Of a stretch of DNA of 64,000 bases, positions 1 to 64,000 are shown piece by piece. The position numbers and the translations under genes were made by a program. This DNA comes from Actinomycetota bacterium (GTDB lineage: Bacteria > Actinomycetota > UBA4738 > HRBIN12). The notes below the pieces were generated by a model, which was not told where the DNA came from, did not search any database, and worked only from the letters and a program-made list of their open reading frames with translations. Location: NCBI GenBank assembly GCA_035640355.1, contig DASQWI010000021.1, positions 1 to 64,000 on the forward strand, given 5' to 3'. How positions within the stretch are numbered: position 1 is the first letter of the stretch; the number at the start of each line of letters is the position of its first letter.

Positions 1-1
1 G

Positions 2-100
2 GCGCGAGCTCGCCGCGAGCTCGGCGACCGCCGATACGAGTCGCTCCGAAGCGCGCTCGAGGAGATGATCGGCGCGCCGGCGGAGCCGCTCGAACCGTGA
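2..100 (+). CDS. C-terminal fragment, possible MarR-type regulator (partial)
   Basis: An open frame enters from the left edge and stops with TGA at 98-100. The 32 visible residues include LGDRRYESLRSALEEMIG, which resembles the last helix of MarR-family repressors, but the fragment is too short to prove it. It converges on the VIT transporter gene with only 14 nt between the two stop codons. Confidence 0.35.
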   Translation, partial: ARARRELGDRRYESLRSALEEMIGAPAEPLEP

Positions 101-114
101 CGCTGCGCTGATCT

Positions 115-960
115 TCAGATCCCCACGCCGACGTCGAGCGCCCTGCCCACGATGTACGTGATGGCCGCGGCGACAGCGCCGATCGCGAGCATTCGAGCTC
201 CCGAGTAGATCGCCCCGCGCGCAGTCAGGTACGTCATGGCCGCGCCGACACCGAACAGGGCCGCGCCCGAGAGCACGGCGGAGGCCAGTATCGCGGCGCC
301 GCCCGACGCGAACAGGAACGGCAGCAGTGGAAGGAGTGCGCCGGAGGCGAACGTCACGAACGACGCGCTGGCGGCCGCGACGGGCGACCCGAGGCCCATC
401 TGGGGATCGAGCCCGAGCTCCTCGCGCGCATGCGTCTCCAGCGCGACGGCGGGATCCTTCATCAGCTCGGTCGCCAGGCGGTCGGCGAGGTCAACCGGCA
501 GCCCCTTGCGGACGTAGATCGCGGCCAGCTCTTCGCGTTCGGCCTCCGGTTCCGAACCGATCTCATGGGCCTCCAGATGGATGAGTCGTTCGAACACCTC
601 GCGCTGCACGCGCACGGAGATGTACTCGCCCGCCCCCATCGAGAACGCCCCCGCGAGCAGACCGGCGATGCCGGCCAGGATGACGACTTCGTTGTCCACC
701 CTGGCTCCGGCAACGCCGAAGATCAGCGACAGGTTCGAGACCAGGCCGTCGTTGACGCCGAAGATCGCCGCGCGCAGTGCGCCCGACCTTCCACCGGTGT
801 GTTGCTCGCCGCCGATCGGCCCCGGATGCGGTACGACGCGCCACTGACGTCCTCGCATCCCCCGCACCACCTGAGACAGCAGGTTCAACCGCGACTTCGT
901 CGTGAGATCCGCGGACGAGAGCTGCTCGCCGCCCCGGGGTGATGCCCGGCCGCCGGTCAA
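115..960 (-). CDS. VIT1/CCC1 family Fe/Mn transporter
   Basis: Integral membrane protein of the vacuolar iron transporter family (281 aa as drawn), which in bacteria exports or sequesters Fe2+/Mn2+. Visible family marks are FGVNDGLVSN at about residues 67-76 (first membrane helix), SMGAGEY at 107-113, a Glu/His-rich cytoplasmic segment at about 120-185 that carries the metal-binding residues in this family, and hydrophobic helices at about 92-112, 192-217, 222-245 and 253-275. The start is uncertain. TTG at 960 overlaps the stop of a 7-codon upstream reading frame and suits translational coupling; an in-frame ATG at 858 gives 247 aa, nearer the family's usual length. Substrate is inferred from the family only. 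Confidence 0.85.
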   Translation of the reverse strand: MTGGRASPRGGEQLSSADLTTKSRLNLLSQVVRGMRGRQWRVVPHPGPIGGEQHTGGRSGALRAAIFGVNDGLVSNLSLIFGVAGARVDNEVVILAGIAGLLAGAFSMGAGEYISVRVQREVFERLIHLEAHEIGSEPEAEREELAAIYVRKGLPVDLADRLATELMKDPAVALETHAREELGLDPQMGLGSPVAAASASFVTFASGALLPLLPFLFASGGAAILASAVLSGAALFGVGAAMTYLTARGAIYSGARMLAIGAVAAAITYIVGRALDVGVGI

Positions 961-980
961 CGTACCCGCCGGGTGTTCAT
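957..980 (-). CDS. Possible 7-codon leaderless upstream ORF (MNTRRVR)
   Basis: An ATG at 980 lies 7 nt after a TACGGT hexamer (988-993, minus strand) and opens a frame reading M-N-T-R-R-V-R-stop. Its TGA overlaps the TTG start of the VIT gene, a layout seen in translationally coupled leader peptides. It may be chance; no homology can be judged at this size. Confidence 0.25.
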   Translation of the reverse strand: MNTRRVR

Positions 981-987
981 CTCGAGC

Positions 988-993
988 ACCGTA
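988..993 (-). promoter_or_regulatory. -10-like hexamer TACGGT before the VIT leader
   Basis: Minus-strand TACGGT, 7 nt before the ATG of the short upstream frame. The position matches the other leaderless starts in the window; the hexamer is a weak match to TATAAT. Confidence 0.3.
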
Positions 994-1008
994 CCTTTGG
1001 GCCGAGGT

Positions 1009-2109
1009 CTAGGCGAAGCGGCTCGCGGCAAAGCGGTCGATCGGGATCGCCGGCTCCCGCCCCACCGCGAGGTCCGCGAGGACCAAGCCGCTCAGGGGGG
1101 CGAACTTGAACCCGTGTCCGCTGCACGGCGAGCCGACCACGATCGGGCCGATGCGATCGAAGACGAAGTCCTCGTCCGGCGTATTCGTGTAGAGGCACGT
1201 TTCGGTGCCGCCGTCGGGAACGTGCGGCGCGAACCTGTCCGCGGCGTACTCGATCACGCGGCGCTCACGTTCCCGATCGGGCTCGAACGATCGCTCGTCG
1301 GCGTCCACCGGCGGCCCCGACATGTGCAACGCCACTTTGAAGTGGCCGGGGCGCGTCGGATCGGGGACCGTGTACGGCGTCCGCGGCGGCGTCACGTCCC
1401 AGTCGATCACGGTCGGCAGCGGTGAGGGGTCGTCGAGCGCGAAGTACGTGACCTGTTCGAAGCTCGGCTCGAGCGGGACGTCGATCCCCGCGCCGAGCAG
1501 CAGCCGACGCGCCCACGGACCGGCGGTGACGACGACGACTCCCGCGTCGTACGCCTCGGCGTCGGTCCGGACCTCGGCTCGGTCTCCGCGAGCCACCACC
1601 TGGAGCACGTGCGTGTTCTCGAGCAACGTTGCGCCGAGGTCTACGGCGAGCTTGGCCTGTGCGAGCACGGTGCGCTCGGCCATGCAGACGCCGCCGTCCT
1701 CCTGGACGAACACCTCGGTCGTGGAGTCGAGGCGGAGCGCCGGCCATCGCTCGGTCACCGCTTTGTCGGGGAGGTACTCGAACCTCTCGCCCGCCGCCTC
1801 CAGCGCCTCCGCCGACGACCGCCCGGCCCTTCCAATGTCGAGGCCGGCCGTCGTGACCATCAGCGGCTCGCCGACCTCTCCCTCCAGGGCACGCCACTCC
1901 TCGAGCGCCCGGCGGGCCATTCGGACGTAGTCGGGGTGGTCATAGGTCAGACGGAAGACCCGGGTCGGTCCACCCGAGCTCCCCCGGGCATGCCCGATCT
2001 CGTACCGCTCGAGCAGCAACGTGCTTCGTCCACGGGAGGCGAGCCATCGAGCGGCAGAGGTGCCGATCGCGCCGGCTCCGACGACGATCACATCGAAGCG
2101 TTGTGTCAC
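1009..2109 (-). CDS. solA: FAD-dependent amine oxidase, SolA / monomeric sarcosine oxidase type
   Basis: Flavoprotein of 366 aa that oxidises secondary amines (N-methyltryptophan or sarcosine type) with release of H2O2. The N-terminus has the FAD dinucleotide-binding fold VVGAGAIGTSAARWLASRG. Near the C-terminus CLYTNTPDEDFVFD matches the motif whose Cys carries covalently bound flavin in this family, followed by GHGFKFAPLSG. The GTG start at 2109 was chosen because the flavin fold begins a few residues later and a TACGCT hexamer lies 7 nt upstream. It follows the AI-2E-type permease on the same strand with a 23 nt gap. The exact substrate cannot be read from sequence. Confidence 0.85.
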   Translation of the reverse strand: MTQRFDVIVVGAGAIGTSAARWLASRGRSTLLLERYEIGHARGSSGGPTRVFRLTYDHPDYVRMARRALEEWRALEGEVGEPLMVTTAGLDIGRAGRSSAEALEAAGERFEYLPDKAVTERWPALRLDSTTEVFVQEDGGVCMAERTVLAQAKLAVDLGATLLENTHVLQVVARGDRAEVRTDAEAYDAGVVVVTAGPWARRLLLGAGIDVPLEPSFEQVTYFALDDPSPLPTVIDWDVTPPRTPYTVPDPTRPGHFKVALHMSGPPVDADERSFEPDRERERRVIEYAADRFAPHVPDGGTETCLYTNTPDEDFVFDRIGPIVVGSPCSGHGFKFAPLSGLVLADLAVGREPAIPIDRFAASRFA

Positions 2110-2116
2110 GGTCCCG

Positions 2117-2122
2117 AGCGTA
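2117..2122 (-). promoter_or_regulatory. -10 hexamer TACGCT, leaderless start of solA
   Basis: Minus-strand TACGCT with 7 nt to the GTG start at 2109. It lies in the 23 nt gap behind the permease gene, so solA may have its own leaderless transcript. No convincing -35 is seen. Confidence 0.45.
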
Positions 2123-2132
2123 TCGGCGGATG

Positions 2133-3395
2133 TCAGTCGCCGTTTCGGCGGAGCCGCGACCGCATCCGCGCCATGATCCCGGACTCGCGTTTGTCGGAGT
2201 CTTCGTCCGTCCCGGCGATCTCCGCCGGGCTGAGCGTCGTCTCGTCCTCGCGCGTCAGCTGGGACTCGATCACCTCGTGGCGCGTCAGGTACGTCGACAC
2301 GGTCGCCTGGATCACGGCCGCTGCGGGCAGGGCGATGAACGCGCCGAGGAGTCCGTTGATCGAACCGCCGGCCAGCGCCGCGCCGAACGCGACCGCCGGA
2401 TGGAGCTGCATTGTTCGAGCGGTGATCCGCGGCGCCAGCAGGTAGTTCTCGATCTGCTGATAGACCAGGACGAAGATCAGGAAGAACAGCGCCCCGATCG
2501 GGTCCTCGAGGAGTGCAACGAGGAGCGGCACCGCAGCCGCGATGTAGGTGCCGACGACCGGGATGAACTGTGAGACGAACCCCTGCCAGATCGCGAGCGG
2601 CAACGCGAACGGCACGCCGAGCACCCGGAGGACCACGTACGTGAAGGCGGCGTTGATGACGGCAAGGAGCAGGCGCGAATACAGGTATCCGCCCGTCTTG
2701 TCGATCGCCACCTCCCACGCGGAGAGAACCTCTCGCTGCCGCCGCGGCGGGAGCAGCGAGCAGACGACGCGCCGAAACCTCGGCCCGTCGGCGACGAGGT
2801 AGAACGTGAACAGGCCGATCGTCAGCAGCTGGAACAGCACGCTCACCAGGAACGCACCGATCGAGGCGACGTTCGCGGCGAGACGAGCCACGCTCGTCTG
2901 TGCCCCGGCGATCTGCTCGAGGAGCCGCTCGCTGGTGAGCTCGATATCGAACCATCGCTCGGTGTAGACGCTTGCTTCTGCCAGGAAACCGGGGAGGCGC
3001 TGAACGAGCTCCTGCACCTGGTCGATCACGAGCGGAACCATCAGCGCGATGATCACCACGACGAGGAGGGCGAGCGCGAACAGCAGAACCGCCGTGGCGG
3101 CCCCGCGCCGCCACCCCCGCCCGACCAGCCAGTTGACGCCTGGTTCCAGGGCGAACGAGAGGAACAGCGCGGTGATGAGCCACACGACGAGGTCTCGCAG
3201 CCGACGAAAGATGGAGAACGCGGCGTAGGCCGCGAATACCGTGAAGACGATCTGCAACAGAAGCTTGGGGATCCATGTCGGCATCCCGCTCGGAGAGGCG
3301 ATCACGGCGCGACGTCGGACCTCCTGGGCGCCCCGCGCCTGCGCTTCGGTGACCGGTGGCTCGGTCTTCTCCGCCGTCTCGTGCGCCGGGTCCAT
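2133..3395 (-). CDS. AI-2E family transporter (PF01594-like permease)
   Basis: Polytopic membrane protein of 420 aa. It has the family's layout: two N-terminal membrane helices, a further hairpin, a soluble segment of about 90 residues rich in charged helix, then four to five C-terminal helices with motifs such as IPVVGTYIAAAVPLLVALLEDP and LLGAFIALPAAAVI. The family includes AI-2 exporters and Na+(Li+)/H+ antiporters, so the name does not fix the substrate. The ATG at 3395 is preferred to longer forms because TACCCT lies 6 nt upstream and the sequence before it is not protein-like. It is divergent from the DUF309 gene across 91 nt. Confidence 0.85.
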   Translation of the reverse strand: MDPAHETAEKTEPPVTEAQARGAQEVRRRAVIASPSGMPTWIPKLLLQIVFTVFAAYAAFSIFRRLRDLVVWLITALFLSFALEPGVNWLVGRGWRRGAATAVLLFALALLVVVIIALMVPLVIDQVQELVQRLPGFLAEASVYTERWFDIELTSERLLEQIAGAQTSVARLAANVASIGAFLVSVLFQLLTIGLFTFYLVADGPRFRRVVCSLLPPRRQREVLSAWEVAIDKTGGYLYSRLLLAVINAAFTYVVLRVLGVPFALPLAIWQGFVSQFIPVVGTYIAAAVPLLVALLEDPIGALFFLIFVLVYQQIENYLLAPRITARTMQLHPAVAFGAALAGGSINGLLGAFIALPAAAVIQATVSTYLTRHEVIESQLTREDETTLSPAEIAGTDEDSDKRESGIMARMRSRLRRNGD

Positions 3396-3401
3396 GTCGG
3401 C

Positions 3402-3407
3402 AGGGTA
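3402..3407 (-). promoter_or_regulatory. -10 hexamer TACCCT, AI-2E permease gene
   Basis: Minus-strand TACCCT, 6 nt before the ATG at 3395. Together with 3475-3480 on the other strand it forms a divergent pair of leaderless-type promoters. Confidence 0.4.
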
Positions 3408-3474
3408 TCGGCCGTGCGTGGGCCGCGCCAGCAACGATTCCGCGGCGCCGTGCCGGTTCGGCGCGGAGAAACCG

Positions 3475-3480
3475 TACGAT
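3475..3480 (+). promoter_or_regulatory. -10 hexamer TACGAT, DUF309 gene
   Basis: TACGAT, exactly 6 nt before the ATG at 3487. There is no Shine-Dalgarno sequence, which fits a leaderless mRNA. Confidence 0.45.
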
Positions 3481-3486
3481 GAACGC

Positions 3487-3978
3487 ATGGCGCGCGAGGC
3501 GACGGGCAAGACGGGGAAGCCCACGACGACGCGCAACAAGCCGGAGCGGCCGCGCGACGAGCTCGGCCGTCCACAGCCGTGGGATACCGAGAACACGTTG
3601 CATCTCGAAGACTACGAGTCGTTCTCCGTCGAGGAGAACCACCGTCTCGCGCGAGAGCATCTGAACCACGGGCGGTTCTTCCCCGCGCACGAGGCCTGGG
3701 AGACGGCGTGGAAGCAGTCGCGGGACACCGACGACGCCGAGTTCTTCAAGGGACTGTCGCAGCTCGGCGCCGGCTATACCCACCTGCTGAGGGGAAACGC
3801 CCACGGGGCGATTAGGCTGTTGACGAGAGGCTCCGGCCGCCTTCGGCGTTACCCCTCGATGCATCGGGGCATCCGCACCACGGACGTCGCCGATCGCGCC
3901 GATGCGCTCGCCGCGGCGATCGACCGCGGTGACGTCGTGCCTGGAGAGGCCGCCGCGTTCGAACAACCGGTCGTTTGA
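3487..3978 (+). CDS. DUF309 domain protein
   Basis: Soluble protein of 163 aa. The core HGRFFPAHEAWETAWK at about residues 60-75 is the signature of the DUF309 family (TTHA0068-like helical fold), followed by FFKGLSQLGAGYTHLLRGN. The family has no established biochemical role; the conserved His/Glu/Trp cluster lies in a helical bundle. The basic, Pro/Thr-rich first 35 residues are probably disordered. The ATG at 3487 follows a TACGAT hexamer by 6 nt. The methyltransferase gene follows 43 nt later on the same strand. Confidence 0.75.
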   Translation: MAREATGKTGKPTTTRNKPERPRDELGRPQPWDTENTLHLEDYESFSVEENHRLAREHLNHGRFFPAHEAWETAWKQSRDTDDAEFFKGLSQLGAGYTHLLRGNAHGAIRLLTRGSGRLRRYPSMHRGIRTTDVADRADALAAAIDRGDVVPGEAAAFEQPVV

Positions 3979-4021
3979 TCGGTTGACTGAGCGGCTCTCC
4001 AACCCGCACCATTGGCCACCA

Positions 4022-4774
4022 ATGAGCGCACCCGATCTGCTCGACTGGAAGGGCCGGACCGGCCCGTTCACGATCGAGGTCAACCCCGGTGTCTTCGCAC
4101 CCACGCACACGAGCCGCACGATCGCCGAGGCGCTCGAGATCCAGCCCGGCGACACGGTGATCGACGTCGGGTCGGGAAGCGGCGTCCTGTCATTCGTCGC
4201 CGCCAACCTCGGAGCCAGGCACGTCTACGGGGTCGATCTGTCGCAAGCGTCGGTCGCCGTCGCAACCCGGAACGCCGAGCGGCTCGGCGTCGACGACCGC
4301 GTCGAGTTCCGCGTCGGCAACCTGCTCGAGCCCGTTCGAAGCATCCAGGCCGACGTGATCATCGGCGACGTATCGGGGATCCCGGACGAGATCGCCGCCG
4401 TATCCGGCTGGTTCCCCGAAGGTCACGCGGGCGGTCCGACCGGTGCGGAGCTTCCCGCGGCGATGCTGGAGAGCATCCGTGAGAACGGGTGCCTGCGACC
4501 GGGTGGCCGCCTGTATCTCCCAACCGGAACGATTCAGGCGGAGAACAGCATCCTGGAGGTGGCGCGTCGGATCTTCGGTGCCGCGAACCTTCAGTCGCTT
4601 CTCGAGCGCGAGTTCCCGTTGCCCGACGTCGTCGCGAGTTCGAAGGCGGTGGCGAGGATGATGAAGGAGGGGATCCTCCACCTCCACGCGCGAGGAAGCC
4701 GTCTGCTGTGGCGCCTCCAAGTGTGGCGGTGCGAGATGCCCGCCGTCTCGGATCGCGCGCTCACGACCAGCTGA
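4022..4774 (+). CDS. Class I SAM-dependent methyltransferase
   Basis: Soluble protein of 250 aa with a Rossmann-type SAM-binding core. Motif I is VIDVGSGSGVLSFVAANLGA at about residues 43-62, followed by VYGVDLSQASV (acidic residue for the SAM ribose) and VEFRVGNLLEPV. The expected motif IV position reads IIGDVSG, not the NPPY of N5-glutamine or adenine methyltransferases, so the target is unknown. N-terminal FTIEVNPGVFAPTHTSR resembles the segment before the core in PrmA/PRMT-like enzymes. The start is ATG at 4022, without an obvious Shine-Dalgarno sequence. The gene ends 24 nt from the stop of the convergent pyrE. Confidence 0.75.
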   Translation: MSAPDLLDWKGRTGPFTIEVNPGVFAPTHTSRTIAEALEIQPGDTVIDVGSGSGVLSFVAANLGARHVYGVDLSQASVAVATRNAERLGVDDRVEFRVGNLLEPVRSIQADVIIGDVSGIPDEIAAVSGWFPEGHAGGPTGAELPAAMLESIRENGCLRPGGRLYLPTGTIQAENSILEVARRIFGAANLQSLLEREFPLPDVVASSKAVARMMKEGILHLHARGSRLLWRLQVWRCEMPAVSDRALTTS

Positions 4775-4798
4775 CGTCGCCTCGACGACCCCGTTCGC

Positions 4799-5305
4799 TC
4801 AGTCGCTCCGGCGTACCACCGCGACGGACGACACGTCGTATCCCGCCTCTCGCAGTCGCTTTGCGCCGCCTCGATCGATCGCCAGCACGATGAGCGCGAT
4901 CGTGCAACCTGCGTTCTCGAGCGCACTCGCCGCCGCGAGCACCTGCGTGCCCGTCGTCGAGACGTCCTCGATCAGCGCGATCTGCGCGCCGTCCGGCGCA
5001 TCCCCTTCGACGAGCGACTGCGTTCCGTACGCCTTCGCCTGTTTACGCACCACCACGATCCTCCGGCTCGTCTCGAGCGCGACCGCCGCGACGAGCAGCG
5101 TCGCCGCTCCTTCCGGCGCGGCGAGGTGCGTCACGTGTTCGGGGAGAAGCCGCGCGACGGCGCGAGCCGTCTCTCTCAACAGGTCCGGGTCGCTGAGGAA
5201 GCGGAACTTGTCGAAGTAGACGGGCGACCGTTTCCCCGAGGACAACACGAAGTCGCCGTGGAGCTCCGACACCTCGAGCAATCTGTGCGCGATGTCGTCT
5301 GACAT
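4799..5305 (-). CDS. pyrE: Orotate phosphoribosyltransferase
   Basis: Catalyses orotate + PRPP to orotidine 5'-phosphate in de novo pyrimidine synthesis. The 168 aa protein has the substrate-binding opening GDFVLSSGKRSPVYFDKF at about residues 17-34, the catalytic loop VRKQAKAYGT (Lys-x-x-Lys-x-Tyr-Gly-Thr) at about 86-95, and the PRPP motif LIEDVSTTGTQ at about 111-121. It is slightly shorter than many PyrE proteins but complete. It is divergent from pyrD, the preceding enzyme of the pathway, with 80 nt between starts. The TATGCT at 5314-5319 lies 8 nt before its ATG. Confidence 0.92.
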   Translation of the reverse strand: MSDDIAHRLLEVSELHGDFVLSSGKRSPVYFDKFRFLSDPDLLRETARAVARLLPEHVTHLAAPEGAATLLVAAVALETSRRIVVVRKQAKAYGTQSLVEGDAPDGAQIALIEDVSTTGTQVLAAASALENAGCTIALIVLAIDRGGAKRLREAGYDVSSVAVVRRSD

Positions 5306-5313
5306 CGACGCGT

Positions 5314-5319
5314 AGCATA
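5314..5319 (-). promoter_or_regulatory. -10 hexamer TATGCT, leaderless start of pyrE
   Basis: Minus-strand TATGCT, 8 nt before the pyrE ATG; a good match to the -10 consensus. No purine-rich ribosome site lies between them. Confidence 0.55.
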
Positions 5320-5385
5320 GGGGGCCCGGGGTACTTGCAGAGCGAGCGCCGGCGAGCGTTGTTCGGCTTCGGGGTGGGGGGACCG

Positions 5386-6381
5386 ATGGACCTGTACCGA
5401 ACGGTGCGGCGCGGGCTGTTCGCCATTCCGCCGGAGACGACCCATCACGTCGCGCACACCGCGCTGGGGCTGCCGCTCCCGTGGGAGCGCATCGGCGGCG
5501 CCGTCACCGATCCCGCTCTGCGAACGTCGCTCGCCGGGATCGAACTGGCAAACCCCGTCGGTCTGGCCGCCGGCTTCGACAAGACGGGTCGCCGCCTCGG
5601 TGCGCTCGGTCGTCTCGGATTCGGCTACGTCGTCGCGGGCACGTTCACCCGCGCTCCGCGACGGGGGAACCCGCGCCCGACGATCGTGCGGTACGAGCAT
5701 CGGTCGTCGATGGTGAACGCGATGGGGTTACCGAACCCCGGGGCGGTTGCGGCGGCTCGGGCGCTCGCTGGGACACCTCGAACCTCCCCCCGGTTCGCCA
5801 GCATCGCCGACGAGGCGGTTCACGACGTCGTCGAGACGCACGCGCTCCTCGAACCGCACGTAGACGCGATAGAGCTCAACGCGAGCTGTCCGAACGTGTC
5901 GTGGGGGCGTGACCGCGACAACGAGGCGCACCTCGCGGAACTGCTGGCCGCGTTTGGTGCCCATCGGACACCGCTGTTCGTGAAGCTCCCGCCGTTCCGT
6001 GGGGACGCCGAACGCGACGCAGTGCTCGCGATGGCCTCGGTCGCGATCGACGGCGGCGCCGACGGCCTAACGTGCTCCAACACCCGGCTCGTTCGGGAGT
6101 GGCGCCTGTCGAGGGCCGTGGGAGGGCTGTCGGGACGTGCACTGTTCGACGAAACACCACGCATCGTCGAGCGCGTCGTTGCCGCCACGCGCGCGGAGGT
6201 GCCGGTCAACGCCTGCGGCGGGGTCGGGTCGGCGGCGGAAGCGCGAATGTGCCTCGAGGCGGGAGCGGCGACCGTACAGATCTACACGGCACTGATCTTC
6301 CAGGGGCCTCGCGTCGTCCGTTCCCTCACGTCGGGACTCGCGTCTGCGCTTCAGGACGTCGAAGCGCCGGTCGTTCGCTGA
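5386..6381 (+). CDS. pyrD: Dihydroorotate dehydrogenase (quinone-type, class 2)
   Basis: FMN enzyme of 331 aa that oxidises dihydroorotate to orotate, the step before PyrE. Class 2 features: an N-terminal amphipathic segment (LYRTVRRGLFAIPPETTHHVAH) that docks to the membrane, the barrel opening at GIELANPVGLAAGFDKTGR, NAMGLPNPG, the loop IELNASCPN with the flavin-contacting Asn, VKLPPF, TCSNT and the phosphate-binding ACGGVGSAAEA, ending with IYTALIFQGP. The ATG at 5386 is preferred over upstream TTG 5335 because a G-rich ribosome site (ggggggac) precedes it and the family starts at this helix. A degenerate copy of a G/C-rich repeat lies at about 5339-5365. Confidence 0.9.
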   Translation: MDLYRTVRRGLFAIPPETTHHVAHTALGLPLPWERIGGAVTDPALRTSLAGIELANPVGLAAGFDKTGRRLGALGRLGFGYVVAGTFTRAPRRGNPRPTIVRYEHRSSMVNAMGLPNPGAVAAARALAGTPRTSPRFASIADEAVHDVVETHALLEPHVDAIELNASCPNVSWGRDRDNEAHLAELLAAFGAHRTPLFVKLPPFRGDAERDAVLAMASVAIDGGADGLTCSNTRLVREWRLSRAVGGLSGRALFDETPRIVERVVAATRAEVPVNACGGVGSAAEARMCLEAGAATVQIYTALIFQGPRVVRSLTSGLASALQDVEAPVVR

Positions 6382-6478
6382 CACCGACCCAACCGCGTCG
6401 CTGGGTTGCCGCTGCGGACCTTCCCGTTCAAGATTGCGCGGTTCGCGCACAGGCGTCTACACGCCGGACGGAGGGGGA

Positions 6479-7594
6479 TTGGCGCAGCCGGTGACAGAGC
6501 TCGACGACGCCCGTACCGACGCACGTGCGGGTGCCGCCGTCCGGCTGGCCGGGGTGCGCAAGCGCTTCGGTGAGGTCACGGCCGTCGACGGCATCGACCT
6601 CGACGTCGCCGAGGGCGAGTTCTTCTCGATGCTCGGTCCCTCCGGATCCGGCAAGACGACGTGTCTCCGCTTGATCGCGGGGTTCGAGGCGCCGACCGAA
6701 GGGCGTGTCTTCCTGGGCGGCCAGGACGTGACCGATCTCCCCCCGTACGACCGCGACGTCAACACGGTCTTCCAGGACTACGCGCTGTTCCCACACATGT
6801 CGGTCGAGGAGAACGTCGAGTACGGCCTGAAGGTCAAGCAGGTTCCGGCCGCGGAGCGACTCAAACGTGCGGCCGAGGCGCTGGGCATGGTTCGACTGTC
6901 CGGGCTCGGGGGGCGGAAGCCATCGCAGCTCTCGGGCGGTCAGCGGCAGCGCGTCGCGCTCGCTCGCGCGCTGGTCAACAGGCCGAAGGTGCTGCTGCTC
7001 GACGAGCCGCTCGGCGCGCTCGATCTCAAGCTGCGCCAGGCGATGCAGATCGAGCTCAAGGAGATCCAGCGGCGGGTCGGGCTGACGTTCGTCTACGTGA
7101 CCCACGATCAGGAGGAAGCACTCACGATGAGCGACCGGCTCGCCGTGTTCAGCGCCGGGCGCATCGAGCAGGTCGGCACGCCGGCCGAGGTGTACGAGCG
7201 ACCCGCGACGGGGTTCGTGGCGGGGTTCGTCGGTACGTCGAACGTGCTATCCGGCGAGGTCGCCAGCCGGATCACGGGGTCGCCCGAAGCCTTCACGATC
7301 CGGCCGGAGAAGATCCACATGACCGGCGTCGCCTCGTCTGCGAACCACGACGAGTGGTCTGCGACCGGTCACGTGCGCGACGTTGTCTACATCGGCGCGC
7401 TCACGAAGTACATCGTGGCGCTCGACGCCGGCGGCGAGCTGGTCGTTTTCCAGCAGAACCTCACCACGTCATCGATGGAGGCGCTGCGGGTGAAGGGACA
7501 GGCCGTTCGCCTGGCGTGGAACAAGGACAACAACCGGCCGGTGCAGGACGCCGCCGGCCCAGGATCCTCGGAGCAGGGGGAGGAGGACGCATGA
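6479..7594 (+). CDS. potA: ABC transporter ATP-binding protein, PotA-like (cluster 1)
   Basis: ATPase of a polyamine-type importer, 371 aa. Walker A GPSGSGKTT, Q-loop VFQDYALFPHM, signature LSGGQRQR, Walker B VLLLDEPLGALD and the H-loop YVTHDQEEA are all present. After about residue 240 there is a C-terminal regulatory OB (TOBE) domain starting near IRPEKI. The start is uncertain: TTG 6479 sits 4 nt after GGAGG (6470-6474), GTG 6491 is also possible. Its stop overlaps the ATG of the lipoprotein gene. The order ATPase, lipoprotein, permease, permease is a typical Pot cluster; polyamine specificity is inferred from family. Confidence 0.9.
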   Translation: MAQPVTELDDARTDARAGAAVRLAGVRKRFGEVTAVDGIDLDVAEGEFFSMLGPSGSGKTTCLRLIAGFEAPTEGRVFLGGQDVTDLPPYDRDVNTVFQDYALFPHMSVEENVEYGLKVKQVPAAERLKRAAEALGMVRLSGLGGRKPSQLSGGQRQRVALARALVNRPKVLLLDEPLGALDLKLRQAMQIELKEIQRRVGLTFVYVTHDQEEALTMSDRLAVFSAGRIEQVGTPAEVYERPATGFVAGFVGTSNVLSGEVASRITGSPEAFTIRPEKIHMTGVASSANHDEWSATGHVRDVVYIGALTKYIVALDAGGELVVFQQNLTTSSMEALRVKGQAVRLAWNKDNNRPVQDAAGPGSSEQGEEDA

Positions 7595-8832
7595 CCAAGA
7601 TCCAACGCACGCTCGCCGTCGCGTTCGTTCTGGCGATCGTGGCGGCCGGGTGTGGAGAGGATGACGGCGGCGCCGGCGCCGGCGACGGCATGACCGAGCC
7701 GCCCGTGGTCTACGACGAGATCGGCGAGCTCGAGGGTCAGCTCGAGCTGATCGCCTGGCACGGATACACCGAGGACGGGACGACGGAGGGATACGAGGAG
7801 TACGACTGGGTCACGCCGTTCGAGGACGCGACGGGGTGCCAAGTGAACCAGACCTACGCGGACACCTCCGACGAGATGGTCACGCTCATGCGGCAGGGCG
7901 GCGGCGAGGTCTACGACGGCGTGTCGGCCTCGGGGAACGCCAGCAACCGACTCATCGCCGCGGGTGACGTCGGTGCCGTCGATCCAGCGCTGTTCCCGGA
8001 CTTGGACAACGTCATCGCGCCGCTCCACCCGGACACGGGGACGAACAACTCCCATTACGTCGTCGACGGGAACATGTACGGCACGCCGTACATGTATGGG
8101 CCGAACTTCCTCATGTACAACACGGACGTCGTCGACCCCGCCCCGACGAGCTGGGACGTCACGTTCGAGTCCGACTCGCCCTACGCGGGAAAGGTCACGG
8201 CGTACGACGACCCGATCTTCATCGCCGACGCGGCCATGTACCTGATGGCCACGAACCCGGATCTGGGGATCACGGATCCCTACGAGCTCACCCAGGAGCA
8301 GTTCGACGCCGTCATCGCCCAGCTCCAGGAGCAGCGTGAGATCGTCGCCTCGTACTGGTCGCTGTACACCGACGAGATCGACGGGTTCCTCGACGGGTCG
8401 ATGGTGATCGGGACGGCGTGGCCGGTGAACTTCACGTACTCGAAGGACGCCCCAGCGGCCGCGATCATCCCCGACGAGGGGGTGACCGGGTGGGCCGACA
8501 CATGGATGATCTCGGCCAACGCACCCCACCCCAACTGCATGCTGAAGTGGATGGAGTGGACCCTTCAGCCCGACGTGCAGGCCGAGGTGGGCGTCTACTA
8601 CGGCGCCGCCGGATCCAACACCGAGTCGTGCGACCTGATCGCCGAGTCCCTCGGCCAGGGCGGCGAGGACCTCGTGGACTCGGTCGAGTACTCGTTCTGC
8701 GGAGACGCGGAGTTCCTCAACTCGATCCACCTGTGGAAGACGCCGCAGGTCGCGTGCGGCGACGACCGCGGGGACTCCTGCATCGACTATTCGGAGTGGA
8801 CGCAGGCCTGGACCGAGATCCGGGGGGCGTAG
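7591..8832 (+). CDS. ABC transporter substrate-binding lipoprotein (cluster 1, copy 1)
   Basis: Secreted solute receptor of 413 aa in the PotD/spermidine-putrescine-binding superfamily. The N-terminus is a lipoprotein signal ending in AAGC (lipid anchor Cys about residue 20). The mature protein has the two-lobe receptor pattern YDWVTPFEDATGC, YGPNFLMYNTDVV and GWADTWMI. At least seven Cys residues in the exported part (GCQV, NCML, SCDL, FCGD, ACGD, SCID) suggest disulfides. ATGA overlap with the ATPase gene. The paralogue at 10706-11920 shares the same landmarks in the same order. A hairpin at 8856-8875 separates it from the permease genes. Confidence 0.88.
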   Translation: MTKIQRTLAVAFVLAIVAAGCGEDDGGAGAGDGMTEPPVVYDEIGELEGQLELIAWHGYTEDGTTEGYEEYDWVTPFEDATGCQVNQTYADTSDEMVTLMRQGGGEVYDGVSASGNASNRLIAAGDVGAVDPALFPDLDNVIAPLHPDTGTNNSHYVVDGNMYGTPYMYGPNFLMYNTDVVDPAPTSWDVTFESDSPYAGKVTAYDDPIFIADAAMYLMATNPDLGITDPYELTQEQFDAVIAQLQEQREIVASYWSLYTDEIDGFLDGSMVIGTAWPVNFTYSKDAPAAAIIPDEGVTGWADTWMISANAPHPNCMLKWMEWTLQPDVQAEVGVYYGAAGSNTESCDLIAESLGQGGEDLVDSVEYSFCGDAEFLNSIHLWKTPQVACGDDRGDSCIDYSEWTQAWTEIRGA

Positions 8833-8855
8833 TTTCGAGTGGATCGACGGGCGCA

Positions 8856-8875
8856 CCGGGGGATGTCATCCCCGG
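8856..8875 (+). other. Intercistronic stem-loop between lipoprotein and permease genes
   Basis: The arms CCGGGG (8856-8861) and CCCCGG (8870-8875) pair across an 8 nt loop containing a further AT/AT pair. There is no T-run, so it looks more like an mRNA-stabilising or attenuating element than a terminator. Such elements often let receptor genes be expressed above the permeases; that role is inferred here. Confidence 0.45.
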
Positions 8876-8950
8876 AGCGCCGCGCCCAAGGCCGGGGCGA
8901 AGCTCGGTGAGTGAACCGAACGTCGGCACCTCGGCGAGGAAGGGGATCAC

Positions 8951-9853
8951 GTGGCGACCATCGCCGAAGCGCCGCCGCGCGAGAGCGCGGCCCGCCGGCT
9001 GTCGGCGTTCCTGTTCCGCCACCCCTGGCTGAAGCTGGGGCTGTCGCTCGGGGGACCACTGACGTGGTTCCTCGTGATCTACCTCGGGTCGCTCGCACTC
9101 TTGTTGTTCGCGGCGTTCTGGCACCTCGACGTGTTCACCGCGGAGATCGTTCGCGGTTTCAGCCTGTCGAACTTCCAGACGCTCCTCGACGTCGACGTGT
9201 ACCGGACGATCGCGCTTCGCACGGTCGGGATCTCGGTGGCGGTGACCCTCACCGACCTCGTGCTGTCGTTCCCGCTCGCCTACTACGCCGCACGGATGGC
9301 GACGCCGCGGATGCGGAACGCCCTGCTCATCGCCGTCGTGCTGCCTCTGTGGGCGAACTACCTCGTCCGGATCTTCGCGTGGAAGCTGATCCTCACCCCG
9401 AACGGCTTCCTCAACTGGCTGGTCGAGCTGACCCCGTTCGGAGCTCTGCAGCTCGGCCGGTCGAACTGGTCGGTCTGGATCACGTTCGTCTACCTGTGGC
9501 TGCCCTTCACGCTGCTTCCTGTGTACGCGGCGCTCGAGCGGGTCCCCTCGTCGTTCCTCGAGGCGTCGGCCGACCTCGGGGCCAGAGGATGGACCACCTT
9601 CCGGAGCGTAGTGCTGCCGCTGATCCTGCCGGGCGTCGTCGCCGGCTCGATCTTCTCGTTCTCGTTGACGCTCGGCGACTACATCACGCCGGAGCTCGTC
9701 GGAAACACGCAGTTCATCGGCAACGTCATCTTCGACAACGTGGGTGTTGCCGGAAACCTGCCGCTGGCAGCGGCGTACGCGCTCGTGCCTGTGGCCATCA
9801 TGGCCGTCTACCTGTACGGGGCCAAGCGGGCCGGCGCGTTCGAGGCGCTGTAG
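8951..9853 (+). CDS. ABC transporter permease, PotB-like (cluster 1)
   Basis: Inner-membrane permease of 300 aa with about six membrane helices (first at about residues 36-58). It carries the EAA loop that contacts the ATPase, here EASADLGARGWTTFRSVVLPLILPG at about residues 202-226. LVRIFAWKLIL is a PotB-type segment. The GTG start at 8951 follows a purine-rich site (gaggaagggg). The second permease starts 2 nt after its stop. With 9856-10674 it should form the membrane channel. Confidence 0.9.
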   Translation: MATIAEAPPRESAARRLSAFLFRHPWLKLGLSLGGPLTWFLVIYLGSLALLLFAAFWHLDVFTAEIVRGFSLSNFQTLLDVDVYRTIALRTVGISVAVTLTDLVLSFPLAYYAARMATPRMRNALLIAVVLPLWANYLVRIFAWKLILTPNGFLNWLVELTPFGALQLGRSNWSVWITFVYLWLPFTLLPVYAALERVPSSFLEASADLGARGWTTFRSVVLPLILPGVVAGSIFSFSLTLGDYITPELVGNTQFIGNVIFDNVGVAGNLPLAAAYALVPVAIMAVYLYGAKRAGAFEAL

Positions 9854-9855
9854 CG

Positions 9856-10674
9856 GTGGAGTCTCGGACCGCGAGGTGGCTGATCAAGGGCGGAACCGTG
9901 TTCACACTGCTGTTCCTGTACGTCCCCATCGGGATCGTCGTTCTCTACGCCTTCAACGACAGCATCGGACAGGCCTGGCCCATCGAGGAGTACACGACGA
10001 AGTGGTTCGGCGTCGCGTGGCGTGAGCCCAAGGTTCGCGAGGCGCTCGCCAACTCGCTGGAGGTTGCCGTGCTGGCCACGCTGGTCGCCCTGCTGCTGGG
10101 AAGCGCCGCGGCGTTCGCCGTTCATCGGTTTCGGTTCTTCGGCCGGAACTCTGTCTCGTTCCTCCTCGTTCTGCCCATCGCGCTACCGGGCATCGTCACG
10201 GCGATCGCGCTGAACACGTCGATCAACAACTTCGGGATCAGCTTCGGCATCCTGACGATCGTGATCGGTCACGCGACGTTCTGCATCGTTGTGGTCTACA
10301 ACAACGTGATCGCGCGGCTGCGCCGATCGCCGACGTCGCTCATCGAGGCGTCGATGGATCTGGGCGCCGACGGCTGGCAGACGTTCCGCTACGTAACGTT
10401 CCCTGCGATACGAACGGCGCTCGTGGCGGGCGCGTTGCTGGCGTTCGCGCTGTCGTTCGACGAGATCGTGGTGACGAACTTCACGGCCGGCAGCACGACG
10501 ACGGTCCCAAAATTCATCTACAACAACCTCCGGCTCCCGCGAAACCGCCCCGTCGTGAACGTGGTCGCGCTGGCGGTCATCCTCGTCATGTTCGTGCCGA
10601 TCTACATCGCCCAGCGACTCGCCGCCGGCCCCGACGCGCGGACGCCGGCCGCGAGGACCGCGGCTCCACCGTAG
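9856..10674 (+). CDS. ABC transporter permease, PotC-like (cluster 1)
   Basis: Second membrane subunit, 272 aa, with six predicted helices (first about 10-30) and the EAA loop EASMDLGADGWQTFRYVTFPAI at about residues 171-192. The segment VLYAFNDS after helix 1 and LAFALSFDEIVVTNF are typical of PotC. The GTG start at 9856 lies 2 nt after the preceding stop, so translation is probably coupled. The Pro/Ala-rich last 15 residues are unlikely to be structured. Confidence 0.9.
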   Translation: MESRTARWLIKGGTVFTLLFLYVPIGIVVLYAFNDSIGQAWPIEEYTTKWFGVAWREPKVREALANSLEVAVLATLVALLLGSAAAFAVHRFRFFGRNSVSFLLVLPIALPGIVTAIALNTSINNFGISFGILTIVIGHATFCIVVVYNNVIARLRRSPTSLIEASMDLGADGWQTFRYVTFPAIRTALVAGALLAFALSFDEIVVTNFTAGSTTTVPKFIYNNLRLPRNRPVVNVVALAVILVMFVPIYIAQRLAAGPDARTPAARTAAPP

Positions 10675-10690
10675 GGAGCATCACCGCCGG

Positions 10691-10696
10691 TAGCCT
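10691..10696 (+). promoter_or_regulatory. -10-like hexamer TAGCCT before second lipoprotein gene
   Basis: TAGCCT lies 9 nt before the ATG at 10706, in the 31 nt gap after the permease stop. It could give the second receptor its own leaderless transcript. Confidence 0.35.
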
Positions 10697-10705
10697 TCGA
10701 CGGTT

Positions 10706-11920
10706 ATGCTCGGACGACGCTCCATTGTCGCGCTCGTCGCCGCCAGTTTGCTCGTCGGCGCCGCATGTTCCGACGACGACGACGAGGAGCCGCCGGTCAT
10801 CGAGCCCATCGTCGTCCTGGGCGAGGTCGGGGACTCCGAAGGGGAGCTCAACCTGCTTGCGTTCGCCGGCTACGTCGAGGACGGGTCGAGCGACCCGGCG
10901 TTCGACTGGGTCACCCCGTTCGAGCGCGAAACGGGGTGCACGGTCAACGTTCAATACGCGGACTCCGGCGACGAGATGCTCGAGCTGCTGACCACCGAGG
11001 ACTCCGGATTCGACGGGGCCTCGGTCCCGGGCGACGTCGCGCGCGAGCTCATCAATCGGCGGACGGTCGCCGCGGTCGATCCCGAGATCATCCCGGGATG
11101 GGACCGAGTGCTCGCGCCGCTCCGCGGCAGCAACGCACGTCACTACATCGTCGAGGGCGACGTGTTCGGTGTTCCCGCGTTGTACGGGCCGAACTTCCTG
11201 ATGTTCGACGAGCGGGCCGTTCGTCCCAAACCGACCAGCTGGGACGTCGTGTACGAGCCGGACACGAAATACGGCGGCCGGATCGCCATGCTGGATTCGC
11301 CGATGTCAATCGCCGACGCCGCGCTCTACCTATCTGCCACTCAGCCAGAGCTCGGAATCGACGATCCGTACGAGCTGACGCCGCCGCAGCTCGAGGCCGC
11401 CACGAACCTGCTCGAGCGGCAAGCCCCCCTCGTCGGTCTGTACTGGACGTTCTTCACGGACACGATCGAGGCGTTCGGTAGTGGAGACGTGGTGGTGGGG
11501 ACCGGATGGCCGATCGCTCTCAGCCTGCTGCAGATCCAGGACCGGCCGATCGCGGCGCTCATCCCGAAGGAGGGTGCGACGGGCTGGGCGGACACGTGGA
11601 TGGTCGCCGCGGACGCCGAGCACCCGAACTGCATGCTGCGGTGGATGGGCCGGACGCTCTCCGCTGAGGTTCAGGACGAGATGGCGCGGTGGTACGGCGG
11701 CGCTCCCAGCAACGCGCACGCGTGCGATTTGATCCGTGAAGAACTCGGCGACTTCGCGGATCTCGCGGACAGCCTGCGGTTCGGGCGGTGCGGGGACCGC
11801 GACTTCCTCGCGTCGCTCGAGCTGTGGCGTACGCCCACCGTGGACTGCGGCGATGAGCGCGGACGAGCGTGTACCGGCGCGCCGGCGTGGCGCGAGGCGT
11901 GGGAGGGCGTGCGTCGATAA
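10706..11920 (+). CDS. ABC transporter substrate-binding lipoprotein (cluster 1, copy 2)
   Basis: Second receptor of 404 aa with a lipoprotein signal ending in GAAC (anchor Cys about 21) and an acidic stretch right after it. It is clearly paralogous to 7591-8832: FDWVTPFERETGC, YGPNFLMFDE, TSWDVVYEPD, GWADTWMVAADAEHPNCMLRWM and CDLIREEL have direct counterparts in the first copy, and the Cys pattern is kept. Two receptors for one permease pair suggests two ligands or two affinities; this is inferred. It ends 4 nt from the stop of the convergent bpa gene. Confidence 0.87.
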   Translation: MLGRRSIVALVAASLLVGAACSDDDDEEPPVIEPIVVLGEVGDSEGELNLLAFAGYVEDGSSDPAFDWVTPFERETGCTVNVQYADSGDEMLELLTTEDSGFDGASVPGDVARELINRRTVAAVDPEIIPGWDRVLAPLRGSNARHYIVEGDVFGVPALYGPNFLMFDERAVRPKPTSWDVVYEPDTKYGGRIAMLDSPMSIADAALYLSATQPELGIDDPYELTPPQLEAATNLLERQAPLVGLYWTFFTDTIEAFGSGDVVVGTGWPIALSLLQIQDRPIAALIPKEGATGWADTWMVAADAEHPNCMLRWMGRTLSAEVQDEMARWYGGAPSNAHACDLIREELGDFADLADSLRFGRCGDRDFLASLELWRTPTVDCGDERGRACTGAPAWREAWEGVRR

Positions 11921-11924
11921 CCGA

Positions 11925-12407
11925 CTAGAGGTACTGGCCGCGCATGTCGGGACCAGGAGGGTTCTCGCCGCCGGGTGCTTGACCGGCCGGAAGGCCCCGG
12001 CGCCGAAGCTCCTCGAACTGCGCCCGCGCCGCCGCTTGCTGCGCGAACAAGGCGGCCTGTATCCCATGGAACAGTCCCTCGAGCCATCCGACGAGCTGCG
12101 CCTGCGCCACGCGGATCTCGGCGTCGGTGGGCACACCGCTCATCGGCGGCGCGAGCGTCTCGAGCTCCTCGCGCAGGTCGGGTGAGAGCACCTCGACGAG
12201 CTCGCCCACCGCGCGCTCGTAGATCTGGCGCAGTCGAACCCGGCCCGGCTCATCGAGCGACGCCTGGCGCGTCTCGTCGAGGAGCTCGCGAACCATGCTC
12301 GCGATCCGTAGGAGCTTCGCCGGCTGGGTGATCGATTCGGACCCCTCATCGCCCGGCTTTGGCGGGCCGACGACCTCCGGTGGCTGCGGCACCGCGGCTT
12401 CGCTCAT
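11925..12407 (-). CDS. bpa: Bacterial proteasome activator (Bpa/PafE-like)
   Basis: Protein of 160 aa matching Bpa (PafE), a ring-shaped ATP-independent activator that opens the gate of the actinobacterial 20S proteasome. Visible features are the helical core LLRIASMVRELLDETRQASL, IYERAVGELVEVLSPDLREELETLAPP and AQAQLVGWLEGLFHGIQAALFAQQ, and the extreme C-terminus GQYL, the motif that docks into the proteasome alpha-ring pockets. The Pro-rich first 30 residues are probably flexible. The ATG at 12407 has a TACGGT hexamer 7 nt upstream. It implies that prcA/prcB are encoded elsewhere in this genome. Confidence 0.88.
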   Translation of the reverse strand: MSEAAVPQPPEVVGPPKPGDEGSESITQPAKLLRIASMVRELLDETRQASLDEPGRVRLRQIYERAVGELVEVLSPDLREELETLAPPMSGVPTDAEIRVAQAQLVGWLEGLFHGIQAALFAQQAAARAQFEELRRRGLPAGQAPGGENPPGPDMRGQYL

Positions 12408-12414
12408 GCCGCCC

Positions 12415-12420
12415 ACCGTA
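12415..12420 (-). promoter_or_regulatory. -10-like hexamer TACGGT, bpa
   Basis: Minus-strand TACGGT, 7 nt before the bpa ATG; spacing fits the other leaderless starts, the hexamer itself is weak. Confidence 0.35.
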
Positions 12421-12451
12421 GCAGCCCCGGTGGAATCGCCTGCAGCGTGAG

Positions 12452-13798
12452 TCACCCGTTTGCGAGCTCGGCGAACAGGAATGCCTGGGCCAGGGCCGCG
12501 CGTTCCAGGTCGCCGAGGTCGACGCTTTCGTCGATCGAGTGGTACTGGCTCTTCTCGTCCGAAGCGCCGTACACGAGGATCTCTGCCTTCGGGAAGGTCC
12601 GCGAGAGCACCGGCACGAGGGGGATCGACCCGCCGCTTCCACTCTGCACGGCGGGGTGTCCATACGCTGCCTCCATCGCGCGCAGCATCCCGGCGAACGC
12701 AGGCCCGTCGCTCGCCACGCGCATCCCGGCGCCGGGCTGGCCCCTGTCGACGCGAGTCTCGACGCCCCAGGGAGCGTGCTCCTCGAGGTGCTTCGCCAGC
12801 AGCTCCATCGCCTCGTCGGCGTCCTGCTCCGGCGGGATGCGCACGCTGACCTTTGCCGCCGCGACGGGTACGAGCTGGTTCGACGCCTCGCGAACGCGCG
12901 GCGCGTCGATCCCGAGGACCGACACGGCCGGCTTCGACCACAGACGTTCGGCGATCGTTCCCGAGCCGATCAACCCGACTCCCGGGCGGATCGGCGCCTC
13001 CTCCCGGAGCTCCTCCTCGGTCATCTCGACACCATCCCAGGGCCAGCTCCGCAGGCCTTTGATCGCCACGTTCCCGTCGTCGTCGTGAAGGGTGGCCAGC
13101 ATTCGCGCGAGCGAGATCAGCGCGTCGGGTACCGCGCCGCCGAAGGAGCCGCTGTGCACGGCGAGATCGAGCGTGCGAACCGTGACCCGGCAATCGACGA
13201 CGCCTCGCATGCTGGTCCCGATCGCAGGAACGCCCGTGCGCCAGTTGCCCCCGTCGGCGACACCGACCGCGTCCGCGGCGAGCAGCTCCTGGTGCGCGCC
13301 GATCAGAAAGTCCAGGTGCGCGGTGCTCGCCTCTTCCTCGCCCTCGACGATCACCTTCACGGTCACGGGCGGCTTGCCGTCCCATGCCCGGAGGGCCGCG
13401 GCATGCATGACGATCCCACACTTGTCGTCAGACGTTCCGCGCCCGTAGATCCGTCCGTCCCGAACGGAGGGTTCGAACGGCGGGGTCGTCCACTCCTCGA
13501 GCGGGCCCTCCGGCTGCACGTCGTGGTGCGCGTACAGCAGGATCGTCGGGGCGCCCTCCGGCCCCTTCGCCTCGCCGAACACTGCCGGATGCTCCACCCC
13601 GTCGGGAAGCTCGATCACCCGAACACCGGTGAAACCGGCTGCCTCGAGGATCTCCGCGGTCATATCGGCCGATGAGCGAACCGGCGCGGTGTCGTAGTCG
13701 GGGAACGCGATCGAGGGGATGCGGACGAGCCGCGCCAGCTCATCGATCGTGCGCGGCATGTCGTTGGAGACTGCGGCGCGGAGGTCGTCACGATCCAC
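12452..13798 (-). CDS. M20 family metallopeptidase / dipeptidase
   Basis: Zinc-dependent dipeptidase-type enzyme of 448 aa. Metal-site motifs are ILLYAHHDVQPEGP (first His-x-Asp), GRGTSDDKCGIVMH (bridging Asp), and VEGEEEAST (catalytic Glu followed by metal Glu). The central lid/dimerisation domain occupies about residues 190-310. The opening DMPRTIDELARLVRIPSIAFPDYD is standard for the dipeptidase branch, which led to GTG 13798 as start. It follows sixA on the same strand after 68 nt. Substrate (dipeptides or acylated amino acids) cannot be fixed. Confidence 0.85.
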   Translation of the reverse strand: MDRDDLRAAVSNDMPRTIDELARLVRIPSIAFPDYDTAPVRSSADMTAEILEAAGFTGVRVIELPDGVEHPAVFGEAKGPEGAPTILLYAHHDVQPEGPLEEWTTPPFEPSVRDGRIYGRGTSDDKCGIVMHAAALRAWDGKPPVTVKVIVEGEEEASTAHLDFLIGAHQELLAADAVGVADGGNWRTGVPAIGTSMRGVVDCRVTVRTLDLAVHSGSFGGAVPDALISLARMLATLHDDDGNVAIKGLRSWPWDGVEMTEEELREEAPIRPGVGLIGSGTIAERLWSKPAVSVLGIDAPRVREASNQLVPVAAAKVSVRIPPEQDADEAMELLAKHLEEHAPWGVETRVDRGQPGAGMRVASDGPAFAGMLRAMEAAYGHPAVQSGSGGSIPLVPVLSRTFPKAEILVYGASDEKSQYHSIDESVDLGDLERAALAQAFLFAELANG

Positions 13799-13866
13799 GT
13801 TGGGCCCGAACGATATCAGCGGCGTCTCGCGAGGTTCGGCGCTCTCGTTTCGGCGAGGCGCGTGAT

Positions 13867-14373
13867 CTACGGCAATTCCTTGGGCACGACGAACGACACG
13901 AGCCGAACGCGTGCGGCAGCAACATCGCGCCACGCGCCGTCGACGTCGAAGACGGCCACCGCACAGGTCGGGAACTTCTGGCGGAGCCGAACCGCTCCTG
14001 CCGCCGCGTCGTCGCTCGCGAGCTCGATCGAGAGGTCCTGGATGCCGGGGTTGTGACCGACGACGGCGACGACCTCGGCGTCATCGCGAACCTCCCGCGC
14101 GCTCGCGAGCAGTTCGTCTTGGCTCGCGGCGTAGAGCTCGTCGAGGTACATCACCTCGGCGCCGGAAAACTCCAGGAGATCCAGCGTCTCCCGCGTCCGC
14201 CTCGACGGAGAGCAGAGCACCACGTCGGGCCGCAGCCCCTCGTCCCGAAGGTGGGAACCCATCCGTTCTGCGGCCTTGCGCCCCCGCCCGACGAGTGGCC
14301 GATCGCGGTCGGAGAGCGAGGCGTCGTTCCAGCTCGATTTAGCGTGTCGTATCAGTAGGAGTCGACGATTCAT
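13867..14373 (-). CDS. sixA: SixA-type phosphohistidine phosphatase
   Basis: Histidine phosphatase (phosphoglycerate mutase fold), 168 aa. LIRHAKSSW at residues 8-16 contains the nucleophilic His10, VVLCSPSRRTRETLD carries the second Arg region, and VVGHNPG holds the second catalytic His. SixA enzymes remove phosphate from protein histidines such as phosphotransfer domains; the small size and lack of extra domains fit this class. The start ATG 14373 lies 17 nt after the end of tRNA-Arg, so the two may be co-transcribed. Confidence 0.85.
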   Translation of the reverse strand: MNRRLLLIRHAKSSWNDASLSDRDRPLVGRGRKAAERMGSHLRDEGLRPDVVLCSPSRRTRETLDLLEFSGAEVMYLDELYAASQDELLASAREVRDDAEVVAVVGHNPGIQDLSIELASDDAAAGAVRLRQKFPTCAVAVFDVDGAWRDVAAARVRLVSFVVPKELP

Positions 14374-14390
14374 CGGCGCCCTCGTGTTGG

Positions 14391-14465
<75 letters not shown>

Positions 14466-14511
14466 GAGGCAACGAAGTCTAGCAACCGGGCTTCGCCGAA
14501 CAGACCGCACG

Positions 14512-14517
14512 TATGCT
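14512..14517 (+). promoter_or_regulatory. -10 hexamer TATGCT, response regulator gene
   Basis: TATGCT with exactly 6 nt to the ATG at 14524, so the mRNA probably begins at or next to the start codon. Confidence 0.5.
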
Positions 14518-14523
14518 CGGCCC

Positions 14524-14901
14524 ATGGCTCCGAAGGTGCTCCTCGTCGACGACGAGAAGTCGATCCTCATGATGCTCGAGGTGAATTTCCGGGCCGCCGG
14601 TTTCGATGTGGTGACGGCCACGAGCGGCGCCGGCGCGCTGGAGATGGCCGTCGCCGCCCGTCCCAATGCCATGGTGCTCGACCTCGGACTTCCCGACCTC
14701 GACGGGTGGGAGGTGGTCAAGCGCCTGCGCGAGCTCGATGGTGTCGCTTCGACGCCCGTCGTCGTGCTGTCCGGGACCGATCGCAACGACGCTCGTGCGC
14801 GGGGCTACGCTTCGACCGTGGAGGCGTACGTCACCAAACCGGTCGAGCCCGACGAGCTCGTGCAGACCGTCCGCCGCGTGCTCGCCCGATCGGGCGGCTG
14901 A
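14524..14901 (+). CDS. Single-domain response regulator (CheY-like)
   Basis: Receiver domain only, 125 aa. Acidic pocket DDE at residues 9-11, phospho-acceptor Asp53 in VLDLGLPDLDGW, switch Ser83 in VVLSG and Lys105 in VTKP are all present. With no output domain it must act by protein contact. No histidine kinase is nearby. The gene is probably leaderless (TATGCT 6 nt upstream). An 85 nt gap with one copy of a G/C-rich repeat separates it from argS. Confidence 0.9.
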   Translation: MAPKVLLVDDEKSILMMLEVNFRAAGFDVVTATSGAGALEMAVAARPNAMVLDLGLPDLDGWEVVKRLRELDGVASTPVVVLSGTDRNDARARGYASTVEAYVTKPVEPDELVQTVRRVLARSGG

Positions 14902-14942
14902 TGCTCGGCGCCCGCCACGTCCGAGGACGTGAGGGCCGCATG

Positions 14943-14963
14943 GTGAGCGGAGCGAACGTTGTG
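14943..14963 (+). repeat. Copy of a 21-nt G/C-rich repeat (also in the atp operon)
   Basis: The core GAGCGGAGCGAACGTTGTG matches 50191-50211 at 20 of 21 positions and 46081-46101 closely. It sits in the gap before argS. Unlike the two atp copies it is not flanked by a G-run/C-run stem. Confidence 0.5.
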
Positions 14964-14986
14964 ATGCTCTCCCTGGACGGATCGCC

Positions 14987-16669
14987 ATGATCGAGGACGC
15001 GCTCGCGGACCTGCTGCGATCCGCGCTGGCATCGTCGGGGCTCGACCTCGACGGCGAACCGCCCGAGATCGTCCTGACCAAGCCCAAACAGAAGGAGCAC
15101 GGCGACTTCGCGACGAACCTCGCGCTGCAGGTGGCGGGCCGGGTAGGTAAGCCGCCGCTCGAGGTGGCGGAGATCATCGTCGCCAACCTCCCGGTGTCCG
15201 ACGTGATCGAGTCGAAGGAGATCGCGAGACCGGGCTTCATCAACTTCCGCGTTCGGGACGACTGGCTCCATCGAGCGCTCCGCGACGTCGCCGCACAGGG
15301 GGCCATGTACGGACGGTCGGCGCCGAGCGGCAGGCGTGTCCAGGTCGAGTTCGTCAGCGCGAATCCGACAGGGCCGCTGACGCTCGGGCACGCGCGGAAC
15401 GCCGCGATCGGCGACGCGCTCGCTCGCCTGTTCGAGTTCACGGGATTGGAGGTACTGCGCGAGTACTACTTCAACGACGCCGGCGGACAGATGGACCGCT
15501 TCGGCGACAGCGTTGTCGCGCGATACCTCCAGGCAGTGGGGCGCGAAGCCGAGGTGCCGCAGGACGGCTACCACGGCGCGTACCTCGCCGACATCGCCGA
15601 GGACATCCTTCGCGCGGTCGGGCCGAGCCTCGCCGACCTGCCGCCCGACGAGCGGATGCTTCGGCTCCGGGACGAAGCCGTTCAGCGGGTGCTGCCGCAG
15701 ATCCGTTCGACGCTCGATCGCTTCGGCGTGCGCTTCGACGTGTACACCTCCGAGCGGACGCTCGCCGAACGCGGCGAGATCGAGCTGGCCGTGCAACGCC
15801 TGCGGCAGGCGGGCCTGGCGTACGAGGCGGACGGTGCGGTGTGGTTCCGCTCGACCGAGTTCGGCGACGACAAGGATCGCGTCCTGATCCGCTCGAACGG
15901 ACGGCACACGTACTTCGCCGCGGACTGCGCCTACGTCATCGACAAGTTCTCGCGTGGGTTCGACCACGTCGTGTACGTGTGGGGAGCCGACCACCACGGC
16001 GACGTGGCCCGCGTTCGCGGAGCGGCGCAGGCGCTCGGCTACGACCCGTCCTCGCTCGAGTTCGTGGTCTACCAGTGGGTGGCGTTCCTGCGTGATGGCG
16101 AGCCTGTCCCCATGAGCAAGCGCGCAGGCACGTTCGTGACGCTCGACGAGCTGATGGACGAGGTCGGTACGGACGCCGCGCGGTTCCACCTGTTGATGTT
16201 CAGCCCGGACGCGACGATGAACTTCGACATCGAGGCCGTGAGGCAGCAGAGCATGGACAATCCCGTGTATTACGTCCAATACGGACACGCGCGGATCGCC
16301 TCCATCCTGCGAAAGGCCGCCGAGCGCCGCGTCGAGCTTCGCTCCATCGACGAGGTCGACCTGTGGCGGTTGTCGCACGAGGCCGAGCTCGACCTCCTCC
16401 GTGCGATCGCCGACGTCGAACGCCAGATCCGAACGGCAGCGGAACGGCGCGCGCCGCACCGGCTGACGCACGCGGCACAGGACATCGCGGGGCGTTTCCA
16501 CCGCTTTTACACGGAGTGCTCGGTGCTCTCGGACGACGCAGCTCTGACGCAGGCGCGGCTGTGGCTGTGCGTCGGGACGAAGCAGGTGATTGCCAACCTC
16601 CTGGAACTGCTCGGCGTCTCGGCACCCGAGTCGATGGAACGCTCCGAGGACGTCGAGCGCGCCCGATGA
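14987..16669 (+). CDS. argS: Arginyl-tRNA synthetase
   Basis: Class I synthetase of 560 aa that charges tRNA-Arg. The N-terminal domain (about 1-110) recognises the tRNA D-loop. The catalytic fold starts at VEFVSANPTGPLTLGHARNA, where GHAR is the HIGH motif. YVWGADHHGDV and PMSKRAGTF (KMSK-like, about residue 376) follow. The DALR anticodon-binding domain covers about the last 120 residues. Length is normal. It opens a tightly packed run argS-GNAT-hom-thrC-thrB; actinobacteria often have lysA in this position, but none is seen here. Confidence 0.96.
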   Translation: MIEDALADLLRSALASSGLDLDGEPPEIVLTKPKQKEHGDFATNLALQVAGRVGKPPLEVAEIIVANLPVSDVIESKEIARPGFINFRVRDDWLHRALRDVAAQGAMYGRSAPSGRRVQVEFVSANPTGPLTLGHARNAAIGDALARLFEFTGLEVLREYYFNDAGGQMDRFGDSVVARYLQAVGREAEVPQDGYHGAYLADIAEDILRAVGPSLADLPPDERMLRLRDEAVQRVLPQIRSTLDRFGVRFDVYTSERTLAERGEIELAVQRLRQAGLAYEADGAVWFRSTEFGDDKDRVLIRSNGRHTYFAADCAYVIDKFSRGFDHVVYVWGADHHGDVARVRGAAQALGYDPSSLEFVVYQWVAFLRDGEPVPMSKRAGTFVTLDELMDEVGTDAARFHLLMFSPDATMNFDIEAVRQQSMDNPVYYVQYGHARIASILRKAAERRVELRSIDEVDLWRLSHEAELDLLRAIADVERQIRTAAERRAPHRLTHAAQDIAGRFHRFYTECSVLSDDAALTQARLWLCVGTKQVIANLLELLGVSAPESMERSEDVERAR

Positions 16670-17217
16670 CCGAGCTCGAGCAGCGGACCGGAACGCCCGT
16701 CGGGTCTGCCGGTGTGGTCGTCCGGTTCGGGCGCCCGAGCGACGCCGGATCGTTTCTGGAGGCGTTCCGATCGGTGGCGGAAGAACGGCGCTTCATCCAG
16801 TCAGAACGAGTGGACCGGACGCCGAGGTTCTATCGGCGGCGGTTCCGCCGGCCGTGGTCGCAGAGCGCGGCGCACCTCGTCGCGGTGGAGAACGAGCGCG
16901 TCGTCGGCGGTCTGTCGATCCACCGGCTCGACGACCATCCGGCAACCAAGCACGTCGCGACCTTCGGCATGTTCGTCGTTTCCAGCCACCGCGGGCGCGG
17001 GATCGGTGCAGAGCTGCTGAAGGAAGCGGTCGCGTGGGCCGAACGCGTCGGCGTCCGGCGTGTCGAGCTCACCGTGTACCCGCACAACGACCGCGCGCGA
17101 GCCCTGTACCGCAAGTTCGGGTTCGTCGAGGAGGGGCGGCTCGTTCGGCACGCCAAGAAGTCCTACGGCTACGAGGACGAGATACTGATGGCGCTGTGGC
17201 TCGGACCCACGCCGTGA
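16666..17217 (+). CDS. GNAT family N-acetyltransferase
   Basis: Acetyl-CoA-dependent acetyltransferase of 183 aa. The acetyl-CoA loop is SSHRGRGIGAELLKEAVAWA (R/Q-x-x-G-x-G/A) and the fold ends with NDRARALYRKFGFVEEGRL, as in RimI/RimL-like enzymes. The acceptor is unknown. It overlaps argS and hom by 4 nt each (ATGA and GTGA), so it is translated as part of the argS-threonine operon, which hints at a housekeeping role rather than drug resistance. Confidence 0.85.
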   Translation: MTELEQRTGTPVGSAGVVVRFGRPSDAGSFLEAFRSVAEERRFIQSERVDRTPRFYRRRFRRPWSQSAAHLVAVENERVVGGLSIHRLDDHPATKHVATFGMFVVSSHRGRGIGAELLKEAVAWAERVGVRRVELTVYPHNDRARALYRKFGFVEEGRLVRHAKKSYGYEDEILMALWLGPTP

Positions 17218-18506
17218 GCGAGCGCGTCCTCCGCGTCGGGATGCTCGGCTGCGGCAACGTCGGCGCCGCCGTCATCCGTCTGCTCCACGAGCATCGCGAC
17301 GACATCCAGCGTCGCGCCGGCTGCCATCTCGAGGTGGCGCGTGTCGCCGTCCGGGACCCGGCCAAGCGACGCGACGTGCCGCTCGATGCGTCGCGGTTCG
17401 TCTCCGATCCGATGGAGGTCGTCGAGGACCTCGACGTCGACATCGTCTGCGAGCTGATCGGCGGCAACGAGCCGGCGGGGTCCCTGGTCCTTGCCGCGTT
17501 CGATCGGGACAAGCCGGTGGTCACGGCGAACAAGGAGCTGCTGGCGACTCGCGGACGTGAGCTGTTCGACGCGTCGGACGCGAAGGGCCTCGACCTGTAC
17601 TTCGAAGCCGCCGTCGGCGGTGGCATCCCGCTGATCAGGCCCCTCAAGGAATCGCTGACCGGCGAGCGCGTTCGTCGTGTCCTCGGCATCGTGAACGGCA
17701 CGACGAACTACATCCTCACCAGGATGACCGACGACAGGAGCTCCTTCGACGATGCGCTGCGTGAGGCGCAACGGCTCGGGTACGCCGAGGCTGACCCGGG
17801 CGCCGACGTCGAAGGGCACGACGCGGCGGCCAAGTGCTCGATCCTCGCCTCCATCGCCTTCAACGCCCGCGTCGTGGCCAGCGACGTGTTCCGCGAAGGC
17901 ATCTCCCGTGTCACGACGGAAGACATCGAGTTCGCGCGCCGGCTGGGCTACGTCGTAAAGCTCCTCGCGATCGCGGAGCTCGACGACACCGAACGAATCG
18001 CCGTGCGGGTTCACCCGGCGATGATCCCGGCCACGCACCCGCTCGCGAGCGTGCGCGACGCGTTCAACGCCGTGTTCGTGGAGGGCGAGAAGGTCGGCGA
18101 GCTCATGTTCTACGGTCGCGGCGCGGGCGGCGGTGCAACCGCGACCGCCGTCGTCGGTGACCTCATCACGGTGGCTCGGAACCTCGTTGCCGATGCGCGC
18201 GGCATCGGCTGCACGTGCTTCTACGAGAGAACGATCCGCCCGATGGTCGAGATGACGGGTCAGTACTACATCCTGCTGCGCGTCGAGGACCGTCCGGGTG
18301 TGCTGGCCGAGATCGCCCGCGTCTTGGGCGACAACGCCGTCTCGATCAAGAGCGTGTGGCAGGAAGGCACGGGCCGAGACGCGCAGCTCGTGTTCGTGAC
18401 GCACCGAGCCCGGGAGGGGGCGTTCCAGCACGCGGTCGCCGAGCTGCACGCCGTGCAAGCCGTCGAGGAGGTTCGAAGCGTGCTTCGAGTGGAGGCCGAA
18501 GAGTAG
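17214..18506 (+). CDS. hom: Homoserine dehydrogenase
   Basis: NAD(P)-dependent reduction of aspartate semialdehyde to homoserine, the branch point to threonine and methionine; 430 aa. The dinucleotide motif [12 protein letters not shown] lies at about residues 7-18, the catalytic segment is [20 protein letters not shown], followed by [14 protein letters not shown] and [15 protein letters not shown]-terminal ACT domain begins at about residue 349 ([20 protein letters not shown]), the usual site of threonine feedback. GTG start within GTGA overlap with the GNAT gene; thrC follows with a 1 nt overlap. Confidence 0.95.
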
Positions 18507-19558
18507 TGGCCCGCCCCTGGCGCGGCGTGATCGAGGAGTATCGCGACCGTCTCCCGGTCGGCCCCGACACGCCCGTCGTCACCCTGGGCGAAGGCGGAAC
18601 GCCGCTGGTGCGTTCGGACGCCCTGTCCGACGAGACCAGGTGTGACGTGTGGTTGAAGTACGAGGGGGCCAACCCCACCGGGTCGTTCAAGGACCGCGGC
18701 ATGACGGTCGCGATCAGCAAGGCGCTCGAGGAGGGCTCGAAAGCCGTCGTCTGCGCCTCGACGGGAAACACGAGCGCGAGCGCCGCCGCGTACGCCGGAA
18801 AGGCGGGAGTGACGTGCGCCGTGCTGGTCCCCAAGGGCAAGGTCGCGCTGGGCAAGATGGCGGGAACCCTTGTGCACGGCGCGCGTGTGCTCGAGGTGGA
18901 GGGGAACTTCGACGCGGCGCTCGCGCTCGCACAGGACCTCGCGTCCACCTTTTCGGTGACGCTCGTCAACTCGGTGAACCCGCACCGCCTGCTGGGGCAG
19001 AAGACCGCGGCGTTCGAGATCTGCGACGCGCTCGGCCGCGCGCCGGACGTGCACTGCGTTCCCGTGGGCAACGCCGGGAACATCTCGAGCCACTGGCTCG
19101 GCTACTCCGAGTACCTGAACGACGGCGTGATCCACGAGCCGCCACGGCTGTTCGGGTTCCAGGCGGCGGGGGCTGCTCCCATCGTCGAAGGTGCCCCGGT
19201 GAAAACGCCCCAGACGATCGCGTCGGCGATCCGCATCGGGAACCCGGCGTCGTGGGACAAGGCGCTCGCGGCGGCAAAGGAGTCCGAGGGCGCGATCCTC
19301 GCCGTCACCGACCGCGAGATCCTCGCGGCTTATCGGCGCATCGCCCGAGAAGGGATGTTCGCGGAGCCGGCGTCGGCGGCGAGCGTTGCGGGACTGCTGC
19401 GGCTCGCTGGAGAGGATCGTCTCCCCGAGGGGTCGACGATCGTGTGCGTCCTGACCGGTCACGGTCTGAAGGACCCGGAGTGGGCGATCACCGGCGCGGC
19501 ACACCCGCCGTCCATCCCCGCCGACGCGCACGCCGTCGCGGCTGAGCTCGGCCTGTAA
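18506..19558 (+). CDS. thrC: Threonine synthase
   Basis: PLP enzyme of 350 aa converting O-phosphohomoserine to threonine. PLP Lys62 lies in [29 protein letters not shown] and PVGNAGNIS form the phosphate-binding and cofactor loops. It is of the short type found in actinobacteria. The start GTG uses the last G of the hom stop (TAGTG), a very tight coupling. thrB follows 10 nt later. Confidence 0.95.
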
Positions 19559-19568
19559 CGTCGCGGGC

Positions 19569-20426
19569 ATGCGACTCACGGCGCGGGTTCCCGCGACGTC
19601 GGCGAACCTCGGACCGGGGTTCGACTGTTTCGGCCTGGCCCTCGATCTCTGCAACGAGGTAACGATCGACACCGAGGCCGACGGCGGAGTGACGTGGGAG
19701 GGCGAGGGCGCCGACGAGCTCCCCACCGACGGCACCGACTTGGTGAGCCGCGCCATGCGGTTGGCTGCGTCGAACAGTGACCACTCGATCCCTGCCCATC
19801 GCCTTCACGGCGTCAATCGAATCCCGCTGGCGAGCGGCCTCGGCTCGAGCGCCGCCGCCGCCGTCGCCGGCGTAGCGCTCGCCCGAGCGCTCCTCGGTTA
19901 CCACAGCGACGCCGAGACGACCTTCGGCATCGCCGCTGCGCTCGAGGGGCATCCCGATAACGCGGCGGCGGCGTCCTTCGGAGGGCTCGTGATCGCGAGC
20001 GGCGGACAGGTCGAGCGCATCGACCCCCATCCAGACCTCCGGCCGGTCGTGCTGATCCCCGACGGTGTGCGGATCTCGACCGAGGACGCGCGCCGTGCGC
20101 TGCCCGACACGGTCGCTCGGGACGACGCCGTGTACAACATCGGGCGCTCGGCGATGACCATCGTTGCACTGCTTCGCAACCCGTCGAAGCTACCCGGCGC
20201 GCTCGACGACCGGCTCCATCAGGACGCGCGACTCACGCTCGCGCCGACCGTCCGGGACGTGTTCCGTCGGCTCCGTGCGGAGGGCTACGCGGTGTGTCTG
20301 TCCGGCTCGGGGCCGGCGCTGCTGGCGTTCGAAACCGATGGTCGGCGCATCGCCGACCCCGATGAGGGCTGGCGGGTGCTCCGAGTGCACGTTCGAGCGA
20401 CCGGGGTCGAGGTCTTCCAGTCTTGA
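19569..20426 (+). CDS. thrB: Homoserine kinase
   Basis: GHMP-family kinase of 285 aa making O-phosphohomoserine, the substrate of ThrC. The N-terminal substrate motif is PATSANLGPGFDCFGLALDL, the ATP loop is IPLASGLGSSAAAAVAG at about residues 84-100, and the C-terminal GHMP motif is VCLSGSGPALLAF. It closes the hom-thrC-thrB set. The 141 nt after it hold the promoter of the debranching enzyme gene. Confidence 0.95.
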   Translation: MRLTARVPATSANLGPGFDCFGLALDLCNEVTIDTEADGGVTWEGEGADELPTDGTDLVSRAMRLAASNSDHSIPAHRLHGVNRIPLASGLGSSAAAAVAGVALARALLGYHSDAETTFGIAAALEGHPDNAAAASFGGLVIASGGQVERIDPHPDLRPVVLIPDGVRISTEDARRALPDTVARDDAVYNIGRSAMTIVALLRNPSKLPGALDDRLHQDARLTLAPTVRDVFRRLRAEGYAVCLSGSGPALLAFETDGRRIADPDEGWRVLRVHVRATGVEVFQS

Positions 20427-20496
20427 CGATTGCTCGTGGCTGCGCGGCGGGACCTTATCTCCGCACGGTCCTGCGACGATGGTGTGATCGATGTCA

Positions 20497-20525
20497 TTGA
20501 ACCGCTCACACCCGAAACCTAGACT
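20497..20525 (+). promoter_or_regulatory. Promoter TTGAAC-N17-TAGACT
   Basis: A -35 TTGAAC (20497-20502) and -10 TAGACT (20520-20525) are separated by the ideal 17 nt, ahead of the debranching enzyme ATG at 20568. The predicted leader is about 35 nt, so this is a conventional, not leaderless, promoter. Confidence 0.6.
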
Positions 20526-20567
20526 CGGTCGACCGCCGGAGGGTGTCGATGGGAACGGCGTGACCCG

Positions 20568-22787
20568 ATGAGCGTCAACCCGCTCGGCGGTGAGTCGAGG
20601 CGAGCGGAAGTCGAATCACCTCCCGGTGCCGAGCGTCCCGAAGAGGGCGTGTCGCCGGTCCTCATCACCGATCTCGCCAGCAAGACGCTCGCGGTCAAGG
20701 AAGGCGACGCCTTCCTGTACTCCGATCTCGAAGGCAACCTCGAGCAGGAGGCCGACTACGGCCTGGGGCTGTACTCCAAGGACACACGGTTCCTCTCCCG
20801 GTTCCGGCTGACGATCAACGGGCGCGCGCCGGTCCTGCTGTCGTCGTCGTCCGAGCGCGGCTACATGTCGCACGTCGATCTCACCAACCCGGACCTGTAC
20901 GACGAAAAGGTGCTCGCCGTCCCTCAGCAGACACTGAACATCCGGCGGATCCGAGCGATCAGCGGACGGCTGTTCGAGCGGGTGCGGATGAAGAACTACA
21001 ACCCGTTCCCCGTCACGATCGACGTGGAGTTCGCGTTCGGGGCCGACTTCGCCGACATCTTCGAGGTCCGGGGGATGACCCGGGACGGATCGCAACCCCC
21101 CGCGGCACCGAAGGTGGAGGACGGCCGGATCGACTTCGTCTACGAAGGACGCGACGGCGTTCGTCGGATCACCAGGATCGAGTTCGGCGCGCGCGCCGAT
21201 CGCATCGACGTCGACGACCTCGAAGCGACGGCTACGTTCCGGGTTCACCTCGGCCCGTACCAGACGAAGCTGATCGGACTGTCCGTCGACCCGATCATCG
21301 AGGACGGCCGCCCGTCGTCGGTGGACTTCGACCATGCGGTGCACGAGCTGCGCCGGTCGTACGAGGAGTGGGAGCGCGAGTCGACGCAGGTGGTCACCGA
21401 CAACGAGCTGTTCAACGAACTGCTCGACCGCAGTCTGCGGGATCTCCGCGCGCTCTACACGCAAAGCGATGGCGGGGCCGTGCTCGCCGCCGGCATCCCG
21501 TGGTACGTCGCCGTGTTCGGCCGCGACTCGCTGATCGCCTCCCACCAGCTGCTGATGGTCAACACACGGCCGGCGCGCGACGCGCTCGAGCTCCTCGCGT
21601 CGAAGCAGGGGACGATCGAAGACGACTGGCGCGATGAGGAACCGGGCAAGATCCTGCACGAGATCCGACAGGGCGAGCTGGCGCGCGCCGGCCTCATCCC
21701 GCACTCGCCCTACTACGGCTCGGTCGACGCCACGCCGTGGTTCGTCCTGCTGTACGCCCAGCACTTCCGGTGGACGGGCGACCTGGAGTTCGCCGAGAAG
21801 CTCCTGCCGGCCGCACAAGCGGCGCTGGCCTGGATCGACGAGTACGGCGACCTGGACGGCGACGGCTTCGTCGAATACCTCTCGCGTTCGCCGCGAGGCA
21901 TCAAGAACCAGGGGTGGAAGGACTCATATGACTCCGTCGTCCACGCCGACGGGCGGCTCGCCGAACCACCGATCGCTCTCTGCGAAGTTCAGGCCTACGT
22001 CTACCTGGCCAAGCAACGGATGGGCGACGTGTATCGCGCGCTCGGTCGCGACGACGACGCGCGTCGACTCGAGGACGAGGCTGCCGCGCTGCGGGCGAAG
22101 TTCAACGAGGCGTTCTGGATGGGCGACGAGAAGTACTTCGCCCAGGCGCTCGACGCCGACAAACGCCAGGTGCGGACGATCACCTCCAACCCGGGGCACG
22201 CGCTGTACTGTGGCATCGTCGACGACGAGAAGGCCGTTCCGCTCGCCAAGCGCCTGCTCTCGCCGGACATGTTCTCGGGCTGGGGTATCCGCACGATGAG
22301 CAAGGCGGCCGCGGCGTACAACCCCATGAGCTACCACAACGGATCGGTCTGGCCGCACGACAATGCGCTCATCGCCGCGGGGCTCAAGCGCTACGGCATG
22401 GCTCGTTCGACCAACCGCGTCTCCACGGCGCTGTTCGACGCGGCGGTGAACGCGGACTACATGCGGCTGCCCGAACTGTTCTGCGGATTCACCAGGCGTA
22501 CGCCGAACCGGCCCGTGAGCTATCCGGTTGCGTGCTCGCCCCAAGCGTGGGCCGCCGGTTCTCCCTTCCTCATGTTGCAGGCGATGCTCGGCATCTCGGC
22601 ACGAGCCCATCAGAACCTGCTCACGGTCAACCTGCCGCACCTGCCGACGTGGCTCAACACGGTCGAGGTCCGAAACCTCGCTGTCGGCGACAGCCGGATC
22701 AGCGTGGTGTTCCGTCGCGAGGGTGAGATCACGTCGTTCTCGCTGCTGTCGCGCGAAGGCGACGTTCGCGTCGTGATGGAGGAGTAG
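20568..22787 (+). CDS. Amylo-alpha-1,6-glucosidase / glycogen debranching-type enzyme
   Basis: Protein of 739 aa with two parts. The N-terminal beta domain (about 40-275) is the bacterial glycogen-debranching N-terminal domain, starting KTLAVKEGDAFLYSDLEG and GLYSKDTRFLSRF. The C-terminal (alpha/alpha) barrel of the GDE/GH63-like clan contains GIPWYVAVFGRDSLIASHQ, KNQGWKDSYDSVVHADG and YHNGSVWPHDNALIA, which carry the acidic residues expected for glycoside hydrolysis. No signal peptide, so cytoplasmic. It has its own promoter. Members act on glycogen-like or short alpha-glucans; the exact substrate is not readable. It converges on the L,D-transpeptidase gene with 20 nt between stops. Confidence 0.82.
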   Translation: MSVNPLGGESRRAEVESPPGAERPEEGVSPVLITDLASKTLAVKEGDAFLYSDLEGNLEQEADYGLGLYSKDTRFLSRFRLTINGRAPVLLSSSSERGYMSHVDLTNPDLYDEKVLAVPQQTLNIRRIRAISGRLFERVRMKNYNPFPVTIDVEFAFGADFADIFEVRGMTRDGSQPPAAPKVEDGRIDFVYEGRDGVRRITRIEFGARADRIDVDDLEATATFRVHLGPYQTKLIGLSVDPIIEDGRPSSVDFDHAVHELRRSYEEWERESTQVVTDNELFNELLDRSLRDLRALYTQSDGGAVLAAGIPWYVAVFGRDSLIASHQLLMVNTRPARDALELLASKQGTIEDDWRDEEPGKILHEIRQGELARAGLIPHSPYYGSVDATPWFVLLYAQHFRWTGDLEFAEKLLPAAQAALAWIDEYGDLDGDGFVEYLSRSPRGIKNQGWKDSYDSVVHADGRLAEPPIALCEVQAYVYLAKQRMGDVYRALGRDDDARRLEDEAAALRAKFNEAFWMGDEKYFAQALDADKRQVRTITSNPGHALYCGIVDDEKAVPLAKRLLSPDMFSGWGIRTMSKAAAAYNPMSYHNGSVWPHDNALIAAGLKRYGMARSTNRVSTALFDAAVNADYMRLPELFCGFTRRTPNRPVSYPVACSPQAWAAGSPFLMLQAMLGISARAHQNLLTVNLPHLPTWLNTVEVRNLAVGDSRISVVFRREGEITSFSLLSREGDVRVVMEE

Positions 22788-22807
22788 CGGCCCCGACTGG
22801 ATAGCCG

Positions 22808-23602
22808 CTACGGGTGGATCACGACCGGAGTCCCCAAGCGGAGCACCCGCCGCAACCGCGCGAGCGTTCCCTCCGAAACTCGGAGGCATCCGGCGCTCGC
22901 GGAGCGTCCGATCGAGGATGCGTCGTTGGTTCCGTGAATTGCGAGCTGATCGCCGCCGCCCCATCCCGGCGGAAGGTTCGGCTGAATCCCCGAGATCCCG
23001 AACGCGAACGTCCCGAGCACCCCCCCGTTGGGGAACGGCACTCGGTCGGTCACGAAGTACCGGCCGATGGGTGTCGGTGACGGGGGCGCGCCCGTCGCGG
23101 CCCCGGCGCGGAATAGCACGTGATCGCCGCGGCGCACCGTGATGCTGTGTTCCGACAGATCCGCCTCCACGCTCACACGCGTGTGCGAGCGGTCGAGTCC
23201 GCGGAGTCGGATCCATCCCGTTGCCCGGTATCCGACGTACGGGACGCCGACGAGCCCGTAACGGCCGTCGGGGGAAACGTCGCGGACCCAGGCGACCGTG
23301 GGGATGTCGTAGTACCTCGAGCCCGCCGGCATCGTTCCAATCGTCCGGCCGCCGCCAGGACGCGCCGTGATCGCCATGGCGCGTTCGACGTGAACGAGGA
23401 GGTGGCGCAGTCCGTCTCGCCCGCGTGGGGCGCGGCCCGGATTCTCGGACCAGCCGGCTGGGACGACGGCGCGGGTCGTACCGACCGTGGCGGAGAGCAG
23501 TGCTGCGTTCGCTCGGCGAGCGGGCATCCAGGTTGCGATGGCGCCCGCCACGATGAGCGCGCCGGCAATCACGGCAACCAAGGGACGTCTGTGAGGGATC
23601 AT
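22808..23602 (-). CDS. L,D-transpeptidase (YkuD domain), exported
   Basis: Cell-wall cross-linking enzyme of 264 aa. A membrane anchor or signal (about residues 8-25) is followed by a region to about 140 and then the YkuD catalytic domain. The catalytic motif is HGTN...SAGCLRV, with His223 and nucleophile Cys239. The enzyme makes 3-3 or lipoprotein-peptidoglycan links, or related reactions, outside the membrane. Tail-to-tail with the debranching gene. A 7-bp inverted repeat (23611-23637) lies 9 nt before its start. Confidence 0.87.
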   Translation of the reverse strand: MIPHRRPLVAVIAGALIVAGAIATWMPARRANAALLSATVGTTRAVVPAGWSENPGRAPRGRDGLRHLLVHVERAMAITARPGGGRTIGTMPAGSRYYDIPTVAWVRDVSPDGRYGLVGVPYVGYRATGWIRLRGLDRSHTRVSVEADLSEHSITVRRGDHVLFRAGAATGAPPSPTPIGRYFVTDRVPFPNGGVLGTFAFGISGIQPNLPPGWGGGDQLAIHGTNDASSIGRSASAGCLRVSEGTLARLRRVLRLGTPVVIHP

Positions 23603-23610
23603 CCTCCGCC

Positions 23611-23637
23611 GTATCGGGAGCCGTGTTGAGCCGATAC
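23611..23637. repeat. Inverted repeat GTATCGG-N13-CCGATAC upstream of L,D-transpeptidase
   Basis: Perfect 7-bp arms 9 nt before the ATG of the transpeptidase gene, on the side of its promoter. It could be an operator or a leader hairpin; no regulator is identified. Confidence 0.35.
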
Positions 23638-23713
23638 ACGGCCGTGAGCAGGGTCTGCCCGAACGGCGTCACCCGACGTGGCCCGACCCGTCCGTTCGGC
23701 CTGGGACCTTCGG

Positions 23714-24898
23714 CTAACGAATGCAGGGACCGGTGCCGACCGGTTGGGTCTGTCCGATCGAACGCTCGAGGACCGGGGCAACCTCGCTCGCCGCGAGCGC
23801 GTAGCCCACGTTCTGGTCGGCCGTCGACGCGGCGAACACGACGCCGGCGACGTAGCCGTTCGACAGCACGAACGGACCGCCCGAATTGCCGGGCCGGACG
23901 TGCGTCTGGAGCTCGAGCACGAACCGCTCCGTCCGGCGTCGCCCGTAGATGTCCAGTCCGATCACGCCGTCGAGGGCGCGAAGCACCGCGGCGCGATTCC
24001 CCTCGAGCTCTCTTCCGCCCGGGTAACCGAGGACCGCTCCTCCGGCGCCACGGTCGGCGTCGAGCGGCGTGAGCGACAGGCTGGGCCAGGGAGCACCGTC
24101 GACGTGCAGGACGGCGAGATCGAGCTCCGCGTCGAAGAGCACCGTCGTCGCCGCATACGTCTCACCGCCGCTGCTGACGATCTGTGGCTCGTCGACGCCG
24201 GCGACGACGTGCGCGTTCGTGATGACGTACTCGCCGCCGACCCCGAACCCCGAACCCTCCTGGATCCTGTCGCACGCCGGGCCGACGACCATAACGGTGC
24301 TGTCGTCGGCGGCCGCGAACGCCGCACGGGCGTCGACGCTGCTGGGAGGGCGAACCGGCTCGGCGGGAACGGGCGGGAGCCCAGCGAACACGTCCGGGAA
24401 TCCGAACCGGTTGAAGAACTGCCGGACCTGCGCGAGGAGCGACGGCGGCTGGGGCAGCGTGTCGTCGAGCGCGCGAACGATCGCAGACCCGCGGATCTGT
24501 CGCGCGAGGTCGGGGAAGGGCCCGTTCACCAGATTCAGCGAGATGAACCAGATGGTGATCAGCGACGCGAGGATCGCGACGGCCGATCCACCTAAGGCAT
24601 CGGCCCGGCCGTACTTCGAGGAGCGCGTACGCGTGCGGAGCCTGGTGCCGACGAACCACCCGACGCCGTTCCCGATTCCGGCGAACACGATGAGCGTGAC
24701 GATCGCCAGCGTCGCCTGCGCCATCGACTGATCGGCGATCCCCGAGACGAGCGGCACGAAGAGCGCGCCGACGACGAGCCCGATCAGCAGTCCGCCGAAG
24801 CCAAACGCTTGCAACGCGAGCCCGCGCCGGAACCCCGACAGCGCCGCCAGCACAAGTGCGCCGACGAGGACGAGGTCGAGGCCGTTCACGTTGTCCAT
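23714..24898 (-). CDS. MarP-like membrane serine protease (CvpA domain + trypsin-like domain)
   Basis: 394 aa with the layout of mycobacterial MarP, a periplasmic protease needed for acid and oxidative stress survival. Four membrane helices form the CvpA-like N-terminus (about 8-28, 33-55, 62-84 and 102-123). The protease domain has the chymotrypsin-type triad: His230 in TNAHVVAG, Asp260 in ELDLAVL and Ser339 in RPGNSGGPF. Two Cys at the ends of the protease domain (CDR at 209 and the CIR terminus) may form the disulfide known to regulate MarP. Expected to face the outside. Confidence 0.87.
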   Translation of the reverse strand: MDNVNGLDLVLVGALVLAALSGFRRGLALQAFGFGGLLIGLVVGALFVPLVSGIADQSMAQATLAIVTLIVFAGIGNGVGWFVGTRLRTRTRSSKYGRADALGGSAVAILASLITIWFISLNLVNGPFPDLARQIRGSAIVRALDDTLPQPPSLLAQVRQFFNRFGFPDVFAGLPPVPAEPVRPPSSVDARAAFAAADDSTVMVVGPACDRIQEGSGFGVGGEYVITNAHVVAGVDEPQIVSSGGETYAATTVLFDAELDLAVLHVDGAPWPSLSLTPLDADRGAGGAVLGYPGGRELEGNRAAVLRALDGVIGLDIYGRRRTERFVLELQTHVRPGNSGGPFVLSNGYVAGVVFAASTADQNVGYALAASEVAPVLERSIGQTQPVGTGPCIR

Positions 24899-24938
24899 CG
24901 TCCCACGCGCGGCCCGCTGGAAGCGTCGTTGGTGCGGC

Positions 24939-24944
24939 TACACT
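24939..24944 (+). promoter_or_regulatory. -10 hexamer TACACT, metallophosphoesterase gene
   Basis: TACACT lies 8 nt before the GTG start at 24953, with no ribosome-binding site between. Confidence 0.45.
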
Positions 24945-24952
24945 GCGAACCC

Positions 24953-25756
24953 GTGGTGACGATCGGCCACATCTCCGACCCGCACGTCGGCTCCCCGTAC
25001 TTCGTTCCGAACCTGATGCATCGCGTCCTGGTGGAGCTGAACGAGCTCAACCCAGACGTCGTCATCTGCAGTGGTGACCTCACCAACGAGGGATACCGGC
25101 AGGAGTACAAGAACTGGCTCGCCTACGCGCAGCGCATCACGGCGCCGATGTATACGGTCCCCGGCAACCACGACGCGCGGAACGTGGGGTACCTCCATTT
25201 CGAGGAGCTGATCGGCGACCGGCACTGGAGCGTGGACGTGCACGGCGTTCGCATCGTCGGCGTCGACTCCAGCGAGCCGGACATCAACGAGGGGCAGGTC
25301 GGCCGCGAACGGTACGACTGGATCCGGTCGCAGTTCGACGTTCCGGCGGAGCTGAAGGTGTTCGTGCTGCACCACCACCTGCTGCCGATACCGGGCACGG
25401 GTCGCGAACGCAGCACGGTGATGGACGCGGGTGACCTGCTCGAGGTGCTCATCACCAGCGGCGTGAACATCGTGCTCTCCGGACACAAGCACGTGCCGTA
25501 CGTGTGGCGTCTGGAGGACCTGTACGTCGCGAACGCGGGGACGGTCGCCTCGCTCCGCGTCCGCGGCTACACGAAGCCGTGTTACAACGTGCTCGAGTTC
25601 GAGGGCGATCAGGTCAGGATCACGCGGAAGTACCCGTTCGGCGGGGGCAGCGTGATCGCCCACTTCTCGCTCTCGACAGGCGAGCAGTTCCACCGTGAGC
25701 TCGAACCACCCGTTCAGCAACGGACGACCGTGACCGGCGCGCAGATCGGGGAGTAG
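24953..25756 (+). CDS. Calcineurin-like metallophosphoesterase
   Basis: Dimetal phosphoesterase of 267 aa, resembling class III cyclic-nucleotide phosphodiesterases (CpdA-like). All metal motifs are visible: ISDPHVG (Asp9, His11), CSGDLTNEG, VPGNHDARN, LHHHLLP and SGHKHVP. No signal peptide, so cytoplasmic. It is divergent from the MarP-like gene and 46 nt upstream of the cyclic diphosphoglycerate synthetase homologue in the same direction. That position raises the possibility, purely inferred, that it acts on that pathway's cyclic product. A second GTG at 24956 could also be the start. Confidence 0.82.
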   Translation: MVTIGHISDPHVGSPYFVPNLMHRVLVELNELNPDVVICSGDLTNEGYRQEYKNWLAYAQRITAPMYTVPGNHDARNVGYLHFEELIGDRHWSVDVHGVRIVGVDSSEPDINEGQVGRERYDWIRSQFDVPAELKVFVLHHHLLPIPGTGRERSTVMDAGDLLEVLITSGVNIVLSGHKHVPYVWRLEDLYVANAGTVASLRVRGYTKPCYNVLEFEGDQVRITRKYPFGGGSVIAHFSLSTGEQFHRELEPPVQQRTTVTGAQIGE

Positions 25757-25802
25757 CTCCGAAGATCACGATCGCGCCGGCCGCCATGCGATAGGCGACC
25801 AG

Positions 25803-27173
25803 ATGAAGGTCCTCGTTCTCGTCGACGGCGAGCACTACCCACCGGTGACGCGTTGGGCGCTCGAGACCTCGCGTTCGCGCGGTCTCGAGCCCGTTGCGGC
25901 GCTGTTCCTCGGGGGAACGGAAAAGCTCCGCCCCGGGAAGGACCTCGAGCTCGGCCTTCCGCTGATCCACGCGGACGGCGAACCCACCGCCTCGTTGGCA
26001 CGGGCGCTCGACCGGCTCGGTCGTGGCTCAGTCGAAGCGGTTCTCGACGTGTCCGACGAACCCGTGCTCGGTGATCGCGAACGCATGGAGCTCGTCGCGG
26101 TCGCGCTCGCCCGAGGCCTCCCGTACGTGGGCGGCGATTTCCGGTTCGACCCCCCGATCGACGGCCCGCCGCTGGGGGTCGCGACCATCGCTGTGATCGG
26201 AACCGGCAAGCGCACCGGCAAGACCGCGGCGGCGGGCGAGGTCGCTCGAACCGCGCTGGCCGACGGCATGAACCCGATCGTCGTCGCCATGGGACGGGGC
26301 GGTCCACCCCGGCCGCAGGTGGCCGAGGCCGGCTCGGTCACGCTCGAGCGTCTGCTCGAGCTCGTCCGCAGCGGACGGCACGCCGCGTCCGACTACCTGG
26401 AGGACGCCGTCACGACGGGTGTGACGACGATCGGCGCGCGACGGGCCGGCGGCGGACTCGCGGGCCGCCCGGTCGCGACGAACGCGCGCGAGGCGGCCGA
26501 GCTCGCCGTGGGGCTCGGGGCGGGCGTCGTGGTCCTCGAGGGGAGCGGGGCGTCCGTCCCCCCAGTGCCGTGGGATGCGGGCGTGCTCGTGACGAATGCC
26601 GCTTTGGCCGAGAGGAACCTGACCGAGTACCTCGGCCCCTACCGCCTGTTGCTGTCGGACCTGGTGGTTGTTACGATGGGCCACAGCCCAGCCGGGCGGA
26701 GAATCTCTTCTAGCGAGAACTTCTCTGTCCTCCGATCCCACGTCAAGCGACTGCGCGGTGATGCCCGGCTCATCGTGGCGGACCTTCATCCACAGCCGCT
26801 GGGCGACGTGGAGGGCAAGGACGTGTTCTTCACTACGACGGCGCAGGGACCGGTCGCCGACAGGCAGGCTCGGTCCCTGGAAGCGAATCACGGCTGCCGC
26901 GTGGTGGGGTTGAGCGCCCGCCTCGCCGATAGGGCGGGGTTGGCGCGTGAGATGGATGGCGCCGGAGGGTACGAGGTGCTCCTCACCGAGCTCAAAGCCG
27001 CAGCCGTAGACGTCGCGTGCGAACGAGCGATCGCCCGCGGAGCGGACGTCGTCTTCGTCGACAACCGACCCGTCGCGGTGGACGGCGAGCCGGATCTCGT
27101 CGAGGCGCTGCGTTGGACCATCGGGCTCGCGATCGAGCGGCACGCCGCCCGTGGCGGCTCGGAGCAAGCATGA
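25803..27173 (+). CDS. cpgS: Cyclic 2,3-diphosphoglycerate synthetase homologue
   Basis: 456 aa, close to the length of the Methanothermus fervidus enzyme that closes 2,3-bisphosphoglycerate to cyclic 2,3-diphosphoglycerate with ATP. The N-terminal domain (about 1-125) begins MKVLVLVDGEHYPPVTRWAL. An ATP-binding segment follows with the P-loop-like GTGKRTGKT at residues 133-141, then VVAMGRGGPPRP and a region rich in Gly/Ala (VVLEGSGASVPPVPWD). Identification rests on overall pattern plus the next gene, which matches 2-phosphoglycerate kinase, the preceding enzyme; they overlap by ATGA. A GATAGG hexamer lies 7 nt before the ATG. No signal peptide. Activity in this organism is inferred. Confidence 0.8.
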   Translation: MKVLVLVDGEHYPPVTRWALETSRSRGLEPVAALFLGGTEKLRPGKDLELGLPLIHADGEPTASLARALDRLGRGSVEAVLDVSDEPVLGDRERMELVAVALARGLPYVGGDFRFDPPIDGPPLGVATIAVIGTGKRTGKTAAAGEVARTALADGMNPIVVAMGRGGPPRPQVAEAGSVTLERLLELVRSGRHAASDYLEDAVTTGVTTIGARRAGGGLAGRPVATNAREAAELAVGLGAGVVVLEGSGASVPPVPWDAGVLVTNAALAERNLTEYLGPYRLLLSDLVVVTMGHSPAGRRISSSENFSVLRSHVKRLRGDARLIVADLHPQPLGDVEGKDVFFTTTAQGPVADRQARSLEANHGCRVVGLSARLADRAGLAREMDGAGGYEVLLTELKAAAVDVACERAIARGADVVFVDNRPVAVDGEPDLVEALRWTIGLAIERHAARGGSEQA

Positions 27174-28150
27174 CCAACGAGATCGGTTCGACGAACAACA
27201 ACAAGGAACGGCGGAGCCCGCACATCGTGATCGAGGACGGACAGACCGGGCTCCCGTTCTCGAAGGGCCTGCACGCCTCCGAGGTAATGGTCACGGGGCT
27301 GTCGCCGTCGCGCGCGTACCAGGTTGCCGAGGTGGTCGAGGAGCGACTGCTGGCGCGAAGCGCGCCGTCGGTATCGAGCGACGAGCTCTCCGAGCTGACG
27401 CTCTCGGCGGTGGAGGAGCTCGCAGGCGAGCGCTACGCGGAGAACTATCGGCGGTGGCGCGAGGTGGCGGCATTGGACGTTCCGGTCGTCGTGCTGATCG
27501 GGGGCACGACCGGCGTCGGGAAGTCGACGTTGGCCACGCAGCTTGCAACGCGCCTCGGTATCGTCCGCGTCGTCGCGACCGACGCCGTGCGCGAGGTGAT
27601 GCGTGCGCTGTTCTCTCGCGAGCTGATGCCCTCGCTGCACACATCGTCGTTCGAGGCCGGTTCGGTGCTCCGTGAACATCCGTCGCGCGACGCCGTCGTC
27701 GTCGGCTTCCGAGAGCAGACGGCGGCCGTGGCCGTGGGCGTCAACGCGCTCCTCGAGCGCGCCGCCCTCGAGCAGACCAGCTTGATCATCGAGGGCGCGC
27801 ACGTCGTCCCGGGATTCGTCGACCCATCCAGGTGGCAGGACCGGGCGCTGGCTGTTCCGCTCATCCTCTCTGTCGAGGACGAGGACGCGCACCGCAGCCA
27901 CTTCGCGGCCCGCGCCGCGGACCATTCGGGCCGCGCCGCGAATCGCTACCTGACCGAGTTCGAGAACATCCGCCGAGTACAGCGCTACATCAAGAGCCAG
28001 GCGCTGAGCCACGGCGTTCCCGTATTGCCCAACTACGACTTCGACCGAACGCTCGCCGCGATCATCGACCTGGTGATGGATCGTGCGACGGAGCGGGCGG
28101 TCGGCCAGGCGACGCCCGTTGGCGTGGCGACGGAGGGAGGGGCCCGATGA
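27170..28150 (+). CDS. pgk2: 2-phosphoglycerate kinase
   Basis: 326 aa enzyme expected to phosphorylate 2-phosphoglycerate to 2,3-bisphosphoglycerate. An N-terminal ATP-cone-like domain (about 17-100, starting IVIEDGQTGLPFSKG) precedes a P-loop kinase domain with GGTTGVGKST at residues 111-120, then VVATDAVREVMRALFS and LIIEGAHVVPGF. This two-domain layout is that of archaeal 2-phosphoglycerate kinases. Start ATG overlaps the cpgS stop; its own stop overlaps the transaldolase start (ATGA again). The three genes are thus one translation-coupled unit. Confidence 0.85.
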   Translation: MTNEIGSTNNNKERRSPHIVIEDGQTGLPFSKGLHASEVMVTGLSPSRAYQVAEVVEERLLARSAPSVSSDELSELTLSAVEELAGERYAENYRRWREVAALDVPVVVLIGGTTGVGKSTLATQLATRLGIVRVVATDAVREVMRALFSRELMPSLHTSSFEAGSVLREHPSRDAVVVGFREQTAAVAVGVNALLERAALEQTSLIIEGAHVVPGFVDPSRWQDRALAVPLILSVEDEDAHRSHFAARAADHSGRAANRYLTEFENIRRVQRYIKSQALSHGVPVLPNYDFDRTLAAIIDLVMDRATERAVGQATPVGVATEGGAR

Positions 28151-28809
28151 AGCTGTTCCTGGACACGGCCAGCATCGACGAGATCCGTGAGATCAATCGG
28201 TGGGGCGTGCTCGGCGGCGTGACGACGAATCCGTCACTCGTCGCCAAAGAGGCCGACGACCCCGCGCGGGTGTGGAAGGAGATCCTGTCGGAGGTCGAGG
28301 GCCCCATCTCGCTCGAGACGACCGAGCTCGAGATCGAGCCCATGTACGAGCAAGGCGTCGATCTCGCCCAGATGGCGACCAATGCCGTGGTGAAGGTGCC
28401 GATGACGCCGAACGGCCTGACGGTGGGGAAGCGCCTCACCGACGAGGGGATCAAGGTCAACGTCACGCTGGTGTTCTCGCCGGCGCAGGCGATCCTCGCG
28501 GCCGAGATCGGGGCGTACATCGTGTCGCCGTTCCTCGGCCGGTTGGATGACGTGGCCGCCAATGGGATGGACGCGCTGCGGAAGATTTGCGAGATCTACG
28601 AGGTTCAAGGCTATGAGACCAACGTCCTCGCGGCCTCGCTCCGTCATCCCATGCACGTCGTTGACTCCGCGCTCGCGGGTGCCGATATCGCCACGATGCC
28701 GTACTCGGTGTTCACGCAGCTGGTGAAGCATCCGCTTACGGACGTTGGACTTGAAAAGTTCCTGCAGGACTGGAAGTCCCTGCAAAAGGAACTGCAGAAA
28801 GGAGCCTGA
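28147..28809 (+). CDS. tal: Transaldolase / fructose-6-phosphate aldolase family protein
   Basis: Small transaldolase-type (beta/alpha)8 enzyme, 220 aa. The start [13 protein letters not shown] and [11 protein letters not shown] are family landmarks; the Schiff-base Lys is in [12 protein letters not shown], followed by [12 protein letters not shown] and SPFLGRLDD. The length and lack of extra helices fit the TalC/FSA group, which transfers or releases dihydroxyacetone units in the pentose phosphate pathway. It overlaps pgk2 by 4 nt and rho starts at the next base after its stop. Confidence 0.9.
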
Positions 28810-30423
28810 GTGGCAACCATGGAGAAGAGCGCCCTCGAGGGCAAGGTCGCGGCCGAACTGCATCAGATCGCGTCCGACCTCGGGATCGAGGGCCACAGAG
28901 GCCTGAAGAAGGCCGACTTGATCGAACGCATCCTGGCGCACGCGAACGGCCAGAACCCGAGCGCCGGAAGCGCCGCGGCGACCGGGCCGTCGCCCGCCGG
29001 GACGCCGAGCGGGGCCTCGCCGCCTCCCGCGGACCAGCAGTCCGCCGGATCCGAAGGTGGCACCGGGGAGACGCGCACGGACGTACGGCGCGAGAACGCC
29101 CCGGCCCCGTCGGGCAACGGCGGCGTCCGGCAGGACGACCGAGTCCGCGAACGGCCGCGCGAGCAGCGGTTCGAGCGTGGTGGAGGCGAACGTCCGCCGT
29201 ACCGCGACGGACAGGGACCGCGCCGACGTCCGTCCCGCGAGGAGCGGCGGCGCGCCCGCGAGGAGCGTCGCCAGCGCGAGGTCGAGACGCGCGAGGAGGA
29301 GCTCGCCACGGCGCCGACGGCGACGGGTCTTCTCGACATCCTGCCGGAGGGGTACGGGTTTCTCCGCACGACCGGGTTCCTTCCCGGGCAGCAGGACATC
29401 TACGTCTCGCTGTCGCAGGTGCGGCGGTTCATGCTCCGCAAGGGCGACACCGTCACCGGCAAGGTTCGTCATCCCAAGGACAACGAGAAGTACTTCGCGC
29501 TGCTGCAGATCGACACGGTGAACGGCGTCGATCCCGAGACGGCGAAGTCGCGCCCCAACTTCGACAAGCTGACGCCGCTGTTCCCGCACGATCGGTTCCG
29601 TTTGGAGACCGGGCCGACCGACGTGACCGGCCGCATCATCGACATGATCACGCCGATCGGGAAGGGTCAGCGCGGCATGGTCGTCTCGCCGCCGAAGGCG
29701 GGCAAGACGACGGTCCTCAAGAACATCGCGAACGGGATCATCAACTCGAGCCCGGACACCCACGTGATCATCCTGCTCGTCGACGAACGTCCCGAGGAGG
29801 TTACGGACTGGCAGCGGACCGTGCAGCCCGCGGAGGTCGTCTACTCCACGTTCGACAAGCCGCCGGACCAGCACATCCAGGTCACCGAGCTGGTCCTCGA
29901 GCGGGCCAAGCGCCTCGCCGAGATGGGCAAGGACGTCGCTATCATCCTCGACTCGATCACTCGGCTCGCGCGCGCGTACAACCTCGCCGCTCCGGCGTCC
30001 GGGAAGATCCTGTCGGGCGGTATCGACTCGACGGCGTTGTACCCACCGAGGCGGTTCTTCGGCGCCGCGCGGAACATCGAGGAGGGCGGCTCGGTGACGA
30101 TCATCGCGAGCGCGCTCGTCGAGACCGGTTCGCGGATGGACGAGGGGATCTTCGAGGAGTTCAAGGGCACAGGGAACATGGAGATCCGTCTCGACCGCCA
30201 GATGGCAGAGAAGAGGCTGTTCCCGGCTATCAACGTCGAGGCCTCGAGCACGCGCAAGGAAGAGCTGCTCCTCCCGACCGAGGAGCTCGCGCTCGTGTGG
30301 CGGCTCCGCCGAGTTCTCCACGCACTCGACCCGGGCGCCGCGCTCGAGCTGCTCACGGACAAGATCCGCCAAACGAAGTCGAACGAGCAGTTCCTGAAGG
30401 AGATCGCCAAGGCGCCGTCCTGA
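28810..30423 (+). CDS. rho: Transcription termination factor Rho
   Basis: 537 aa ATP-dependent RNA translocase that ends transcription. The N-terminal Rho_N helical domain (residues 1-45: [21 protein letters not shown]) is followed by a long low-complexity insert (about 46-165) rich in Gly, Pro, Arg and Glu, then the RNA-binding cold-shock-like domain ([21 protein letters not shown]), and the hexameric ATPase with SPPKAGKTT (Walker A), [13 protein letters not shown] and [13 protein letters not shown]. Large N-terminal inserts are typical of high-GC actinobacteria. GTG 28810 directly abuts the tal stop; ATG 28819 is an alternative. Confidence 0.96.
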
Positions 30424-30461
30424 GGTTCGGCGTCCACAGCCATCGAGGAGTGTTCGAAGTC

Positions 30462-30674
30462 ATGAAGCAGAACATCCATCCCGAGTACAAGGTCGCGACG
30501 GTCCACTGTTCGTGCGGCAACACGTTCCAGACCCGCAGCACGAGGTCGGACCTGCGCGTCGAGATCTGCTCGAACTGCCACCCCTTCTACACGGGCAAGC
30601 AGAAGCTCGTGGACACGGGGGGGCGCGTCGAGCGCTTCCAGCGTCGCTACGCCAAGCAACAACAGCCGGGTTGA
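30462..30674 (+). CDS. rpmE: 50S ribosomal protein L31 (zinc form)
   Basis: Ribosomal protein of 70 aa. Begins MKQNIHPEY as usual and carries the zinc ligands Cys16, Cys18, Cys36 and Cys39 (CSC...CSNC), so it is the zinc-containing, not the zinc-free, paralogue. It follows rho by 38 nt, a common actinobacterial arrangement. Surface location and late assembly into the large subunit are known for the family. Confidence 0.96.
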
Positions 30675-30699
30675 TCCGGGTCGTGCTTCGGCGCGATCG

Positions 30700-31614
30700 A
30701 TGACGCAGCGCGTGGCGGATGAGGTGGCCAAGCCCGAGCACTTCTACGGCGGCCAGGCCGTGGTTGAGGGCGTCATGATGCGGGGCCGCGACGTGTGGGC
30801 GGTGGCCATCCGGAGACCCGCAGGGGACATCCACGTCGAGTCGCACGACATCGATTCCGTCGCGAAGCGTCATCCGATCCTCCGCAAGCCGTTCCTGCGA
30901 GGGGTGATCGCGCTCGGGCAGGCGCTGGCGATCGGGTTCCGCGCGCTGTCGATCTCGGCGCGCGAGTCCGCGCCTGAAGACGAGCAGCTGACGTCGCGTC
31001 AGATGGCGGTCTCGTTCGTCATCGCCGCGGTGATCTTCATCGGGTTGTTCATCGTGCTGCCCGCTGCGACGTTCGGGTGGGTTGGGCGAAGGATCGGGTC
31101 GAGCATCATGACGAATGTCCTCGAGGGCCTGTTCCGTGTCGGGCTGTTCCTCGGCTATCTGTTGGTGATCGGTCGCGCGAAAGACATCCGACGTGTGTTC
31201 GCGTATCACGGCGCGGAGCACAAGACGATCGCGGCGTACGAGCACGAGGAGCCTCTCACTCCCGACCGTATCGATCCCTACTCGACGCTTCACGTCCGGT
31301 GTGGCACCAACTTCCTGTTGATCGTCATGGTGACGACGATCTTCGTGTTCGCCCTATTCGGTGCACCCGGACTGTGGTGGCGCATCGGCTCTCGCCTGCT
31401 GGCGATCCCGATCATCGCCGGGCTCGCATTCGAGCTGTTGCGGCTCGGCGCGCGGTACCCGAAGTCCGCGTTCATGCGGATCGTCATGACACCCGGGCTG
31501 TGGCTCCAGAAGATCACGACGAAGCCCCCCGACGATGGTCAGATCGAGGTCGCGATCGCCTCGTTCAACGAGGTGCTCAAACGGGAGCAGCAGGCCCGCA
31601 GCGCAGAGGCGTAA
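30700..31614 (+). CDS. DUF1385 family membrane protein (YqhQ-like)
   Basis: 304 aa with the family opening FYGGQAVVEGVMMRG and the central motif VFAYHGAEHKTIAAYE followed by HVRCGTNFLLIV. Helices are predicted at about residues 105-130, 141-160, 204-226 and 230-248. No function has been established for the family. It is placed between rpmE and prfA, where related lineages also carry it, which suggests a link to core growth functions. The His/Glu/Cys motifs could bind metal; this is inference. Confidence 0.85.
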   Translation: MTQRVADEVAKPEHFYGGQAVVEGVMMRGRDVWAVAIRRPAGDIHVESHDIDSVAKRHPILRKPFLRGVIALGQALAIGFRALSISARESAPEDEQLTSRQMAVSFVIAAVIFIGLFIVLPAATFGWVGRRIGSSIMTNVLEGLFRVGLFLGYLLVIGRAKDIRRVFAYHGAEHKTIAAYEHEEPLTPDRIDPYSTLHVRCGTNFLLIVMVTTIFVFALFGAPGLWWRIGSRLLAIPIIAGLAFELLRLGARYPKSAFMRIVMTPGLWLQKITTKPPDDGQIEVAIASFNEVLKREQQARSAEA

Positions 31615-31628
31615 GCGCGGTTGGGTGC

Positions 31629-31656
31629 TTGCATCGGCGTTCGCCGCGTGTAGCGT
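31629..31656 (+). promoter_or_regulatory. Promoter-like TTGCAT-N16-TAGCGT
   Basis: TTGCAT (31629-31634) and TAGCGT (31651-31656) lie 16 nt apart ahead of the DivIVA-like gene, whose ATG at 31704 follows a strong AGGAGG (31690-31695). A leader of about 40 nt is implied. Confidence 0.4.
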
Positions 31657-31703
31657 CCTGGTCCCGCCTTCGGGCACCCGCAAAAAAACAGGAGGCCTTC
31701 CCC

Positions 31704-32519
31704 ATGTCCGCGACAGAGCTGGACGTGCCCGTCCTCTTCTCGTCCGACCAGATTCGCCGCCGGGAGTTCGTCACGATCCGGCGCGGATACGACCCGCATC
31801 AGGTACGCGACTACCTCGACCAGCTCGCCGACCAGGTCGAGGTGATGGCCTCGATGCTTCGCGAGGCGCGGCTCGAAGCGGACGCCGCACTGCGCGAGCT
31901 CGCTCAGCCGAAGGTCGACCCATACGAGCGGCTCGCAAAGCGCGTGGCGAAGGTGATCCGCGAGGCGGACGAGGTGGCCGAGCGGGTCCAGGTCGAAAGC
32001 CGTCGGGAAGCAGAGCGCATGCTCGAGGAAGCGCGTGCCGATGCCGATCGGATCCGGAGCCAGGCGAAGGCCAAGGACGAGCAGGCGCGCGAGACCGCCG
32101 AGCGCTCCCTCCGCCTGGCAAAGGAGCATGCTGACCGAACCCTCCTGGGCCTCTCGACCCGACGAAACCGCTTGGTCGGGGAGCTCGCGCAGATGCGGGA
32201 CCGACTGCTCGGCGTGGCGAGTGATCTGGAGGCGACGATCGTCATGCCGGAGATCGCCGAGGCCGACATCGACGAAGACTCGGATGGCATCGAGGCCGGC
32301 GACGCCACCGAGAGCGTTATCGACGTGACGAACGACCACGAGCCCTCCACGCCGCGCGACAACGTGTTCGTCGAGCACGTCGAGGAGCACGACGTTCTGG
32401 ACGATCCTTCGTACGAGGAACTTTGGGAGGGAACGAAGGTGCTCGACCTCGAGATGCCTGACATCCCACGGCTCGACCTGTTTTGGGGCGACGAGCCGGA
32501 CGACGCTTCCCGCGAATAG
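31704..32519 (+). CDS. DivIVA-domain coiled-coil protein
   Basis: 271 aa. The N-terminus [29 protein letters not shown] (about 19-47) is the DivIVA membrane-binding head. A long coiled coil with many Arg/Glu/Ala follows (about 48-185), then an acidic tail ending in a hydrophobic LDLFWGDEP. DivIVA proteins mark curved membrane and direct polar growth or septation in actinobacteria. The size and unusual acidic tail differ from Wag31, so it may be a second, specialised member. A perfect AGGAGG ribosome site 8 nt before the ATG suggests high translation. Confidence 0.85.
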
Positions 32520-32563
32520 ACGTTCCACCTTCCCGGGACCAACCGCGCTCTCTCGCGGGCCTG

Positions 32564-32569
32564 GATAAT
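32564..32569 (+). promoter_or_regulatory. -10 hexamer GATAAT, leaderless start of prfA
   Basis: GATAAT lies 6 nt before the prfA ATG at 32576 without a Shine-Dalgarno sequence. Confidence 0.45.
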
Positions 32570-32575
32570 CGGTCC

Positions 32576-33697
32576 ATGGACTTCGACACACGTCTGGCCG
32601 ATGTGGAGGCGCGCTACGAACGCGTGCAGGTCGAGATGGCCTCGCCTGACGTCGCCGCCGATCGCGATCGGATGCGCCGGCTGGGCAAGGACTTCGCTGA
32701 GCTGGAACAGATCATCGTGCCGTATCGGCAGTTCCGCGAAGCGCGGCGTGAAGCCGAGGAGGCGCGCTCGCTGGCGCGCGAGGAGGCCGACCCCGAGATG
32801 GCCTCGTTCCTCCGTGCCGAGGCGGAGGCCGCCGAGGCGAAGATCGCCACGTTGCGATCCCGGCTCGAGGAGCTGCTCGTCCCCCGCGATCCGAACGACG
32901 ACAAGGACGTCATCGTCGAGATCCGCGCCGCAGCCGGCGGAACCGAGGCGGCGCTCTGGGGGGCGGAGCTTCTCGAGCTGTACCGGCACTACGCGGAGCG
33001 CCGCGGATGGAAGACCGATGTTCTCTCCGCGTCGCCCGCAGAGCTCGGCGGGTTCAAGGAGGTCGTTTTGGAGGTACGCGGCAAGGGGGCGTACTCGCGG
33101 CTGAAGCACGAGTCGGGCGTGCACCGAGTGCAACGCGTTCCCGTCACCGAGTCCTCCGGTCGGATCCACACGTCGACGGCAACCGTCGCCGTGCTCCCTG
33201 CGGCCGAAGACGTCGAGGTCGAGATCAAGCCCGAGGATCTGAAGATCGAGGTCTACCGCTCCTCCGGGCCCGGCGGTCAGTCGGTCAACACGACGGACTC
33301 CGCCGTTCGGATCACGCACAAGCCGAGCGGCATCGTCGTCGCGACGCAGGAGGAGCGATCGCAGCTGCAGAACCGGGAGAAGGCGATGCGCTACCTGCGC
33401 GCGCGATTGCTCAGCCGCGCGCGAGACGAGGCTGCCGCCGAGGAGGCAGCCACCCGGCGCTCGCAGCTCGGAACGGGGGAGCGCGCCGAGAAGATCAGGA
33501 CGTACAACTTCGCGGAGAACCGCGTGACCGATCACCGCGTGAAGGTGACGGTTCACCGCTTGCAGGACGTACTCGAAGGCGACATCGACGAGTTCGTCGA
33601 CGCGCTGCTCGCGGCCGAGCGCGCGTCACAGCTCGCAACCGCGACCGACGGCGATCCCGACGGCCGCCGTGGCGCGCGAGCGTCCGAGCAGGAGTGA
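32576..33697 (+). CDS. prfA: Peptide chain release factor 1
   Basis: 373 aa class I release factor for UAA/UAG. The recognition tripeptide is PVT ([10 protein letters not shown]), the P-x-T form of RF1, and the peptidyl-tRNA hydrolysis motif GGQ lies in [17 protein letters not shown]. The N-terminal helical domain runs from about 1-100. Start ATG 32576. The following prmC encodes the methyltransferase that modifies the GGQ glutamine, a standard pairing. Confidence 0.96.
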
Positions 33698-33701
33698 CCC
33701 A

Positions 33702-34532
33702 TTGCGCCCCGCGGAGGTCGTTCGCCGCGCGACGGACTACCTCGAACGGCACGACGTCGAGAGTCCACGCGCGACCGCCGAGCAACTGATGATGCACGTG
33801 CTCGGGACGGATCGAGCCGGGCTCTTCTCGCGGACTCAGGGACTCGACGCTCGTGAGGCCAGGATGTACGGGCGAGCGATCTGTCAGCGGTGCACAGGAA
33901 CGCCGCTGCAGCACCTCACCGGACGGCAGGCGTTCCGACGTATCGAAGTCGAGGTTCGGCCGGGCGTGTTCGTCCCGCGCCCCGAGACCGAGGTCCTTGT
34001 CGAACACGCCCTCGGCGCAATCCGGGACTCCGAGGGACCGCTTGTCGCGGACGTCGGAACGGGGACCGGCGCGATCGCTCTCGCCATCAAGGACGAACGG
34101 CCGGACGCGAGGGTGTTCGCGACCGATCGCTCTGCGGAGGCGGTCGACCTGGCGCTGGCGAACGCTCGGCGGCTCCGAATCGATGTCGCGGTCCTCGAGG
34201 GTGACCTTCTCATGCCGCTGCCCGACGAGCTCCGGGGATGGTTCGACCTCGTCGTGAGCAATCCGCCGTACGTCACGCCGGAGGAGTACGAGGGTCTTCC
34301 GCCGGAGGTGAAGGCTGACCCGACGCTCGCCCTCCTCGGGGGACCCGAGGTGTACGAACGGCTCGCGGCCGAGGCGCTCCGATGGCTGCGGGACGGCGGC
34401 GTGCTCGCGGTCGAGGTCGGAAGCGCGTTCGGCGAGACCATCGCGGAGGTTTTCCGGGGATCGTTCATGGACGTTCGTGTGGCGCCAGATCTCGCTGGGC
34501 GCGATCGCGTGGTCATCGCCCGGAGGCCGTGA
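33702..34532 (+). CDS. prmC: Release factor glutamine methyltransferase
   Basis: SAM-dependent N5-glutamine methyltransferase, 276 aa, acting on the GGQ motif of release factors. The N-terminal helical domain (RPAEVVRRATDYLERHDVES) is followed by the catalytic fold with FVPRPETEVLVE, VADVGTGTGAIALAI and the glutamine-binding NPPY in VVSNPPYVTPEEY. I chose TTG 33702, which has AGGAG 8 nt upstream and does not overlap prfA; GTG 33669 would add 11 residues and overlap prfA by 29 nt. Confidence 0.93.
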   Translation: MRPAEVVRRATDYLERHDVESPRATAEQLMMHVLGTDRAGLFSRTQGLDAREARMYGRAICQRCTGTPLQHLTGRQAFRRIEVEVRPGVFVPRPETEVLVEHALGAIRDSEGPLVADVGTGTGAIALAIKDERPDARVFATDRSAEAVDLALANARRLRIDVAVLEGDLLMPLPDELRGWFDLVVSNPPYVTPEEYEGLPPEVKADPTLALLGGPEVYERLAAEALRWLRDGGVLAVEVGSAFGETIAEVFRGSFMDVRVAPDLAGRDRVVIARRP

Positions 34533-35128
34533 CGGACCCGATCCGTGACGCGGCGGACGCCGCGGTGAGCGGTGAGCTGATCGTCGTTCCCACCGACACC
34601 GTGTACGGCATCGGGACATGTCCCGACGACCCGGCGGCTACCGCCCGCGTGTTCGAGGCGAAGTCGCGGCCATCTGACCTCGAGCTTCCGGTGCTCGTGC
34701 CGTCGCTGACGGCGGCGAAGCAGATCGCATCGTTCGACGAGCCAGCGTTGCGTCTGGCGACGCGGTTCTGGGCGGGGGCCTTGACGTTGATCCTTCCCCG
34801 GACGGAGTTGTCTCGAGGCTGGGAGCTCGGCGGGAACGCCGAGACGATCGGCGTTCGGATGCCCCATCATCCGCTCGCGCTGGCTGTGCTCACGTTGACG
34901 GGACCGCTCGCGGTGACGAGCGCCAATCGCTCGGGTGAGTCGACGCCGGCGGCGTGCGACGGCGTCCGGGCGGTGTTCGGCGATCGCGTGGCCGTTTACC
35001 TCTGCGATAGCTCTCCGGTCGATGGCCGGGCGTCGACCGTCGTGGATTTGACCGGCGGCGAGCCTCGGTTCCTTCGCGTCGGTGCCCTCGCCGAGAGTGC
35101 CGTGGTCCACGCTCTGTCGGAAGCGTGA
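34529..35128 (+). CDS. tsaC: L-threonylcarbamoyladenylate synthase (Sua5/YciO/YrdC)
   Basis: 199 aa enzyme making threonylcarbamoyl-AMP for the t6A37 tRNA modification. Family motifs: VVPTDTVYGIG (nucleotide/threonine site, about 19-29), AKSRP and LPVLVPS, FWAGALTLIL, VGVRMPHHPL-like IGVRMPHHPLA, and VTSANRSGE. It lacks the C-terminal Sua5 domain, as in TsaC. The GTG start overlaps the prmC stop (GTGA). Position after prfA-prmC is conserved widely. Confidence 0.93.
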   Translation: MTDPIRDAADAAVSGELIVVPTDTVYGIGTCPDDPAATARVFEAKSRPSDLELPVLVPSLTAAKQIASFDEPALRLATRFWAGALTLILPRTELSRGWELGGNAETIGVRMPHHPLALAVLTLTGPLAVTSANRSGESTPAACDGVRAVFGDRVAVYLCDSSPVDGRASTVVDLTGGEPRFLRVGALAESAVVHALSEA

Positions 35129-35145
35129 AGGCGGGGGTTCGCCGG

Positions 35146-35151
35146 TACACT
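35146..35151 (+). promoter_or_regulatory. -10 hexamer TACACT, LMW phosphatase gene
   Basis: TACACT lies 10 nt before the GTG at 35162, in the 33 nt gap after tsaC. Confidence 0.4.
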
Positions 35152-35161
35152 CCCGAACCTC

Positions 35162-35782
35162 GTGGCATCGATCCTCGTCGTCTGCACGGGCAACGTGTGC
35201 CGTTCGCCGATCGCCGAGGCGATCCTGCGCTCGACGCTCCGGGAGCGCCTCGGAGAGAGCGCACCATCGGTCGCGTCGGCCGGAACGTCGGGATGGGCCG
35301 GCTCGCTCGCCGAGGACGGGTCGATCGTCGCAGCGGCCGAGCGAGGCTTCCAACTCGCGGCACATCGCGGGCGCAGGTTGCACGAACGCGACCTGTCCGA
35401 CGCGGAGTTGGTGATCGCCATGTCGAGCGAACATCGCGATCACGTCGAAGACCTTCATCCGCGTGCCGCGTCGCGCACGTTCACGCTCAAGGAGATCGTG
35501 CGCCTCCTCGAACGGATCCCCTCGCGAGAGCATCCGTCGGCGGGCGAACGGGCCGTCGATCCGCATGCGACGCTGCGCGACCTCGTCGAGCGCGCCGACG
35601 AGCTCCGGCGTGCGGGCGATCTCGGCAATCCGGCGGACGAGGGAATCATCGATCCCCTCGGCATGCCGCTCGCGACCTATCGGGCAGTGGCGGCGGAGCT
35701 CGAAGAGTGGTGCGTCCGGCTGGTGGACGCCATGTTCGGTCCCGCGCCGGTCCGGGCGGCATCGATCTCGGATCCGGACTGA
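35162..35782 (+). CDS. Low-molecular-weight protein-tyrosine phosphatase family protein
   Basis: 206 aa. The phosphate-binding loop CTGNVCRSP places nucleophile Cys8 and Arg14 in the C-x5-R pattern at the N-terminus, and the general-acid Asp lies in IIDPLGMPLATY. The protein is longer than the usual 150 aa because of a helical insert (about 110-155). Substrate could be phosphotyrosine proteins or arsenate-like/phospho-arginine targets; not decidable. GTG start with a TACACT hexamer upstream; stop overlaps the rpiB start by 1 nt. Confidence 0.85.
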   Translation: MASILVVCTGNVCRSPIAEAILRSTLRERLGESAPSVASAGTSGWAGSLAEDGSIVAAAERGFQLAAHRGRRLHERDLSDAELVIAMSSEHRDHVEDLHPRAASRTFTLKEIVRLLERIPSREHPSAGERAVDPHATLRDLVERADELRRAGDLGNPADEGIIDPLGMPLATYRAVAAELEEWCVRLVDAMFGPAPVRAASISDPD

Positions 35783-36228
35783 TGCGCGTCTCGATGGGGA
35801 GCGACCACGCGGGGTATCTGTTGAAAGAGGAGCTGAAGACGTTCCTCCGGACAGAGGGGCACCAGGTGCTCGACGTCGGAACGGATTCCGAGGAGACGGT
35901 GGACTACCCGGACTTCTGCGCCGCGGCCGCGCGCGCGGTCATCGACGGCCGCGCGGACCGCGCGATCGTCCTCGGCGGCTCCGGGCAGGGTGAGCAGCTC
36001 GCCGCGAACAAGGTCAGAGGTACGCGCGCCGCCCTGTGCAATGACCTCCACCTCGCGCAGCTCTCGCGCCGTCACAATGACGCGAACGTGCTGGCGATGG
36101 GGGGCCGCATCGTCGCCACCGAGCTCGCCAAGGAGATCGTGAAGCTGTGGCTCGCGACGCCGTTCGACGGCGGCCGTCACGCGAAGAGGCTCGAGCAGAT
36201 CGCCGAGATCGAACGCGGAGAACGATGA
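35782..36228 (+). CDS. rpiB: Ribose-5-phosphate isomerase B
   Basis: 148 aa isomerase interconverting ribose 5-phosphate and ribulose 5-phosphate. SDHAGYLLKEEL is the N-terminal active-site motif. The catalytic base loop reads GGSGQGEQLAANK: Glu replaces the Cys of the E. coli enzyme, as in mycobacterial RpiB. ALCNDLHLAQLSRRHNDANVLAMGGR is the anion-binding part. Start ATG shares one base with the preceding stop; glyA follows after 1 nt. Confidence 0.94.
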   Translation: MRVSMGSDHAGYLLKEELKTFLRTEGHQVLDVGTDSEETVDYPDFCAAAARAVIDGRADRAIVLGGSGQGEQLAANKVRGTRAALCNDLHLAQLSRRHNDANVLAMGGRIVATELAKEIVKLWLATPFDGGRHAKRLEQIAEIERGER

Positions 36229-36229
36229 G

Positions 36230-37498
36230 ATGACGAACGACTTCGTCGCCGACTGGGACGCACTGGCGGAGACGGATCCCGACGTCGCCGGTGCCATCGC
36301 CAACGAGGTGAACCGGGAGCGCTCGACGCTCCGGCTGATCGCGTCGGAGAACTATGCGAGCCCCGCCGTCCTCGCCGCGCAGGCGTCGACGATGAACAAC
36401 AAGTACGCCGAGGGGTATCCGGGCCGTCGCTACTACGGCGGGTGCGAATTCGTGGACGTTGTGGAGACGCTGGCGATCGAACGAGCGAAGCGCCTGTTTG
36501 GAGCGGACCATGCGAACGTGCAGCCGCACGCCGGAGCGCAGGCCAACCTGGCCGTGTTCGGTGCGTTCCTTGAGCCGAGGTCCGACGACAAGGTGCTCGG
36601 CCTGGTGCTCGCGCACGGAGGGCATCTGACCCACGGGTCGCCGGTGAACGTGTCGGGAAAGTGGTTCAACTTCGTCGGGTACGAGGTCGACCCCGAGACC
36701 GAGCAGCTCGACTACGACCGGATCCGCGATCTGGCCAAGCAGCAGCGACCGAAGATCGTCCTGGCCGGGTTCACGGCGTATCCGCGCGTCATCGACTGGG
36801 TGGCGTTCCGCAGCATCGCCGACGATGTCGGCGCGCTCCTGTGGGTCGACGCGTCGCATTTCATCGGGCTCTGCGCGGGTGGCGCCTACCCCAGCCCCGT
36901 TCCGTTCGCTGACGTGGTGACGTTCACGACGCACAAGACGCTCCGCGGCCCCCGAGGGGCCATCGTCCTGTCCAAGGAGGAGCACGCCAAGGCGATCGAC
37001 AAGGCCGTTTTCCCGATGATGCAGGGAGGGCCGCTCGAGCACGTCGTCGCGGCGAAGGCCGTCTGCCTGCAGGAGGCGATGAGCCCGGATTTCGCCGAGT
37101 ACGCCGCCCGCGTGGTCCGTTCCGCGCGGTCGCTTGCGCAGGGCCTCGCGGACGAGGGCATCCGCGTCGTGTCGGGCGGAACCGACTCGCACCTCGCGCT
37201 GTGCGACGTTCGCCCGGTCGGCTTGGGCGGCAAGGAGGCCGAGGCCGTCTGCGACGACGTCGGCATCGCCATCAACAAGAACGGCATCCCCTTCGACCCG
37301 ATGCCGCCGCTGGATCCGTCGGGCATCCGCGTGGGGACACCGGGCCCGGCGACACTGGGGATGGACGAGCCCGAGATGAAGGAGGTCGCGAGCATCATCG
37401 GCGAGGCGCTCAGGAACCGGACCGATGGGCGCGTCAAGGAGCTGTGCCGCGCTCGCGTCGGCGAGCTCATGAACCGCTTCCCGGTCTATCCGGGCTAA
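36230..37498 (+). CDS. glyA: Serine hydroxymethyltransferase
   Basis: PLP enzyme, 422 aa, interconverting serine and glycine with tetrahydrofolate. LIASENYASPAVLAAQ, YAEGYPGRRYYGGCEFVD, HGGHLTHGSPVN and the PLP-Lys segment TTHKTLRGPRGA are present. Some usually fixed positions differ: the Asp/His loop reads VDASHFIGLCAGG (commonly VDMAHIAGLVAAG) and the C-terminal loop reads GTPGPATLGM where RGF is usual. Asp, His, Lys and the substrate Arg (SGIRVGT) are kept, so activity is expected. Probably the last gene of the tsaC-rpiB stretch. Confidence 0.93.
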   Translation: MTNDFVADWDALAETDPDVAGAIANEVNRERSTLRLIASENYASPAVLAAQASTMNNKYAEGYPGRRYYGGCEFVDVVETLAIERAKRLFGADHANVQPHAGAQANLAVFGAFLEPRSDDKVLGLVLAHGGHLTHGSPVNVSGKWFNFVGYEVDPETEQLDYDRIRDLAKQQRPKIVLAGFTAYPRVIDWVAFRSIADDVGALLWVDASHFIGLCAGGAYPSPVPFADVVTFTTHKTLRGPRGAIVLSKEEHAKAIDKAVFPMMQGGPLEHVVAAKAVCLQEAMSPDFAEYAARVVRSARSLAQGLADEGIRVVSGGTDSHLALCDVRPVGLGGKEAEAVCDDVGIAINKNGIPFDPMPPLDPSGIRVGTPGPATLGMDEPEMKEVASIIGEALRNRTDGRVKELCRARVGELMNRFPVYPG

Positions 37499-37541
37499 CC
37501 CGCGAGCGCCACGCGTCGGGCGCCGCCGATACGACAGGCGG

Positions 37542-37547
37542 TAGCAT
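37542..37547 (+). promoter_or_regulatory. -10 hexamer TAGCAT, wecA-like gene
   Basis: TAGCAT lies 8 nt before the GTG start at 37556. A short GGAGG also overlaps the start region (37551-37555), so both leaderless and SD initiation are possible. Confidence 0.35.
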
Positions 37548-37555
37548 CGCCGGAG

Positions 37556-38773
37556 GTGGGCTCTTACCTGCTCGTCTTCGCGATCACGGCGATCGTGACG
37601 TTCGCGGTCACGCCGCTCGTTCGAGCCCTCTCCAGCGGCCTCGGGTGGATCGACCGGCCGTCCGATCGCAAGATGCATCCCAAGCCGACGCCCACGGCGG
37701 GGGGGATCGGCATCTGGATCGGGCTGTCTGCGGGTCTGATCGCCTCGAGGTTCGTACCGTTCCTTCGAAATCTGTTCGACACGGGTTCCGATCTCGACGC
37801 CGTCGCAATCGCCGGCACGGCGATCGTCGTGCTCGGCGTGATCGACGACACACGGGGGGTGTCGGCGCTCGGCAAGCTCGCCGGTCAGGTGCTGATCGCC
37901 GGCGTGCTCGTGCTGATCGGCGTGCAGTTCATCTGGTTCTACTTCCCCGGCCAGGGGTTGCTCTCGCTCTCCCCGGACATCGCCGTCCCCCTCACGATCA
38001 TCTGGGTGGTGCTGATGGTGAACGCCGTCAACCTGATCGACGGGCTGGACGGGCTCGCGGCCGGGATCGTGGCCATCGCCGCGATCGCGTTCTTCGCGTA
38101 CATCGCGTGGTCGCCGCAGGGCAACGCCATCGAGGCCTCGTCGGCGGCTCTACTCGCGGTGATCGCCGCTGGCGCCGCGATCGGCTTCCTTCCGTGGAAC
38201 TTCTACCCCGCCAAGATCTTCATGGGCGATTCGGGCGCGCTTCTGTTGGGGCTGGTATTGGCGGTCGCGACGATCTCGGGCGCCGTGCGGAACCTGAACG
38301 GACCCCCGGAGGAAACGAGCGGCGCGCTGGCGGCGATCGTGATCCCCATCACGCTGCCGCTGCTCGTCCTGTCGATCGCGCTCCTCGACGTCGTGCTGGC
38401 GGTCATCCGGAGGATGCGGCGCGGTATCGGCATCGGGCACGCCGACAAGGAGCACATCCATCACCGATTGATGGACATCGGCCACACGCACCGTCAGGCG
38501 GTGTTGCTGATGTATCTGTGGAGCGCGCTCATCTCGGGATCCGCGCTGGTCATCGCCTTCATCGACGGCACGTTGATGGTGGGCGCGATCGTCGGGGCTG
38601 CGGTGATAGTCGCCGCCGTCCTCCCCAGGCTCATCCGCGACCGCTCTCCGCGGGGGAGCGATCGCCCCCTCGAGGGGAACGGAGCCGGAACGCCCGTCAC
38701 CGCGGTGGCCGCCCGCGCGGATCGGCCGCCGCCACGCCCCGCCCGTCGGGATCGGGCGCCGGGCGCTTCCTGA
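37556..38773 (+). CDS. wecA: Undecaprenyl-phosphate GlcNAc-1-phosphate transferase (WecA/TagO type)
   Basis: Polytopic membrane enzyme, 405 aa, with about ten to eleven helices. It transfers a sugar-1-phosphate to the lipid carrier to begin cell-wall glycopolymer synthesis. Catalytic motifs: HPKPTPTAGGIGI, VIDDTRG, NAVNLIDGLDGLAAG, KIFMGDSGALLLG and the sugar-specificity loop HIHHRLMDIGHTHRQ. The C-terminal 45 residues are Arg/Pro-rich and likely cytoplasmic. Start GTG 37556. In actinobacteria this gene normally directly precedes the atp operon; here a 4-gene ABC transporter lies between. Confidence 0.9.
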   Translation: MGSYLLVFAITAIVTFAVTPLVRALSSGLGWIDRPSDRKMHPKPTPTAGGIGIWIGLSAGLIASRFVPFLRNLFDTGSDLDAVAIAGTAIVVLGVIDDTRGVSALGKLAGQVLIAGVLVLIGVQFIWFYFPGQGLLSLSPDIAVPLTIIWVVLMVNAVNLIDGLDGLAAGIVAIAAIAFFAYIAWSPQGNAIEASSAALLAVIAAGAAIGFLPWNFYPAKIFMGDSGALLLGLVLAVATISGAVRNLNGPPEETSGALAAIVIPITLPLLVLSIALLDVVLAVIRRMRRGIGIGHADKEHIHHRLMDIGHTHRQAVLLMYLWSALISGSALVIAFIDGTLMVGAIVGAAVIVAAVLPRLIRDRSPRGSDRPLEGNGAGTPVTAVAARADRPPPRPARRDRAPGAS

Positions 38774-38885
38774 CGCAACGCCTCGGCGACTCGGGACATC
38801 CGAGGTCCGTCGGTGCGGCGTAATACGTCATAATCGCGGTCCGAACGAGGCCGGATCCACGCGGCGTCGAAACCAGGGAGGCGCA

Positions 38886-40013
38886 TTGGCCGAGGTTGAC
38901 GTTCGGCTGGAGCGTGTCACCAAGGACTTCGGCGAGACGATCGCCGTCGACGATCTCTCCCTTGACATCGCCGTCGGCGAGTTCTTCAGCATGCTCGGAC
39001 CGTCGGGTTGCGGCAAGACGACGACGCTTCGGATGATCGGCGGGTTCGAGGAGCCGACGCGGGGCACGATCTACCTGCGCGGCCGCGACGTCACCGATCA
39101 GCCGCCTCACAAGCGCGACGTCAACACGGTCTTCCAGTCGTACGCGCTGTTCCCGCACCTGAACGTGTTCGAGAACGTCGCGTTCGGCCTCAGGCGGCGG
39201 AAGGTGCCGGGCGACGAGATCGACGCGCGCGTGCGGAACGCGTTGAAGCTCGTCGATCTGGAGGGCTTCGACAAGCGTAAACCCGGTCAGATGTCCGGAG
39301 GTCAACAGCAACGGGTTGCGCTGGCGCGGGCACTCGTGAACGAGCCCCAGGTTCTCCTGCTCGACGAGCCGCTCGGCGCGCTGGATCTGAAGCTCCGCAA
39401 GCAGATGCAGCTGGAGCTGAAACGGATCCAACAGGAGGTCGGCATCACGTTCATCTACGTGACGCACGATCAGGAGGAGGCGATGACGATGTCTGATCGC
39501 CTCGCCGTGATGCGCAACGGGCGGATCGAGCAGGTAGGACCACCAGAGGAGGTCTACGAGAACCCGCAGACGCAGTTCGTCGCCGGGTTCCTCGGCGCAT
39601 CGAACTTGCTGGAGGGCGAGCTCAAGGAGCAGCGGAACGGCACGACGTCGGTCCTGTTGCAGGGCGGAGATGTCGTCCACATGCCGACTGATCGGGCGCC
39701 GTTTCACACGGGCGTCGACGTGCTCGTGGGCGTCCGCCCGGAGAAGATCACCATCGCGCCGGAGAACGGCCCCGAGCCGGTCTCCGACTGGAACTCCGTC
39801 ACCGGCCTGCTCCGGATGTCCACCTACATCGGCGTGAGCCACCAGTTCAAGGTGGAGGGGCCGGGCGGGCACGAGTTGACCGTCTGGGTCCAGAACCTGG
39901 GCTCAACCCCGGCCCCGAGGCCTGGCGAGCGCGTACGTCTTTCGTGGCAGCGAGAGCACACGTTCGCCGTTCTTCCGCAGGAAGGTGTGTCGATCGAGGA
40001 GGAAGAGGAATGA
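38886..40013 (+). CDS. potA: ABC transporter ATP-binding protein, PotA-like (cluster 2)
   Basis: 375 aa ATPase of the second polyamine-type importer. Walker A GPSGCGKTT, Q-loop VFQSYALFPHL, signature MSGGQQQR, Walker B VLLLDEPLGALD and switch YVTHDQEEA are present, then a TOBE domain from about residue 240 (VGVRPEKITIA). Start TTG 38886 has an excellent GGGAGG 6-7 nt upstream. It overlaps the receptor gene by ATGA. The acidic run at the C-terminus (EEEEE) is unusual. An AT-richer patch at 38821-38834 upstream may hold the promoter. Confidence 0.92.
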   Translation: MAEVDVRLERVTKDFGETIAVDDLSLDIAVGEFFSMLGPSGCGKTTTLRMIGGFEEPTRGTIYLRGRDVTDQPPHKRDVNTVFQSYALFPHLNVFENVAFGLRRRKVPGDEIDARVRNALKLVDLEGFDKRKPGQMSGGQQQRVALARALVNEPQVLLLDEPLGALDLKLRKQMQLELKRIQQEVGITFIYVTHDQEEAMTMSDRLAVMRNGRIEQVGPPEEVYENPQTQFVAGFLGASNLLEGELKEQRNGTTSVLLQGGDVVHMPTDRAPFHTGVDVLVGVRPEKITIAPENGPEPVSDWNSVTGLLRMSTYIGVSHQFKVEGPGGHELTVWVQNLGSTPAPRPGERVRLSWQREHTFAVLPQEGVSIEEEEE

Positions 40014-41314
40014 CCGAACGAGGTGATCGGATCGTCGATCCCGCGATGATGCACGAGGTAATGCGGCGGCGCCTGACCCGGCGGAGCGTCCTCAAGGGCG
40101 CCGGAACCGGCATCGCCGGGTTCAGTCTCGCCTCGTTCCTCGCCGCGTGCGGTGGTGGCGACGGCGGGACCGGCGGTGACGGCGGGAACGGCGGGTTGGA
40201 CGTGGGGCAGATCTACTCCGGTGAACCGGGCGACTTGGTCAACTTCGCGAACTGGCCGGCCTACATGGACCAGGCCAAGAACAACGAGGGGGAGGTGTTC
40301 CACCCGACGCTGCGCACGTTCACCCAACAGACCGGCATCCAGGTCAACTACGAGGACGTCATCAACGACAATGCGGAATTCTTCGGTCGTCTGCAGCCGC
40401 TCCTCGCCGCGGGGGACGATCCCGGCTGGGACATCATCGTGATCACGAACGGGCGGTACTTCACGACCCTCGTGGCGAACAACTGGGTCTACCCGCTCGA
40501 TCCCGATCGGCGACCGAACTTCGACACGAACGCGGCGAGCTGGGCGAAAGACCCGTTCTACGACCCCGGCAACACCCACGGGATGCCGTGGCAGTCGGGG
40601 ATCACCGGGATCTTCTACAACGGCGAGCTCGTGGACGGCGAGCTCACGAAGATGGACGACCTGGCGAATCCGGACAAGGTGGGAACGAACAGCATCGGGA
40701 TGCTCGAGGGCGACATGCCCGACTGGGTCATGATCAACCTGGGCATCGACCCGACGGAGTCCGGGCCGGAGGAGTGGCGCGAGGCCGCCGACTGGCTCCG
40801 GATGCAGCAGGAGTCCGGGACCGTGCGGGCGTACTACGGAAACGACTATCTCCCCGAGATGCAACAGGGCAATCTCAATGCCGGGATGGCGTGGTCGGGC
40901 GACGTCCTGTACTCGAACGTCTGGCTCGGGATCGACGTGCACTTCGTATTCCCCGAGGGTGGTGCGCTCCTGTGGATCGACAACATGATGGTCCCGGCCG
41001 CCGCTCAGAACCCCGTTGGCGCGATGGAGGTAATGGACTTCTATTACGACCCCGAGAACGCCACGAAGCTGACGGAATGGGTGCTGTACATGTCGCCGGT
41101 CCCGGAAACACAACGTCTGATCGAGCAAGACGCTGCACGCGCAGAGGAGCAAGGGTTCAAGGGCTACGCGAACAAGCTCTACCAGACGGCTCGCAGCGAG
41201 TTCCTGTACCCGAGCGACGAGTTCATCTCGAGGACGTCGTTCGGGCGCGACCTGCGGACGCAGGAGGAGACGGAGGAGTGGGACTCGATCTTCCTGCCCA
41301 TCTCGCAAGGCTGA
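40010..41314 (+). CDS. potD: ABC transporter substrate-binding protein, PotD-like, Tat/lipoprotein signal (cluster 2)
   Basis: 434 aa receptor. The N-terminus combines a twin-arginine motif (LTRRSVLKG) with a lipobox (LAAC), so it is likely a Tat-exported lipoprotein. The mature part starts with a Gly/Asp-rich linker, then FANWPAYMD, QTGIQVNYEDVINDN, WDIIVITNGRY and GMPWQSGITGIFYN, typical of spermidine/putrescine-binding proteins. It differs in sequence from both receptors of cluster 1 and lacks their Cys pattern. Start ATG in the ATPase stop; the first permease follows after 19 nt. Confidence 0.92.
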   Translation: MTERGDRIVDPAMMHEVMRRRLTRRSVLKGAGTGIAGFSLASFLAACGGGDGGTGGDGGNGGLDVGQIYSGEPGDLVNFANWPAYMDQAKNNEGEVFHPTLRTFTQQTGIQVNYEDVINDNAEFFGRLQPLLAAGDDPGWDIIVITNGRYFTTLVANNWVYPLDPDRRPNFDTNAASWAKDPFYDPGNTHGMPWQSGITGIFYNGELVDGELTKMDDLANPDKVGTNSIGMLEGDMPDWVMINLGIDPTESGPEEWREAADWLRMQQESGTVRAYYGNDYLPEMQQGNLNAGMAWSGDVLYSNVWLGIDVHFVFPEGGALLWIDNMMVPAAAQNPVGAMEVMDFYYDPENATKLTEWVLYMSPVPETQRLIEQDAARAEEQGFKGYANKLYQTARSEFLYPSDEFISRTSFGRDLRTQEETEEWDSIFLPISQG

Positions 41315-41333
41315 TCCGAACGGGCGCTCCGGC

Positions 41334-42260
41334 GTGACGACGCAAGCCGTCGACACACCGGAGCGCGCCGAGGAGGCCCAGAGCCGAAGGCTCAGCGCTC
41401 GCCGCCGCCTCGTCCCGTACTTCCTGTTGACGCCCGGTGGGCTGTATCTCACCGTCTTCTTCCTGATCCCGCTGGCGATCATGGTCTACACGTCGTTGCA
41501 GAGCGGTGGGCTCCTCGCCGGCGGCTTCTCGTTCACGTGGGAGTTCGGCAACTACGCGGATGTCCTGGGCCAGTACGAGCGGCAGTTCATCAGGTCGATC
41601 CAGTACTCGGCGATCGTGACCGCCGTGGCGCTGATCCTCGCGTATCCGCTCGCGTACTGGATCGCGTTCTACGGAGACAAATGGAAGACGTCGTTGCTGC
41701 TGTTGATCCTGGCGCCGTTCTTCGTTTCGTTCATCATCCGCACGATCCAGTGGAAGTTCATCGTCGGCGACCACGGGCCGCTTCTTGGTTTCCTGAAGGC
41801 TGTCGGGCTCCTCCCTGACGAATTCCGCCTGTTGGCGACGCCGTTCGCGGTTATCGCGGGCATCACCTACAGCTTCCTGCCGTTCACGGCGTTGCCTCTC
41901 TACGTCTCGCTCGAGCGCATCGACAAACGTCTGGTCGAAGCGGCGAAGGACCTCTACGCGAGCCGGTGGCAGGCATTCCGCCGCGTGGTGTGGCCGCTAT
42001 CGCTACCCGGTGTGTTCGCGGCGTTCCTGCTGACGTTCGTTCCCGCGACGGGCGACTACGTGAACGCCGACGTGCTGGGCGGGCCGGGCACCACGATGAT
42101 CGGCAACATCATCCAGACGAAGTTCCTGACCGAGCTCAACTATCCGGATGCCGCGGCCCTGTCCGTCATCCTGATGGTGGCGATGCTCGTCCTTGCGACC
42201 CTCTACGCGCGGATTCTCGGGACGGAGGACGTTCAACGCGCGGCGGGAGCGCAGGCGTGA
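41334..42260 (+). CDS. potB: ABC transporter permease, PotB-like (cluster 2)
   Basis: 308 aa, about six helices (first near residues 30-55) and an EAA loop EAAKDLYASRWQAFRRVVWPLSLPG at about 202-226. FFVSFIIRTIQWKFIVGDHG is characteristic of PotB. GTG start at 41334. Its stop overlaps the start of the partner permease (GTGA). Confidence 0.92.
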   Translation: MTTQAVDTPERAEEAQSRRLSARRRLVPYFLLTPGGLYLTVFFLIPLAIMVYTSLQSGGLLAGGFSFTWEFGNYADVLGQYERQFIRSIQYSAIVTAVALILAYPLAYWIAFYGDKWKTSLLLLILAPFFVSFIIRTIQWKFIVGDHGPLLGFLKAVGLLPDEFRLLATPFAVIAGITYSFLPFTALPLYVSLERIDKRLVEAAKDLYASRWQAFRRVVWPLSLPGVFAAFLLTFVPATGDYVNADVLGGPGTTMIGNIIQTKFLTELNYPDAAALSVILMVAMLVLATLYARILGTEDVQRAAGAQA

Positions 42261-43111
42261 GCGCCGTCGCCACCGCCACGCGACCGCTCGAGGAGCACCA
42301 GCGCGCGCCGCTCAACCGGCCGAACAAGCGGTGGACCCGGTTCATCCTGCCCGTGTACACGATCGCCATGATCCTGTACCTGTCGAGCCCGATCGTGACG
42401 ATGATCCTGTACTCGTTCAACGACATCCCGGGCATCCGGCAGACCCAGACTCCTCAGTTCTGGGGGTTCACCCTCGACTGGTGGAAGAACGTCTTCAACA
42501 TCCCGGGCTTACCGGACGCGTTCCGTCTCTCGCTGAAGGTCGCCTTCCCGTCGGCCGCAATCTCGACGGTGCTCGGAGCGTTGTTCGGTCTGGCCCTGGG
42601 GCGCTATCGGTTCCGAGGCGTTCGCGGTGTCGACTTCGTCATCTTCCTGGCCATCGCCGTGCCGGAGATCGTTCTCGGCGCCTCGCTGCTGTCGCTGTTC
42701 ATCCTGGCCGAGGTCCCGCTCGGGTTCGGGTCGATTCTGCTCTCGCACATCGGGTTCTCGATCGCGTTCGTCGCCGTGACCGTTCGCGCTCGCGTTCAGG
42801 GCCTCGACCGAAACCTGGAAGACGCGGCGCAGGACCTGTTCGCGAGTCCGGTGACCGCGTTCTTCAAGGTGACGCTGCCGCTGATCGCGCCGGCGCTCAT
42901 GGCCGGTTTCCTTCTCGCGTTCGTGTTGTCGCTCGACGACTTCGTCATTTCCAACTTCGTCGCGGGACAGGACTCCACGTTCCCCCTGTGGGTCTACGGC
43001 GCTCAGCGGATCGGGCTCCCGCCGCAGGTGAACGTGATGGCCACGATCCTGTTCGGCGCGGGGATCCTCGCGGCGATCGCCAACGTGATCGCCCAACGCC
43101 GCCGCGCCTGA
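42257..43111 (+). CDS. potC: ABC transporter permease, PotC-like (cluster 2)
   Basis: 284 aa, six helices (first near 27-50), EAA-like loop EDAAQDLFASPVTAFFKVTLPLI at about 178-200, and PotC-like LSLDDFVISNFVAGQDSTFPLWVYG. GTG start in the GTGA overlap with PotB. It ends the inserted transporter block; 144 nt later the atp operon begins. Confidence 0.92.
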   Translation: MSAVATATRPLEEHQRAPLNRPNKRWTRFILPVYTIAMILYLSSPIVTMILYSFNDIPGIRQTQTPQFWGFTLDWWKNVFNIPGLPDAFRLSLKVAFPSAAISTVLGALFGLALGRYRFRGVRGVDFVIFLAIAVPEIVLGASLLSLFILAEVPLGFGSILLSHIGFSIAFVAVTVRARVQGLDRNLEDAAQDLFASPVTAFFKVTLPLIAPALMAGFLLAFVLSLDDFVISNFVAGQDSTFPLWVYGAQRIGLPPQVNVMATILFGAGILAAIANVIAQRRRA

Positions 43112-43141
43112 CTGCATCCGACCACCGCGTCGCGGGGCCTC

Positions 43142-43155
43142 GTGAAAACTTTCAC
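43142..43155. repeat. Short palindrome GTGAAA-NN-TTTCAC upstream of atp promoter
   Basis: 6-bp arms with a 2 nt centre, 60 nt before the -35 of the atp promoter. The size suits a dimeric regulator; no match to a named operator is claimed. Confidence 0.3.
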
Positions 43156-43215
43156 AAGCGGGGGCTCCGGCGTCGAAATAGGGCCTCTGACCTGCGGAAA
43201 CGTGTCGCCGCGGCT

Positions 43216-43245
43216 TTGACGTACCAACGAGCGCACGGATATACT
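43216..43245 (+). promoter_or_regulatory. Strong promoter of the ATP synthase operon (TTGACG-N18-TATACT)
   Basis: The -35 TTGACG (43216-43221) and -10 TATACT (43240-43245) are separated by 18 nt. It is the best housekeeping-sigma promoter seen in the window. The ATG of the first gene is only 10 nt after the -10, so the operon mRNA should have a leader of a few bases at most. Confidence 0.75.
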
Positions 43246-43255
43246 CCCCACGCCG

Positions 43256-43486
43256 ATGGCCCGGCCGCAACGAAGCGACGCATGGTCGGGCATGGGCGTT
43301 GGGTGGGCGATCACGAGCACGCTCATCGCGGGGATGCTGGTGATGGGCGCCCTTGGTTACCTCGTCGACGCCCTATTCGGGACGGAGCACGTGTTCACGG
43401 GGATCGGTTTCGTCCTGGGTGCCGCCCTCGGCGTCTACGCGGTGTACCTGCGATACGGGAGGGGGAGCGACGACGCTGAGGGTTGA
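43256..43486 (+). CDS. AtpZ/AtpI-like small membrane protein
   Basis: 76 aa with two membrane helices (about 16-37 and 44-64) and the family motif GYLVDALFGTEHVFTGIGFVLGAALGVY. Such proteins precede F-type ATP synthase operons and have been linked to Mg2+/Ca2+ supply or assembly of the c-ring. Very likely translated from a nearly leaderless mRNA. The next small gene starts close to its stop. Confidence 0.8.
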   Translation: MARPQRSDAWSGMGVGWAITSTLIAGMLVMGALGYLVDALFGTEHVFTGIGFVLGAALGVYAVYLRYGRGSDDAEG

Positions 43487-43511
43487 GCCCGAGCGGGAGC
43501 TCGCGCGCAAG

Positions 43512-43886
43512 GTGCTTCGGTTCGTCCCGCTCGCCCTCGCAGTCGCCTTCTCGCTGGGGATGCTCGTCGAAGGCGCGGGGGCCGGCTCATCGGCGGCCAT
43601 CGGCGTCGCCGTTGTCACCGCGAACTCCGTCGCCAGTGCGCTCTCGATCGCCTGGGCCGCGGGCGTATCACCGGCCGTTGTGTTCGCGGTCGCCATGGGA
43701 GGCTTCTTCCTGCGCATGACGGTCATCGTCATCGTGCTCGTCGGGCTCAACACGCTCTCCTGGTTCTCGCCCACGTCCTTCGCGCTTTCGGTCGTCCCGG
43801 CGACCATCGTGCTGTTGGTGTACGAGGCGCGCACCCTCTCGGGGCGGATGCAGGTCGATCTGTGGTCCTTCGAGGGACGGCGTTGA
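43512..43886 (+). CDS. atpI: ATP synthase subunit I-like membrane protein
   Basis: About 124 aa with four hydrophobic segments (LRFVPLALAVAFSLGMLVEGA, AIGVAVVTANSVAS, VVFAVAMGGFFLRMTVIVIVLVGL, FALSVVPATIVLLVYEA), resembling AtpI proteins that aid c-ring assembly. The start is unclear. GTG 43512 is the first standard start codon; a CTG at 43476 has a good GGAGGGGGAG 8 nt upstream and would couple with the preceding stop. The stop overlaps the TTG of atpB. Confidence 0.65.
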   Translation: MLRFVPLALAVAFSLGMLVEGAGAGSSAAIGVAVVTANSVASALSIAWAAGVSPAVVFAVAMGGFFLRMTVIVIVLVGLNTLSWFSPTSFALSVVPATIVLLVYEARTLSGRMQVDLWSFEGRR

Positions 43887-44668
43887 TCGGCGCGGAGTTC
43901 GAACCACCGGGGACGGAGGACTTCCTCTTCCGTTGCTGGGGTTCGCCCATCTCGATCTTCGGCGCCAGCGTGTGTATCAACTTCATCACGTTTCTCGTGC
44001 TGATGACGACGCTGATCGTCGTCGTGCTGTTCTTCCTCGCGTTCCGCCGGCCCCAGGCCGTGCCAGGGAAGTTCCAGGCACTCATGGAGCTCGGCATCCA
44101 ATTCGTCCGCGAGCAGATCGCGATACCCATGCTCGGCCCTACAGCCGCTCGCTACCTACCGCTGCTCACCTCCTTCTTCTTCTTCATCCTGATCGCCAAC
44201 TTCTTCGAAGTGCTCCCCGGATTCAGCCTTGCCCCGACGAGCCGCATCGCGATCCCACTGGTGCTGGCCGTCATCTCCTGGGTGACGTACAACGGGGCCG
44301 GGATCGCCAAGCACGGCTTCCTCGGATACCTCCGACACACCTGCATCATCGAGGAGGCGCCGGGGGTGCTCCGCTACACGTTGCTTCCGTTGATCGAGTT
44401 CATCTCGAACATCGTCGTCCGGCCGATCACGTTGACCGTTCGTCTGTGGGCCAACTTCCTGGCCGGTCATTTCCTGCTGGCGATCTTCTTCCTTGGGACG
44501 ATCTTCTTCCTTGTGAACGGTCCGAAGACGTGGATCCTTGTCCCGTTCTCGTTCCCTCTGGCCGTCATCCTCGTCGGCTTCGAGATCTTCGTTGCGGTCC
44601 TACAGGCGTTCATCTTCGCCATCCTCACCGCCTCGTACATCGGGCAGGCGGTGGCGGAGGAGCATTAG
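43883..44668 (+). CDS. atpB: ATP synthase subunit a (F0)
   Basis: 261 aa proton-channel subunit. The essential Arg is in TLTVRLWANFLAGH and the final helices contain VGFEIFVAVLQAFIFAILTASYIG. About six helices. The TTG at 43883 was chosen since GAGGGA lies 5-6 nt upstream and it overlaps the preceding stop as TTGA; GTG 43862 is an alternative adding 7 residues. First structural F0 gene of the operon order a-c-b-delta-alpha-gamma-beta-epsilon. Confidence 0.93.
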   Translation: MIGAEFEPPGTEDFLFRCWGSPISIFGASVCINFITFLVLMTTLIVVVLFFLAFRRPQAVPGKFQALMELGIQFVREQIAIPMLGPTAARYLPLLTSFFFFILIANFFEVLPGFSLAPTSRIAIPLVLAVISWVTYNGAGIAKHGFLGYLRHTCIIEEAPGVLRYTLLPLIEFISNIVVRPITLTVRLWANFLAGHFLLAIFFLGTIFFLVNGPKTWILVPFSFPLAVILVGFEIFVAVLQAFIFAILTASYIGQAVAEEH

Positions 44669-44684
44669 ACAGGGAGGCTGCTGA

Positions 44685-44930
<246 letters not shown>

Positions 44931-44941
44931 GGGGCCGACGA

Positions 44942-45514
44942 ATGTTCTCAGTCATCTTCATCATCCTGGCTCAGGCGGAAGAGCCCGTCGAGGAGCCCAG
45001 CGAGGTCGAGAACATCCTTCCGCACGCGAGCGAGCTCATCATCGCGGCGATCGGCTTCGCCATCGTGTTCTTCTTCATGTGGAAGTGGGTCTTGCCCAGA
45101 GTGAACGCATTGCTCGAGGACCGACGGACCCGGATCCAGGGCGACCTTGAACAGGCCGAGGAGACGCGCCGAACGGCCGAGCGTGAGCTCGAGGAGTACC
45201 GCAAGCAACTGGCAGGCGCGCGCGAGGAAGCGAACCGCATCGTCGAGGAGGCCCGACGAGCGGCCGACCAGATGCGCGCCGACCTCCAACAGCGCGCCGA
45301 GCAGGAGGCGCAAGCGACGGTCGCGCGCGCGCAGGAGGAGATCCGTGCCGAACGCGATCGCGTCTTCGAGGAGCTCCGCGGTGAGGTGGCGCAGATCGCC
45401 GTGGAGATCGCCGAGCGCGTGGTGGGGCAGGCGATCGACGAGACCGCGCATCAGCGGCTGATCGACGAGTACATCGATGAGCTGTCAGGCAGCGGCGGCC
45501 GGGGATCCGGGTAG
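44942..45514 (+). CDS. atpF: ATP synthase subunit b (F0)
   Basis: 190 aa. A single membrane helix (about residues 32-52, ELIIAAIGFAIVFFFMWKWVLP) is preceded by an acidic N-terminal stretch and followed by a long charged helix (about 55-185) that forms the peripheral stalk dimer. Contains VNALLEDRRTRIQGDLEQAE, the usual start of the soluble part. It lies 11 nt after atpE. Confidence 0.94.
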   Translation: MFSVIFIILAQAEEPVEEPSEVENILPHASELIIAAIGFAIVFFFMWKWVLPRVNALLEDRRTRIQGDLEQAEETRRTAERELEEYRKQLAGAREEANRIVEEARRAADQMRADLQQRAEQEAQATVARAQEEIRAERDRVFEELRGEVAQIAVEIAERVVGQAIDETAHQRLIDEYIDELSGSGGRGSG

Positions 45515-45518
45515 GGCC

Positions 45519-46058
45519 ATGGCCGAACGCGACGATGTACTTCGCGGGTACGCAGACGCGCTGTTCGCCGTGGCCGAGGCCGAAGGGGAGCTCGACACGG
45601 TCGAAGCACAGCTCTATGCGTTCGCGCGGATGCTCGAGCAGCAGGCTCGATTCCGCGAGGCGCTCGTGGATCCGGCGCTGCCGATCGAGAACAAGCGCGA
45701 CCTGATCCGCGACGCGATCGGGAACCGCGTCAACCCGATCGCCCTGAACCTGCTGACGCTCCTGGTCGAGCAGGGGCGAGCACGCGAGGTCGAGACCATC
45801 ATCGACACGCTGGCCCAAGTGGTGGCGGAGCGACGGCAGCGCGCCCTGGCCGAGGTTCGCTCGGCCGTGCCGCTCGACCAGACGCAGCGCCAACGCCTGC
45901 AAGAGGCGCTGTCGGAGGCCACGGGACGCCGGATCGAGCTCAGAGTGGTCGTCGACCCGACCGTGATCGGCGGCGTCGTCGCGCGTGTGGGGGACGAGAT
46001 TTTCGACGGGTCCGTTCGGACCCGACTGGAAGAAGCCAAACAACACCTGTTGGTGTAA
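45519..46058 (+). CDS. atpH: ATP synthase subunit delta (F1)
   Basis: 179 aa stalk subunit joining b to the F1 head. The N-terminal helical bundle starts [19 protein letters not shown]; the C-terminal [28 protein letters not shown] is the family signature. It is a free delta, not the b-delta fusion found in mycobacteria. The intercistronic hairpin at 46059-46111 follows directly. Confidence 0.94.
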
Positions 46059-46111
46059 CGGGGGTTCGGGGGGTAGCACAGCGAGCGAAGCGAGCGTTGT
46101 GCGAACCCCCG
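46059..46111 (+). repeat. Intercistronic hairpin/repeat before atpA
   Basis: A perfect 10-bp stem, CGGGGGTTCG (46059-46068) with CGAACCCCCG (46102-46111), encloses a 33 nt loop that contains GCGAGCGAAGCGAGCGTTGTG-type repeat sequence (46081-46101). The same core recurs before atpC and before argS. No T-run, so not a terminator; it may set subunit stoichiometry or be a REP-like mobile repeat. Confidence 0.6.
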
Positions 46112-46137
46112 AGGGACAGTGGGGAGCTGGTGACGAA

Positions 46138-47823
<1,686 letters not shown>

Positions 47824-47826
47824 CCG

Positions 47827-50173
<2,347 letters not shown>

Positions 50174-50221
50174 CGGGGGTGGGGGTAGCAGTGAGCGAAG
50201 CGAACGTTGTGCGGACCCCCG
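50174..50221 (+). repeat. Intercistronic hairpin/repeat before atpC
   Basis: CGGGGGT (50174-50180) can pair with ACCCCCG (50215-50221) around a loop carrying the repeat core at 50191-50211, nearly identical to 14943-14963 and similar to 46081-46101. Placed between the atpD stop and the atpC ATG. Confidence 0.55.
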
Positions 50222-50228
50222 GGTCGTA

Positions 50229-50522
50229 ATGGCCACGCTCGACGTCCACGTGGTCACGCCCGAGCGCGAGGTCTGGTCTGGAACGGCGCAGATGGTCGTC
50301 GCGCACGGCGTCGAAGGCGATGTCGGGATCCTCGCCGGTCACGCGCCACTTCTGATCCGCCTGGCCAACGCCCCTCTTCGGATCCAGCGCGAGGATGGAC
50401 GTTGGGAACGGACGGCCGTCGAGGGCGGATTCATGCACGTCACGAGCGGGGATGATGGAACCCGCGTCGACGTGCTGGCGTCCCAGGCTGGCGACGTCGC
50501 CGAGGCCGAAGCCGGGCGTTGA
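50229..50522 (+). CDS. atpC: ATP synthase subunit epsilon (F1), short form
   Basis: 97 aa. It contains the N-terminal beta-sandwich (LDVHVVTPEREVWSGTAQMVV, GDVGILAGHAPLL, GGFMHV) that binds gamma and the c-ring. The C-terminal helix-turn-helix that blocks hydrolysis in other bacteria is missing; epsilon subunits are usually around 130 aa. With the alpha extension this suggests inhibition has been moved from epsilon to alpha. Last atp gene; murA follows after 100 nt. Confidence 0.92.
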   Translation: MATLDVHVVTPEREVWSGTAQMVVAHGVEGDVGILAGHAPLLIRLANAPLRIQREDGRWERTAVEGGFMHVTSGDDGTRVDVLASQAGDVAEAEAGR

Positions 50523-50622
50523 GGTCCCGGCCGGGCGAAGGTCTGGATCTAGGATCGTGCGTTCACCGGCGCAGTAGCGGTCGGCCAGGGTGGTTCTGAA
50601 CGAAGGCTTGGGGAGCGGGCGC

Positions 50623-51894
50623 ATGGATCGGTTGGTGGTCACAGGCGGAACGCCGCTTTCGGGCAGCGTTCCCATCGCCGGCGCCAAGAACTCGGCGCTG
50701 AAGCTCATGGCCGCCGCACTCCTCGCGCCCGGCCGTTCGGTGATCCACAACGTCCCCCGGATCCAGGACTGCGTAACGATGGTGGAGGTGCTCGAGCACC
50801 TCGGCGCGGCGCCCGCGTGGACCGATGGCACCCTGATGATCGACGCGACCGATGTCACGCCGCGCGAGACGCCGTACGAGCTCGTCAGTCGGATGCGCGC
50901 ATCCATCCTCGTTCTCGGACCCCTCCTCGCGCGGTTCGGTTACGCGCGCGTCGCGATGCCGGGCGGGTGCAACATCGGTTCCCGCCAGATCGACCTGCAC
51001 GTCCGGGGGCTGGAGAAGATGGGCGCGCAGTTCCACTCGGAGCACGGGTTCTTCGAGGCGACGGCACAAGGCCTCCGTGGCGCGGTCATCACGCTCGATT
51101 TCCCGAGCGTCGGCGCGACGGAGAACGCGCTCATGGCGGCGGTCGCGGCGCGAGGTACCACGGTGATCGAGAATGCCGCGCGCGAACCGGAGCTCGTCGA
51201 CCTCGCGTCGTTCCTCACGGGGATGGGGGCGAGCATCGAAGGAGTGGGAACCCCGACGATCGAGATCGAAGGCGTGGACGCGTTCGAGCCCGTGGAGCAC
51301 ACCGTCATCCCAGACCGCGTCGAGGTCGGGACGTTCGCCATCGCGGCGTGCGCGACCGGTGGAAGCGTGGTGCTCGAGGGCGCGCGAGCCGACCACATGG
51401 ATCTGGTCTTTTCCAAGCTCGCGGACGCCGGAGCGGACGTCTCCATCACCGAGGACGGTGTTGCGGTCTCGTTGCGCTCTCGTCCCAATGAGGTGGATCT
51501 CGTGACGTTGCCGTATCCGGGGTTCCCCACGGATCTGCAGCCACAGATGATGGCGTTCCTCGCGGGTGCTGACGGCACGAGCATCGTGACAGAGAACGTG
51601 TTCGAGAGCCGGTTCATGTTCGTGGATGAGCTCAACCGAATGGGCGCCGACATCCGAACCGAGGGACACCACGCGGTGATCCGCGGCGTCGAGCGGCTCT
51701 CCGCGGCGCCGGTTCGAGCGCTCGACATCCGCGCCGGGGCGGCGATGGTGATCGCGGCCCTCGCCGCCGACGGCGTCACCGAGATCGAGGACATGTACCA
51801 CGTCGACCGCGGGTACCAAGACTTCGAGGCGAAACTGTCGATGCTCGGCGCCACTGCCCGGCGCGAACGCGAGTTGTCCGTCGCCTACTCGTGA
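50623..51894 (+). CDS. murA: UDP-N-acetylglucosamine 1-carboxyvinyltransferase
   Basis: 423 aa enzyme of the first committed peptidoglycan step. Substrate motif [16 protein letters not shown] at about residues 17-32; the active-site Cys116 is in [14 protein letters not shown], so the enzyme should be fosfomycin-sensitive; [18 protein letters not shown] and [11 protein letters not shown] lie in the second half. ATG 50623 is preceded by a purine-rich gggagcggg. Position after the atp operon is typical for actinobacteria. Its stop overlaps the start of the next gene (GTGA). Confidence 0.95.
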
Positions 51895-53594
51895 CCCGAG
51901 CGCGGCTCGGCGCGCTCCTGGTTATGGCGGGGGTTGCGTTCGCGACCGTGATCTCCCTCCAACCAGTGCGCGCGCAGATCGACGAAGACCGGCGCGTGAT
52001 GATCGTGTTCGTCGCCGACTCGTCCTTCGAGGAGCTTCTGGCGATGCCCGATGTCGCATCGCTCGCCCGAGCGGGCGGTGCCGCGCTGCTCGCACGGTCC
52101 GAGCCGCTCGTTGACATCCTCCACGCCGGCGCCGGACGCGGCGTGGTGAGAACGATCGTCGGTTCCCAAGTCGCCGAGGGGGACCTCGCGAACCTCGTCG
52201 AGCGAGCCGTCCTCGGAAACCTGTTCGTCCAACCCGACGAGGTCCTCGTGATCGTCATCGGAACAGACTTCGGCGACCCATCGCCCGCCGCTGAAGGTGG
52301 CATCGTGCTCGCTGCCGGCGGGCTCGGTGAGCCCGGCGACGTGTTCTCGGAGACGGGCGAGCAGGGCTCGCTCACGTCGGACTCGACTCGTCGGGACGGC
52401 GTCGTCCTTGGGGACGACGTTCGGCCGACCGTAGCCGCGTACCTGGGTACAAACGCTGACCGTGGATCCACCGCCGGCGAGCCGATCCGGATCATCGAGG
52501 GTCCGCCGCCGTATCAGTTGTACGAGCGCTACCTCGCGCAGCGGCGACTGTACGTGCCGATCGGGACCGCCGCCGCCGCGTACGTGATCGGTGCGGGCCT
52601 GTTGGCGATCGGTCTGCTCGCGCGGGGAGCACGGGTGCCGGTCGCGTGGCGTCGCGTGATGGGGTGGGCCTCACTCTCCGTACCCATGCTCGCGACCGGG
52701 CTGCTCGCTGCGGGTCACCTTCCGGAGCTGTCGTACGCGACGGCCGTGCCGATGGTGGCGATCGTGACGGTGTTCGGAACGATGGCGTTCTCTCCGCTCG
52801 AACGCGCGGAGACGACGCTCGTGCCGTTCGGCATCGGCATCGCCGTCCTCATCGCGTTCGTCCTCGAGGCGGCGTCCGGATGGGCGGGGATGCTGACGCC
52901 GCTGCTCGGCGGGTCGCAGCTCGACGGGGGGAGGTTCTACGGGTTGCCGAACGTGGCTCTCGGTTTGCTCGTCGGCTCTTGTCTGTGGGTGGCGCATCGT
53001 CTCGGCACGCTCGCCGGATTCGCGTTGCTCTGCGGCGCAGGGCTGTTCGCGGGCCTACCGTTCATCGGCGCCGACCTGGGCGGAGCGGTCACGTCGTTCG
53101 TCGCGGCCGGACTGTGGCTCGCGGTTCGCGAGCGCGACCGGCTGGCGATCGCGAAGGGGGCCGCCGTCACGGTGGCCGTCACCGCGATCGGGACGGCCGT
53201 GATCCTCGTGAGCCACGCGCTCTTACCGTTCGAAACGCACGTGACGAGGTTCGAGAGCGACACGAATGGCCTCGGCGGAGTGACCCGCACGCTCGTCGAG
53301 CGTCTCGAGGCCGGGGTCGACCTCATCGCTCGCAACCCCGCGGCGCTGATCCCCGTCGTCGGTCTCCCCATCGCGTTGTTCGTCGCGCTCCGGCCGCCGC
53401 CGCCCATCCGCGCCACCTTCCGGCGATGGCCCGCGTGGCGCGACGCCGTGGTCGTGACGTTCGTCGCCGGGGTCGTGGCCTATCTCGTGAACGACACCGG
53501 ACCGGCCGCCGCAGGACTCTTCTTCGGGCTCGGCCTGGGAGGAATGGTGGGCGTGTCGCTTCTCGCACCCACCGGCAAGATGGGGGCGGAATGA
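51891..53594 (+). CDS. Membrane protein of unknown function (ectodomain + about 10 helices)
   Basis: 567 aa, not assigned to a named family. A signal-anchor (about 5-25) is followed by an exported domain of about 190 residues (30-215) with [15 protein letters not shown] and [16 protein letters not shown], whose beta-rich, Asp/Ser-containing pattern faintly recalls alkaline-phosphatase-fold domains but lacks clear metal motifs. From about 220 onward there are roughly ten membrane helices, with a conserved-looking [14 protein letters not shown] loop near 345-360. It overlaps murA and the CPBP protease by 4 nt each, so it is co-expressed with cell-wall synthesis; a cell-envelope role is plausible. 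Confidence 0.7.
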
Positions 53595-54397
53595 GCGCTG
53601 ACCTTCCTGGGCCGGATCTCGATCGAGTGCCGCCGCGACCGGACCGGCTCCCCGTCGGTCCGACACACGAAGACGTCACGCGTCTCCAGTCGCGACCGCG
53701 CGCCACCTGGACGCCGTGGGAGGCGATCGCCGTGTACGTCGTCGCGTTCATCCTGGGAGGGATCACGACGATTCCGATCCTCGGTTGGATCGAGAACGAA
53801 GACCTCGCCGTGCTGTCGGCGAGCGCCGTCGCCTCGATCGTGATCGCCGGCACGCTCCTGGGGTGGCTCTCGGCAAGGCACCCAGACTGGCGCGACATCC
53901 TGGGGTTCCCGGCTCGACGCGAGTGGTGGGCCGAGATCCGTTCCTCGATCGGGTTCGGTCTCGCGCTGTACCCGGCGATGGTGTTCGTGGTGGGGGTGAT
54001 CCTCGCGCTGCTTCTCGGCGTCATCTCCGGTGAGCCCGTCGAGGCGCCCGAGCAGGTGCCGTCCGAACCGTCGACCGCGACGGTGATCGTCACCGTCGTC
54101 TACGGGATCGTCATAGCGCCGCTGAGCGAGGAACTGTTCTTCCGCGGCGTGCTGTTCCGCGCGGTGCGCGATCGCTACGGCCTGCTGAGCGGGCTGCTCG
54201 CGTCGGGGGTCGGGTTCGGCCTCATCCACTTCCTCGACGCGGACTGGCAGGACGCGTTGTTGCTGATCGGCGTGATGTTCTTCAACGGGATCGCGCTCGC
54301 GTGGTGGTACGAGCGGCGAGGAACGATCCTCGCTCCGATCGTCGCGCACGTGGTGTTCAACGTCATCGGGCTGACGCTGATCTACACGCTTCGGTAG
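53591..54397 (+). CDS. CPBP family intramembrane metalloprotease
   Basis: 268 aa with eight or so helices after a Pro-rich cytoplasmic N-terminus of about 40 residues. Catalytic motifs of the Rce1/CAAX-protease group are intact: Glu180-Glu181 and Arg185 in SEELFFRG, His213 in GLIHF, and His253/Asn257 in AHVVFN. Substrates are unknown; bacterial members process membrane or exported peptides. ATG lies in the stop of the preceding membrane protein (ATGA). Ends 3 nt from the stop of the convergent GMC oxidase gene. Confidence 0.87.
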   Translation: MSADLPGPDLDRVPPRPDRLPVGPTHEDVTRLQSRPRATWTPWEAIAVYVVAFILGGITTIPILGWIENEDLAVLSASAVASIVIAGTLLGWLSARHPDWRDILGFPARREWWAEIRSSIGFGLALYPAMVFVVGVILALLLGVISGEPVEAPEQVPSEPSTATVIVTVVYGIVIAPLSEELFFRGVLFRAVRDRYGLLSGLLASGVGFGLIHFLDADWQDALLLIGVMFFNGIALAWWYERRGTILAPIVAHVVFNVIGLTLIYTLR

Positions 54398-54400
54398 CGG

Positions 54401-56389
54401 CTAGCGAAGCTTCGCTGCCAGCGCGTTCGCGTTCATGTACGCGATCGCCTCGATCGTGACCATGGGATTCACTCCGGACGCGTTCGGGAACGACGAAGCG
54501 TCGCAAACGGAGATGTTTCGAACGTCCCACGTCTCGCCGTCAGGCCGGCAGGCCGACGATTCGGGCGTCGATCCCATGCGCGCCGTCCCCATCTGATGGA
54601 ACGAGTAGAACGCGCACTGCCCCGCCCGCCAGCCGCACGCGTCGGCCTCGGCAAGGAACCGCTCGCGGCTGCCGCGTCCCGGCTCGTACGCGATGTCCTT
54701 TGAGTGGACCGAGTGGATTCGCCGGGCGCCGGCCGCCTCGAGGATCCGCGCCGCGCCGTCCACACCGCGGCGCACGTGTTCAACGTCGTAGTCGGACAAT
54801 CGGTATCGCGCGATGGGGTCGCCGCTCCGCCGCACACGGACCTCTCCCGCTCCGCGATCCCGAAGGAGAACGCCGATGACGCCGGCGTTCGGCAGTGCGC
54901 GAACGAACTCCGCGTGGTCCGCAGCCCTACGCCACGGCGCGAACCCGACCATGAGCCCTGGGTGGAGCGCCGTCGTCTCGTACCTGACGCCGTAGCCGTC
55001 GTGTAGGTCGCGCAGCTGGTCCGAGTAGAGGGCCTGGATCGTTCCCTCCCACGGGCGGACTTCCTCGTCGAAGACGCCGAGGAGTCCCGTGACCGGATGG
55101 AGCCGGAGATGCCGGCCGATGTTCGCGTTGCGCAGGCCGGACCGCCGCAACAATGCGGGTGTGTGCAGCGAGCCCGCAGCGGCGACCACCGCACGAGAGC
55201 GGACGGCAACACGGTGACCTTCTCGCGTTCTCGCAATGATGCCGGTCGCGGCGCCGTTCGCCAGCGTGACGCGTTCCGCGCGCGTCCCCACCACGAAGCG
55301 AGCGCCGGCCGCATGTGCGTCGGCGAGCCACGTCTTGACCGTCGACTGCTTGGCTCCCACCCGACAGCCGAAACCGCAGTAGCCGCAGTCGGCGTCCTGC
55401 GTGCACCCCAGAACGTTCCGGGGCATCGCCTCGACGTGCCAATCGAGCGACTCCAACCCTCGGCGCATGATCTCGTCGCGACTGGACGCCTTGCCGTGAT
55501 CCAGGTTGACTCCGAGGCGAGCGCAGACCGCGTCGAGAGCGCGCGAGAACTCCTCGCCGGCGAACGCCGTCACGCCGGATCGGTGTGCCCACTCGTGTCT
55601 GACCTCTTCCGGCGTTCGGAACGACGTGGTGTAGTTGACGACCGTTCCGCCGCCGAGACAGGCGCCCGCCAGGATCCCCACGCTCTGGTCGTGCGTCGCC
55701 GTCGCGCCGCCTTGCAGGTACAGCGTCAGCCAGCCGCGGAGCTCGTCGCCATCGAAGTCAATGTCGTCGTAGTGATGGCCGGCTTCGATGACGATGACGT
55801 CGAGACCCGCGGCGGCGAGGACGCCGGCGGCGGTCCCGCCGCCGGCGCCCGAGCCCACGACACACACGTCACACTCGAGCTCGACATCGCGCTCGACGGG
55901 AAGCGGGACGATCGACCGTTTTCGGGGCGCATCTTCGGCTGGGCGTCGCGGCCCTGGGTAGCCGAACCGCGCCGTCACCGGGTTCGGACCGCCGTCTGGG
56001 GCGGGCAGCATGTGGTACAGCGCGAGGATCGACTTGCGGAGCGACTGGAACGCCGCTCGTCGCGCCGCGATCCGGCTGTCGCACCACGAAAGGAGCACGC
56101 GTTCGCGTTCCGGCAACGAGAGCGACGTGAAGCGCCGGCCGCGTTGCCACTCCCACACCGAGAGCAGCACGCGGAGCTGCGTCCGTTCACTCGGACTCAG
56201 ATTCGCGTCGGCGGCCTCGATGAGCGTCTCCGGAACGCCGAGCTCAGACGCGGACGGCCGTCCGTCCAGCGGCGGCGCGAACGTGTCGCAGATCGCGCCG
56301 AGCGTCCGTCGCTGACCGCTGCTGAGCCTCACCGGAGCGCATCGTCCGCGCGGGCGCTCCGGCTCGTCAACCGGCTGCGGCTCGGTCAC
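54401..56389 (-). CDS. GMC family oxidoreductase, long-chain alcohol oxidase-like
   Basis: 662 aa FAD enzyme. An N-terminal region of about 150 residues (LSSGQRRTLGAICDTFAPPLDG) resembles the extension of long-chain fatty alcohol oxidases. The FAD fold is VVGSGAGGGTAAGVLAAAG, followed by GACLGGGTVVNYTTS. A Cys cluster (NVLGCTQDADCGYCGFGC) matches the Cys-rich loop of that subgroup. The C-terminal catalytic part has FHQMGTARMGS with the active His and NPMVTIEAIAY. GTG start at 56389 is 32 nt from the divergent meaB start. Substrate inferred only. Confidence 0.82.
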   Translation of the reverse strand: MTEPQPVDEPERPRGRCAPVRLSSGQRRTLGAICDTFAPPLDGRPSASELGVPETLIEAADANLSPSERTQLRVLLSVWEWQRGRRFTSLSLPERERVLLSWCDSRIAARRAAFQSLRKSILALYHMLPAPDGGPNPVTARFGYPGPRRPAEDAPRKRSIVPLPVERDVELECDVCVVGSGAGGGTAAGVLAAAGLDVIVIEAGHHYDDIDFDGDELRGWLTLYLQGGATATHDQSVGILAGACLGGGTVVNYTTSFRTPEEVRHEWAHRSGVTAFAGEEFSRALDAVCARLGVNLDHGKASSRDEIMRRGLESLDWHVEAMPRNVLGCTQDADCGYCGFGCRVGAKQSTVKTWLADAHAAGARFVVGTRAERVTLANGAATGIIARTREGHRVAVRSRAVVAAAGSLHTPALLRRSGLRNANIGRHLRLHPVTGLLGVFDEEVRPWEGTIQALYSDQLRDLHDGYGVRYETTALHPGLMVGFAPWRRAADHAEFVRALPNAGVIGVLLRDRGAGEVRVRRSGDPIARYRLSDYDVEHVRRGVDGAARILEAAGARRIHSVHSKDIAYEPGRGSRERFLAEADACGWRAGQCAFYSFHQMGTARMGSTPESSACRPDGETWDVRNISVCDASSFPNASGVNPMVTIEAIAYMNANALAAKLR

Positions 56390-56409
56390 GTCGGTCGACG
56401 AGCTGCGGG

Positions 56410-56415
56410 TACGCT
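56410..56415 (+). promoter_or_regulatory. -10 hexamer TACGCT, leaderless start of meaB
   Basis: TACGCT, exactly 6 nt before the GTG at 56422; identical hexamer to that of solA. Confidence 0.45.
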
Positions 56416-56421
56416 TCCGGC

Positions 56422-57354
56422 GTGGACCTCGTCGCCGGTGTGCTGAGCGGCGATCCGCGTTCGATCGCCCGGGCCATCTCGATGGTCGAGGACGGAGCCG
56501 AGGGTCTCGAGGAGCTCTCAAAGGGACTGTTTCCGCACACCGGTCGCGCGTGGACGATCGGTCTCACCGGTTCGCCGGGCGTGGGAAAGTCCACGCTCGC
56601 CGCGCAGCTCGTCCACGAGGCACGTCGGCGTGATCAGACCGTCGCGGTCCTGGCGATCGACCCGACGTCGCCGTTCACCGGAGGCGCGCTTCTGGGCGAC
56701 CGCGTTCGGATGCAGGCACACGCGACCGATCCCGCCGTCTTCATCCGCTCGATGGCCACGCGCGGGCACCTCGGCGGCATGGCGCTCGCCGCGCCGGAGG
56801 CCGTTCGCATCCTCGACGCGGCCGGTCGGGATCGAATCCTGGTGGAGACGGTCGGCGTCGGGCAGGCGGAGGTCGACGTCGCAGCGGCGACCGACACGAC
56901 GCTCGTCGTGGTCGCGCCCGGGTGGGGCGACCAGGTGCAGGTGGCGAAGGCCGGCATCCTCGAGATCGCCGACGTGTTCGTGGTGAACAAGTCCGACCGC
57001 GAGGGCGTGGAGGCGGCGATGCGAGATCTCCGTCAGATGATCCACATGGGCGCCGAGACGCCGTGGACTCCGCCGATCGTGAAGACCTCATCAACGGAGG
57101 CAGACGGCATCGGCGAGCTGTGGGACGCGATCGAGGAACACCGAACGTACCTCGAGACCTCGGGCGAGCTCGACCAGACGCGTCGAGCTCGTCTCCTACG
57201 CGAGGTCGAGACGCTCACAGCCGAACGCCTCCGTGCCGGTGCGCGCGAGCTCCTCACTTCGGACGTCGCGCTGGCCAACGACCTTGCGGAACGGCGGGTC
57301 GATCCGTATCGAGCCGCGGCTATCCTGGCCGAGAGGGTTCCGTCCGAACGCTGA
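56422..57354 (+). CDS. meaB: Methylmalonyl-CoA mutase-associated GTPase MeaB
   Basis: 310 aa G3E-family GTPase that loads and protects the B12 cofactor of acyl-CoA mutases. P-loop GSPGVGKST at residues 50-58, DPTSPFTGGALLGDRVRM, VETVGVGQAEVDV and the base-recognition VNKSDR are present. GTG start. The mutase large subunit follows after 19 nt, which supports the assignment. Confidence 0.93.
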   Translation: MDLVAGVLSGDPRSIARAISMVEDGAEGLEELSKGLFPHTGRAWTIGLTGSPGVGKSTLAAQLVHEARRRDQTVAVLAIDPTSPFTGGALLGDRVRMQAHATDPAVFIRSMATRGHLGGMALAAPEAVRILDAAGRDRILVETVGVGQAEVDVAAATDTTLVVVAPGWGDQVQVAKAGILEIADVFVVNKSDREGVEAAMRDLRQMIHMGAETPWTPPIVKTSSTEADGIGELWDAIEEHRTYLETSGELDQTRRARLLREVETLTAERLRAGARELLTSDVALANDLAERRVDPYRAAAILAERVPSER

Positions 57355-57373
57355 TCGGGAAAGGCCGCGAAGG

Positions 57374-59023
57374 ATGGTCGAGCAACGCGAGCGGCGCCGC
57401 GCGAGTGACACCAACGACGACGAGCGCGAGCGCCTGACGCTCTCCGGCGAGCCGGTCGAAACGGTGTACACCGCTGAGGATCTGGAGGGCTTCGACCCGG
57501 AGACACAGCTAGGCCGTCCCGGAGAGTTTCCGTTCACGCGCGGGGTCTATCCGACGATGTATCGCGGCCGGTTGTGGACGATGCGCCAGTTCGCGGGGTT
57601 CGGGACGGCCGCCGACACGAACGCGCGCTACCGGTTCCTGCTCGATCGGGGGCAGGGCGGACTGTCGGTCGCGTTCGACATGCCCACGTTGATGGGACGT
57701 GACTCGGACGACCCGCGCTCAGAGGGCGAGGTGGGGCGTTGCGGGGTGGCGACGGACAGCGTCGAGGACTTCGCCGAGCTCTTCGCGGGCATCCCCCTCG
57801 GCGACATCACGACGTCGATGACCATCAGCGGACCGGCGGTGATCGTCTTCGCGTACTTCCTGGCGGCGGCCGAACGTCAGGGCGTGCCATGGGACCGACT
57901 GGACGGAACGCTCCAGACCGACATCCTCAAGGAGTACATCGCCCAGAAGGAGTGGATCTTTCCGCCGCGGCCCCACCTGCGCCTCATCGGCGACCTGATG
58001 GAGTTCTGCCTCGAGCGCGTCCCCAAGTTCCACCCGCTGAGCGTCTCCGGGTACCACATCCGCGAGGCGGGGGCGAACGCGTGGCAGGAGCTCGCCTACA
58101 CGCTCGCCGACGGGTTCGCGTACGTCGAGCTCGGTCGGCAGCGTGGCCTCGACGTCAACCGGTTCGCGCCGGGCCTGTCGTTCTTCTTCAACGCTCACAT
58201 CGACGTGTTCGAGGAGATCGCCAAGTACCGGGCCGCGCGGCGCATCTGGGCTCGGTGGCTGAACGAGCGGTACGGCGCGACGGATCCAAGCGCGATACGC
58301 CTGCGGTTCCACACACAGACGGCCGGCGTGTCGCTCACGGCACAGCAGCCGATGAACAACGTCGTCCGGACGGCGATCGAGGCGCTGGCAGCGGTGCTCG
58401 GGGGGACCCAGTCGCTGCACACGAACGCCCTCGACGAGGTGCTCGCGCTCCCGACCGAGGAAGCGGCGAAGCTCGCGCTGCGGACGCAGCAGATCCTCGC
58501 CCACGAGACGGGCATCCCGAACGTGATCGACCCGCTCGGCGGTTCGTACTTCCTCGAGTCGCTGACGAACCGGATGGAGGGACTCGCCGAGGCCGAGTTC
58601 GCGCGGGTCCTGGCCATGGGGAACGGCTCGATGCTCGACGGCGTGCTCGCGGGGATCGACCGCGGGCACTTCCAGCAGGAGATCGCGGAGTCGGCGTTCC
58701 GCGAGCAGGAGCGATACGAGCGGGGCGACCTGATCAAGGTGGGCGTCACGGACTTCGTCGAGCCGGATCAGCCGATCGAGACCTTGGAGATCCCGCCTGA
58801 GATCGAGCGCGCGCAGATCGACCGGGTGACGGAGCTCCGCTCCAGGCGGGACGGCGACGCCGCCGCGGCGGCGCTCGACCGGCTACGCGGCCGGGCAGCG
58901 ACGGAGGATTCGAACCTGGTCGAGCCGCTCGTCGACTGCGCCAGGGCGCTGTGCACCGAGGGAGAGGTCGTCGAGACGCTCAAAGCAGTGTTCGGCGAGT
59001 ACACGGAGACCCCGCGGTTCTGA
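57374..59023 (+). CDS. Acyl-CoA mutase large subunit (methylmalonyl-CoA mutase type), no B12 domain
   Basis: 549 aa with only the substrate-binding barrel. YPTMYRGRLWTMRQFAGFGT and GLSVAFDMPTLMGRDSDDP line the CoA tunnel; TLQTDILKEYIAQKEWIFPP and SVSGYHIREAGANA are family signatures. The Tyr and the Arg of LRLIGDLMEF expected for methylmalonyl-CoA are kept, but related mutases cannot be excluded. It lacks the C-terminal cobalamin-binding domain, so a separate small subunit must exist; none is in the window. ATG 57374. Confidence 0.88.
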   Translation: MVEQRERRRASDTNDDERERLTLSGEPVETVYTAEDLEGFDPETQLGRPGEFPFTRGVYPTMYRGRLWTMRQFAGFGTAADTNARYRFLLDRGQGGLSVAFDMPTLMGRDSDDPRSEGEVGRCGVATDSVEDFAELFAGIPLGDITTSMTISGPAVIVFAYFLAAAERQGVPWDRLDGTLQTDILKEYIAQKEWIFPPRPHLRLIGDLMEFCLERVPKFHPLSVSGYHIREAGANAWQELAYTLADGFAYVELGRQRGLDVNRFAPGLSFFFNAHIDVFEEIAKYRAARRIWARWLNERYGATDPSAIRLRFHTQTAGVSLTAQQPMNNVVRTAIEALAAVLGGTQSLHTNALDEVLALPTEEAAKLALRTQQILAHETGIPNVIDPLGGSYFLESLTNRMEGLAEAEFARVLAMGNGSMLDGVLAGIDRGHFQQEIAESAFREQERYERGDLIKVGVTDFVEPDQPIETLEIPPEIERAQIDRVTELRSRRDGDAAAAALDRLRGRAATEDSNLVEPLVDCARALCTEGEVVETLKAVFGEYTETPRF

Positions 59024-59044
59024 GCCAGTTGCGTCGACTATCTG

Positions 59045-59074
59045 TTGCACCAGACTGCAGGTAGGGCGTACTAT
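59045..59074 (+). promoter_or_regulatory. Promoter TTGCAC-N18-TACTAT before Ni/Co transporter
   Basis: TTGCAC (59045-59050) and TACTAT (59069-59074) are 18 nt apart, about 45 nt before the ATG at 59119, which has its own GAGG ribosome site. Separate control from the mutase operon is implied, possibly by the Fur homologue encoded next door. Confidence 0.55.
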
Positions 59075-59118
59075 CCGTCGACGGAAGCGCTTTCTCGCGT
59101 CATGGCGACGAGGTGGGG

Positions 59119-59979
59119 ATGCTGGCGGAAGACGGACTCGGCTTCGGGCTGCTCGTTGCGGGATTCTGGTTCGGGTTCCGCCACGGGATCGACTGGGACC
59201 ACATCGCGGCGATCACCGACATTACCAGCTCGCAAGAGGACCGCCGTGACTCGATACTGTTCGGGACGCTGTACGTCGTAGGCCACGCGTGCATCGTTCT
59301 CGCCCTCGGCGTCCTTGCGATCGTCGCGGGCGAACGTCTGCCCGAGAACGTCGACGAGTTCATGACCAAGGTCGTGGGCGTCACGCTCGTGGTCCTGGGC
59401 GTGTACGTGTTCGTCTCGCTGATCCGTCACGGGCGCGACTTCCGTCTGCGGAGCCGCTGGATGCTGGTGTTCTCCGGGGTTCGGCGGGGGGCGTGTTGGG
59501 CGAGATCGAAGGTCGGCAGGGGCACCGCTTCGGGTACGGTCGTCAATGGCGGCGGGTCCGACGAATCGACCGATCCGTCCGACTGGCACCACGGCCACCA
59601 TGGTCGGCCGGGGCATCACCATCACGCGCGACCAGAACACGACGATGCCTTCGCCAACTACGGCAAGCGAACGTCGTTCGCCGTCGGCATGTTGCACGGG
59701 ATCGGGGCCGAGACGCCGACACAGGTCATCATCTTCGTGACAGCGGCGGGGGCGGGCGGCAGGGTGGCTGGCGTCGCCGTCCTTGGCGCGTTCATCGTGG
59801 GCCTTGTCTCGTCGAATTCGGTGATCACGCTTGGGTCGGCCTTCGGCTTCCTCCGAGCGTCCAAGAACTTCGCGATCTACGCCACGGTTGCGGTGATCAC
59901 AGCGGTGTTCAGCCTGGCGATCGGGACGCTGTTTCTCATCGGCAAGGACGCCGTTCTTCCGGCGGTCTTCACTGGTTAG
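59119..59979 (+). CDS. NiCoT-type nickel/cobalt transporter
   Basis: 286 aa membrane protein. The signature of the family is RHGIDWDHI (His22, Asp25, Asp27, His28) in helix 2. A His-rich loop at about 152-172 (HHGHHGRPGHHHHARPEHDD) should bind the metal, and VGMLHGIGAETPTQVIIF is a second conserved segment. With a B12-dependent mutase and MeaB directly upstream, cobalt uptake for cobalamin is the likely role. ATG 59119 chosen for its GAGG 5 nt upstream; GTG 59113 is possible. Converges on fur (19 nt between stops). Confidence 0.87.
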   Translation: MLAEDGLGFGLLVAGFWFGFRHGIDWDHIAAITDITSSQEDRRDSILFGTLYVVGHACIVLALGVLAIVAGERLPENVDEFMTKVVGVTLVVLGVYVFVSLIRHGRDFRLRSRWMLVFSGVRRGACWARSKVGRGTASGTVVNGGGSDESTDPSDWHHGHHGRPGHHHHARPEHDDAFANYGKRTSFAVGMLHGIGAETPTQVIIFVTAAGAGGRVAGVAVLGAFIVGLVSSNSVITLGSAFGFLRASKNFAIYATVAVITAVFSLAIGTLFLIGKDAVLPAVFTG

Positions 59980-59998
59980 CGGGCTGGCCGCCCCTTCA

Positions 59999-60436
59999 CT
60001 ACGTCGCTGCCAGCTCGCGACCGCAATCGGCGCAGAGACCTCCGATGGCGAAATGCGTCAGGTCGGGGTGGAACCCATGGTGCCGCTCGATCAGCCGAAC
60101 GAGCGCACCGGCCTCGTCCATCGAGAGGTCGTCCTCGGCGCCGCAGTTCGAGCACGTCAGGTGGACGTGACCGGCCTCTTCGGCGCGGTGGTATTCGGCG
60201 CCGCCCTCGAGATGCGCGTGCGCGAGCACGCCGACCTCCTCGAGCAAGGCCAGGGTTCGATAGATCGTGGAGGCGTTCACGCCGGGCATCTCGCCCTGGA
60301 CGGTTCGCGCGAGCTCGGTGGGAGAGATGTGTCCCTGCGTCCGCATGATCTCCGCGACGATCGCCCGGCGCTGCGGCGTCATGCGAAGGCCTCGCTGGCG
60401 TAGAAGCTCGATCACGTCGGTTCGGGGAAGGGCCAC
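59999..60436 (-). CDS. fur: Fur family metalloregulator
   Basis: 145 aa DNA-binding repressor. The winged helix contains LRMTPQRRAIVAEIMRTQGHISPTELA and ASTIYRTLALLEEVGVL; metal ligands are in HVHLTCSNCGAEDD and GLCADCGRE (two CxxC pairs, structural zinc) plus HHGFHPDLTHFAIGG. Whether it senses Fe, Zn or Ni cannot be told. The position beside a Ni/Co transporter makes Nur- or cobalt-linked control possible. GTG start 60436 lies 7 nt after TAACCT. Confidence 0.9.
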   Translation of the reverse strand: MALPRTDVIELLRQRGLRMTPQRRAIVAEIMRTQGHISPTELARTVQGEMPGVNASTIYRTLALLEEVGVLAHAHLEGGAEYHRAEEAGHVHLTCSNCGAEDDLSMDEAGALVRLIERHHGFHPDLTHFAIGGLCADCGRELAAT

Positions 60437-60443
60437 GTCGTCG

Positions 60444-60449
60444 AGGTTA
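60444..60449 (-). promoter_or_regulatory. -10 hexamer TAACCT, fur
   Basis: Minus-strand TAACCT, 7 nt before the fur GTG. Confidence 0.4.
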
Positions 60450-60483
60450 GCATCCTGTTGCAGGTGCAAATCGACGGATGTGC

Positions 60484-61371
60484 TCACGGCGGCGGCAGGC
60501 CGAGAGTTCGAGCGGCCCACGGCAGCGCCGTCCGGGCCTGCCGGAGCTGAACCGCGCGGACGTTCGGCCACTCGGTTATCGCCGGCTGACCGGCGTGATA
60601 GCAGAAGTACGACGCGACGACCGACCCGAGGCCCGGCGGGACGTCGGGCGCGACGTCCTGCGGTGGGGGGCCGCCCTCCGCGTGGAGACTCGGCAGCCAC
60701 GCGGCGATGTCGAGCCACCGGTTGCCCACGCTCGTCCAGTTCCAATCCACGAGAGCGGCGCGACCGTCTGGGCGGAAGCAGATGTTGTCGCTGCGCACGT
60801 CGAAGTGCAGGAGCTCGCCGCCGTCGAGCGGCGCCGTTTCGGCCGAAGCACGCAACGCCGGGAGCGCGTCTGATAGCCAGTCATCCGAACAGAGGCCGAG
60901 GCGAAGGAACGGCTCGGGGTCGCGCTCGATCTGGCTCCAGCACCGACGCAGTCCGAGATGGTCGTCGGCGGCTTTCGGAAGTCCAAGCGGCGGCGGCGAC
61001 GCCGCAACGTCGTTGAGGCACCGAAGGACCGAGTCGATCCGATCTGTCGACCACGGCGGAGGCCACACCGCGCTCGAGAGATCCTCGAGCGCGAGGACCG
61101 GCTGCTCACCGTCGTCGTGGAAACCGATGAACCGAGGCATGAACGCCGCACCCCGCAACGCGGAATACGTCGTGTGCTCGTCGCGGATCCAACTCGCGGT
61201 GAGCTCGTCGGTCGCCACCTTGACGAACGCCGTGGGGCCGTCGTCGAGGGTGACGACCCATCGGCGGGCGGGGGTGTATCCGCCGTCGGTGACCTCGCGC
61301 CACGCCGCCGGTCGCCCGAGTCGCCTCAGGGCTTTCGTGACGTTTGCAACCTCGCCGGCCGTCGGTTCCAT
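60484..61371 (-). CDS. Aminoglycoside phosphotransferase-like (APH) family protein
   Basis: 295 aa kinase-like protein. The catalytic loop LLHFDVRSDNICFR (H-x-D-x4-N) and the metal-binding Asp in ALVDWNWTSVG are intact; N-terminal RWVVTLDDGPTAFVKVA supplies the ATP Lys. The family phosphorylates small molecules such as homoserine, choline or antibiotics; the true substrate is unknown and resistance should not be assumed. ATG 61371 follows TAGCGT by 8 nt. Divergent from the enoyl-CoA hydratase gene. Confidence 0.8.
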   Translation of the reverse strand: MEPTAGEVANVTKALRRLGRPAAWREVTDGGYTPARRWVVTLDDGPTAFVKVATDELTASWIRDEHTTYSALRGAAFMPRFIGFHDDGEQPVLALEDLSSAVWPPPWSTDRIDSVLRCLNDVAASPPPLGLPKAADDHLGLRRCWSQIERDPEPFLRLGLCSDDWLSDALPALRASAETAPLDGGELLHFDVRSDNICFRPDGRAALVDWNWTSVGNRWLDIAAWLPSLHAEGGPPPQDVAPDVPPGLGSVVASYFCYHAGQPAITEWPNVRAVQLRQARTALPWAARTLGLPPP

Positions 61372-61379
61372 TCGGCCGA

Positions 61380-61385
61380 ACGCTA
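61380..61385 (-). promoter_or_regulatory. -10 hexamer TAGCGT, APH-like gene
   Basis: Minus-strand TAGCGT, 8 nt before the ATG at 61371. Confidence 0.4.
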
Positions 61386-61416
61386 GCGCGGGACCGTCTG
61401 CGAGGATAGGCGCGCC

Positions 61417-62187
61417 ATGGGCGACTTCGTGCGTGTCGAACGCGACGACGCAGTCGCGACGATCAGGATCGACAGACCCCCGGCGAACGCGTTGTCGCGC
61501 GAGGTCGCCGTCGAGCTGTCCGATGCGGCGCGGGCCGTCGCGGCCGACGACACGCGCGCGATCGTGATCTGGGGCGGAGAACGTATCTTCGCTGCCGGCG
61601 CCGACATCAAGGCGATGGCCGACCTCGGGCCGAACGAGATCACGTCGCACCTCGGCGCCCTCGAGACGGCGTGTCGAGACATCGAGGCCATCCCCAAGCC
61701 CGTGATCGCGGCGATCAACGGCTTCGCTCTGGGCGGCGGCTGCGAGGTGGCGATCTCGTGCGACCTTCGATTCGCGGCGAACGACGCGCGGATCGGTCTC
61801 CCGGAGATCCGCCTCGGCGTCATTCCCGGCTCGGGGGGCACGCAGCGATTGCCACGGTTGATCGGTCTCTCCGCGGCACGCCGCCTGATCATCTCCGGTG
61901 ACCACGTCACGGCGGACGAGGCGTTGGCGATCGGGCTCGTCGACAGGGTGTCGCCGCGTGCGGAGACCTACGCGGCCGCCGTCGAGGCGGCTCGTGTGTA
62001 TGCCGGAGGGCCCACGCGAGCGTACGCGGCCGCCAAGCGCTCGCTCGCGGCGTCGCTCGGGACGGACCTCGATAAGGGGCTCGGGATCGAGCGTGAAGCA
62101 TTCGCCGAGCTGTTCTCGACGGGGGATCAGAAGGAAGGGATGCGCGCGTTCCTCGAGAAGCGCGACCCGACGTTCGAGGGGAGATAG
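61417..62187 (+). CDS. Enoyl-CoA hydratase/isomerase family protein
   Basis: 256 aa crotonase-fold enzyme. The oxyanion-hole segments are FAAGADIKAM (about 65-74) and ALGGGCEVAISCDLRFA (about 106-122); both catalytic Glu positions of hydratases appear retained (CEVA and PEIRLGVIPGSGG). Function in fatty-acid or amino-acid beta-oxidation is likely. ATG 61417 follows GATAGG by 6 nt. The GNAT gene starts 2 nt after it. Confidence 0.9.
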   Translation: MGDFVRVERDDAVATIRIDRPPANALSREVAVELSDAARAVAADDTRAIVIWGGERIFAAGADIKAMADLGPNEITSHLGALETACRDIEAIPKPVIAAINGFALGGGCEVAISCDLRFAANDARIGLPEIRLGVIPGSGGTQRLPRLIGLSAARRLIISGDHVTADEALAIGLVDRVSPRAETYAAAVEAARVYAGGPTRAYAAAKRSLAASLGTDLDKGLGIEREAFAELFSTGDQKEGMRAFLEKRDPTFEGR

Positions 62188-62189
62188 CG

Positions 62190-62690
62190 GTGAGGGTGAG
62201 GCAAGCGCGGCCCGAGGACGTGCCGTCCCTCGTGGCGCTGTTCCAGGAGCTCGACCGGATGCAGGCCGACTGGCGGGTGTTCACGCCGCGCCCGGGCTTC
62301 TACGACGAAGTGGGCGCCAAGTACCGCGAGGCTATGAACAACCCAGATGCGGTGGTGCTCGTGGCCGAGGACGACGAGGGCCCGGACGGCGAGGTGGTCG
62401 GCATGGCGTACGGCGAGGCGAGGGTCCCCTCCCGCTTCTCCGACGAGCGGGCGCTCGAGCTCTCGGGCGTGGTGGTCCGGGCGGGGTTCCGGGGCCGCGG
62501 AGTCGGTCGGGAGCTCGTGGCCGAGGCCGCTCGGTTCGCCTCGGAACGGGAGATCGACTGGGTGGAGCTCAAGACGTTCGCGCCGAACCGCGGGGCGATG
62601 GAGTTCTGGGAGGAGCTGGGCTTCGAGGCCCGGGTCATCCAGCTCACCGCCCCCACGCGGGCGGTCCTGGACAGCCTTGTCGAGCGCTGA
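62190..62690 (+). CDS. GNAT family N-acetyltransferase
   Basis: 166 aa. Acetyl-CoA loop VVRAGFRGRGVGRELVAEAARFA at about 92-114 and FAPNRGAMEFWEELGFEARV near the C-terminus complete the GNAT fold. GTG start 2 nt after the hydratase stop, so the two are co-expressed. Acceptor unknown. Confidence 0.85.
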   Translation: MRVRQARPEDVPSLVALFQELDRMQADWRVFTPRPGFYDEVGAKYREAMNNPDAVVLVAEDDEGPDGEVVGMAYGEARVPSRFSDERALELSGVVVRAGFRGRGVGRELVAEAARFASEREIDWVELKTFAPNRGAMEFWEELGFEARVIQLTAPTRAVLDSLVER

Positions 62691-62713
62691 CGTTCGACTT
62701 GGGCCGTCCTGGG

Positions 62714-62727
62714 CCGCCCTCGGGCGG
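62714..62727 (+). terminator. Short GC hairpin after the GNAT gene
   Basis: CCGCCC (62714-62719) pairs with GGGCGG (62722-62727) and is followed by TTT. The 2 nt loop and short T-run make it a weak terminator candidate. Confidence 0.35.
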
Positions 62728-62823
62728 TTTCGGGTGCCTCGGGAACGAACCGGCGCCCTCCGCGGTTCGAATAGCTGAGGACCAGGTCGGGGGACGGGTC
62801 CTGAGCTGAACCGAGGAGAGAGC

Positions 62824-63033
62824 ATGAGCGAAACGGCCTACCGCGGAGCCCGCGTCCGCGAACTCCCTCGGGCGAACCGAACGTACTCGGGTGATCGAGT
62901 GTGTGCGGCCGAGGGCTGCAGTACCAAGCTGTCCATCTACAACAAGTGGAACTTCTGTTGGCAACACGAGCCGGTACACGAGTACATCTCGCGCGGCAAA
63001 CGCCGTAGCCGCAAGGAGATGGAAGCCGCGTAA
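62824..63033 (+). CDS. Small zinc-finger-like protein, 69 aa
   Basis: Basic protein with a C-x4-C-x11-C-x2-H pattern (CAAEGC...NFCWQH) in the centre, a likely zinc site, and a Lys/Arg-rich C-terminus (RGKRRSRKEME). No known family is recognised with confidence; similar C/H patterns accompany small actinobacterial DNA-binding proteins. ATG has a good GGAGAGAG ribosome site 3-8 nt upstream, which supports it as real. Confidence 0.6.
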   Translation: MSETAYRGARVRELPRANRTYSGDRVCAAEGCSTKLSIYNKWNFCWQHEPVHEYISRGKRRSRKEMEAA

Positions 63034-63052
63034 CGGTTCCGAAGACAGTAGA

Positions 63053-63066
63053 AGTGCGGCCGCACT
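63053..63066. repeat. 14-bp perfect palindrome AGTGCGGCCGCACT
   Basis: Uninterrupted palindrome between the two tiny zinc proteins. A second palindrome-like element, CCCGAA-AA-TTCGGG, lies at 63118-63131. Both are in the 133 nt gap before the next gene and may be operators. Confidence 0.35.
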
Positions 63067-63166
63067 CGCGTGCGTCCGGCCTAAGAAGAAGGTCTCGTCA
63101 AGCGCGTTCGCGCCATTCCCGAAAATTCGGGTAGGACTGCTCCCCCCCGGAACGGAGCGAGCGCTC

Positions 63167-63343
63167 ATGTTGAACGACGAGGTCGACGCCCCCGACATGC
63201 GGGAGGCGGAGTGCCCCTTCTGCGAGAACGCGGTGCTCGTCTACGAGCGGCCGCCGCGATGCCCGTTCTGCGCATGCCCGCTCGACGAAGAGCGCATGCA
63301 CTCTTACGTGTGGCCGGACGAGGAGCCCTCCCCCTCGGGGTAG
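63167..63343 (+). CDS. Tiny zinc-ribbon protein, 58 aa
   Basis: Acidic 58 aa protein with two CPFC knuckles (AECPFCENAV and RCPFCACPL) forming one zinc ribbon, then EERMHSYVWPDEE. Function unknown. The start ATG 63167 follows an acidic/GC-rich leader with gagcgagcg rather than a clear Shine-Dalgarno site. Its 3' end overlaps the end of the opposite-strand gene by 40 nt, and a strong hairpin lies just behind its stop. Confidence 0.6.
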   Translation: MLNDEVDAPDMREAECPFCENAVLVYERPPRCPFCACPLDEERMHSYVWPDEEPSPSG

Positions 63344-63618
63344 TCCTCGCCGTGGGACGGGCCTTCGCTTCGCGAGGGCCCGTCCCGTTCTTCTGCCGAT
63401 GTACCACGCGCCAACACCTTCGCGGCGATGGCCTGCGCTTCGTCCAAGCGATCCCGATCGACGAACAGCCGAACGCCCAGCTCCCAGATCTGGCTGAAGA
63501 AGCCGGGCGCCTTGTACCACCAGGCGATCCCCGCGTGTTCCAGCTCCCCGGCGATCTCCTCGGCGTGCTCATGCGTGAACTGCCCGAGATGCACGGTGCG
63601 TACGTCGTCGAGGTTCAC
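63304..63618 (-). CDS. DUF2007-like small protein with low-complexity tail
   Basis: 104 aa. The first 70 residues (VHLGQFTHEHAEEIAGELE, AGIAWWYKAPGFFSQ, GVRLFVDRDRLDEAQAIAAKVL) fit the small putative signal-transducing (DUF2007-type) fold; no biochemical role is known. The last 35 residues (Ser/Gly/Glu-rich) are encoded by DNA that also forms the terminator-like hairpin of the opposite gene. GTG 63618 overlaps the preceding pabC-like stop (GTGA). Confidence 0.6.
   Translation of the reverse strand: MNLDDVRTVHLGQFTHEHAEEIAGELEHAGIAWWYKAPGFFSQIWELGVRLFVDRDRLDEAQAIAAKVLARGTSAEERDGPSRSEGPSHGEDYPEGEGSSSGHT
63354..63386 (+). terminator. Strong hairpin behind the zinc-ribbon gene
   Basis: GGGACGGGCC (63354-63363) pairs perfectly with GGCCCGTCCC (63377-63386), and the inner bases TTCGC/GCGAG extend the stem to about 15 bp with a 3 nt loop. 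It is followed by GTTCTTCTG, moderately T-rich. It lies 11 nt after the zinc-ribbon stop and inside the coding tail of the opposite-strand gene. Confidence 0.65.
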
Positions 63619-64000
63619 GGGACGATCTCCGCGGCCCGCCACCCCCGGACCGAGCTGACGAGTGCCACATCGTCCGCGCGACGAAGCTCGTCGAGCGTCA
63701 CGCGTCGTTCGGTCAGCGTCCCATCGCGCAGCAGCACGGCACGGTAAGCGCCGGGCAGGAGCCCCGCGTCGAGTGGTGGTGTGACCCATCTGTCGCCGAA
63801 CAGGAGGGCGACGTTGGCGATCGTGCTTTCGGTGACCTCTTCCCGAGTGTTGACGAGTAAGACGTCGTCGGTATCGGGTCGCTTCGCCCTCCGGCGCTCG
63901 TAGGGTTCCCGCAGCGTCGTCTTGTGGAACAGAAAGGCGTCGTCCGGATCGACGGGCTCGTCATCGATCGCCAGCCGCACGCGCGGCCCAGGGCTCGGCT
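63615..64000 (-). CDS. pabC: Aminodeoxychorismate lyase-like (class IV aminotransferase), partial
   Basis: The 3' part of a gene that enters from the right edge; its beginning lies outside the window. LFHKTTLREPYERRRA, DVLLVNTREEVTESTIANVALL, WVTPPLDAGLLPGAYRAVLL and ALVSSVRGWR are typical of the PLP class IV enzymes that release pyruvate to form p-aminobenzoate for folate, either as free PabC or as the C-terminal half of a PabB-PabC fusion. The frame stays open to 64000 through an apparent GTG at 63980, so that codon is probably internal. Confidence 0.8.
   Translation of the reverse strand, partial: PSPGPRVRLAIDDEPVDPDDAFLFHKTTLREPYERRRAKRPDTDDVLLVNTREEVTESTIANVALLFGDRWVTPPLDAGLLPGAYRAVLLRDGTLTERRVTLDELRRADDVALVSSVRGWRAAEIVP

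Follow-up and report, generated by a model that had tools for sequence, protein, structure and literature searches.

A candidate cyclic 2,3-diphosphoglycerate operon with a conserved metallophosphoesterase in Actinomycetota

The window analysed here is a stretch of 64,000 nucleotides from an Actinomycetota bacterium (assembly GCA_035640355.1, contig DASQWI010000021.1, positions 1 to 64,000). Five genes on its forward strand follow one another in a single direction and almost without gaps. The first (24953-25756) encodes a calcineurin-type metallophosphoesterase of 267 aa (MPE; Pfam Metallophos, 73.4 bits), a candidate enzyme of cyclic 2,3-diphosphoglycerate (cDPG) turnover; its GTG start was picked from an alignment, and the open frame could reach back to 24809. 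It is followed by homologues of cDPG synthetase (cDPGS; 25803-27173, 456 aa) and of 2-phosphoglycerate kinase (2PGK; 27170-28150, 326 aa), by a transaldolase/fructose-6-phosphate aldolase gene of the TalC/FSA family (28147-28809; TIGR00875, 266.2 bits against a cut-off of 245.95) and by the gene for transcription termination factor Rho (28810-30423), identified from its open reading frame. ATGA overlaps join cDPGS to 2PGK and 2PGK to the transaldolase gene, which is probably co-transcribed with 2PGK and may or may not take part in the pathway; rho is a conserved neighbour downstream and lies outside the cDPG pathway. A preliminary description of the locus had given the coordinates, the P-loop motifs, the overlaps and the abutting rho, all of which we confirmed on the sequence; its gene set, cDPGS to rho, also holds, but the conserved MPE gene immediately upstream had been overlooked. 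A promoter scan found none, and its terminator-like matches were no commoner than in shuffled sequence. Further upstream, at 20568-22787, lies a gene of glycogen-debranching type, similar copies of which accompany the module at several other loci of Actinomycetota.

The synthetase homologue carries the P-loop GTGKRTGKT. A sequence search of solved structures matched it to 8oru and 8ork (E 8e-88) and to 9sxb (E 9e-85); all three entries bear the name cyclic 2,3-diphosphoglycerate synthetase, and the alignments are nearly full-length. Residues 2-430 pair with residues 5-437 of 8oru, spanning the N-terminal dimer domain and the P-loop C-terminal domain. As no Pfam or NCBIfam profile matched the protein over threshold, its family membership rests on the PDB sequences. 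Entries 8oru and 8ork are the Methanothermus fervidus enzyme, whose 2,3-DPG-, Mg- and ATP-binding residues have been named (PMC10690619). Eleven of its ligand residues were placed on an alignment of ten sequences, comprising bacterial and PDB proteins (A1); P335, whose position is uncertain, was left out. M. fervidus residues E45, K46, K145, R146, K149, T150, D208, T353, E404 and K406 correspond to E40, K41, K136, R137, K140, T141, D197, T346, E396 and K398 of the window protein, and are invariant. The ATP contact E305 is replaced by H294; because this position also varies among other members, 9sxb included, E305 is not family-defining. The M. fervidus and window synthetases have the same length and the same ligand residues, but are ∼40% identical and differ at E305.

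The kinase homologue has the P-loop GGTTGVGKST. NCBIfam NF003259 is its best-scoring family (291.9 bits), yet the score lies under the equivalog cut-off of 343, for which reason we call the protein a 2PGK homologue; a Cloacimonadota copy that adjoins a cDPGS gene (L131) is likewise under this cut-off (307.8 bits). The mevalonate-3-phosphate 5-kinase model gave 72.6 bits with the window protein, far under the NF003259 score. Alignment of 12 2PGK relatives, including a Methanobrevibacter 2PGK, revealed 31 invariant columns and a shared P-loop (A4). Kinase homology had been claimed previously and is upheld, whereas the N-terminal ATP-cone claimed with it is weaker than stated, being a sub-threshold hint (14.9 bits, where the cut-off is 25.8). 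Elsewhere in the same genome, outside the window, there is one more 2PGK-like match, a weak one of 56 bits (G000:C11:102930-103382), and another genome of the phylum (G055) has a 2PGK-like gene without cDPGS (L160), placed on a very long branch of the 2PGK tree. Both enzymes of the M. fervidus pathway have counterparts in the window, including a P-loop kinase that matches the 2PGK model; unlike those of M. fervidus, the window genes belong to a bacterial host and form an operon-like series that also takes in the metallophosphoesterase gene, the gene of the transaldolase family and rho.

In MPE, the metal motifs DxH, GD, GNH, H and GHxH are all intact (D9, H11, D42, N72, H73, H140-H142, H178 and H180), and the protein bears a family-specific GRER motif. 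Its predicted structure has a pLDDT of 86.8, with the GRER loop at lower confidence. The closest solved relatives are GpdQ by sequence (E 3e-11) and both GpdQ and Rv0805 by fold (TM 0.64-0.71). These are known phosphodiester-cutting enzymes, a glycerophosphodiesterase and a cyclic nucleotide phosphodiesterase, respectively, and they share the fold and the metal-ligand motifs of MPE. Nevertheless, they are only ∼20% identical to it, the GRER motif is absent from GpdQ in the alignment, and MPE, unlike either of them, is tied to cDPG genes. In M. thermautotrophicus, cDPG turns over fast and is broken by a membrane-bound hydrolase (PMC1224877). We found no gene for a cDPG hydrolase in the open-access literature searched. 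From its context, MPE is a candidate turnover enzyme and perhaps the cDPG hydrolase, although its model has no membrane segment, in contrast to the methanogen activity.

Gene order around cDPGS is widely kept among distinct actinobacterial loci. MPE lies immediately upstream in 51 of 63 loci and 2PGK immediately downstream in 53 of 62; most of the loci that depart from the latter order belong to Rubrobacter, in which 2PGK is placed elsewhere; an fsa neighbour is present in 41 of 55 and a rho homologue downstream in 46 of 50. Co-occurrence was assessed in a close set of 61 relatives, 47 of them cDPGS-positive and 14 negative, and in a phylum set of 297 sampled genomes, 163 positive and 134 negative, with one further weak match left out. 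As raw counts, uncorrected for shared ancestry, 2PGK was present in all 47 positive genomes of the close set as compared with 1 of the 14 negative ones, and a close MPE (E <= 1e-50) in 157/163 positive as compared with 3/134 negative genomes of the phylum set. In three of the six positives without MPE, cDPGS is at a contig edge (G014, G026 and G227); G028 has cDPGS and no MPE. Several cDPGS genomes contain two GRER-motif MPEs. Family f5, in which the cDPGS-adjacent copy is absent, has an unlinked GRER-motif MPE (L163:6236-7072).

The cDPG module is not special to the window genome. A wider scan, in which each GTDB species was represented by a single genome, yielded 478 relatives. The 80 retained from these include many Actinomycetota, with Rubrobacter, Aquicultor and Geothermincola among them; also present are Methanobrevibacter, Thermoplasmata, one Haloferacaceae archaeon, Cloacimonadota, Mcinerneyibacteriota and Bacillota. 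In the unrooted cDPGS tree, a branch with support 90 sets the named Actinomycetota apart on one side; f8, an unlabelled family of the phylum, groups with the other records, and those of Thermoplasmata, Haloferacaceae, Cloacimonadota and Mcinerneyibacteriota make up one branch. A lone recent transfer into the window genome was rejected because many genomes across the phylum have the genes and its named members lie together on one side of the tree; lacking a root, the tree gives no direction for any older transfer. Distances in the cDPGS and 2PGK trees showed a moderate correlation (r 0.64), to which we give little weight, as branches that are long or unlinked confound it. In the open-access literature searched, we found no bacterial cDPGS reported.

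Related clusters occur in other lineages. In Thermoplasmata, Cloacimonadota and Mcinerneyibacteriota (L109:5935-10150, L131:5938-10169 and L141:5932-10162), cDPGS is followed by 2PGK, a CBS-domain gene and a longer, two-domain MPE, and in a further locus (L150) MPE also comes after 2PGK. As these four loci lie on one branch of the cDPGS tree, the order may reflect one rearrangement that spread. The Haloferacaceae archaeon has the cDPGS-2PGK pair (L145), and no MPE match was found in that genome. Methanobrevibacter, of which M. smithii has been reported to accumulate cDPG (PMC1224877), resembles the window in possessing cDPGS together with 2PGK or a 2PGK-like gene (L097, L110 and L140; L178-L180), and two of three genomes encode an MPE orthologue with 44% identity and the same GRER motif. 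It differs in its archaeal host and in that the cDPG genes are scattered, MPE not adjoining cDPGS. At one Methanobrevibacter locus (L180:3501-4779), a gene with two CBS domains overlaps 2PGK at its end, an arrangement reminiscent of the CBS-containing clusters described above. Four Bacillota genomes (L107, L124, L135 and L149) have cDPGS and lack 2PGK. In one of them (L149:266-7965), the operon that contains cDPGS also encodes a GntR regulator, an ABC importer of the 2-aminoethylphosphonate type and a protein with an iPGM domain, a set partly visible in the other three; the gene content suggests uptake of a phosphorylated substrate.

We conclude that there is strong support, from the sequences, the active-site residues, the order of the genes and their co-occurrence, for a branch of the cDPG pathway in bacteria, as the preliminary description had proposed. 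From the homology, the conserved residues, the operon-like structure and the co-occurrence, we infer its reactions, the substrate of MPE and its physiological role as follows. 2PGK would use ATP to convert 2-phosphoglycerate to 2,3-bisphosphoglycerate, and cDPGS, with a second ATP, would join the two phosphates of this compound into the cDPG ring. MPE would then hydrolyse cDPG or its open form, returning phosphate and carbon to glycolysis; with MPE included, the module resembles a make-and-break cycle. Exchange between 2- and 3-phosphoglycerate would be catalysed mostly by cofactor-independent mutases, often of archaeal type, leaving 2,3-bisphosphoglycerate free as a pathway intermediate. An archaeal-type mutase (iPGM) is over cut-off in 40 of the 61 relatives and lies ∼1-4 kb from the cDPGS-2PGK pair in G028, G031, G040, G043 and G057; Rubrobacter xylanophilus is unusual among Actinobacteria in that an archaeal-type iPGM is its only phosphoglycerate mutase (PMC2964296). 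We regard it as probable that the function of the operon is such a cycle of cDPG synthesis and breakdown, attached to lower glycolysis, and that, at least in Rubrobacter, the pool is a turned-over reserve of phosphate and carbon or a regulator and not an osmolyte held in bulk. Several observations count against such a cycle: the score of 2PGK under its cut-off, the use of other substrates by related kinases such as mevalonate-3-phosphate 5-kinase, the change of E305 to H294, an MPE model that has no membrane segment, the absence of cDPG from the solutes published for Rubrobacter, and the existence of cDPGS genomes without MPE or 2PGK.

The preliminary description had offered three uses for cDPG, as solute, phosphate store or regulator, which are not separable by sequence; the bulk solute is the least supported of them. 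We consider it unlikely that cDPG acts here as a bulk compatible solute or thermoprotectant, high levels of which would shield proteins from heat, salt and drying. There is archaeal precedent for such a role (PMC10690619), and the record titles of some close relatives (HR12, KatS3mg013 and Centralia) point to hot springs or heated soil as their source. Some sample names in the branch of Thermoplasmata, Haloferacaceae, Cloacimonadota and Mcinerneyibacteriota suggest brines, and in brine lineages cDPG may still be a bulk solute. Nevertheless, the genes are also found in apparently moderate habitats, for example groundwater and rumen, the operon includes a candidate hydrolase, and in M. thermautotrophicus, where cDPG turns over fast, salt changes its level only slightly (PMC1224877). 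Furthermore, Rubrobacter has MPE-cDPGS and 2PGK, yet the published solutes of cultured Rubrobacter, those of R. xylanophilus included, omit cDPG, which weakens the case for a bulk-solute role in that genus; at least one of these studies quantified chosen compounds only, and a smaller cDPG pool could escape it.

A change of specificity, such that the proteins resembling cDPGS and 2PGK use another phosphorylated acid or sugar and yield some cyclic pyrophosphate other than cDPG, seems to us improbable. The bacterial synthetases are only ∼40% identical to the archaeal enzyme, and the kinase, under its equivalog cut-off, belongs to a family that includes kinases of other substrates. Against this, the 2,3-DPG and Mg contacts show no variation between these bacteria and M. 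fervidus, the same partner genes are kept by bacterial and archaeal copies, and phosphoglycerate genes lie nearby, namely the archaeal-type mutase, which is near the pair in four families, and the iPGM-domain gene in the Bacillota operon.

It is highly improbable that 2PGK mainly supplies 2,3-bisphosphoglycerate, the established cofactor of the 2,3-BPG-dependent phosphoglycerate mutase (dPGM; PMC2964296), for priming of that enzyme while cDPGS clears the excess: in raw counts, dPGM is over cut-off in 0/47 cDPGS-positive as compared with 6/14 negative genomes of the close set and in 8/163 as compared with 73/134 of the phylum set, R. xylanophilus manages with iPGM alone (PMC2964296), and priming as a general role, already largely refuted, was rejected because cDPGS-positive genomes mostly lack dPGM.

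That dPGM and cDPGS so seldom share a genome suggests that the type of phosphoglycerate mutase in use is connected with the metabolism of 2,3-bisphosphoglycerate. Both cDPG and cDPGS have been stated to be confined to hyperthermophilic methanogens (PMC10690619); contrary to that statement, cDPGS is present in over half of the 297-genome phylum sample. MPE provides a concrete candidate for a cDPG-degrading enzyme. We advance more tentatively, and as slightly less than an even chance, the broader proposal that bacteria and archaea alike use MPE as the cDPG hydrolase so far missing, and that cDPG, instead of being a solute peculiar to hyperthermophilic methanogens, serves deep-branching Actinomycetota and other phyla as a metabolite for storage or regulation that is turned over. 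With cDPGS present in bacteria that include cultivable Rubrobacter, the disputed role of cDPG becomes testable in bacteria.
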